Below, one piece after another: positions 1 through 25,415 of a DNA stretch of 25,415 nucleotides. Position 1 is the first letter of the stretch; each line of letters starts with the position of its first letter. The translations under genes were made by a program, and so were the position numbers. Source of the DNA: a virus; the IMG/VR virus record IMGVR_UViG_3300033148_007493, positions 1 to 25,415 of that record; one strand, written 5' to 3'. The notes beneath the pieces are model-generated. The model had not been told where the DNA came from, ran no database searches, and saw only the letters and a program-made list of their open reading frames with translations.

Positions 1-753
1 ATGAATCTTTTCGCCTGGCCTTAATCCTAATAAATAATATTCCGCCTTCATTAATTTTATTAAATCACGTACTCTAAAAGCTGGCATTAAAGGAATAAAT
101 ATTTCCCCTCCTTTGCCATTTTTTAAAGCATAAAAAATAATATCTACTGCTTCATCAACAAATAACCAGAATCTTGTTGCTTCTTCATGTGTTAAAGGTA
201 ACTTGTTAGTTGTTTTCAGTATATTTTCAAATATGGGTATTAAGGACCCCCTGCTTCCCATTACATTTCCGTATCGTGTCATAGTAAAAATAGTTTGTTT
301 ACAAATATTTGCCTGCATAAAATACTTTTCCATTATCGCCTTTGTTAATCCGTATGTATTTATGGGGAAAACTGCTTTATCGGTTCCTATTGCAATCGTC
401 ACGGGAATAGCATTCTGAAGACATGCATTAATAACATTTATCGAACCACCAATATTAGTTTTCACTGCTTCTTCAGGATAATATTCGCATACAGGCACTT
501 GCTTTAAAGCTGCTGCATGAATAACGTAATCCACTCCCTTGATAACTTTTTCTACTCCTTTACGATCCCTTACGTCGCATATTATAAACTTTAATCTATT
601 AGAATTATATTTATTTTTCATAATATATTGCTTATATTCATCACGTGATACGATTATAATGATTGTTTCTTTGTAATCATTTAATATTCTATTAACCAAT
701 GCATGACCTAATGTTCCCGTACCGCCTGTAATTAGTATTTTTTTTCCATCCAT
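1..753 (-). CDS. NAD-dependent nucleotide-sugar dehydratase/epimerase (PseB/CapD-like), C-terminus cut by window edge
   Basis: The frame is open from ATG at 753 to the left edge (251 codons). It has a Rossmann dinucleotide motif GGTGTLG (residues 10-16), the family signature HAAALKQVP (79-87), TDKA (124-127), a YxxxK catalytic pair in YGLTK (134-138), RYGNVMGSRGS (160-170) and LRPGEK (244-249). These match short-chain dehydrogenases of the polysaccharide-biosynthesis type (CapD, FlaA1/PseB), which act on UDP-GlcNAc as 4,6-dehydratase or epimerase in the cytoplasm. Family members are about 330 residues, so some 80 residues are missing to the left. The start overlaps the end of the upstream phage gene by 22 bases, so it is cotranscribed with it. 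A role in host surface-sugar or virion modification is inference; the exact substrate cannot be read. Confidence 0.88.
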   Translation of the reverse strand, partial: MDGKKILITGGTGTLGHALVNRILNDYKETIIIIVSRDEYKQYIMKNKYNSNRLKFIICDVRDRKGVEKVIKGVDYVIHAAALKQVPVCEYYPEEAVKTNIGGSINVINACLQNAIPVTIAIGTDKAVFPINTYGLTKAIMEKYFMQANICKQTIFTMTRYGNVMGSRGSLIPIFENILKTTNKLPLTHEEATRFWLFVDEAVDIIFYALKNGKGGEIFIPLMPAFRVRDLIKLMKAEYYLLGLRPGEKIH

Positions 754-1082
754 TTTCTTAAATAATCCCTTGCTTTTTTATCGTTATCCTGAACTACTAA
801 TCTCGACATATGGCAAAGATTGCGCACTTCTTTTCTGCATTGTTCTAATGCTTTAACAAAGCCTTTTTTATATTGAGTATTCGGCATTTTATATAATTTA
901 TTTAATTGTTTTTTCCATTCATCTTTTAATCTAATTAAATCCCGTCGAACTCTTAACCATTTGAAAATTCCTCTGGTCAAAAGAATATAATATATTTTAT
1001 TTTCATCGATATCGGGATATAGCCATTTAAAATCTTTAACAATATAACTTACTTTATTCTGTCGTATCTGATTTATATCCAT
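732..1082 (-). CDS. Hypothetical phage protein, basic, 116 aa
   Basis: A complete frame of 116 residues, rich in Lys and Arg, with no signal peptide or membrane segment. The C-terminal half (about residues 65-113) carries GFVKALEQCRKEVRNLCH followed by a charged segment ending RKWMEKK, probably helical. I do not recognise the family. The start has only a weak purine-rich ribosome site. Its last 22 bases overlap the start of the sugar dehydratase gene, and 2 bases separate it from the gene upstream, so all three are in one leftward operon. Confidence 0.7.
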   Translation of the reverse strand: MDINQIRQNKVSYIVKDFKWLYPDIDENKIYYILLTRGIFKWLRVRRDLIRLKDEWKKQLNKLYKMPNTQYKKGFVKALEQCRKEVRNLCHMSRLVVQDNDKKARDYLRKWMEKKY

Positions 1083-1084
1083 TT

Positions 1085-1441
1085 TTAAAACTCTCTAAAA
1101 AAATGTTTTTCCCCATCTTGTACCACTAATATATATAATCCCTTTACGCATGCCCAACCATCGGTGGAAATAGGATGTCGTCGATTTATATGCAAAAAAG
1201 TAAATTCAACAATATAACCATTAAAAAATTGCTTATAATAATTGCACCAGAATCTTGAATACCGTTCTGGTACTTCATTTTTAGGCATTTCAGAATATTT
1301 TTCATCTAAAAGTCTATATTTATCTTCAATTCTGTTTAAAGCCTCCTGGGGATTTTCAGGATTTTCTTGTATAGTTTTATAACATTCTTCCATTATTTCT
1401 TTTGCTGTTTTATATTCCTGAACACCAAATCCAAATATCAT
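1085..1441 (-). CDS. Hypothetical phage protein, 118 aa
   Basis: A 118-residue soluble protein. The first 60 residues look helical and acidic (EIMEECYKTIQENPENPQEA). The second half has aromatic and beta-like stretches (FWCNYYKQFFNGYIVEFTF). No known domain was recognised. The start is supported by an AAAGGAG ribosome site lying inside the end of the upstream small membrane gene, with which it overlaps by 4 bases (ATGA), a sign of translational coupling. Confidence 0.7.
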   Translation of the reverse strand: MIFGFGVQEYKTAKEIMEECYKTIQENPENPQEALNRIEDKYRLLDEKYSEMPKNEVPERYSRFWCNYYKQFFNGYIVEFTFLHINRRHPISTDGWACVKGLYILVVQDGEKHFFREF

Positions 1442-1608
1442 TCTTTTACTCCTTTATCTTCTAAATATTTGCGTAATTCAGATATTTCTTTTATTTCCTT
1501 TACTATTTGTATTATAGCAACAATTAAAAGAATAGCCGGTATCAATCTATTTATAGGGAAAAAAACAGTAATTAATGCCATAACTATAAGTATTAATATT
1601 GCAACCAC
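1438..1608 (-). CDS. Small two-helix membrane protein, GTG start, 56 aa
   Basis: A 56-residue frame begins with GTG at 1608, preceded by a run AGGGGGG a few bases upstream that serves as ribosome site. Residues 1-16 (VVAILILIVMALITVF) and 22-36 (LIPAILLIVAIIQIV) are strongly hydrophobic and separated by a short loop FPINR. The last 20 residues are charged and helical. The shape resembles class II holins or small inner-membrane phage proteins, but it does not sit beside a visible lysis gene, so holin is only one possibility. The TGA overlaps the next ATG (ATGA). Confidence 0.6.
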   Translation of the reverse strand: MVAILILIVMALITVFFPINRLIPAILLIVAIIQIVKEIKEISELRKYLEDKGVKE

Positions 1609-1633
1609 ATTTCCCCCCCTTTTGTTTATTATT

Positions 1634-1785
1634 ATTGCCCACAGGTAGAGGCCATTCTCCTCTACACGGCAACATTAGGTCGTTATTGCCTCGAAAGCCT
1701 GCCTTGAACTTTCTATCGAGAATTAATCAAGGTAGCCATCCCTATCATAATTCTCTAGTGTCTCTCTTCCACCACTGTGGGCAAT
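1634..1785 (-). ncRNA. Structured RNA element, copy A, tRNA-like outer frame
   Basis: Positions 1775-1785 and 1634-1644 form a perfect 11-bp terminal stem. Read on the - strand, UG follows, then a 3-bp D-arm-like hairpin (GUG at 1772-1770, loop GAAGAGAGA, CAC at 1760-1758). A variable interior of about 90 nt comes next. Last is a 7-bp hairpin with a 7-nt loop (1665-1645, loop AGAAUGG) that abuts the 3' strand of the terminal stem, as a T-arm abuts an acceptor stem. Copy B at 4445-4592 has the same frame with compensatory base changes. The interior contains an 8-bp stem (GAGAAUUA/UAAUUCUC), a GAAAG/CUUUC hairpin and a GGCAA/UUGCC hairpin. It lies between two small genes of the leftward operon. 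I do not recognise the family. Confidence 0.72.
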
Positions 1786-1796
1786 TTAAAATTACA

Positions 1797-1964
1797 TTAA
1801 TACCCTTCTATTATCTTTCCCTTCAACCTGCTTTTGTAAAGTTCATTTAATCTGTCCCAGACATTAACATTTCTGGCATAAATAATTAGATGTTTCAAAT
1901 TAATTTCATATCTTTCATTAGAAATTAAATCAGGTAAACATTTTCTTTGTTTTTTATTTTTCAT
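1797..1964 (-). CDS. Small basic hypothetical protein, 55 aa
   Basis: A 55-residue frame starts at ATG 1964, preceded by AAGGAAA about 7 bases upstream. It begins with a highly basic MKNKKQRK segment and continues as a probable helix-rich domain containing NLKHLIIYARNVNVWDRL. The family is not recognised. It ends 11 bases before structured RNA copy A, so the RNA would be the 3' flank of this gene in the operon transcript. Confidence 0.6.
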   Translation of the reverse strand: MKNKKQRKCLPDLISNERYEINLKHLIIYARNVNVWDRLNELYKSRLKGKIIEGY

Positions 1965-1984
1965 AATCTATTTCCTTTTTTAAA

Positions 1985-2257
1985 TTATATGCTCCAATTT
2001 GGATATTCGTTATTATTTTGGCTTTCGTTGTTTCTCCATTTTTCTATAATTCTAACAGAATCATTAATTACAGAAATAAGGAATTGTTTATCTTCTTCAT
2101 TTTCTGCTTTCATAGAAATTCTACGACCAGAACATTCTAACCATCTATTAATTATACTAATTAGAAATTCTGGGTATTTAATTATTTCTAAACAATTTTC
2201 AAGTTTATCTATAGCTTCATATAAAATATCTTTTATCTCAGTAATTTTTTCACTCAT
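1985..2257 (-). CDS. Hypothetical helical protein, 90 aa
   Basis: I chose ATG 2257 (MSEKITEIKDILYEAI) because TTGGAAGA precedes it at a proper distance. The ATG 45 bases upstream has no ribosome site. The product is 90 residues, mostly helical and amphipathic, with a Cys at about residue 41 and an Asn-rich tail. No domain was recognised. It is the first gene downstream of the DnaA-box region and a polypurine tract at 2303-2345, and is transcribed away from them. Confidence 0.62.
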   Translation of the reverse strand: MSEKITEIKDILYEAIDKLENCLEIIKYPEFLISIINRWLECSGRRISMKAENEEDKQFLISVINDSVRIIEKWRNNESQNNNEYPNWSI

Positions 2258-2302
2258 TGTTTCTTCCAATTTTAAAATTTTCGATACTACAGTAAAAAAC
2301 AA

Positions 2303-2490
2303 AAAGAAAAAAGAAAGAAAGAACCAAAGAAAGAAAAAAGAAAAATAGTGTGTTTTATTTTATTAATAAATTTAAATACTTTATTTTCTTTGGGGAGTAG
2401 CCCCTACAGTAACCCCTATTGTAGGTTATCCACAATCTATCTACAAGTTATCCCCAATTAAAATAAAGATATGTCAAAGAGCGAAGAATT
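2303..2490. other. Origin-like intergenic region: polypurine tract, AT-rich stretch, DnaA boxes
   Basis: The region has a run of A/G at 2303-2345 and an AT-rich stretch at about 2350-2392. It then has a perfect DnaA box TTATCCACA at 2426-2434. A near copy TTATCCCCA lies at 2448-2456, both inside a 12-bp direct repeat GTTATCCNCAAT spaced 22 bases apart (2425 and 2447), with a weaker third copy near 2409. Small inverted repeats (CTACA/TGTAG, GGGG/CCCC) flank it. It lies beside the replisome organizer gene, as phage origins often do. Origin function is inference; the repeats could instead be a repressor operator. Confidence 0.5.
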
Positions 2491-2496
2491 TTAATA

Positions 2497-3170
2497 CTAA
2501 CCGCCTTTATCCCTAAATTCATAACCACAATTATAACACAAACTTTGGTCTATTTCAATTTTTTTATTACATTTTGGGCACTTTAAGGGTTTTTTAAGTT
2601 TTAAAAACTCTCTGGGTTTACCTCCTGCCCTTTCTATTGCCCAAACCAAGCATGCATAATAGTCACTTTTATACTTTTTACCTTTTGCCATCTTATATGA
2701 TGAAAGTATTTCTAATGCCTCTCTTGTAAGTTTTTCTCCATAGTTAGTACAAAGTTTATTATATTCTTCTTCAGTTAATCGTACAGCCGGAAAATATTCT
2801 TTCTTTTTTTCTTGTTTATCTTCAGTGGGTCTATTTTGGATAGTTTATGTTTTTCTAATAAATTTATTATGTTTTGCATTAAGTTAGATTTACTATTAAA
2901 ATTGATTTTACCATATTGAAACTTGCAATAATCGATTATAAACCATTTTCCATTCGGTAATACTTCTATATTATTGTTTGTTTTTTTGATAAAACTATCA
3001 AAATCTATTTTCGTACCTATTTGAAATTCAGCAAGTTCCTTATCTGCATCCCATACTCCCACAGCATCGCAGTTTGATGTAATATAATACCAGAAAGTCT
3101 TTTCTTCGGGTAACAATCTCCGGAACCAGTCTTTTTTCCAGATGTCTGCGTCGTGTAATTTTTTTCTCAT
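2497..3170 (-). CDS. Phage replisome organizer (replication initiation) protein with C-terminal zinc ribbon, split by a frame change
   Basis: The N-terminal frame (3170 to 2775) carries WKKDWFRRLLPEEKTFWYY and CDAVGVWDADKELAEF, typical of the N-terminal winged-helix part of phage replisome organizers. It ends just after a lysine-rich linker. The -1 frame then continues with VRLTEEEYNKL, YGEKLTREALEILSSYK and GKKYKSDYYACLVW, the usual C-terminal part of the same family, and finishes at 2497. The switch point is at or near the homopolymer at 2804-2810 (seven A on the coding strand), where one more A would restore a single frame. Added at the end is a zinc ribbon CPKC-x9-CYNC. The protein would recruit helicase at the nearby origin. 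The C-terminal part alone also looks like a 64-aa frame from 2691. Confidence 0.75.
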
Positions 3171-3427
3171 TTTTTATACTTTTCCCACATGTTTTTATCT
3201 ATTTTTTTCTTATAAATATTTTCATGTACATGGAAATATCCGTCTTCAAGTAACCAAACTTGAGACATATAGGAAGGAATTTTTGTAGCTTTTTCAATTT
3301 CTCTGGTATCAACATAACCATTAGTATACAACATTTTTTTAGAAAAGTCAAGAACTTTTTGCTTCTTTCTTAATATTTTGTAATCTTCAAAATCTTCATT
3401 ATAGTTATCTATTACCATATCACACAT
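3167..3427 (-). CDS. Hypothetical protein, possible winged-helix, 86 aa
   Basis: An 86-residue frame whose stop overlaps the replisome organizer start (ATGA), so the two are coupled. Residues about 37-66 (YVDTREIEKATKIPSYMSQVWLL by pattern: a helix, a turn and a second helix followed by GYFHVHENIY) could form a small winged helix, but no family was recognised. Its position next to a replication initiator fits a replication accessory or regulator. The function is unassigned. Confidence 0.6.
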   Translation of the reverse strand: MCDMVIDNYNEDFEDYKILRKKQKVLDFSKKMLYTNGYVDTREIEKATKIPSYMSQVWLLEDGYFHVHENIYKKKIDKNMWEKYKK

Positions 3428-3453
3428 TTTAAAATCTCAAATATATATTTCAT

Positions 3454-3642
3454 TTATTCTCTTTTTAATTCATTAAAAGGATATGCATTTTCCATATAAA
3501 ATTTTGTGGCAGCAAATGTAACGGCATCTTTTATCTCATAAAATGTTAATTTCCCTTCTGAAAGAATAGAATAGAATAAATTCACTAAATTACGAAATTC
3601 CGGTTCATTTAAATATCTTGTTTTCTGCTCTTCGAAATTCAT
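3454..3642 (-). CDS. Small conserved-type phage protein, 62 aa
   Basis: A 62-residue helical protein beginning MNFEEQKTRYLNEPEFRN and containing DAVTFAATKFY. The pattern of a short acidic N-terminus followed by a DAxxFAA helix resembles small hypothetical proteins found in many phage replication regions, with no known role. The start has a purine-rich GGAGAT-like ribosome site. It is cotranscribed with its neighbours. Confidence 0.6.
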   Translation of the reverse strand: MNFEEQKTRYLNEPEFRNLVNLFYSILSEGKLTFYEIKDAVTFAATKFYMENAYPFNELKRE

Positions 3643-3656
3643 TTTATATCTCCATT

Positions 3657-3926
3657 TTATCTATAATTTTCTTTAAACCATTTTATATAATTTTCTATAT
3701 TATTATTGTCGAATGCCTCGGGAACCATCCAGCCCCAATCTGTTTCAGGGCTGATACCATTATCAGATAGCCATTTCAGATATTTGCCAAGATGATCAAC
3801 CTTATTTTTTGTGTTGCATCTTATATCCAAATATTTCCCTAAATGTTCATGGTCATTAAGACATATCAAACATTTTTTATTTTTACAAAATGGGTGGTTT
3901 AAGCGAGGATAATTTAATTTTAGCAT
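3657..3926 (-). CDS. Hypothetical protein with Cys/His-rich N-terminus, 89 aa
   Basis: I prefer ATG 3926 (MLKLNYPRL) because TGAGG lies six bases upstream. The alternative ATG 3938 has no ribosome site. Residues about 12-28 contain CKNKKCLICLNDHEH, a Cys/His cluster that could bind zinc or be a degenerate recognition element. The remainder has two similar LGKYL segments (residues about 29 and 46) and an acidic C-terminal helix. The family is not recognised. Confidence 0.58.
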   Translation of the reverse strand: MLKLNYPRLNHPFCKNKKCLICLNDHEHLGKYLDIRCNTKNKVDHLGKYLKWLSDNGISPETDWGWMVPEAFDNNNIENYIKWFKENYR

Positions 3927-4012
3927 TTTATGCCTCATTTCTATTTATTTTTTTTGATATATTCGCCATCTTTCTTCTTTTCCTAAATAAAAATAATATA
4001 GAATCTTTCATC

Positions 4013-4390
4013 TTATAAAATCCTTTCAATAAGTTTTATTTTTTTATACATTTCAGTGCCCTCGTGCCAATTTCTATATCTACTTATTATCAACATTCCT
4101 TTTTCTAAGGGAGAACATAATAATAAGGGTGGTAATTTAACTTTGCCTTTCGCATTAACTTTCCATATTTCAAAGTTGTTTGGTATAGTAAAATTATAGA
4201 AATGTGTAAGAAATTCCAAAGCCGTTTTTAAATTAGAAAATACAGTTATATTATAACCATTTTCTGCACACCATCGGGGGCTTTTTACATATTTTTTTGT
4301 AGAATATGTAACGCAAGGCTTGCCTCGAATAATACTCGATATTAGCTCACCATTTTTATTGTAAACTACTTTAATTTTTTCTTTTTTCAT
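4013..4390 (-). CDS. Hypothetical phage protein, paralogue of the 6580-7014 product, 125 aa
   Basis: A 125-residue protein with a strong AGGAGG ribosome site. It shares an ordered pattern with the product at 6580-7014. Both have a KVV start, a V-x-Y strand, K[YF]V[KR][SA]P, A-x-x-GY-x-[IL]T-x-F, A-L-x-F and a closing G-T-x-M-[FY]-K-K segment. Such short alpha/beta proteins with a GY-x-x-T-F motif are common in phage accessory regions and have no established function. Structured RNA copy B lies just upstream of its leader. Confidence 0.65.
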   Translation of the reverse strand: MKKEKIKVVYNKNGELISSIIRGKPCVTYSTKKYVKSPRWCAENGYNITVFSNLKTALEFLTHFYNFTIPNNFEIWKVNAKGKVKLPPLLLCSPLEKGMLIISRYRNWHEGTEMYKKIKLIERIL

Positions 4391-4444
4391 TAAAAACCTC
4401 CTTTTTTTACTACATTTTAGGATTTTTCTACCATTCTAAAAATT

Positions 4445-4592
4445 ATTGCCTGCCGGTACAGGCCATTCTCCTGTACACGATTGACTTCACAGTCTATTGC
4501 CTACTTTGAGAAAAATGTGGCCATTATTTTCCTCATTTCATGCATAGTCAATCTACCTGATATAGCGTCTCTCTTCCGCCACGGCAGACAAT
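4445..4592 (-). ncRNA. Structured RNA element, copy B, tRNA-like outer frame
   Basis: The terminal stem is 11 bp (4582-4592 with 4445-4455). It contains one U-G wobble on the - strand that would be a C-A mismatch on the + strand, so the RNA is read leftward. A GCG/CGC D-arm-like hairpin (4579-4577 with 4567-4565) has the same loop GAAGAGAGA as copy A. A 7-bp hairpin (4476-4456) has the same 7-nt loop AGAAUGG. Relative to copy A, pairs change together: three in the terminal stem, one in the D-like stem, and one G-C to C-G in the T-like stem. The interior differs. An 8-bp GAUUGACU/AGUCAAUC helix encloses a 10-bp hairpin with a G-U pair. It sits between two small operon genes. Confidence 0.74.
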
Positions 4593-4621
4593 TAATCGTT
4601 CATTCTGGTCATCCCGTTCAT

Positions 4622-4924
4622 TTAATGGATTTCATTTGCTGATTTCTTGAAATCATACCAATTAATTGTATCATCTAATCTGTTTTTTGATACTTCTTTT
4701 TCGAACTCATTTTCAAACCAATCTTTTGCCTTCTGTCTGGTAGTAAAATTGTTTACATTAAGCCCTGTATACAATTCTGTTATCACCCAGAAATTATTTT
4801 TTCTTTTACCTACGGCAAATTGATAGCCGTACTTCTCGCCAAGAAAATAACCTTGCATTTTTACAAAACTATAATTTTGTTTTTTCATATCGAAACATCT
4901 TATATTATATTCTACCTTTTTCAT
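4622..4924 (-). CDS. Hypothetical phage protein, 100 aa
   Basis: A 100-residue soluble protein with an AAGGGG ribosome site. The middle (residues about 25-70) reads as a small beta sheet followed by a helix: GYFLGEKYGYQFAVGK, FWVITELYTGL, then TTRQKAKDWFENEFEKEV. The strand-rich core plus Thr-starting helix is a common layout for small phage proteins of unknown role. The family is not identified. Its 3' end lies 29 bases before RNA copy B. Confidence 0.65.
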   Translation of the reverse strand: MKKVEYNIRCFDMKKQNYSFVKMQGYFLGEKYGYQFAVGKRKNNFWVITELYTGLNVNNFTTRQKAKDWFENEFEKEVSKNRLDDTINWYDFKKSANEIH

Positions 4925-4936
4925 ATATTCCCCTTT

Positions 4937-5194
4937 TTATTTTCTTTTTTTTCTAATCCATTCCAGAATCTTTATATTTGATCCCCAACATTCTCTTGGC
5001 AACTCATCGTATAAAAAATATGCCCAATCTACTAAATGTTTTCTATTTATATCATCAGCAAAACAACATGTATCTACAAAATTATTCGTCAAAACAGAAT
5101 ATAGAAAATCTCCATTTATTATCCCATTTTCAATATATTGTCTTACTTCTTCTCTCATGTTTTCAGGTATTCTTTCATAATTTATATCATACAT
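4937..5194 (-). CDS. Conserved small phage protein, IPxxM...YIENGI type, 85 aa
   Basis: An 85-residue protein with IPENMREEVRQYIENGI near the N-terminus, FLYSVLTNNFVDTC, ADDINRKHLVDWAYFLYDELP and a closing CWGSNIKILEWI. This ordered pattern is shared by a widespread family of small proteins in phage early regions (IPxHMxxGxxRYIExGIxPGSFLxAVLxND...CWGS). I know the family by pattern; no biochemical role is established. The ribosome site is AGGGGG. Its start lies one base after the stop of the IS110-related gene, so the two are coupled. Confidence 0.75.
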   Translation of the reverse strand: MYDINYERIPENMREEVRQYIENGIINGDFLYSVLTNNFVDTCCFADDINRKHLVDWAYFLYDELPRECWGSNIKILEWIRKKRK

Positions 5195-5195
5195 T

Positions 5196-5822
5196 TTACT
5201 TCCCCCTAAAATTATATTTTTCTTTTATTGGCAAACCCTCAATTTCTCTCCATATTATATAAATATCTTTTAAAAACATTTTTATCATGTATCTTAATGC
5301 AGCTCTATGTCTGTGCATTTTAGATTTACCCCATCCTTCTTTTTCTTTTCTCTCTTTGTATTCATAATAATATCTCGAATATTTGTTTTTGTCAATTAAA
5401 AATTTTTTGCCTAAACCGTCTAAAAGTTTAGTTTTTAGAAATGCATTATAGCATCTTTTTTGGTTTTTTTGTAATCTATCTGCTTTCCCGTTAGTTACTC
5501 CCAAACCGCAAAATTTCCATAAACTACTTATAGTATCAGCTTTGTGAATATCTACTTCTGAAAGTAAAACAGCAATTGTTTTTTCTCCCAATCCTTTTAT
5601 TTCTATTAATTTTTTATATAATAAAAAATTTTTTAGTAACTTTTTAATATAATTTAATGTTTCTTTCTCTAATTCTGTAAATATTTTTTCATATCGCCCG
5701 AATAATTCCAATCCGCTATCAAAATCTCCATATGTGTTAATTTTATTGTTCATTATAATTCTCATTTTTTGGTAATAATAATAAAGTCTAACAACCTTTT
5801 TAAGTTTTTCTTTATTATTCAT
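5196..5822 (-). CDS. IS110-transposase-related (Transposase_20-like) protein lacking the DEDD nuclease domain
   Basis: A 208-residue protein. Residues 1-70 form a probable coiled coil. A helix-hairpin-helix-like segment follows with IKGLGEKTIAVLLSEV (about 74-89), then SSLWKFCGLGVTNGKAD (about 99-115), and a C-terminal RHRAALRYMIKMFLKDIY...WREIEGLPI segment. This matches the C-terminal domain of IS110-family recombinases and a group of stand-alone proteins of about 200-250 aa in uncultured microbes and their viruses. The N-terminal RuvC-like DEDD domain is absent. Where active IS110 enzymes have the catalytic Ser-Gly, this protein has Asn-Gly-Lys. It is therefore unlikely to transpose and may be a DNA- or RNA-binding derivative. 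A structured RNA lies 24 bases upstream. Confidence 0.72.
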   Translation of the reverse strand: MNNKEKLKKVVRLYYYYQKMRIIMNNKINTYGDFDSGLELFGRYEKIFTELEKETLNYIKKLLKNFLLYKKLIEIKGLGEKTIAVLLSEVDIHKADTISSLWKFCGLGVTNGKADRLQKNQKRCYNAFLKTKLLDGLGKKFLIDKNKYSRYYYEYKERKEKEGWGKSKMHRHRAALRYMIKMFLKDIYIIWREIEGLPIKEKYNFRGK

Positions 5823-5845
5823 AATATTTTCTTATAATTTATATT

Positions 5846-5925
5846 GAAAGAAGAGCAACCTGATTCAACAATTATGGTTTGCTCAACAAAGTAAGTACTC
5901 TTTTCCAAAGGGTTACTCTTCTTTC
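5846..5925 (-). ncRNA. Long hairpin RNA in the leader of the IS110-related gene
   Basis: Positions 5911-5925 and 5846-5860 form a 15-bp stem. It is fully paired with one U-G wobble on the - strand, whereas the + strand would have a C-A mismatch. The enclosed 50 nt could fold further. An alternative 6-bp hairpin CCAAAG/CTTTGG (5925-5930 with 5905-5910) would use one side of the long stem, so two exclusive folds exist. No U-run follows, so it is not an ordinary terminator. It may be a leader structure or RNA partner of the downstream protein. Confidence 0.5.
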
Positions 5926-6016
5926 TTTGGTACTTCTATTAACCCTTCCTTTTTAAAAACATTCTCGCAAACTCTTGATTATAGGGTGACTCAATATAAA
6001 CGGTATTAAAAAACTC
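5913..6016 (-). pseudogene. Possible remnant of a small phage gene
   Basis: Between 6016 and about 5960 the - strand reads TVYIESPYNQEFARM, a segment with normal coding character and no start codon. One frame change at T5/A5 near 5965 leads into KKEGLIEVPKKEE and a stop at 5913, inside the 5' side of the long hairpin. The phrase SPYNxEF occurs in small phage proteins. It could equally be chance, as the AT-rich leader is otherwise open only over short stretches. Confidence 0.3.
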
Positions 6017-6099
6017 CTATTATTAGGTTTTCTTTTCTTTATAGGCTAAACTCTAACCTATTGGTTTTCTCGGCAAATATGGTATTATTTTATTTCTTC

Positions 6100-6306
6100 T
6101 TATTTTTTTGTTTTCTTTGCTTTTTTTATTAGTCTTTTTCTATTTTTATATCCATCTTGATATCCTTTATCATATCCATAAGTATAACCCAAACTATAGA
6201 TAATATCACTATTTGATGTGTTTTTATAAGAAATATTTGTATATTTTTGTAAATTTATTTTTTCTTTACAATTTGGGCATCTTATAGTTAAATCGTTATC
6301 TTTCAT
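6100..6306 (-). CDS. Small protein with one CPNC knuckle and Gly-Tyr repeats, 68 aa
   Basis: A 68-residue frame with CPNCKEKI near the N-terminus. This is only one half of a zinc ribbon, with no second Cys pair. A GYTYGYDKGYQDGYKN stretch (about residues 40-55) and a lysine-rich tail follow. The GY-x-x-GY repeat resembles short segments seen in phage and host small proteins of unknown role. The ribosome site is weak. Its start is 12 bases from the end of the broken SQNHHINGH gene. Confidence 0.55.
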   Translation of the reverse strand: MKDNDLTIRCPNCKEKINLQKYTNISYKNTSNSDIIYSLGYTYGYDKGYQDGYKNRKRLIKKAKKTKK

Positions 6307-6317
6307 TTTAGTTCTTT

Positions 6318-6688
6318 TTATTCCTCTATAAGATATATATCGTTTTCAGCAGCAAATTGATGTATTGTTTCAATTATTCAGGGTCTGTTTCAAAGGGGTA
6401 TCCTCTTTCAACTGCTTTTCTTTTAAAGTAATGTTTAAGAGTATCAAAATCATTACCTGTTTTCATACAGATTTGTTGTATGTGACCGTTGATATGATGG
6501 TTTTGGCTGTGTTTGCCTGTGGTTCTTTGTTTAAATGGTTTTTTGATTATGAGCTTATCCCATTCGCTTGTTCTTGACTTTAAATATAATTCCCATCCAG
6601 AACGACAAAATTCTGGTATTTCCCAGCAAGGATAAAATTTATGTTTAATAATTCTTTTTGTGGCATTTTTTTGAACATTAAAGTGCCT
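6318..6688 (-). pseudogene. Broken conserved phage gene (SQNHHINGH-type protein)
   Basis: On the - strand from about 6640 to 6377 the reading is WELYLKSRTSEWDKLI, PFKQRTTGKHSQNHHINGH, QQICMKTGNDFDTLKHYFK and GYPFETDPE, then a stop at 6374-6376. The -1 frame continues with IIETIHQFAAENDIYLIEE and a stop at 6318. These are the two ends of a conserved phage protein usually found near recombination genes, role unknown. About 20 residues normally between them are missing. The frame runs up to a stop at 6689-6691 without ATG, GTG or TTG, so the 5' end is also lost. Its 5' part overlaps the 3' end of the 6580-7014 gene. Confidence 0.6.
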
Positions 6689-7014
6689 TTAGGCCAAAAG
6701 AAAGTATGTATAAAATCTTTTAAAAATATTTTATTGTATTTTAATTTGTAAATATCGCACATAGATGGTAGTTGGGATATTGGTTCTCGTCCATCAGCTT
6801 TATATATTTTATAATTTTTTCTACAGGCAGGCCCAAAATTTAAAGCATCCTGATAAGTTTTAAATGCAGTTAAATGATAGCCTCTTTTTGCGGCCTCTTT
6901 CGGAGCCCTAACAAATTTTCCAACTTTATAATTTACTGATAACCAGCTTTTATACAGTACCGCTGATTTTAAGCTTTTGCAAGGTGAAGGTCGAACCACT
7001 TTATACACTATCAT
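6580..7014 (-). CDS. Hypothetical phage protein, paralogue of the 4013-4390 product, 144 aa
   Basis: A 144-residue protein with an AGGAGAG ribosome site. It begins MIVYKVVRP and shows V-x-Y-KVGKFVRAPKEAAKRGYHLTAF (pattern over residues 28-53), a DALNF helix and an IYKADGREP strand, matching the product at 4013-4390 in order. The paralogue ends soon after the G-T-x-M-F-K-K segment. The last 20 residues here are extra and overlap the broken SQNHHINGH gene, which suggests the natural stop was lost. The pentanucleotide array at 7093-7162 lies in its leader. Confidence 0.65.
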   Translation of the reverse strand: MIVYKVVRPSPCKSLKSAVLYKSWLSVNYKVGKFVRAPKEAAKRGYHLTAFKTYQDALNFGPACRKNYKIYKADGREPISQLPSMCDIYKLKYNKIFLKDFIHTFFWPKGTLMFKKMPQKELLNINFILAGKYQNFVVLDGNYI

Positions 7015-7092
7015 TTTCTCTCCTCTTTGCTCAAAAGTATAGGGTTTCTCTCTTTTTTAGACTTATTAATAATGATAAAAAACAATAAATAA

Positions 7093-7162
7093 TTACCTTA
7101 CCTTACTTTACCGAACCTAACCAAACCCCACCTTAACTTACCATACCACACCGCACCCAACT
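7093..7162. repeat. Array of fourteen NNACC pentanucleotides
   Basis: From 7093 to 7162 the + strand can be cut into fourteen 5-base units of the form NNACC (TTACC, TTACC, TTACT, TTACC, GAACC, TAACC, AAACC, CCACC, TTAAC, TTACC, ATACC, ACACC, GCACC, CAACT). Eleven end in ACC exactly, and the first two bases vary freely. On the - strand transcript this is GGU separated by two variable bases. It starts seven bases after the NinG-like stop and ends about 78 bases before the next start. An AT-rich stretch adjoins it. Confidence 0.85.
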
Positions 7163-7168
7163 TGGTTT

Positions 7169-7594
7169 TTAATAATGATATATCGTACTTTGTTTTGTTA
7201 AATCTTTTATTTTATTTACAATATTATAATTCATATATTTTAAATCTGTAATAGTAAATTTAACTGTTTGCTTTGCCTTTTGTTCTAATTCTTCTATAAC
7301 TTTTTCTCCATATTTTTCTTTCATAAATTCTCTGTATTCAATTGGTTTTCCTCGTCCAAAAGTGTTACAGCCAATACATTGAGCATGACAATTTCTTTCA
7401 TCGAACAATACAGAATTACGTCGACCTGGTAGGAAATGACCTGCCTGTAGTTTAATGAACGGAAAAACATTTCCACAGGTGCAACATCTTCCCATTCCTA
7501 ATGTACCTGTGGTATTAAGACAATCCCTTAGTCTTATATATTTTGAAAAGTTTTTTAATACTTTCTTTTTTAATTTTTTATATTCGGTACTCAT
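7169..7594 (-). CDS. ninG: NinG/Rap-like recombination protein
   Basis: A 141-residue protein. Residues about 37-43 carry CCTCGN, followed by LQAGHFLPGRRN, FDERNCHAQCIGCNTF and GKPIEYREFM. This CxxC...AGHF...NxHxQCxxCN...YR pattern is that of lambda NinG (Rap), a structure-specific nuclease or accessory of the phage recombination pathway with an HNH-like zinc fold. I chose ATG 7594 because CAGGAG lies just upstream and the start overlaps the previous stop (ATGA). An ATG at 7609 has no ribosome site. It lies downstream of the ERF and Cas4-like genes, giving a recombination module. Confidence 0.85.
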   Translation of the reverse strand: MSTEYKKLKKKVLKNFSKYIRLRDCLNTTGTLGMGRCCTCGNVFPFIKLQAGHFLPGRRNSVLFDERNCHAQCIGCNTFGRGKPIEYREFMKEKYGEKVIEELEQKAKQTVKFTITDLKYMNYNIVNKIKDLTKQSTIYHY

Positions 7595-7824
7595 ATTAAC
7601 TCCTGACATAATTTATTATATACACACCAAGAACAGGGGTATTTGCTTATATCAGTATAGTCTGGTTCAGGTATTGTAGCTTTTTCAACGCATTCTTCCA
7701 GATGTTGCCATCTTTTATAAGCTAATTCCCAATCATAATCTATACATTCGAGTTCTATTTGTGTCCGGTAAAAGTTATCCCTACCAAAATAAATAAAGAA
7801 TGCTTTTTCATGTGGCTTTTTCAT
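7591..7824 (-). CDS. Cas4-like nuclease, C-terminal piece with iron-sulfur cysteines
   Basis: This 77-residue frame continues the preceding PD-(D/E)XK nuclease frame. It reads HEKAFFIYFGRDNFYRTQIE and then YPCSWCVYNKLC, the CxxC-x5-C part of the Cas4/AddB iron-sulfur cluster. Its ATG lies in the second copy of a 13-bp tandem duplication (7801-7826) that changed the frame. Removing one copy fuses it in frame to the upstream piece at HEKA. It has no strong ribosome site of its own, but the 17-base overlap could allow re-initiation. It overlaps ninG at ATGA. Confidence 0.7.
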   Translation of the reverse strand: MKKPHEKAFFIYFGRDNFYRTQIELECIDYDWELAYKRWQHLEECVEKATIPEPDYTDISKYPCSWCVYNKLCQELI

Positions 7825-7826
7825 GT
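7801..7826. repeat. 13-bp tandem duplication that splits the nuclease gene
   Basis: The + strand shows TGCTTTTTCATGT directly followed by GGCTTTTTCATGT, identical in 12 of 13 bases. The length is not a multiple of three and puts the downstream part of the Cas4-like gene into another frame. Deleting either copy restores a continuous reading frame through HEKAFF. Confidence 0.9.
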
Positions 7827-8293
7827 GTAGTGTGTGTTAAATAATATGCTAATTGTATTTTATGTTCTTCTTTTGCGCCCTGATATTTTATTCCATATGC
7901 CCTATTTGTTATTCCTTTTCCCTGGGTCGTTTTTATTTCTATCAAGGTGCCATTAATAATATAATCTATTTTACCATGAACGGGAAATTTTAAATACTGA
8001 ACAATTACTTCTATTTCATGTTCTTTTATAATATCTAATTTTGTTCTTTCGAATATTTTACTGAATAAATTTTCATGTAATATTTTTCCCACTTCTGTAT
8101 AATATAATCTTGTCGGGTCTAAATCGGTAGGGTATACATTTGCCCAATCAAAATATTGTTCCCGTAAACACCTGCCTGTACCTTTTTCAAGTGTTAATTC
8201 TGTGACATAATGGCTTTTTCGTGGATGATGTTTCTCCCATTCGTCTTTATAGAGTAACAGCAATCCTTCATCGAGTATATTTATTATATCCAT
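7808..8293 (-). CDS. Cas4-like PD-(D/E)XK exonuclease, N-terminal piece
   Basis: A 161-residue frame with GRCLREQYFDW near residue 40 (first cluster Cys and QxxxD), GKILHENLF and HEIEVIVQYLKFPVHGKIDY. The catalytic D...ExK then follows in KIDYIINGTLIEIKTTQG (about residues 108-125), with the helical QLAYYLTH motif after it. This is the fold of Cas4 and AddB/RecB-type nucleases that phages use as a 5'-3' exonuclease partner for an annealing protein. The stop comes right after the 13-bp duplication; the cysteine-rich C-terminus is in the next frame. Activity would need both pieces, or reading through. Confidence 0.78.
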   Translation of the reverse strand: MDIINILDEGLLLLYKDEWEKHHPRKSHYVTELTLEKGTGRCLREQYFDWANVYPTDLDPTRLYYTEVGKILHENLFSKIFERTKLDIIKEHEIEVIVQYLKFPVHGKIDYIINGTLIEIKTTQGKGITNRAYGIKYQGAKEEHKIQLAYYLTHTTHEKAT

Positions 8294-8566
8294 TTATATC
8301 TCCTTTTCGTAATTTTCTAAATACCACTTTTCATGTCCCAATATCGAACATAATTCTTTTTCATTAATTCGTATATAATCTCTATAATCTGAAAATACTA
8401 AATAAATTTTAGGTTTATCATTTATAATTATTTCAAGGGCTTTTTGTTCTGTTTTATTTGGCATTTTATTCCAGCCAAGCATTCTTTGTATATAAACATT
8501 TTGAGAATCATCATCATTGAAAGCCATAATATTTCTATTCAGGAAAAGATATACATGTTTTATCAT
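8294..8566 (-). CDS. Hypothetical protein, 90 aa
   Basis: A 90-residue acidic-to-neutral protein between the annealing protein and nuclease genes. It has an alternative internal start at MAFNDDD (residue 14). No domain or motif was recognised; the C-terminal half, with IYLVFSDYRDYIRINEKE, looks like beta-alpha. The stop lies next to the nuclease start, and its own start overlaps the upstream gene's stop, so it belongs to the recombination operon. Confidence 0.6.
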   Translation of the reverse strand: MIKHVYLFLNRNIMAFNDDDSQNVYIQRMLGWNKMPNKTEQKALEIIINDKPKIYLVFSDYRDYIRINEKELCSILGHEKWYLENYEKEI

Positions 8567-8796
8567 TACATTTCTCCATATAAATTTGGATATTTTTCCA
8601 TATAAATTTGAATATCGTTAATTACTTTCATTAACATTTTTGTTATTTGTGGTAAATTTTTTGGTGAAATATACATAATGTATTCATCATCTTGTGTTTT
8701 TATATCTATTGTTACAAATTTACCTGCAATACTATCGTATTCATGAAAAGAAATTGAATAATTACCTCTATCATGTGTTGTTATATGCATTTTCAT
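8566..8796 (-). CDS. Hypothetical protein, 76 aa
   Basis: A 76-residue protein that starts inside the end of the ERF gene (4-base overlap) and ends overlapping the next start by one base. Residues 1-45 are strand-rich (ITTHDRGNYSISFHEYDS, KFVTIDIKTQ). Residues 50-70 are an amphipathic helix. It is not recognised; tight coupling to ERF suggests a recombination accessory role, which is inference. Confidence 0.6.
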   Translation of the reverse strand: MKMHITTHDRGNYSISFHEYDSIAGKFVTIDIKTQDDEYIMYISPKNLPQITKMLMKVINDIQIYMEKYPNLYGEM

Positions 8797-9536
8797 CCTC
8801 CTATTTCAAATATTTTTTCATAAGTTTTTTGTATATCATCATATAAAAGTTTTATAGTATTATCATTCGGGTTTCGCATTAATACATTTTTAATTGCTTT
8901 TCTTTTTGCTTCAGGTAAAGTTTTATCATCTTTATATTGATGTAACCTTTCTTTCATTTCAGATATTGTAAGAACGGTCTGTGATTTTTCTTTAGTTTCG
9001 CCATTTTCTTTAACTTCAAAGTTTGCATCATTATCTTCATCGGCAGTTAATATTGCAAATCCCAGCTTAAACAGATATCGCATAGCATAAGTATTAATAC
9101 TTCCCATTACCTGTACGCTATTCATGTAGTCTCCTGATATTGGAAGTTTAATCTGGTGAGTTTTTACATGACCTTGTCTGTGGTAAATGTTCATCTGGAA
9201 GGTTACATATTTACCATCATTTTCAACATCGTTAAAATCGTAAGAAAAGTTATACTTCTCAATAATCGGTGCAACCTGTGGAACAATGTCTTCAAATGGT
9301 GCATATCTATAACCTTTGCCATTTTTTTTAGGTATGAATCTTGTTTTTTTGATTAATGGCATCTCTTTTTGAAGTAATGCAAAGTCATGATAAAAAGCTT
9401 CACGTGCTTGCTCTTCTTTTAATTCTCTTCTCATAGCAAGCAATCTTTCCATTGTTTCCACAGGTACGTTTTTATCTATAGCACGTTGAATTAAGGAATC
9501 AACCGTAGTGTCCTTTTTAACGATTTCTTTATCCAT
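8793..9536 (-). CDS. erf: ERF-family single-strand DNA annealing protein
   Basis: A 247-residue protein with an AGGAGG ribosome site. The core has QKEMPLIKKTRF, GYRYAPFEDIVPQVAPIIEKYNF (residues about 74-96 by pattern), then VQVMGSINTYAMRYLF and a short acidic AILTADEDNDA segment. This is the ERF superfamily layout (YAxLxxI...GSxxTYxxRYxL...DEDND). It anneals complementary single strands during phage recombination and genome circularisation. The last 60 residues are a charged helical tail (TISEMKERLHQYKDD). It works with the Cas4-like nuclease and NinG downstream. Confidence 0.9.
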   Translation of the reverse strand: MDKEIVKKDTTVDSLIQRAIDKNVPVETMERLLAMRRELKEEQAREAFYHDFALLQKEMPLIKKTRFIPKKNGKGYRYAPFEDIVPQVAPIIEKYNFSYDFNDVENDGKYVTFQMNIYHRQGHVKTHQIKLPISGDYMNSVQVMGSINTYAMRYLFKLGFAILTADEDNDANFEVKENGETKEKSQTVLTISEMKERLHQYKDDKTLPEAKRKAIKNVLMRNPNDNTIKLLYDDIQKTYEKIFEIGG

Positions 9537-9555
9537 TTTTTTACCTCCTAAAGTT

Positions 9556-10099
9556 TTATTTATTTTTACTGGATAACGAATAACATATTTTTATTTCTAA
9601 GAACACATTATTAATTTTCTTATAAGTAAATACACATATTTCTGTATCATTTACCCATTTTCTTAAAGGAGGGGAAAATCCTTCACGTTTTAAAGCTCTA
9701 AGAAAAGCTACAATAGGAATAGGGTCCGATTCCACTGTAAATACTTCATCACCATCTTTTATTTTCTCAACTTTAGACCTTAATGAAACCTGAAAATTGA
9801 CGGAATATTCGCTTTCCCCAAGCTTCCATTTAATAGTCATAAATTGAGATTCCCTTGAACAAAAAATTACCCTATCACCATACACTTCTGTATGGTCAAT
9901 AGGAAAATGCATCTCCTTTAATAGTTTCGCAGCGTCATCAATTGTAGAAAATAATTCTTCATGTTTTGAGAACTTTTCATGCTCCCAAAGGATTTTGTCT
10001 ATAAATGTATAGACAGTCTTATCTGTTTCATTTTGTCAAGCTTTTTTTGAAAATTTTTGAAATTTTTTTGCCTGCCTGTGCTGTCTTGGTTATTTTCAT
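9556..10099 (-). CDS. Hypothetical protein, probably frameshifted near its N-terminus
   Basis: From 10030 to 9556 one frame is open: TVYTFIDKILWEHEKF, STIDDAAKLLKEMHFPIDH, then a strand-rich domain to SSKNK. The first ATG in it (9912) has AAAGGAG directly against the ATG with no spacing, so it is a poor start. Upstream, ATG 10099 opens a 23-residue basic frame (MKITKTAQAGKKISKIFKK) that stops at ACAAAATGA. Changing the A4 length there joins the two. The joined product would be about 180 residues. A perfect palindrome TGTCTATAAATGTATAGACA (9996-10015) lies within it. No known family. Confidence 0.5.
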
Positions 10100-10121
10100 A
10101 TTTCTTCTTTTTTTCTTTTGA

Positions 10122-10262
10122 TTAATTATTATCCTTAATTAAATATCTTATTTGAATAAACCCTAATGACAAAATCCATTTATATATTCTATTGTATGGC
10201 CAAGCTGGTTTTTTTGTAAACCATATTCCACACCAATTTGGAAAGTATATTATTACTTTCAT
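10122..10262 (-). CDS. Small aromatic, basic protein, 46 aa
   Basis: A 46-residue frame with AAAGGAGTAAGG before ATG 10262. It starts MKVIIYFPNWCGIWF and continues with TKKPAWPYNRIYKWILSLG, rich in Trp, Tyr and Ile. It may be a short membrane-associated or amphipathic peptide; no family was recognised. Its start lies five bases after the stop of the upstream gene, consistent with the operon. Confidence 0.55.
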   Translation of the reverse strand: MKVIIYFPNWCGIWFTKKPAWPYNRIYKWILSLGFIQIRYLIKDNN

Positions 10263-10267
10263 TTTCC

Positions 10268-10507
10268 TTACTCCTTTAAGTATTTTTTTATTTCTTTTAA
10301 ATTAGCTGGTACAGGTTTATCATATACCCAATCTGATACCTTCCAAATACTCCATTTACCATATTTGGGATGTGGTGGGTCATACCGAATACAATAATAT
10401 GTAGTTTTAATCTCTCCTGACATTGTTACTAATGTACCATAAATTAAAGCATTATCAGGTACATTTAGATTATCTAATTTTGTATTTTGATAAAATCCAT
10501 TTTCCAT
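10268..10507 (-). CDS. Hypothetical protein, 79 aa
   Basis: A 79-residue protein with a GGAGG ribosome site. Strand-rich core: ALIYGTLVTMSGEIKTTYYCI, then YGKWSIWKVSDWVYD and a closing helix PANLKEIKKYLKE. The layout suggests a small beta barrel or sheet plus helix. The function is unknown. The tRNA-like T-arm hairpin is in its leader. Confidence 0.62.
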   Translation of the reverse strand: MENGFYQNTKLDNLNVPDNALIYGTLVTMSGEIKTTYYCIRYDPPHPKYGKWSIWKVSDWVYDKPVPANLKEIKKYLKE

Positions 10508-10528
10508 TTTTTACCTCCATTTTGTAGA

Positions 10529-10580
10529 TTTTGCTCTGCCAGGGATTCGAACCCTGGCTTTGCACCTTGCGGAGCTAAGC
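10529..10580 (-). ncRNA. tRNA-like element or remnant with a canonical T-arm
   Basis: On the - strand, 10557-10537 is a 7-bp hairpin GCCAGGG/CCCTGGC with loop TTCGAAT, the canonical bacterial T-loop (only 5 of the 7 bp would be the T-stem). It is followed at once by AGAGCAA, which can pair as a 6-bp stem with TTGCTT at about 10579-10574 (one T-G pair). TAGCTC, a typical tRNA 8-13 motif, lies between. There is no room for an anticodon arm, and no canonical 7-bp acceptor is present. It is either a tRNA relic (for example from an attachment site) or a mini tRNA mimic. It overlaps the stop of the upstream gene. Confidence 0.45.
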
Positions 10581-10754
10581 AAGGAGATTAGATTTTTCTC
10601 CTTGCTCAATTTTAATGATGTCTTTGACGACGAGCCTTCTTAGCTCATCATCTTCTATTTCGAGTATATTCTCTCTGTAGGCAGTTCTTTGTTCTGCATC
10701 GAGAGAAATGTAATACTCGATGAACTTTGCTGCTTCTCTCTCTTTTCTTTCCAT
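10575..10754 (-). CDS. Small charged helical protein, 59 aa
   Basis: I use ATG 10754 because AAAGGAG lies seven bases upstream; an ATG at 10778 would add eight residues but has no ribosome site. The product is MERKEREAAKFIEYY followed by SLDAEQRTAYRENILEIE and a DDELRRLVVKDII helix. It is nearly all helix with alternating charge. No family was recognised. Its last bases form a GCAAGGAG/CTCCTTGC hairpin. Confidence 0.6.
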   Translation of the reverse strand: MERKEREAAKFIEYYISLDAEQRTAYRENILEIEDDELRRLVVKDIIKIEQGEKSNLLA

Positions 10755-10770
10755 TTTCTTTCTCCTTTCT

Positions 10771-10959
10771 TTATACATATTCTCTTTCTTTAGTTACTAC
10801 TGGAGGACAGTAATTGAGTCCTACCGTCCTCCCATCCTCGAAAGTAACCCAGTACTCTGGGATACTTCCGACAACATAATCTTTCTCTGGAATATCAAGG
10901 AGTAATTCTCCTGAATATTCCTTGCAGTTTTGGTAATTTCTCTTGATTTTGACTTTCAT
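10771..10959 (-). CDS. First gene of the leftward operon, hypothetical, 62 aa
   Basis: A 62-residue protein with GGGAGGA before the ATG. It is strand-rich: MKVKIKRNYQN, GELLLDIPEKDYVVG, EYWVTFEDGRTVGLNYCPP. It could be a small beta-barrel domain. The function is unknown. It is the first gene after the leftward promoter at 10997-11024, with a leader of about 30 bases. Confidence 0.62.
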   Translation of the reverse strand: MKVKIKRNYQNCKEYSGELLLDIPEKDYVVGSIPEYWVTFEDGRTVGLNYCPPVVTKEREYV

Positions 10960-10996
10960 TTTTTTTATCCTCCCAATTTAAAGATTTACATTAATA

Positions 10997-11024
10997 ATTA
11001 TAATACAATAGAAAAAGTAGTCAA
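10997..11024 (-). promoter_or_regulatory. Leftward promoter for the early operon
   Basis: On the - strand, TTGACT (11024-11019), a 16-base spacer and a perfect TATAAT (11002-10997) make a strong sigma-70-type promoter. Transcription would begin near 10990 and enter the 10959 gene. The spacer/-10 junction contains TTGTATT, the half-site also found at the rightward promoter. Confidence 0.75.
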
Positions 11025-11098
11025 GGTTTTTTTACTTTTTTTGTATTATTTTTTTGTTAAGGAAATATTAAAATTCTTAACACTTTCTAATTTTTTAC

Positions 11099-11140
11099 TT
11101 GACTTTTTTTAAAAAAAGTATTATATTGTATTTAATACAA
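11099..11140 (+). promoter_or_regulatory. Rightward promoter with overlapping palindromic operator
   Basis: TTGACT at 11099-11104, a 17-base spacer and TATATT at 11122-11127 form a rightward promoter. A 15-base inverted repeat TTGTATTTAATACAA (11126-11140) covers the -10 end and start site, as repressor operators do. TGTATT also occurs at 11042, 11149 and 11171, and inverted in the leftward promoter. Confidence 0.68.
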
Positions 11141-11148
11141 AATCTAAG

Positions 11149-11180
11149 TGTATTCAATTCTGCGTTCAATTGTATTCAAT
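11149..11180. repeat. Direct repeats TGTATTCAAT in the rightward leader
   Basis: TGTATTCAAT occurs at 11149-11158 and 11171-11180, 22 bases apart, each followed by a TTCTGC/CTTGC-like segment. Together with the 11126-11140 palindrome they form a likely cluster of regulator sites. Confidence 0.6.
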
Positions 11181-11209
11181 CTTGCATATGTAAACAAGAG
11201 AATAGTGGA

Positions 11210-11467
11210 ATGGACTACTTATTGAAATTATTACAAAACGATATAAAAGAACTCATCAAAGAAAAATACCCAAATGAAACGGTGAAAATAAAGAAATACA
11301 ACCTTACTGGTAATGATTATTATAATGTACAGATTAAAAAAAAGGTATTAAATGAAAGAAAAAAACTATTCGAAAATGATATAAGAACAATATTAAACAA
11401 ATATAAAAAGACAAACGAAAAGTTTAATTATGTTATTACATATTATTTAAAAAATCAACCGTTATGA
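11210..11467 (+). CDS. First rightward gene, basic helical protein, 85 aa
   Basis: I chose ATG 11210 (MDYLLKLLQNDIKELIK); the frame is open further upstream but that part covers the promoter and operator. The ribosome site is weak (AGTGGA). The product is lysine- and asparagine-rich, with a first helix, a VKIKKYNLTGNDYYNVQI beta segment and a second long helix. No HTH is obvious. Its place right after the divergent control region suggests a regulator, but that is inference. Confidence 0.55.
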   Translation: MDYLLKLLQNDIKELIKEKYPNETVKIKKYNLTGNDYYNVQIKKKVLNERKKLFENDIRTILNKYKKTNEKFNYVITYYLKNQPL

Positions 11468-11831
11468 TACCACAAAAAATAAGTAATTATAACCTTGTAA
11501 TAACTACAAACTCAGACAGTTAAGAATAAATATGTTAGATGTATATTAAAGAAGATATAGTGAATATATATGATATAAAAATATTATCAAAGTAATGAAA
11601 TAAGGAAATAAAGAATCAATAAAAGATTGATGTAAACGAATAAATAAAAAGTTAACAATATGATGAAAGAAAAAGGTGCGCTCCTCCTTTTTTCTCTTTC
11701 CGTGCTACTTTCTTTAAGGATTGTGCTACTATAAGAGTAGCGCAAACGGAAAGGGTAGCCAAAGGGGGGAAAGGGGCAAAGGAATATGGTATTTAATGCC
11801 ATAATATCAGTATTACAAATGTACGACCAAG
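11468..11831 (+). promoter_or_regulatory. 364-base leader with competing hairpins
   Basis: No gene is seen here. Positions 11696-11703 (CTTTCCGT) pair with 11746-11753 (ACGGAAAG). Inside, AGTAGCGC (11736-11743) can pair with either of two copies of GTGCTACT (11702-11709 and 11723-11730), with a T-G pair on the + strand only. A palindrome ATGGTATTTAATGCCAT lies near 11786-11802. The first 200 bases are plain AT-rich sequence. The mutually exclusive pairings suggest a leader RNA for the 11832 operon. Confidence 0.45.
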
Positions 11832-12035
11832 ATGATAAAAGATGAAACATACTTTTATATTGATGATGAGTCGAAAAAAATGCTGGACGAAATGCGCAAA
11901 GAGTATATAGAAGAGCACGGACAGGTTGATTGGTTTGATGAAGCGCATTTGGTACACGAGGAAAACAGTGGAGATGATTTATATGATTTATGGCACAATT
12001 GGATTTTAGATGGTATGGACAAGGAAGATAAATAA
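11832..12035 (+). CDS. Acidic hypothetical protein, 67 aa
   Basis: A 67-residue, strongly acidic protein: MIKDETYFYIDDESKKM, then a helix MLDEMRKEYIEEHG, and a C-terminal segment DDLYDLWHNWILDGMDKEDK. Small acidic proteins of this kind are common in early phage operons and often bind host enzymes, but no family is recognised here. The ribosome site is weak, so the start is uncertain. Confidence 0.55.
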   Translation: MIKDETYFYIDDESKKMLDEMRKEYIEEHGQVDWFDEAHLVHEENSGDDLYDLWHNWILDGMDKEDK

Positions 12036-12047
12036 AGAGGAATAAAG

Positions 12048-12266
12048 ATGGAAGAGGATATAGTAGTTAATATAGTTTTTAAACCATTGATTTTCAGCAA
12101 ATCTAACAAAGTAACTGAAGGCAATGAACATAGTATAGAGATAGTAAGAATAATGCCGGATGGGAGAATATATTGGCGGGGAAAATATGTAGAAGGAAAC
12201 GAGATTTATAAAGCCTTCAGGGAATATTTTGAAGTATTGATGGGAACTATAAAGGAGGGGGAATAA
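12048..12266 (+). CDS. Small phage protein with RIMPDGRIYWRG motif, 72 aa
   Basis: A 72-residue protein with AGAGGAAT before the ATG. The central IVRIMPDGRIYWRGKYVEGN is a beta-hairpin pattern shared by small hypothetical phage proteins in which a predicted-value strand is followed by a helix (IYKAFREYFEVLM). No function is established. The stop overlaps the next ATG by one base. Confidence 0.65.
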   Translation: MEEDIVVNIVFKPLIFSKSNKVTEGNEHSIEIVRIMPDGRIYWRGKYVEGNEIYKAFREYFEVLMGTIKEGE

Positions 12267-12505
12267 TGGAGATATCAGTTAAGATTAAACTTAAAGATAA
12301 AGAAATTGAACTTTCGGCGAATGAAATAGACGAATTGAAAAGATTGCTGGAAAAAATAACAGAAAAGAGAGTAATCAAAGAAAGAGAATGTTGGCCATTT
12401 TATCCATGGTATCCGTGGAGCCCGATTACCTGGTGGGAAATAACTTGTGATTCAACCGAGAATGTAGTTTCAACGGTTGCTGAAAACAATAAAGATTTAG
12501 ATTAA
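12266..12505 (+). CDS. Small protein with a Trp/Tyr/Pro-rich segment, 79 aa
   Basis: Residues 1-33 are a charged helix-forming part (KIKLKDKEIELSANEIDELKR by pattern), followed by the unusual CWPFYPWYPWSPITWWEITC between two cysteines (about residues 42-61), then an acidic tail. The aromatic-proline block could be a binding or membrane-interface element. No family was recognised. The GGAGG ribosome site is in the previous gene. Confidence 0.62.
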   Translation: MEISVKIKLKDKEIELSANEIDELKRLLEKITEKRVIKERECWPFYPWYPWSPITWWEITCDSTENVVSTVAENNKDLD

Positions 12506-12539
12506 AAATTTTATTTTAAATTGAAGATTTCATTTTATC

Positions 12540-12600
12540 GGGGATGGTTAGGATTGACAGCCTTTTTGGCTGGACACCGGTTCGAATCCGGTCATCTCCA
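12540..12600 (+). tRNA. tRNA-like element lacking a D-arm, UUU in the anticodon position
   Basis: A 7-bp acceptor GGGGATG (12540-12546) pairs with CATCTCC (12593-12599, one G-T pair) and is followed by A. A perfect T-arm ACCGG-TTCGAAT-CCGGT precedes the 3' acceptor strand directly. CAGC-CTTTTTG-GCTG makes an anticodon-like arm of only 4 bp with TTT at 34-36. Only 11 bases (GTTAGGATTGA) lie where the D-arm should be. GTTAGGA resembles the 3' part of tRNA-Glu/Asp D-loops, so the 5' half of the D-stem seems deleted. Total 61 nt; no encoded CCA. The next gene's GGAGGG follows at once. It could be a degraded tRNA or a tRNA mimic. Confidence 0.6.
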
Positions 12601-12610
12601 GGAGGGAAAA

Positions 12611-13117
12611 ATGAAGCGGTTAACAATTTTTGTTTTGATTTTTTTGTTTGTAGCAATTTTTTGTTTTGCTGAGAATGAACGTTCTGTAGGTATAAAGGAT
12701 GTTGTAAAAAGCACGGTAGCGATTGTTACTGAATACGGCTTAGGTACAGGGTTTTATATTCATGAAGAAGGATATATAATAACCTGTAAGCATGTTGTGG
12801 AGAATGCCAGACGGATTCTGGTTTATACAAGCGAATGGGAGATATACAAAGGGAGAGTGGTAACGATACATGAAGATTTGGATATAGCGATAGTGAAAAT
12901 AGAGAATCTGGAATTAGCAAGACCTATAGAGATTGCACCTATAGAAAGTATTGAGGTGGGAGAAGAAATATTTATAACCGGGCATACGTATGGATTACCG
13001 TGGCTGGTAAAGAGAGGTATAATAGGTAAGGTGAATTGGGAAGACGCTAAAGGGTATAAGTATTTGATAATAGATTCTAATGCAAGCAAAGGGAATTACC
13101 CGGGACCGGATTTGTAA
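12611..13117 (+). CDS. Exported trypsin-like (HtrA/DegP-type) serine protease domain, missing the active serine; possible frameshift
   Basis: The start is ATG 12611, with AGGAGGG eight bases upstream; the frame upstream of it is the tRNA-like element. Residues 1-20 are a signal peptide (MKRL then a hydrophobic core, ending CFA). STVAIVTEYGLGTGFYI, YIITCKHVVENA (catalytic His) and EDLDIAIVKIE (catalytic Asp) match the trypsin-2 fold. The place where GNSGGP is expected reads KGNYPGPDL and stops, so the nucleophile is absent. In the -1 frame coding continues as GFVIQAHQLVDWATDIIEK to a stop at 13198-13200 that overlaps the next start, so a base may be missing near 13100. Whether it is an active protease is doubtful. 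Confidence 0.68.
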   Translation: MKRLTIFVLIFLFVAIFCFAENERSVGIKDVVKSTVAIVTEYGLGTGFYIHEEGYIITCKHVVENARRILVYTSEWEIYKGRVVTIHEDLDIAIVKIENLELARPIEIAPIESIEVGEEIFITGHTYGLPWLVKRGIIGKVNWEDAKGYKYLIIDSNASKGNYPGPDL

Positions 13118-13196
13118 TTCAAGCTCATCAGCTTGTTGATTGGGCTACTGATATAATTGAAAAAGATATATCAAGAATGAATGTTTTAATTAACTG

Positions 13197-13520
13197 GTGA
13201 AAATGAATTCTGAAAAGTCTGAAAAGAAAGAATTTACAATAGAGGATGCTAAAGAAATATTAGTATCCAAAATGAAAAAGTTAAGTGAACGGGATGCTGG
13301 ATATAGAGATTTATCTGTTTTGTTTTCGGCTTTTGTCAAAATGGAAAAAGATTTAGGTAAAACTGCTGAATCGCAATGGTGGAAAGATTTAAGGGATTTA
13401 AAAGAAGGGTCTGAAGCTATTGAAGAATTAGCTTTAGATTATTCTGATGAGAAATATAATCAGATAAAAAAACAGTTCTTTGAAAATAGTAAAAAAAAAG
13501 AAATTTTTCTCAGGGGCTAA
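13197..13520 (+). CDS. Hypothetical protein before the terminase, possible small terminase subunit, 107 aa
   Basis: GTG 13197 (MKMNSEKSEKK; an ATG two codons later is an alternative). The product is a highly charged helical protein with KEFTIEDAKEILVSKMKK, SERDAGYRDLSVLFSAFV, and a C-terminal run of lysines. Position just before the terminase large subunit fits a small terminase or a leading portion, but no DNA-binding motif is seen. It ends past an A9 tract (13491-13499) from which the -1 frame runs directly into the terminase. Confidence 0.5.
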   Translation: MKMNSEKSEKKEFTIEDAKEILVSKMKKLSERDAGYRDLSVLFSAFVKMEKDLGKTAESQWWKDLRDLKEGSEAIEELALDYSDEKYNQIKKQFFENSKKKEIFLRG

Positions 13521-13585
13521 TCGGGTACAAAGCTATTCTTGTTGATTTAATCAGGCAGGGCTTAATTAGTGAATTAATAGCCTTC

Positions 13586-15160
13586 TTGTTTTTGTTCCGG
13601 TTTTTATGCAGGACTGATTTATATTTTTTGGGAACAAAAGTATTAGGCTATAAGGGTAAAAGACTTGATCCTGTATTCCATAAATGGTTTTGTAAAGAGC
13701 TTTCTAAAGATGTCAGTACGTTATTTCTTTTACCAAGAGAGCATACAAAATCCAAATGGGGTATAGAGATTAAAGTTACCCAGGACATTCTAAAAAATCC
13801 TAATTGGAGTATATTACTTGCTTCTGCAACTTCTAAATTAAGCAAGGATAGAATCAGGGTAATTAAAAAACATTTAACCCATCCCACGATAACTACTTTA
13901 TTCCCTGATATTGTTAGTAAGAATCCAGATATAGATTCGAAATCGTTTAGCTCTCGATACAAAGATATTGTATGGCGTGAAGATGAAATACTTGTAATGC
14001 GTGATGTGTATAAGATGGAATTGACTGTAGAAACTGCAGGCGTTGACCAGTTCAAAACCGGTCGGCACTATGACCGAATGTATATTGATGATATTATTGA
14101 TGGAGATACCGTATTAAGTGAAGCAAAGAGTGAACATGCTTTACGGTTTTTGAAAGAGCTTATATTTATGATTAACCCAGGTGGACTTCAGTTCATGTAT
14201 GGCACTCGCTGGGGGGCGGGTGATTTATACGGATGGGTAATAGATAAAATTCATACAGAAGACCCTGAAGACCCTCATCGGATAGATTGGCGGGTAGTAC
14301 ATAGAGAAGTTTTAGAGGATAAGGATACTTTTGATAAATGGTGTTCGGGTAACGAATTTAATAAAAGAAGTATTTATTGGAAGCCCGATGGAAAATGGAA
14401 AGCTTTTATTTATGACTTTTTTAATCAAAAAGTACTTGAATCAAAAAGAGCTTTCTGTGAATCAGATTTCCTGTTCAACGCACAGTATTTTAATAAGATT
14501 GTGGGTAAAGATGAACAGGTTTTTCCACCACCTTATACTGAAACTCAAGAGTTCCCCGCTGACCTGGATTATTATGTAACCGTAGACCCTGCTTTTGTGC
14601 CTTCAAAAAGAAGTGATTTTACGGCTATAGTGGTTTGCGGATATAATAAAGGTGATAAAATTTATATAGCTGAAGCTATTCGACATAAAGGTCAACCCGA
14701 GGAATTGTTAAGACTGCTTTATGATTTGTACGGGAAATATACATATAAAGTTGCAGGTATGGAAGATGGAGCCTGGCAAAATATAATGCAATGGGCTTTG
14801 GAATATGTTCGCAAACAATTAGGATTTGACCGATTGCCGATTATCGGTATAAAGTTGAGTAAAGAAAGCGGAGCTAAAGATAAAAGAATACGAAGTCTTT
14901 CATTTTTCTTTAAACAGAAAGCTGTGGTTCTTAGAGAAGGATTGAAAGATTTAAAACAGGAACTTAGCCGATACCCGGGCAATACCAGGTCTAAAGATGA
15001 TTTATTAGATGCCCTTTCTATGCAAAAAGAACTTATAAGCTGGCATAGAAAAAAAGATACCGATGAACCAATTAAACAAAAAGTTATTTCCCGAAAGAAG
15101 ACTTTCAGGGAATATAAAAATTGGGGTAAACCTAAAAGTAGGGTTTATTCCCAATATTGA
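13586..15160 (+). CDS. terL: Terminase large subunit
   Basis: 524 residues from TTG 13586, open in frame upstream to 13493 without an ATG or GTG. The ATPase motif is the phage-type Walker A LLPREHTKSKWG (about residues 46-57). Walker B is MYIDDIIDG (about 164-172), with the coupling segment YGTRWGAGDLYGW. The nuclease domain has TVDPAFVPSKRSDFTAIVV, a central VAGMEDGAW and the final Asp in SKDDLLDALSMQ. It cuts and pumps DNA into the prohead. No ribosome site precedes either TTG (13586, 13592). The upstream in-frame text (GYKAILVDLIRQGLISELIA) looks coding, so the true N-terminus may come by frameshift from the preceding gene. Confidence 0.9.
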   Translation: MFLFRFLCRTDLYFLGTKVLGYKGKRLDPVFHKWFCKELSKDVSTLFLLPREHTKSKWGIEIKVTQDILKNPNWSILLASATSKLSKDRIRVIKKHLTHPTITTLFPDIVSKNPDIDSKSFSSRYKDIVWREDEILVMRDVYKMELTVETAGVDQFKTGRHYDRMYIDDIIDGDTVLSEAKSEHALRFLKELIFMINPGGLQFMYGTRWGAGDLYGWVIDKIHTEDPEDPHRIDWRVVHREVLEDKDTFDKWCSGNEFNKRSIYWKPDGKWKAFIYDFFNQKVLESKRAFCESDFLFNAQYFNKIVGKDEQVFPPPYTETQEFPADLDYYVTVDPAFVPSKRSDFTAIVVCGYNKGDKIYIAEAIRHKGQPEELLRLLYDLYGKYTYKVAGMEDGAWQNIMQWALEYVRKQLGFDRLPIIGIKLSKESGAKDKRIRSLSFFFKQKAVVLREGLKDLKQELSRYPGNTRSKDDLLDALSMQKELISWHRKKDTDEPIKQKVISRKKTFREYKNWGKPKSRVYSQY

Positions 15161-15172
15161 TAGGAGGAAGAT

Positions 15173-15457
15173 ATGCATAAAATTACTACGGGCTCATTGC
15201 CTACCTCAACAGGTTCAACTGGAACTCAACAAGCTTTAAGTGGGCAGGCTAAACGTATTTATATAAGAGTAGATGATGTTACCTATATGAGATTTGCTGA
15301 CAACACGGATAGCACAGGAACAAGTACAAATATGGGATTGCCCTTAACTACTGGTACATTTCATAAATTTGATGTGGGTAGTCCGCCACCTAAATATATT
15401 TATTGGGTACCAGGTTCTACAGGGGCATTACCGTTTACTATAATAGAAATAAATTAA
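15173..15457 (+). CDS. Small Ser/Thr/Gly-rich virion-type protein, 94 aa
   Basis: A 94-residue protein with TAGGAGGA before the ATG. The N-terminus is a Thr/Ser/Gly-rich segment (TTGSLPTSTGSTGTQQ). RIYIRVDDVTYMRF, a compact beta region, and a Pro-rich YIYWVPGS end follow. Such proteins of the head module are often decoration or fiber-like, but no family is recognised. It lies between terminase and the 15487 gene in the late operon. Confidence 0.6.
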   Translation: MHKITTGSLPTSTGSTGTQQALSGQAKRIYIRVDDVTYMRFADNTDSTGTSTNMGLPLTTGTFHKFDVGSPPPKYIYWVPGSTGALPFTIIEIN

Positions 15458-15486
15458 AATGAAAGTTTCAATTTAAGGAGAAAAAT

Positions 15487-15962
15487 ATGTCTTTATCTGA
15501 TAATAATCAAACAAAAATCAATAATATGTGTCCAATATCTAATGAATTCAGTATTGGAAGCAGGCTTCTGAAAATGGATATTATTCAAGTGGCATTGTTC
15601 AAGTAAATGCTGATGGAAGTTATGTACAGGAATATGTATCAACTGCTGCTAACATGTCTTCTGGTACTAATAACGTTCCTCATGGTTTGCTTGTTGCAAC
15701 CGGAACAAGCGGTATATACGATATTGATCCTCCAGATGCTGCAGGGTTAAGGGTGGTTGTTCATACTTTTAATTCAACTGCTATATATGTAAGACTTTCA
15801 ACAGATGGTTCGGTAACTGCAAATCAGTCAACAGCATATAATGTAATAAAGATGACAACTGCATCGAGTATTCTTGAATTATATTCAATGTCTACAAGTA
15901 AATGGGCTATTATACAACCTCAATCAACTAATGGTTTAGCTTCTTTATCTTCTTCTACATAA
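15487..15962 (+). CDS. Virion-type beta-rich protein, frame-changed near the N-terminus
   Basis: ATG 15487 with AAGGAG opens MSLSDNNQTKINNMCPISNE and runs to a stop at 15604-15606. From about 15549 the -1 frame carries QYWKQASENGYYSSGIVQVNADGS and continues to a stop at 15962 through HGLLVATGTSGIYD, VRLSTDGSVTANQST and the C-terminal KWAIIQPQSTNG. The two pieces join naturally with one added base near 15545-15549. The product would be about 158 residues, Ser/Thr/Gly-rich, with beta character. It is not recognised beyond a virion role by position. Confidence 0.6.
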
Positions 15963-16023
15963 GAAGGGAAAAATGAAAACTGAGAATCAACAGAAGATAT
16001 TAAGAAAAATATTAATAAAATAG

Positions 16024-16099
16024 TTTAAGTTGAAAACTTTGTTTTAAGTTGAAAACTTTGTTTTAAGTTGAAAACTTTGTTTTAAGTTGAAAACTTTGT
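16024..16099 (+). repeat. Four tandem copies of a 19-bp leader motif
   Basis: The unit TTTAAGTTGAAAACTTTGT is repeated four times without change at 16024, 16043, 16062 and 16081. A variant ATGAAATTTTTAATTTAAAGG (from 16106) runs into the ribosome site of the 16134 gene. The unit resembles motifs at 12521, 15459 and 20557 that also precede gene starts. No coding sense is seen. Confidence 0.92.
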
Positions 16100-16133
16100 T
16101 TTAAAATGAAATTTTTAATTTAAAGGGGATTTT

Positions 16134-16859
16134 ATGTCTGAACTACATAACAAAAGAAGTGAAAAAGTAGCTATTTGCGGTTTTTCTCCAAGTTCACGTG
16201 ATTTAGCACCATTTAAGGATAAAGATTGGGAAATATGGGGATGTAACAATCTTTATAGACACGTACCCAGGTTAAATGTACTTTTTGAAATTCATTCCAG
16301 AAAACATTGGGGTGAATATTTTGGCAATCCAGATGGTAAAGCACATGTGGAATGGCAAAAGAAATGTAACATTCCTATTTATCATGCTGAAAAATACGAT
16401 GATATTCCTACTTCCATAGCATATCCCTGGGATATTATCATTAAACATTTTCCCCATGGTGATTATTTGACCAATGCTATATCCGCAATGATCGCATTAG
16501 CAATTTATATGGATTATAAGAAGATAGGTATCTGGGGAGTAGATATGGCACATCATACAGAATTTGGTGACCAGAAACCTTCTGTGGAATATTTTCTGGG
16601 TATTGCAGCCGGTCTTTATCTTGCACGTGGATATCCTGAAATATTTGTACCTGTTGAGTGTGATTTATTAAATGTTCCATATATTTACGGTAGGGATATG
16701 GAATCTGGCTGGAAAAAGGTTTTTAAAGAAAAACATCAATATTATGAAAGAAACCGCATTATGCAGGCTAATGCTGAAATTCAGGCAAGAGATATGAAAA
16801 ATATCAATCAAGGACGTATTTTAATGCTGGATGAATTAAGAAGATTAAAATTACAGTAA
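16134..16859 (+). CDS. Conserved phage head-module protein, Rossmann-like, 241 aa
   Basis: A 241-residue protein with AAAGGGG before the ATG. It shows KVAICGFSPSSRDLAPF (residues about 11-27, a nucleotide- or sugar-phosphate-binding-like glycine turn), DWEIWGCNNLYRHVPRL, LFEIHSRKHWG, PHGDYLTNAISAMIALAIYMDYKKIGIWGVDMA by pattern, and PSVEYFLGIAAGL. Proteins with this ordered pattern are found near the terminase and portal of many tailed phages, without a demonstrated reaction. The four-copy repeat lies just upstream. The C-terminal 40 residues are a helix with many Arg and Asn. Confidence 0.72.
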   Translation: MSELHNKRSEKVAICGFSPSSRDLAPFKDKDWEIWGCNNLYRHVPRLNVLFEIHSRKHWGEYFGNPDGKAHVEWQKKCNIPIYHAEKYDDIPTSIAYPWDIIIKHFPHGDYLTNAISAMIALAIYMDYKKIGIWGVDMAHHTEFGDQKPSVEYFLGIAAGLYLARGYPEIFVPVECDLLNVPYIYGRDMESGWKKVFKEKHQYYERNRIMQANAEIQARDMKNINQGRILMLDELRRLKLQ

Positions 16860-16872
16860 AAAGGAGAAAAAT

Positions 16873-17472
16873 ATGGGTAGACCAAGAAAAGAAGTGGTAG
16901 AAGCAAGAACCAAACCTGACGAAAAGGGTGAATTTGCTCCTGAACAACTTCAATATCTTGACTTTAAAACTTTAAGAGAAGTAGCACTTAAGAAAGGTAT
17001 AGATGTAATAGGTAAAACTAAAAAAGATTTACAATTGATTTTAGGTGCTAAAAAAGAAGGTACTGTTGTAGTAAATTTAGGTGAAGGATTAACACGTGAA
17101 CAAATAGATGAAAGACGCAATAAAGGAATGCGTATTCCAGGTAATGTACGGTATCTTGAAAAAGATGAGGACAAAATCTGGAAAATCTGGGAAAAGAATC
17201 CAGAAGCTTTTGATGGAGTGGATTTTTCTGATGAAAATGCACGTGTAAGATTTGTATTTGATAAACATGTGGAATGTAAATGTGGAGCAAAGTTTCCCAT
17301 GTGGCGACAGTATAAAGTTAGAGAAACAATGGCTGATGGAGAAAAAGTTACTAAAATTGTGGATGATAGAGAAAGTATGAATTTGGCACAACTCGAAAAA
17401 TATTGTCCTAAATGTGGAATTAAATATATCTATAATGACCCTGATAGAGTACCTGAAGTGGCTAAGGTATGA
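16873..17472 (+). CDS. Head-module protein with zinc ribbon, 199 aa
   Basis: A 199-residue protein with AAGGAG before the ATG. The N-terminus is basic (MGRPRKE), followed by a SAP- or Rho-N-like helix pair (YLDFKTLREVALKKGIDV, KTKKDLQLILG). The middle is acidic. Two Cys pairs, CKCGAKFP and CPKCGIKY, about 45 residues apart near the C-terminus, suggest a zinc ribbon. It overlaps the next gene by 4 bases. The role is unknown; the position suggests a packaging or head function. Confidence 0.6.
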   Translation: MGRPRKEVVEARTKPDEKGEFAPEQLQYLDFKTLREVALKKGIDVIGKTKKDLQLILGAKKEGTVVVNLGEGLTREQIDERRNKGMRIPGNVRYLEKDEDKIWKIWEKNPEAFDGVDFSDENARVRFVFDKHVECKCGAKFPMWRQYKVRETMADGEKVTKIVDDRESMNLAQLEKYCPKCGIKYIYNDPDRVPEVAKV

Positions 17473-17846
17473 TTTATAAATATATATGTTCTAAATGCGG
17501 TCAACAATATGAAATTTTTCAATCCATGCACGATAAGCATGAATATATTTGTCCGCAATGTGAAGAATTTTGTAGCAGAGTATTTGATGTGCCGAGTGTT
17601 AAACCCAATAAAGGATTTTTTAGTTTACAACTTGGTAGATATGTTAACAGTCACACGGAATTTGAGGAAGGATTAGATAGAGTACGATTTTTACATGATT
17701 TGCAGGATAATCTCGGAGATAATAGAACTCCTAAAGATGAGTGGATTGAAGAAAAAATAAAAAAAGACAAAAAGAATGAAAGTTTATTGAAACGTCAATT
17801 AGAGGAAATGGATAAGTTATATGATAAAACTCTCGAAGGGAAATAA
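17469..17846 (+). CDS. FmdB-like zinc ribbon protein
   Basis: A 125-residue protein. Its first 50 residues match the FmdB/Zn-ribbon-8 pattern: YKYICSKCGQQYEIFQSMHD, then CPQC and CSRVFDVPSV. The remaining 75 residues form a charged linker and helix. The start overlaps the preceding stop (ATGA). FmdB-type proteins are small putative regulators or zinc-binding factors; phage copies between terminase and portal are common, with unproven function. Confidence 0.7.
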   Translation: MIYKYICSKCGQQYEIFQSMHDKHEYICPQCEEFCSRVFDVPSVKPNKGFFSLQLGRYVNSHTEFEEGLDRVRFLHDLQDNLGDNRTPKDEWIEEKIKKDKKNESLLKRQLEEMDKLYDKTLEGK

Positions 17847-19500
17847 ATTACCTGAAATAGTTGAAGAAACCCTGGATATATACTCTACTTTGAAAAGTAA
17901 TGCGCAGGAAAGATTTGCAAGGTATAAAGATAATGTAAAATGGTTTAAAGGAGAAAAGGGGATTATGTATCCAGCGGGTAGAAAAGAATGGCAATCTGAA
18001 ACTATAGCTAATATTATAGAATCTAATATACGTACAATTGTTGCTGTTTTAACGGATGCTAAACCTATAATGCGAGTTAAGGCATTTCCTTTAATTGAGC
18101 CTACACCTGATTTTGAGCAAACTATAAGACGATTTAGCGAAGCAAATGACAATGCTTTGAATCATATATGGAGAGTAAATAATCTTCATGAACATCTTAG
18201 AAAAAACGTTTTAAATGGATGTATTAAAGGATTAATGGTGGAACGGTTTTATTGGGATTCATCTAAATATGGTGGATTGGGTGAAGTAGGTGCAGAAGTA
18301 GTAGCACCTGATAATATTCTGTTTGACCCTAAAGTACCTGCAATAAACCTTGAAGATGGTAGTTGTGATTGGTTTATCTATTTCTGTTATAAACCCTTAA
18401 CATGGTTTAGATATTTTTTTCCTGATAAAAAAGTAGAACCTACCAAGGATAATATAAATGAAAAAAGTAATGTTGAAATGGGTCTTTATATAGAAGCTTA
18501 TAAATCTGAATATGAAGTAGAAACCACAAAAGCTACTACTGGCGAAAAGGTTATAACGAAAGTAAAAGCTAAATATCCCAAAGGTAGACGAATAATAATA
18601 GGAACAAAAACTTTGCTTGATGATTCTCCCGTAGACGTGTTTCCTTTTGCAGTAGAACCCATTTCTGACCAGATAGAATCTTTATTTGGGTGTGATGATG
18701 TAACAAGACAGATAGAACTTCAAAAAGAATTTAATATGAAACTTAATCAATTATCATTGAATATAGCATTAGCTTCAAATAGACAGGCTGTAGGAACTGC
18801 GGATTGTGGATTAGACCCTGATATATATGCCGAACATGCAGATGAACCAGGTTATATGTTTCTGCTTGATTTTGGAAAAACCCTTGAAGATTTCCATAAA
18901 GGATTTGAAATACTTCAATCTCAAAATGTGCAACCAGAACTTTTTCAATTTGTATGGACAATAATGGAATTTTCAGAAAAAGTTACAGGAGTTACAAAAC
19001 TTATACAGGGTCTTGCTTCAAAAAGAGAAAGACAGACTGGATTTGAAATAGGCAAAATGCTTGAAACTGCTACATTAAGATTGAGGGAAAGAGCTGCACA
19101 TATCGAAAATTTTATTCGACAGATGGGACTTATTTGTATGCAATTTGTAAGTAAATATTATACTGAACCAAGACCGGTTTGGAGTGTTGATTCGAGAACT
19201 GGTGAAATGGTAATAGGAAGATATGAATTTCCACGTACCAAAAATAAAATTACTGGTGAAGAAGAACCCATAGATTGGGAATATGATATTGAAGTGCAAC
19301 CTGATAGTACTTTACCGGTAGATTTGAACAGTCTTGCTGATATAGCTATGAGATTAAAAGAACGTGGTGTTATTAGCAATACTGAACTTTTAAGAAGAAT
19401 ACACTTACCACATTGGGAAGCATTACCTGACCAGATACCAGGTCAAACAGCGCAAGGGAGTGCTCCTCCACAGGTAGGTGTACAAGGAGGAAGGGAATGA
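17821..19500 (+). CDS. Portal protein
   Basis: A 559-residue intact protein. It contains RYKDNVKWFKGEKG, NIIESNIRTIVAVLTDAKP, APDNILFDPKVPAINLEDG (in outline), a long DVTRQIELQKEFN helix region, PELFQFVWTIMEFSEKVTGVTKLIQGLASKRERQTGFEI (the tunnel-loop region, in outline) and a Gly/Gln-rich tail. Length and order fit the portal of podovirus- or P22-type heads, which forms the dodecameric DNA gate and binds terminase. The start overlaps the previous gene by 26 bases; the ribosome site is not strong, so a slightly later start is possible. Confidence 0.85.
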   Translation: MIKLSKGNKLPEIVEETLDIYSTLKSNAQERFARYKDNVKWFKGEKGIMYPAGRKEWQSETIANIIESNIRTIVAVLTDAKPIMRVKAFPLIEPTPDFEQTIRRFSEANDNALNHIWRVNNLHEHLRKNVLNGCIKGLMVERFYWDSSKYGGLGEVGAEVVAPDNILFDPKVPAINLEDGSCDWFIYFCYKPLTWFRYFFPDKKVEPTKDNINEKSNVEMGLYIEAYKSEYEVETTKATTGEKVITKVKAKYPKGRRIIIGTKTLLDDSPVDVFPFAVEPISDQIESLFGCDDVTRQIELQKEFNMKLNQLSLNIALASNRQAVGTADCGLDPDIYAEHADEPGYMFLLDFGKTLEDFHKGFEILQSQNVQPELFQFVWTIMEFSEKVTGVTKLIQGLASKRERQTGFEIGKMLETATLRLRERAAHIENFIRQMGLICMQFVSKYYTEPRPVWSVDSRTGEMVIGRYEFPRTKNKITGEEEPIDWEYDIEVQPDSTLPVDLNSLADIAMRLKERGVISNTELLRRIHLPHWEALPDQIPGQTAQGSAPPQVGVQGGRE

Positions 19501-19799
19501 TAGATACATCTATTATAGCACCAAGAAATGCACAATCTAATGTTCAGCCAGGCGTTCAACCTGGAATTCAACCTGGTGCATCTCCCCAGGGAATACAACC
19601 CGGGGGAATAGAAGCTTTACGTAATGCTATAGCTTTTTTACAGAAACAGGGAATGAATCCTGAACAAATACTTGAAATGCTTTTAAAAATAGTAGAAAGA
19701 CTCGGATATGATATACCCGAGGAACAACTACGAAATCTAATAGAAACCGGTACAACTCCTACTGGAGAAATGCCGGTAGAAGGAGGAATAAATGTCTGA
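19497..19799 (+). CDS. Head-module protein with QPG repeats, 100 aa
   Basis: A 100-residue protein starting inside the portal stop (ATGA) with AAGGAGGAAGG upstream. Residues about 14-36 are VQPG/IQPG repeats (NVQPGVQPGIQPGASPQGIQPG by pattern). A helical domain EALRNAIAFLQKQGMNPEQILEM follows. It could be a scaffold-like linker or accessory; family not recognised. Confidence 0.6.
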   Translation: MIDTSIIAPRNAQSNVQPGVQPGIQPGASPQGIQPGGIEALRNAIAFLQKQGMNPEQILEMLLKIVERLGYDIPEEQLRNLIETGTTPTGEMPVEGGINV

Positions 19800-20556
19800 C
19801 GAATCTAACGCTGATGTTCTCGAAGAAGAGACAACATCAGAGGAAGGACTGGAAGGCGAGGAAACTCCAGAAGAAGAAATCCTCGAACATGATACTGGCT
19901 CGGTACAGTACAAATTTACAGTTGATGGTAAAACCGTAGAAATCCCCCCCGAAGAGTTTGAACGGTTTTACAAAGATTGGACTGCTGAACAGAAATGGCA
20001 GAAAAAACTTCATGAAAAAGGAGAAAAGCTTAATAAGTTAAGAGATGAAATTATTGCAAAAGAACAGAAGTTAAAAGAAGATGAGCAGTATCTTAATGAA
20101 TGGAAAAAGTTAAGAACTGCTATTGAAGCTAATCCACAGGCTTATCAGTACATTAATAAACTTCTGAATGAGCAGGAACCATCTCTTGATCCACAGTATA
20201 AGAAGCTCGAAAGTAAGTTTAATGAACTTGATACTCAGCTCAAAGAAAAGGAAGCTATTGTTAAGTTGTCAAAAAAGTATGAAGATTTTGACCCTGATAC
20301 AATAAAAAACTTTCATAAAGATATTGATTGGACTGACCATGAACAAATCATGGAAGCACTTTATTGGAGCTGGAAAGGTTCACAGATTGAAGACATTATT
20401 GAAAAAGAAAGAGCTAAAGTGGTAATGGAAGCTCGTAAGAAAAAGGGGCTTCCACCCACAGGTAAAAGAGAAGGTACATCTCAAACAAAATATAAAAATT
20501 TCTGGGAAGCAGCCGAGGCTATAAAAAAACAGGTATCAAGGGGGGAAATAATTTGA
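19792..20556 (+). CDS. Scaffold protein
   Basis: 254 residues: an acidic N-terminus rich in Glu (MSDESNADVLEEETTSEEG), a short KFTVDGKTVEIPPEEFERF segment, long coiled-coil helices in the middle and a basic C-terminus with TKYKNFWEAAEAIKKQ. This is the usual layout of capsid scaffold proteins, with the basic capsid-binding end last. It directly precedes the major capsid gene, as scaffolds do. The start is supported by GGAGGA. Confidence 0.78.
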   Translation: MSDESNADVLEEETTSEEGLEGEETPEEEILEHDTGSVQYKFTVDGKTVEIPPEEFERFYKDWTAEQKWQKKLHEKGEKLNKLRDEIIAKEQKLKEDEQYLNEWKKLRTAIEANPQAYQYINKLLNEQEPSLDPQYKKLESKFNELDTQLKEKEAIVKLSKKYEDFDPDTIKNFHKDIDWTDHEQIMEALYWSWKGSQIEDIIEKERAKVVMEARKKKGLPPTGKREGTSQTKYKNFWEAAEAIKKQVSRGEII

Positions 20557-20583
20557 TTGAAATTTTTAATTTAGGAGGTAAAG

Positions 20584-21490
20584 ATGGCTTTATCCATTTC
20601 TCAAATAGAAGCTGTAACAAATCAATTCGACAAAGCTGATATAAAACAGCAAGTTTATGAAAAAAATGTTATTCTGGATAGACTTAACAAAAGTCATAGA
20701 ATAATAGAACTAAACTGCAGTTCCCAATCAGATATAAAGAATTGGGTGATGCAGCTATGATAGATCCCGATGCTGCAAGAGTAACTACTCATTACGAAAC
20801 CCGTACTGCCGGAACACTGGATTGGAAATATGCTAAAGTAGATATGGTAATGTTATGGGATGAAAGAATCCAGAACAGGGGCAAACCCCAGATAGTAGAT
20901 TTGATTAGAGACAAACTGACTGAAGGTACTCAGGATTTATCAAAGTTAATCTCAACTCAGTTCCATCAGGCTTATACAAGTAAAGGAAGCAACGATATGG
21001 ATGGATTTTTTACTGCTGTCCGGACTACTGCTTCTGATACTACTTATGCCGATATTTCTTCTGGAGATGCTCCAAGCTGGATAGCTGGGTTGTATGACAC
21101 TACTACTACTACTCTTGCAATGTTTGGAACTGGTTCATTAGAAGCCGGCTATAGAGCATGCTGGTTTATAGACCCACCTGATTTATTTTTAACCACAAAA
21201 GCACTAAATGGTATCTATGCATCAAAACTACAACCAGGAGAAAGACGAAAACCTGAAGAAGGTAGAGCTGGTGCTACTGATACCTATTTTAGTGTAATGA
21301 TAATACCTGGATGTTTTTACATACAGGTTCTATGTTTCTTGTTTTGCAATCAGGTGAAGAGTTTACCAGAGACCCCTGGGAACCTGATCCAGACCGATAT
21401 AAGGCAATCAGGTCTCTTATGACTGTGGTAGGAAATTTCGTTTTTGATACCAGAAAGCATTTTGGTGCTTATACTGGTATAACAAGTTAA
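20584..21490 (+). CDS. Major capsid protein, interrupted by two frame changes
   Basis: ATG 20584 has AGGAGG. The first frame reads MALSISQIEAVTNQF to SHRIIE. The -1 frame then reads QFPIRYKELGDAAMIDPD through KYAKVDMVMLWDERIQNRG, SKGSNDMDGFFTAVRTTAS, PSWIAGLYDTTTTTLAMFG and ASKLQPGERRKPEEGR. Near 21290-21330 the frame changes -1 again into GSMFLVLQSGEEFTRDPWEPD, YKAIRSLMTVVGNF and FGAYTGITS, stop 21490. The ordered pieces match a known type of phage coat protein. The first change is at about 20705-20720, the second 21285-21330; neither is at a long homopolymer. Intact length would be about 300 residues. Confidence 0.78.
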
Positions 21491-21502
21491 GGGAGGTAAA
21501 AT

Positions 21503-21997
21503 ATGGCTATTTATAGAAGTAAAAATAGACAAAACTTATTTGCTGATGGTGAGTGGAATTCTGATGGCCAGAAAGTAAGAAAGGTTTTAGCCTATGAAGC
21601 ATGTACAGGTAAAAACCTTATCCATATGGTACTTACCGATAGTGGATGGACGGGATTTGCACTTGGTAGTGGTGGTAGCAATAAAGAATATATTCTTGGA
21701 TTCCCTGTTGATAATTATTCTTCGGGTGAAATAATGGATGTTGTTGTGGGTGGATATATTGAAGATGTTAATATTGGTAATGCATCTACTTCAGCACAAT
21801 CCACATTTACTGCTGGTGAAACTGTCAGGTTAAGTTCTGGATATATATATTCAAGTGGTGGTGCAACAATGGCAGATATGTCGTTACTTGGATATAAATT
21901 TTCAACAGGTAGCCAGATAGGTATTGCACTTTCATCTGGTGAAACCTACGAAGTCGATTTATATCTGTTCCCCGATAGAACAGTATATACAACATAA
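21503..21997 (+). CDS. Head decoration-like protein, 164 aa
   Basis: A 164-residue, mostly beta protein right after the capsid gene, with GGGAGG before the ATG. It includes TGKNLIHMVLTDSGWTGFALG, a Gly/Ser-rich loop and GETYEVDLYLFPDR. Position and composition fit a capsid decoration or cement protein, but no family was recognised, so this is by context. A terminator follows. Confidence 0.6.
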   Translation: MAIYRSKNRQNLFADGEWNSDGQKVRKVLAYEACTGKNLIHMVLTDSGWTGFALGSGGSNKEYILGFPVDNYSSGEIMDVVVGGYIEDVNIGNASTSAQSTFTAGETVRLSSGYIYSSGGATMADMSLLGYKFSTGSQIGIALSSGETYEVDLYLFPDRTVYTT

Positions 21998-22017
21998 TCC
22001 TCCCCCAAGGTCTTAAA

Positions 22018-22057
22018 GGGAGAGGGAACTTTCCCCTTATCCCTCTCCCTCATTTTT
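22018..22057 (+). terminator. Rho-independent terminator or attenuator after the decoration gene
   Basis: GGGAGAGGG (22018-22026) and CCCTCTCCC (22041-22049) form a perfect 9-bp stem, 14-base loop, followed by TCATTTTT. It is GC-rich in an AT-rich region. The next gene has its own ribosome site, GGGAGG at 22068, so some read-through or a new promoter must serve it. Confidence 0.75.
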
Positions 22058-22079
22058 AAGTTAAAAAGGGAGGTAAGAT

Positions 22080-23069
22080 ATGGCTTCAATGACTCGTGCA
22101 GAGTTAAGGGCAGAAGTACAACGATTAGGTCGAGTAGGGAAAAATGTTAGTACTTCAATCCTTGATGATTGGATTTATGAAGCAGTCAAAAAGTTACAGG
22201 ATGAAACACTCTGGCTCAGTAAAAAAATCGTATATTATGTCAGGGAGTACTTTACCCTCAATACAAATGAAGGATTTAATCTTCAAGTAGGTTCTTCTGC
22301 TTATGATATTGCACTTACCACCGCTGTAATAGATATAAGTGGAGAAGATTTAGCAAGTTATCTTTATTCAGAAATCAGCGCTACCGGTAAGTTTAATTCT
22401 ACTTCCATTGCGGTTTCTTATTCTACTTCTTCAAGAAAATTCACCATTACTGCGGATACTGGAATCGCAGCAATAGTAATTTCACATCCGGATTATTCCA
22501 CTTCAATACTTTATGATGCTTCATATAAACTTTTTGGAATAACTGATGACGCAAGTTCTGCTGATACCTATACTATAACTGGCGATGTAGCACCTTATTG
22601 TACTTCCGAATATCCCCTGCCTTCTGATTTTCTTTCTGTTAAAGAAGTTCGTTATGATGATAAAAATTATCCTCTGCAACCTGAAATATTTAAAGACAGA
22701 GATACAGGTACAGGCACTCCATCAAATTATTATATCGATAATGGATATTTAGGTATTACCCCTCAACCTACAGAAGGTGGAAAAAAAATAGAGTTGGATT
22801 ATTATTATCTGCCTTCAGATTTTGCTTCTGATTCTGCTGTACATCCCTTCCCTGAAATTTTTAATTATGCTATTATATATTATGCTATTTCTCTTTATAA
22901 GGATTATCTGCATGATGATAACGAAATGATGAAATATCTTGCTAAATATGAAGGTGAAAAGAGAAAAATAATGAGCAGAAAAAGAGCAAGATTGGGTGGA
23001 GGAATTAATCTGTTTGATAGAAGCAGAACTCGTTATGACCCACGGCGTTATAATTTAAGGAGATATTAA
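22080..23069 (+). CDS. Head-tail adaptor (P22 gp4-like) or tail tubular protein, 329 aa
   Basis: A 329-residue protein with GGGAGG before the ATG. N-terminal MTRAELRAEVQRLGRVG and DDWIYEAVKKLQDE helices are typical of head-tail connector proteins. The middle is beta-rich with many Ser and Thr; the C-terminal 60 residues contain ASDSAVHPFPEIFNYAIIYYA by outline and a basic tail (RKRARLGGG, RRYNLRRY). By order (capsid, adaptor, gp10-like) it fits P22 gp4 or a similar adaptor. It ends overlapping the next ATG by one base. Confidence 0.65.
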   Translation: MASMTRAELRAEVQRLGRVGKNVSTSILDDWIYEAVKKLQDETLWLSKKIVYYVREYFTLNTNEGFNLQVGSSAYDIALTTAVIDISGEDLASYLYSEISATGKFNSTSIAVSYSTSSRKFTITADTGIAAIVISHPDYSTSILYDASYKLFGITDDASSADTYTITGDVAPYCTSEYPLPSDFLSVKEVRYDDKNYPLQPEIFKDRDTGTGTPSNYYIDNGYLGITPQPTEGGKKIELDYYYLPSDFASDSAVHPFPEIFNYAIIYYAISLYKDYLHDDNEMMKYLAKYEGEKRKIMSRKRARLGGGINLFDRSRTRYDPRRYNLRRY

Positions 23070-24649
23070 TGAAGACTGGGTTTTACTTATTTAATGGTGG
23101 TAGAAGACATGAAGATTTAAGCACAGTTGGTAATTATTCTCCTGTAGGTATTTATGACCATAAAACTGTTAATATAAGCGGTAGTAAAAAAGACTTTCTT
23201 TTGGTAGGTATGTCAACTGGAACTGATATTTCTTATTTAAGAGTTTATACAAGAACAAATATACCTTTATCAACAGGTAAATCATATGTTGGTATATCTA
23301 CTGCGAATTGGATTTCTTGGACAACTGATAATCCACTGACTTGTGACATATTGGGAGAAAAAGCATATATTGCAGCAGGAGACGATAATCCTTATGTACT
23401 ATATTATGATTCTGGATGGAAAGTAAAACAATTACCTATTTGTTATTATATGAATGATGGAGTTACTACTGGTGCGGGGATAATTGATAATACTACTGGG
23501 TCAGGTAATGTAGCGTGGAATGGAAGTAAAATTGTAGGAGCAGTTGGGCACTTTTTATTTTTGAGTGACGGATTAAGTGCATATTATGGCTTAAAAGAAG
23601 GTGCAATTGACCCTTCACGATATATAGAAAATGCTTCAGTAGCTGACCAATCAAGTGGCATACTTGAAAGCTGGTATGAATTGAATTATATCGGATTGAA
23701 CCCTAATTTGCAACATTATAAAGCTATTTCATACAAAAAATATATCTATTTTTGTGGATATGAGGGATTTCAGGTTTGTTATCCACGATTTGTTCAGGGT
23801 AGAAATGACTATGATTTGATTACAGAAAATTATAGAGGAGTTTACGGTGGAATAACCATTAACAAAAATGGAGTGTTTTTTGTAGGAAAAGATGGGATTT
23901 ATGGATATGATACTCAGGCATGCTGGAATTTATCAAAGAAAATATGGCCACAGATAGAAAGTGAACACTCAACTATCCCAGACGACCTTAAAGATAGTTC
24001 AATAACAGAACATGATGGATATATCTGGGTAAGTTTTCCCAATGGTACAAATAAAGAAGTTTATATTTTTGAACCAGACCATATCTATTCAGATGAAAGA
24101 AACGAGTCTCATGCACCTTTTTATAGGTTTACCTATACAGATGGTACTACTTCACGTTCAGCAATGGGATTCGAACATCTAAAATCGTTTGATGGACATT
24201 TGTATGGTGTTAATGGGAATAAACTTTATGAATTAGATTATGGCGGATTTGATAAAAAATCTACTTTAGAAAAAAATGGTATTTCTTTTAATATGAAATC
24301 AGCTTATTACGATATGGATAACCCTGGGGTTAAAAAGATATTTAATCAGGCTGTATTAGAAGTAGATGAGGGTATCTGTGATGGAACTACAGGAGGAATT
24401 ACAGATTTACGTATGGCTTTTTCAGCAGATTATTCTACATCTCTACGTACCATTACTTCTACAGGAATACTGGATGTAGAATATATTACGGGTGATGGAC
24501 GAGGATACGTTACTGTGGATGTTCCTGAAACTACAGATTATTATAGTCTTGATGGAAACTCCATGTCTTTTGAAATTATAGGAGAATCATCGGGAACTTT
24601 AGCAAGTGGAGAAGTTTACCAACATAATGCCAATAGATTTATATGGTGA
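23069..24649 (+). CDS. Tail accessory / DNA stabilisation protein (P22 gp10-like), 526 aa
   Basis: A 526-residue protein starting within the previous stop, with TAAGGAG upstream. It is almost all beta strands with repeating Gly, Trp and Tyr (KTVNISGSKKDFLLVG, GITINKNGVFFVGKDGIYGYD, DGYIWVSFPNG), a beta-propeller-like pattern. P22 gp10 closes the portal and stabilises packaged DNA and is of similar length. The identification rests on position and fold pattern, not on diagnostic residues. Confidence 0.62.
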   Translation: MKTGFYLFNGGRRHEDLSTVGNYSPVGIYDHKTVNISGSKKDFLLVGMSTGTDISYLRVYTRTNIPLSTGKSYVGISTANWISWTTDNPLTCDILGEKAYIAAGDDNPYVLYYDSGWKVKQLPICYYMNDGVTTGAGIIDNTTGSGNVAWNGSKIVGAVGHFLFLSDGLSAYYGLKEGAIDPSRYIENASVADQSSGILESWYELNYIGLNPNLQHYKAISYKKYIYFCGYEGFQVCYPRFVQGRNDYDLITENYRGVYGGITINKNGVFFVGKDGIYGYDTQACWNLSKKIWPQIESEHSTIPDDLKDSSITEHDGYIWVSFPNGTNKEVYIFEPDHIYSDERNESHAPFYRFTYTDGTTSRSAMGFEHLKSFDGHLYGVNGNKLYELDYGGFDKKSTLEKNGISFNMKSAYYDMDNPGVKKIFNQAVLEVDEGICDGTTGGITDLRMAFSADYSTSLRTITSTGILDVEYITGDGRGYVTVDVPETTDYYSLDGNSMSFEIIGESSGTLASGEVYQHNANRFIW

Positions 24650-25137
24650 TAAACCAACAGATGTTTTGAAAGGTCTTGCAGGAAGACAAATCGAACAGGG
24701 CAAAACTGTAGCTGGTAGAATGTTTGGTGCACAGGCTATGCCAGGATTTCAAAAACAACTTGGTAGAATACAAACACGTATAGATGAAGCTATCGAGGCC
24801 TGGGGATTGGATGCACTTATGAACTGGCAGGAAAACTCTGCAGCATTTACTCAAGCTCTACAACAGGATTTAAAAACAATGCGTAACGAAGCCCAGAATA
24901 CTTTTTGATAAAAAAATGCTCGAATATAAAAACCAGCTTGATAAAGCAAGAATAGGCGATATTATAACAGCTATTATTGGAGGATTGGGTCAGATAGCAG
25001 CTATTGCGGGGACAAGAGCTTATGAAAGAAAACTGGCAAAAGAATATGCTCAAATAAGTAAAGATAGACTTAAAGAATTAGAAACTATCATGAAATATTA
25101 TGATTATCCGGTTTATCAAAGTCCATCAGGATTTTAA
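24627..25137 (+). CDS. Virion protein with hydrophobic C-terminal segment, probably frame-broken
   Basis: ATG 24627 (MPIDLYGDKPTDVLKG) has a GGAGAA about 10 bases upstream; an earlier ATG 24606 lies inside the previous gene. The first frame ends QNTF and stops at 24908 after T5 (24902-24906). The other frame reads DKKMLEYKNQLDKAR and continues to 25137 with IGDIITAIIGGLGQIAAIAGTRAY, a hydrophobic glycine-rich helix, then a charged helix. Removing one T gives a continuous frame of about 169 residues with no break in sense. The hydrophobic helix with helical ends resembles ejected internal virion proteins; that is inference. Confidence 0.58.
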
Positions 25138-25139
25138 AA

Positions 25140-25415
25140 ATGAATTATTTAAATGAATTAACCAACGTATATACTCAGCTCTACAGAAAACCACGATATA
25201 CACAAATAGGTGGAACACGTGTTTATGAACCCATGCGTATAAATCTTGACCAGATGTATGGGCCACGGTATGCACCACAACAATTACCAGGTGCACCCAC
25301 TCCACCAACATATACTCCTCCTGTTCCTGAACAACCTGTTCCTACAGTAGGAATGAGACTTGGGGAAGAATATCCAGAACAAGCCGGCTGGCAAAAATGG
25401 ACTACTTTGCAGGGT
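25140..25415 (+). CDS. Start of a Pro-rich virion protein, cut by window edge
   Basis: ATG 25140 (CAGGA about 10 bases upstream) opens a frame that runs past the right edge (92 codons). It reads MNYLNELTNVYTQLYRKPRY, then a Pro/Gln-rich stretch (PQQLPGAPTPPTYTPPVP, with EQP repeats) and WQKWTTLQG. The family cannot be named from the fragment. It is tightly spaced after the previous gene, so it is in the same late operon. Confidence 0.65.
   Translation, partial: MNYLNELTNVYTQLYRKPRYTQIGGTRVYEPMRINLDQMYGPRYAPQQLPGAPTPPTYTPPVPEQPVPTVGMRLGEEYPEQAGWQKWTTLQG

What the first reader, a model, noticed from the sequence alone, without database searches (positions are those of the whole stretch)
1634..4592. 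Two-copy structured RNA with tRNA-like frame and covarying helices, unknown class
Copies A (1634-1785) and B (4445-4592) on the - strand share an 11-bp terminal stem, a D-arm-like hairpin with identical loop GAAGAGAGA and a 7-bp T-arm-like hairpin with identical loop AGAAUGG that abuts the terminal stem. Between the copies at least five pairs change on both sides together (three in the terminal stem, one in the D-like stem, one in the T-like stem), while loops stay fixed. The interiors (~90 nt) differ completely and fold differently. Covariation with fixed loops shows selection on RNA structure. The start UGGYGGAA...AGACRC recalls tRNA-Leu D-arms, but the D-loop GG and the T-loop TTC are lost. 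It may be a tRNA mimic, a decoy, or a new phage ncRNA family with a swappable insert domain.
Basis: partly seen in the sequence, partly recalled or inferred. Interest (0 to 1): 0.82.

Follow-up and report, generated by a model that had tools for sequence, protein, structure and literature searches.

The report
Phage tRNA-shaped RNA with swappable core
Some bacterial viruses carry an RNA whose outer part is built like a transfer RNA but whose core is a different, exchangeable piece in each virus; it looks like a new family of structured RNA, its structure is well supported and its job is still a guess.

Summary
Pattern scans and a covariance model gave 66 aligned copies (window A and B, 34 other viral contigs, one Paenibacillus plasmid, 29 bacterial-genome loci; some closely related). 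They share a 7-bp acceptor-like stem (11 bp in the window), a tRNA-Leu-type D-arm and a 6-7-bp T-like arm; 15 of 17 modelled pairs covary. The core replacing the anticodon arm is 15-226 nt and mostly unrelated between copies. Two relatives with 92% identical surroundings have the same shell but different cores; two distant copies share a core but not the elbow. A series links ordinary D/T loops to the window's altered pair, both loops changing together. In at least 28 of 66 copies packaging-region genes follow within 7 kb; four copies follow an EAR antitermination RNA within 0.5 kb (one match borderline). Closely related prophages mostly lack the RNA, so it is accessory. Best reading: a tRNA-derived scaffold carrying exchangeable cargo RNA, most likely a decoy or effector against host factors, unproven. 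RNase P/Z punctuation is the main rival. Transcription and function could not be tested.

The parts
1634..1785 (-). Copy A, whole RNA (152 nt)
   Evidence: fold z -5.31; R1 80.3 bits, but a member of the model's own alignment
1775..1785 (-). Copy A, 5' strand of the 11-bp terminal (acceptor-like) stem
   Evidence: fold, covariation
1758..1774 (-). Copy A, U8-G9-like bases and D-like arm with loop GAAGAGAGA
1666..1757 (-). Copy A, variable core (92 nt)
   Evidence: folding z -2.15 on its own
1645..1665 (-). Copy A, 7-bp T-like arm with loop AGAAUGG
1634..1644 (-). Copy A, 3' strand of the terminal stem
4445..4592 (-). Copy B, whole RNA (148 nt)
   Evidence: fold z -4.06; R1 79.1 bits, but a member of the model's own alignment
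4582..4592 (-). Copy B, 5' strand of the 11-bp terminal stem
   Evidence: compensatory change against L010
4565..4581 (-). Copy B, U8-G9-like bases and D-like arm with loop GAAGAGAGA
4477..4564 (-). Copy B, variable core (88 nt)
4456..4476 (-). Copy B, 7-bp T-like arm with loop AGAAUGG
4445..4455 (-). Copy B, 3' strand of the terminal stem
   Evidence: compensatory change against L010

Best explanation
The two copies belong to a phage-borne RNA family that works as a natural tRNA scaffold. The outer shell (acceptor-like stem, D-arm, T-arm) descends from a tRNA-Leu-like gene, folds like the acceptor/elbow half of a tRNA and, lacking an anticodon, cannot decode. The anticodon arm has been replaced by a cargo RNA that is exchanged or diverges fast between phages. 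It is carried as accessory cargo in phage operons, often ahead of the packaging genes, and most likely exposes its cargo as a decoy or effector for host proteins (defence or tRNA-acting factors first). Shown here: the shell and its covariation, the series of relatives with tRNA-like loops, joint change of the two loops, cores that differ on one shell and a core shared by two elbows, accessory presence, genomic position. Inferred: descent from tRNA-Leu, three-dimensional tRNA likeness, transcription and stability of the RNA. Guessed: that the core is the active part and that it acts on host factors.
For: Covarying shell. Series from ordinary to altered elbow: D-loop length and T-stem length agree in 59 of 62 copies, and GG in the D-loop goes with C at the third T-loop position (15 of 15 with GG, 4 of 47 without) (rows share descent, so the Fisher p of 6e-11 overstates it). 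A follows the 7-bp acceptor in 13 of 15 copies with GG in the D-loop, in 12 of 36 with the window's T-loop type. Same site in two relatives with 92% identical surroundings: RNAs of 108 and 210 nt (7-bp acceptor counted) with different cores; L033/L042 and L094 share a core at 80% over 59 nt but differ in elbow. T-arm-like hairpins inside 4 of 66 cores, five in all, against a mean of 0.05 and at most 1 in 300 shuffles, one being part of a nested tRNA-like unit in L109. Accessory: found in 1 of 16 prophage loci whose terminase is 74-96% identical to that of a carrier and in 0 of 49 viral loci with terminases related to that of another.
Against: No transcript, partner or phenotype is shown. Cores are only weakly structured by folding energy (mean z -0.68; 8 of 63 below -2). 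Only 4 of 66 cores hold tRNA-arm-like hairpins. No defence gene was looked for. The position ahead of packaging genes suggests a role in expression of that operon instead. Bias: the viral copies were found with exact loop patterns, so the constancy of the loops in them is partly by selection; the stems were not constrained this way except, and copies found with the model in genomes do show other loops.
Confidence: 0.42

Rival explanations
1. Processing punctuation: the shell is an RNase P and RNase Z substrate inside long phage transcripts and separates leader from message; the core is filler.
For: Embedded between genes mostly of the same strand. Late leaders of related prophages hold other anticodon-less tRNA-like elements, such as a roughly 44-nt acceptor plus T-arm minihelix (14 tRNA-like structures in 935 kb, some of them ordinary tRNAs and one inside an RNA of this family, against 0-1 in each of five shuffles). 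Acceptor plus T-stem minihelices are known minimal RNase P substrates (recalled).
Against: The window's elbow has lost the T-loop motif and its acceptor stem runs on to 11 bp across the expected cut sites; six of 36 copies of this class have four extra pairs, while the 15 others with one or two extra pairs are near the chance level. Filler would not explain cores kept similar between different elbows.
Confidence: 0.25
2. Operon leader that controls transcription, for instance a processive antitermination RNA.
For: Packaging-region genes follow within 7 kb in at least 28 of 66 copies, and sigma-like, ArpU or RinA-type activators are among the genes just upstream; terminator-like hairpins within 120 nt downstream in 9 of 65 copies against 32 of 1320 random positions; four copies lie within 0.5 kb after an EAR RNA, a known antitermination element.
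Against: Where EAR is present it would already supply that function, and the two stand side by side. The window copies sit inside a leftward operon away from the packaging genes. Close relatives lack the RNA.
Confidence: 0.13
3. Packaging RNA acting with terminase, a counterpart of the phi29 pRNA.
For: Proteins of the packaging region (HNH endonuclease, terminase subunits, portal) follow in at least 28 of 66 copies and none of the 50 proteins counted lies upstream.
Against: Absent from most phages with closely related terminases; in the window it lies on the other strand from terminase, and in L022 it lies near dnaN and a helicase gene.
Confidence: 0.05
4. Decaying tRNA-Leu genes with random insertions.
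For: Likeness to tRNA-Leu; shortened tRNA-like elements nearby.
Against: 97.6% of shell cells stay paired with extensive compensatory change and a compensatory change even between near-identical phages: selection acts on the fold.
Confidence: 0.04

Closest known systems
tRNA-Leu
   Same: D-arm of the type UGGCGGAAUAGGUAGACGC in relatives, against UGGUGGAAUCGGUAUACACG in a tRNA-Leu(UAA) called by ARAGORN in a held locus (other tRNA-Leu sequences recalled); 7-bp acceptor; T-arm stacked on the acceptor; ordinary elbow and A after the acceptor in part of the family
   Different: no anticodon arm; core of 15-226 nt; T-stem of 6-7 bp instead of 5; altered D- and T-loops in the window; ARAGORN and Rfam do not call the RNAs examined, except that an ARAGORN tRNA-Tyr call overlaps L012
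tmRNA (RF00023)
   Same: a tRNA-like shell whose anticodon arm is replaced by another RNA domain
   Different: no Rfam match for the RNA; D-stem present; tag frame looked for only by eye and not seen; core not conserved
YrlA / bacterial Y RNA
   Same: tRNA mimicry in a non-coding RNA (recalled)
   Different: no Rfam match; presence of a Ro protein gene was not tested
EAR / epsC RNA (RF01735)
   Same: lies in the same late-leader region of prophages of this host family
   Different: a neighbour, not a homologue: the EAR model finds nothing in the window or in the 37 viral loci with the RNA
Phage tRNAs that counter tRNA-cutting defences (PMC11555353, abstract and outline seen)
   Same: phage-borne tRNA-type RNA, here sometimes beside tRNA genes
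   Different: those are working tRNAs supplied against tRNA degradation; these lack an anticodon
Engineered tRNA scaffold for RNA production (recalled; PMC3753655 seen only in a search listing)
   Same: foreign RNA placed where the anticodon arm was
   Different: natural, phage-borne, with a remodelled elbow

Membership tests
tRNA | Anticodon stem-loop | tested here: not met
   Anticodon arm replaced by unrelated cores; no ARAGORN call in the window
tRNA | GG in the D-loop and the usual T-loop motif | tested here: not met
   Window loops are GAAGAGAGA and AGAAUGG; met, or nearly so, only in the ordinary-elbow relatives
tRNA | 7-bp acceptor with unpaired discriminator and 3' CCA | tested here: not met
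   11-bp stem in both window copies, no CCA encoded after it; CCA addition after transcription is not testable
tRNA-Leu lineage (descent, not function) | Leu-type D-arm, acceptor and T-arm geometry, A after the acceptor | tested here: inconclusive
   Series of relatives has these features; no phylogenetic test was made
tmRNA | Match to RF00023 | tested here: not met
   No match at E up to 10 over window 1500-4700
tmRNA | Tag reading frame | not tested
   looked for by eye only
YrlA / Y RNA | Match to its Rfam model | tested here: not met
YrlA / Y RNA | Ro protein gene nearby | not tested
   no search for Ro
EAR antitermination RNA | Match to the EAR model | tested here: not met
   Rfam and R2
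Packaging RNA | Constant companion of its packaging ATPase | tested here: not met
   0 of 49 and 1 of 16 terminase relatives carry it
Group I intron or other Rfam ribozyme | Match to a family model | tested here: not met
   29 further loci
IS110 bridge RNA | Adjacent IS110-type recombinase and two guide loops | tested here: inconclusive
   A Transposase_20-like protein lies within 4 kb of the RNA in 3 phages, below the Pfam cutoff in two; guide loops not examined

The most novel reading that the evidence does not exclude
Phages have evolved a general display platform: a tRNA-shaped RNA chassis, with a rebuilt elbow that takes it out of translation and tRNA processing, into which quickly exchanged effector or decoy RNAs are inserted, so that one chassis delivers many counter-defence RNAs.
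Probability: 0.3. Interest if true: 0.9.

Novelty: new variant of a known kind. Interest (0 to 1): 0.72.

Why it matters
It is a phage RNA family without a match in Rfam 15, defined well enough by a covariance model to be annotated. It offers natural examples of a D-loop/T-loop elbow rebuilt by coordinated change, so the rules of tRNA tertiary contacts can be tested outside translation. Exchange of the core on a constant shell points to a modular RNA delivery system in phages, and its accessory, variable nature suggests conflict with the host. Carriers in cultured Paenibacillus make experiments possible.

Tried and rejected
Antisense or guide function: for the 34 copies with at least 5 kb of sequence held, the longest exact complement of the core to its own locus never exceeds the longest of 20 shuffles. 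EAR and this RNA as functional equivalents that replace one another: suggested, rejected when R2 and Rfam found the two side by side. Constant partner of terminase: rejected. Bacterial genome-contig hits: all eight score at most 14.9 bits with R1, so taken as chance. Hits outside the family: 2 of 291 genomes of the Clostridia-centred sample at about 25 bits (not inspected), 0 of 296 of the Actinomycetes-centred sample (stricter filters than for small searches). Phage collection: no convincing DNA match to two queries. Of the ten hits in the Bacilli sample four (L099-L102) show no T-arm by eye. L027, L048 and L059 score about 24 bits and carry an ordinary T-loop; left out. L053 and L045 are doubtful members that stay in A5. 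A 15.1-bit partial R1 hit in L245 overlaps an EAR RNA and was not counted.

A correction made on checking: a protein cluster that I first took for terminase small subunits in 22 of 66 loci proved to be two families linked by one fusion-like protein: ten TerS-type loci, the linking protein of L017 included, and twelve HNH-type loci. Tested members: seven of seven TerS and five of five HNH (these also match one terminase small subunit profile more weakly). The candidate in L012 matched no terminase family.

Rows dropped: identical or near-identical loci (L006, L010, L013, L020, L025, L034, L040, L041, L044, L052, L061, L064, L079, L080, L110, L112, L121), truncated L063, and L135 and L137 were left out of A5; later finds such as L260 are not in it. 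A5 still holds close relatives (L033/L042, L009/L111, L115/L116, L129/L130). L114, L124, L053 and L054 were left out of the elbow test because the T-arm was misparsed or doubtful. Two of 88 downstream proteins were left out of A6 to keep within the size limit. Class labels are by rule, and three misparsed rows fall in the middle class. One search was given 49 of the 80 loci, those with roughly 1.9 kb or more upstream of the terminase, so a more distant copy could be missed; itself kept 80 of 127 relatives.
Full report
What was checked. Copy A is window 1634-1785 and copy B 4445-4592, both on the minus strand, between genes of a leftward operon whose named proteins include an Erf-like annealing protein, a Cas4/CRISPR-associated family match, NinG/Rap and a transposase-like protein. 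The window is a 25,415-base virus record whose terminase and portal lie on the other strand. Its host is unknown; the best ten terminase matches in the phage collection are only 26-29% identical.

A family. An exact pattern on the two loops with an 80-110-nt gap hit 11 contigs of the viral collection; nine of them hold seven distinct real copies, seen from their terminal stems and T-arms, and two are chance. Scans for the D-arm (58 stretches), the T-arm (25) and a looser pair (16) added more; false hits were recognised by lack of the second half or a low model score. Twenty-six sequences gave alignment A3 and model R1. Of 34 records behind the loci (32 virus records, one plasmid, one genome) R1 matched 33, all but the genome; nearly all virus records have a single clear copy, one (G025) has a second, weaker and partial one. 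The window has two.

Structure. On A3, 98.2% of 437 cells pair, 16 of 18 pairs change on both sides, 0 of 500 shuffles reach any of the five measures, and sliding the partner by 1-3 columns drops pairing to 32-47%. On A5 (66 copies, aligned to the model) the figures are 97.6% of 1102 cells and 15 of 17 pairs. The loops look more constant than the stems, but most viral copies were found with loop patterns, so that part is biased.

Relation to tRNA-Leu. In a Bacilli sample 10 of 398 genomes matched R1 at E 0.01 or better, six of them convincing. In the family of genome G167, 39 of 394 matched; the weakest may be chance. These relatives form a series: D-arm GGAAUAGGUAGACGC with T-loop UGCAAAU on a 6-bp stem; GGAAUAUAGACGC or GGAAGAUAGACGC with UGAAAGU and similar on 7 bp; GGAAGAGAGACGC with, mostly, AGnnUGG on 7 bp (the window). 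D-loop length and T-stem length agree in 59 of 62 copies, and GG in the D-loop goes with C at the third T-loop position. This is what joint change of the D-loop/T-loop contact of a tRNA would look like; shared ancestry inflates the statistics. The base after the acceptor is A in 13 of 15 copies with GG and mixed in the window's class (A 12, C 10, G 8, T 6), as if tRNA identity were kept first and then lost. That order is an inference; no rooted tree was made.

The core. It ranges from 15 to 226 nt. Few cores resemble one another. L022 and the Paenibacillus urinalis plasmid NZ_CP118109 are 92% identical around the site and share flanks and shell, but the RNAs are 108 and 210 nt with different cores. 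L033/L042 and L094 share a core at 80% over 59 nt with different elbows. Four cores contain T-arm-like hairpins; in L109 a nested unit has its own acceptor and T-arm. Cores fold little better than shuffles on average, and no antisense match to the own locus was found.

Place in the genome. Among 107 small same-strand ORFs within 2.5 kb upstream of the 63 copies with enough flank, 13 match the sigma-70 family model, 10 ArpU, 6 a positive-control sigma-like factor and 6 RinA (one protein can match several). Large downstream ORFs include terminase large subunits and portals (86 of 88 scanned). Five protein clusters (HNH/TerS, a second TerS, two TerL, portal) have members in 28 of 66 copies, all 50 members downstream, +82 to about +7000 bases (representatives of each cluster checked). 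This is a lower bound, since unclustered proteins are not counted. Terminator-like hairpins follow 9 of 65 copies within 120 nt, against 2.4% of random positions. tRNA or tmRNA genes or their T-arms are neighbours in several. The window is an exception: its copies lie in the leftward operon, while its rightward side has a 64-nt tmRNA-like element.

Not a fixed part of the machine. Of 16 prophage loci of that host family with terminases 74-96% identical to that of L109, only one (L255) has the RNA; of four more with 42-46%, one (L260) has it. Of 49 viral loci with terminases related to that of L031, none has it. In six of twelve of these prophages Rfam finds an EAR/epsC RNA, 2.3-4.8 kb upstream of terminase by my reckoning from the coordinates, and an EAR model made from those six finds one in ten of the 16. 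I first took this as replacement of one antitermination RNA by another. But EAR also lies 127-150 bases upstream of the new RNA in L260, L154 (about 160) and, as a borderline match, L109, and 424 bases upstream in L133, so they are neighbours with separate roles. After EAR in several other prophages comes a roughly 44-nt acceptor plus T-arm minihelix. Late leaders of these phages are therefore rich in tRNA-like elements without anticodon, of which this family is the elaborate form.

Interpretation. Architecture: a tRNA-derived shell with an exchangeable core; I hold this at about 0.9. Function: a scaffold for a decoy or effector RNA fits exchange, accessory presence and nested tRNA-like pieces, and fits the reported use of phage tRNAs against tRNA-cutting defences (PMC11555353, abstract and outline), but no partner is known. 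Punctuation by RNase P and RNase Z is the best rival and fits the minihelices better than the window copies, whose terminal stem crosses the expected cut sites. Both could be true in different members.

Literature. Searches of the held library listed nothing that describes such an RNA; only listings were seen apart from PMC11555353. Most subscription journals are not in that library. Comparisons with Y RNA, pRNA, tRNA scaffolds, bridge RNA and minimal RNase P substrates rest on recalled knowledge.

Noticed in passing
window 12540-12603 (+): A 64-nt element matching tmRNA with its middle missing (51.3 bits in the whole-window Rfam scan; not reported when only 351 bases were given): acceptor GGGGATG/CATCTCC, small hairpin, ordinary T-arm. 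It ends just before the ribosome-binding region of a trypsin-like peptidase gene. On its own it folds no better than shuffles (z -0.96).
   Followed up: partly
L242, L248, L251, L253, L257 and by eye L249, L250, L254, L154: A roughly 44-nt mini tRNA-like element (acceptor, about nine bases with GG, T-arm) in late leaders of prophages; all but L253 have an EAR model match just upstream.
   Followed up: partly
L242, L243, L245, L246, L248-L252, L254, L257, L260, L154, L133: EAR/epsC antitermination RNAs upstream of terminase in prophages; the family is known from polysaccharide operons (recalled).
   Followed up: partly
window 5196-5822 (-), L004 2785-3780, L056 2813-3511: A protein resembling only the C-terminal domain of IS110-type transposases (window: PHROG 4285; all three: Pfam Transposase_20, below cutoff in two) near the RNA in three phages. 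IS110 elements use bridge RNAs (recalled), so a link deserves a test.
   Followed up: no
L109 8480-8669 (-): An RNA of the family whose core holds a nested tRNA-like unit with its own acceptor and T-arm, and by eye a second one.
   Followed up: partly
L078 about 2885-3030: Promoter-like ACACCTGTGGTAGAAT occurs just before the RNA and again just after it.
   Followed up: no
L053 3385-3825: A phage tmRNA is followed directly by a doubtful member of the family.
   Followed up: no
L140 9360-9426, L154 8454-8516, L011 11613-11668: Shortened tRNA-like elements of 56-67 nt near the RNA.
   Followed up: no

Follow-up and report, generated by a model that had tools for sequence, protein, structure and literature searches.

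What is a run of pentamers with a fixed triplet and changing spacers doing between two genes of a phage? The window analysed here, 25,415 nucleotides of IMG/VR virus record IMGVR_UViG_3300033148_007493, carries such a run at positions 7093–7162, where the plus strand shows 14 NNACC pentamers: TTACC TTACC TTACT TTACC GAACC TAACC AAACC CCACC TTAAC TTACC ATACC ACACC GCACC CAACT. Eleven of these are perfect, the ACC bases are fixed at 39 of 42 positions (A in 14/14 units, the first C in 13/14 and the second in 12/14), and the NN pairs take nine different forms. Read 5′ to 3′ on the minus strand, the array becomes AGTTG GGTGC GGTGT GGTAT GGTAA GTTAA GGTGG GGTTT GGTTA GGTTC GGTAA AGTAA GGTAA GGTAA, with GGT as the triplet in 11 units and a single substitution in the remaining three (AGT twice, GTT once).

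A period-5 triplet scan of the window returned the array as its best run (39/42), followed by a T-rich stretch at 32/42 as the next independent run; the remaining high scores came from the array itself, shifted in register. The array had a GGY-weighted score of 11.6, whereas 200 dinucleotide shuffles averaged 0.7 and never exceeded 4.6; elsewhere in the window the score rose no higher than 2.6, and a second array is absent. These values confirm, at the same coordinates, what a sequence-only reading of this DNA had reported, namely 14 NNACC units, 11 of them perfect, with varying NN. Mismatches against the commonest letter amounted to 14/28 in the NN positions and 3/42 in the triplets (Fisher P ~1e-4).

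The array is intergenic and begins, on the minus strand, 6 bases past the stop codon of a NinG/Rap-like endonuclease gene (7169–7609, minus strand; phrog_5034, E = 1.8e-30; Pfam NinG, E = 9.8e-18). The next gene downstream, in the same direction, encodes a 144-aa protein (6580–7014, minus strand) that gave no PHROG, Pfam or PADLOC match and no match to the profiles of Vipr, the partner protein described below. The GGT-NN strand is thus the minus strand, which is the coding strand for both flanking genes; the sequence-only reading was right that a leftward transcript would show GGU-NN upstream of the 6580–7014 gene, and that strand is most likely the functional one. Scanning 6900–7700 for promoters and terminators gave weak consensus matches at most, and an Rfam search at the array gave no match. 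A 12-base direct repeat, TATCATTATTAA on the minus strand, flanks the array as an exact pair, with copy 1 at 7066–7077 and copy 2 at 7169–7180, the latter taking in the NinG-like stop codon; it has three matches at one mismatch or fewer, as against 1.65 expected, and the pair is possibly due to chance.

We scanned IMG/VR with runs of five and, after that, eight exact ACC-NN units; the figures that follow hold among the matches listed. Many unrelated phages have long arrays with freely changing NN, and each of the 16 dinucleotides makes up 4 to 11% of NN over 1,725 units, although plain microsatellites, such as those of CGACC, also occur among the matches; 15-nt coding-type repeats seen in the scan (e.g., TTACC TAACC TAACC) were left out. 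A mirror control with CCA-NN produced 67 loci and no run with at least seven different NN, whereas ACC gave at least 88 such runs. A nine-unit scan of GTDB genomes yielded at least 119 loci, of which three were diverse among the matches listed.

The orientation and position seen in the window recur in these carriers. Array matches lay all on one strand in 34 whole virus records (for instance, 210 versus 0 in a 112-kb record) and, as far as simple in-house gene calls define gene positions, 55 of 56 array clusters in 26 records were intergenic. A coding repeat was rejected on this count. For 49 of the 55 intergenic clusters the GGT strand was the coding strand of both neighbours, and many clusters start 3–20 bases past a stop codon. 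Alongside 1,253 perfect GGT units, the arrays of other carriers contain GGC (88), TGT (33), GTT (19), GAT (10), AGT (10), GGA (9) and GGG (2). Since the variants are mostly GGC, then TGT, GTT, GAT and AGT, we write the motif as GGY.

Related phages allowed triplets to be compared directly with spacers. Between L048 and L177, which are 90.5% identical over 8.4 kb, the triplet is the same in 95.7% of the units compared across their sub-arrays and NN in 17.9%. The comparison that the sequence-only reading had proposed thus came out in favour of kept triplets and changing NN, in phages other than relatives of the window phage, and its argument for selection on the triplet is supported both by this pair and by the excess of NN mismatches within the window array. 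In the group of L078, L180, L188, L193 and L203, the flanks are alike, but blocks of units, set apart by GGCA separators, have changed places. Rfam searches of nine carrier loci gave no match. As a separate observation, the arrays of L186 (74–543 and beyond) are split by conserved 42-nt hairpin-like units (GCTTACAGCCCACGGCGGTCTAACGAC...CCGTGGGCATTAA), for which there was likewise no Rfam match.

An all-versus-all comparison of the proteins of array carriers brought out one family far ahead of the others, about 180–210 aa long and encoded beside the arrays. It corresponds to phrog_4652, annotated as of unknown function and without a Pfam or NCBIfam model. The family is present in 30 of the 34 records that had been picked by array alone and in 2 of 55 CCA loci, whereas none of 118 bacterial microsatellite loci has it; the 80/98 obtained in the same comparison is not an independent count, because several carriers are related and some loci overlap whole records, whereas 30/34 is counted by record. 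Against solved structures, the phrog_4652 profile gave a strong match to one entry, PDB 36pp, 'SUSP1 Vipr protein' (E = 1e-43), and an AlphaFold2 model of the family (pLDDT 92.5) matched Csm3 and type VII Cas7-like subunits (best E 1.6e-7). By profile and predicted structure, then, the array partner in other carriers is the RAMP-fold protein Vipr, mostly encoded less than 1 kb from an array. A second small family, phrog_15946, also of unknown function, adjoins arrays and Vipr in 12 carriers (e.g., L435:9051–9533, L140:4419–4928 and L180:2710–3207) and is a candidate accessory (vap) protein. The Vipr family also has matches in two control genomes, those of Thermotoga maritima and Caulobacter vibrioides.

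The presence of Vipr followed the diversity of NN. With flanks examined, Vipr was found at 1/77 loci when the number of different NN was one to four (0/51 for one or two), at 2/8 for five or six, at 6/10 for seven or eight and at 21/25 viral loci for nine or more. This gradient bears on the simplest origin of such a tract, the decay of a TTACC microsatellite. Pentamer microsatellites exist, and the left end of the array, TTACC TTACC TTACT TTACC, looks like one, but the changes in the window array are concentrated on NN, Vipr is missing from all loci with one or two different NN and nearly always present at those with nine or more, and the CCA control gives almost no diverse arrays. We consider this origin very improbable, and reject microsatellite drift on NN diversity and the CCA control.

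The G-rich strand might instead act by structure alone when transcribed, through two-layer G-quadruplexes or an R-loop, with no guide function. The RNA-like strand does have GG at five-base intervals, and in most phages this strand runs in the direction of transcription. A G-quadruplex, however, has no requirement for a pyrimidine as the third base, which is the rule in these arrays (GGC 88, against GGA 9 and GGG 2), and for this reason we disfavour structure alone; the exact period of five and the tight link to a RAMP protein also speak against it, and it seems highly unlikely.

TRAP, a ring-fold protein, recognises (G/U)AG triplets separated by 2-nt spacers, with a period of five, and the spacers carry no information. 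The window array shares the triplet, the 2-nt spacer and the period, and the sequence-only reading had therefore likened it to a TRAP site. Nevertheless, the triplets of the window are GGT, AGT and GTT, and the motif is GGY, not (G/U)AG; TRAP (PF02081) was found in none of six records, the window and five array carriers, in a search that does match Bacillus subtilis; and the arrays are accompanied by a RAMP family instead of TRAP. Binding of the GGU-NN repeats by a ring protein like TRAP is therefore extremely improbable, and the comparison with TRAP sites has to be given up. What survives of it is the idea that a repeating protein–RNA contact sets the 5-nt period; the partner in other carriers is Vipr, a RAMP-fold protein that coats the RNA.

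Such a system has been described in a 2026 preprint as VIPR (Viral Interference Programmable Repeat), in which the phage RAMP protein Vipr is bound to small RNAs, the vrRNAs, made of 9–16 GGY/NN (YNNGG) repeats and an invariable structured 3′ tail (PMC13142463). The NN pairs read double-stranded DNA, each pair resuming after a single skipped base, and DNA binding leads to repression of competing phages (PMC13142463). Motif, strand, intergenic position and protein family were found here independently, and all agree with that report. The window array (14 units, within the published range of 9–16; PMC13142463) is of the same kind as the Vipr-adjacent arrays of other phages, and we regard it as very probably the repetitive part of a guide RNA of the VIPR type. 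The NN positions, taken at first as free spacers, would then be the information, because in VIPR the NN pairs are the guide letters that recognise DNA (PMC13142463); in TRAP sites they would be idle. The ring-shaped binder 'not yet described' that had been suggested was indeed undescribed until the VIPR preprint, but the protein reported there has a RAMP fold, not that of TRAP.

In sequence, number and layout, the window array resembles the vrRNAs of Escherichia phage SUSP1 and Felixounavirus: it shares the GGY/NN pentamers, a unit count within the published range and hypervariable NN, and is likewise intergenic and in sense with phage genes. It differs in having one array only, no vipr gene in 25 kb and no recognisable SUSP1-type tail. 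The A+T-rich stretch between the array and the next start codon (7015–7092, minus strand), which has no clear structure, would contain both the 3′ tail of the RNA and a ribosome binding site. Folding of 7010–7170, a single copy of a region whose tails vary among VIPR types, gave no structure beyond that of shuffles (z = 0.45). VIPR in general shares with Class 1 CRISPR-Cas the RAMP-fold subunits (Cas7/Csm3 on crRNA) repeated along a guide RNA, whereas the window lacks CRISPR repeats, spacers and cas genes, and its guide letters are scattered, two per five bases. TIGR-Tas shares phage-borne tandem guide-RNA arrays with the window, and differs in protein and array layout as far as the available description goes (PMC12045711).

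From these parallels, the array would be transcribed leftward with the NinG-like operon into an RNA of 14 GGY-NN units, on whose GGY triplets Vipr-type RAMP subunits would sit, presenting the NN pairs. Taken jointly, the pairs would match DNA that has one unread base between them, and this binding would keep a competing genetic element repressed. We infer transcription, loading by a Vipr from elsewhere and DNA targeting for the window array; the Vipr itself might be encoded by a missing part of the phage, by the host or by a co-infecting phage. In VIPR the RNA code is noncontiguous, and the protein that reads it may be ancestral to the backbone proteins of CRISPR. Because the arrays were reached here from raw DNA and the protein was recovered by neighbourhood alone, the results check the central claim of the preprint independently: a constant GGY, freely varying NN and a neighbouring RAMP protein.

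Searches with phrog_4652, a 40-member profile, an iterated HMM and per-ORF hhalign recovered no Vipr from the 25,415 bases of the window. This absence from 25 kb is unusual, since carriers mostly have Vipr within 1 kb of an array. The window is not alone in this, and good GGY/NN arrays without a recognisable Vipr also occur in the long records G010 (L034; 105 kb), G012 (L110 and L457; 67 kb), G018 (L136; 67 kb) and G032 (L202; 55 kb). Such phages may have a Vipr that is too divergent for the profiles or encoded outside the available sequence; otherwise these are orphan arrays that work in trans. Diverse-NN arrays of this sort point to orphan guides or to Vipr types yet to be recognised. Tentatively, orphan vrRNA arrays in some phages (the window, G032, G018, G012 and G010) may use the Vipr of a host, prophage or rival phage, or an unrecognisably divergent binder, a possibility we rate on the low side; if true, guide RNAs that borrow the effector of another element would add a new layer to phage–phage conflict.

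Alternatively, the array could be the remnant of a VIPR locus that has lost vipr and whose guide array is drifting without present function. Besides the lack of Vipr in the record, non-GGY units make up 3 of 14 in the window, compared with 5% in the single-run arrays of other carriers (P ~0.03), although the latter had been chosen for exact repeats. Yet AGT, GTT and TGT units are also found in genuine VIPR loci, including that of Felixounavirus REP10, which has the same array type; 11 of 14 intact triplets would be hard to retain without selection if the loss of vipr were old; and the window record looks like a fragment. We consider a remnant rather unlikely.

By the published skip rule, the guide of the window array reads TGxGCxGTxATxAAxAAxGGxTTxTAxTC, then four AA units. 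Neither the ten-unit pattern nor units 2–10 had an exact match in IMG/VR, and no target was found inside the window at three mismatches or fewer. Units 1–9 matched four contigs, which represent two independent IMG/VR sites. One of these (L458/L461) is antisense to a 166-aa ORF, and all its skip bases fall on wobble positions of that ORF (Y-K-P-L-F-I-T-A-Q), as the skip bases of true VIPR targets are reported to do (PMC13142463). We do not claim this site as a target, because one to two such matches to 18 fixed bases are expected by chance in IMG/VR, by our own estimate for ~4e10 bases. An underpowered attempt to recover the skip rule from 318 array runs against 4.4 Mb of DNA, in which true targets are unlikely, gave no skip length that stood out. 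With no Vipr in 25 kb and no target found, we therefore class the array as of vrRNA type and as an orphan within this record; it does not count as a complete VIPR system.

The window record appears to be a fragment of a phage genome, because it ends among structural genes and no integrase, lysis or tail-fibre gene was recognised among the window proteins scanned. Neither the 144-aa neighbour nor the terminase led to relatives of the window phage in IMG/VR, and the terminase is at most 29% identical to those of annotated phages. Several other features of the window deserve mention. The uncharacterised proteins encoded at 4013–4390 and 6580–7014 (minus strand), the latter directly downstream of the array, look like paralogues by eye. 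Between them, 5196–5822 (minus strand) encodes a 208-aa protein resembling the C-terminal domain of IS110-type transposases (phrog_4285, E = 6e-29), with a Pfam Transposase_20 match below the cut-off. A 19-nt tandem repeat, TTTAAGTTGAAAACTTTGT, is present in 4.3 identical copies at 16024–16123 (plus strand), between structural genes. Finally, a 64-nt tmRNA-like remnant at 12540–12603 (plus strand; Rfam tmRNA, 51.3 bits), in which the match joins both ends of the model, retains an acceptor stem (GGGGATG/CATCTCC) and a T arm without the messenger part, and lies immediately ahead of a ribosome binding site and the ORF of a trypsin-like protease.
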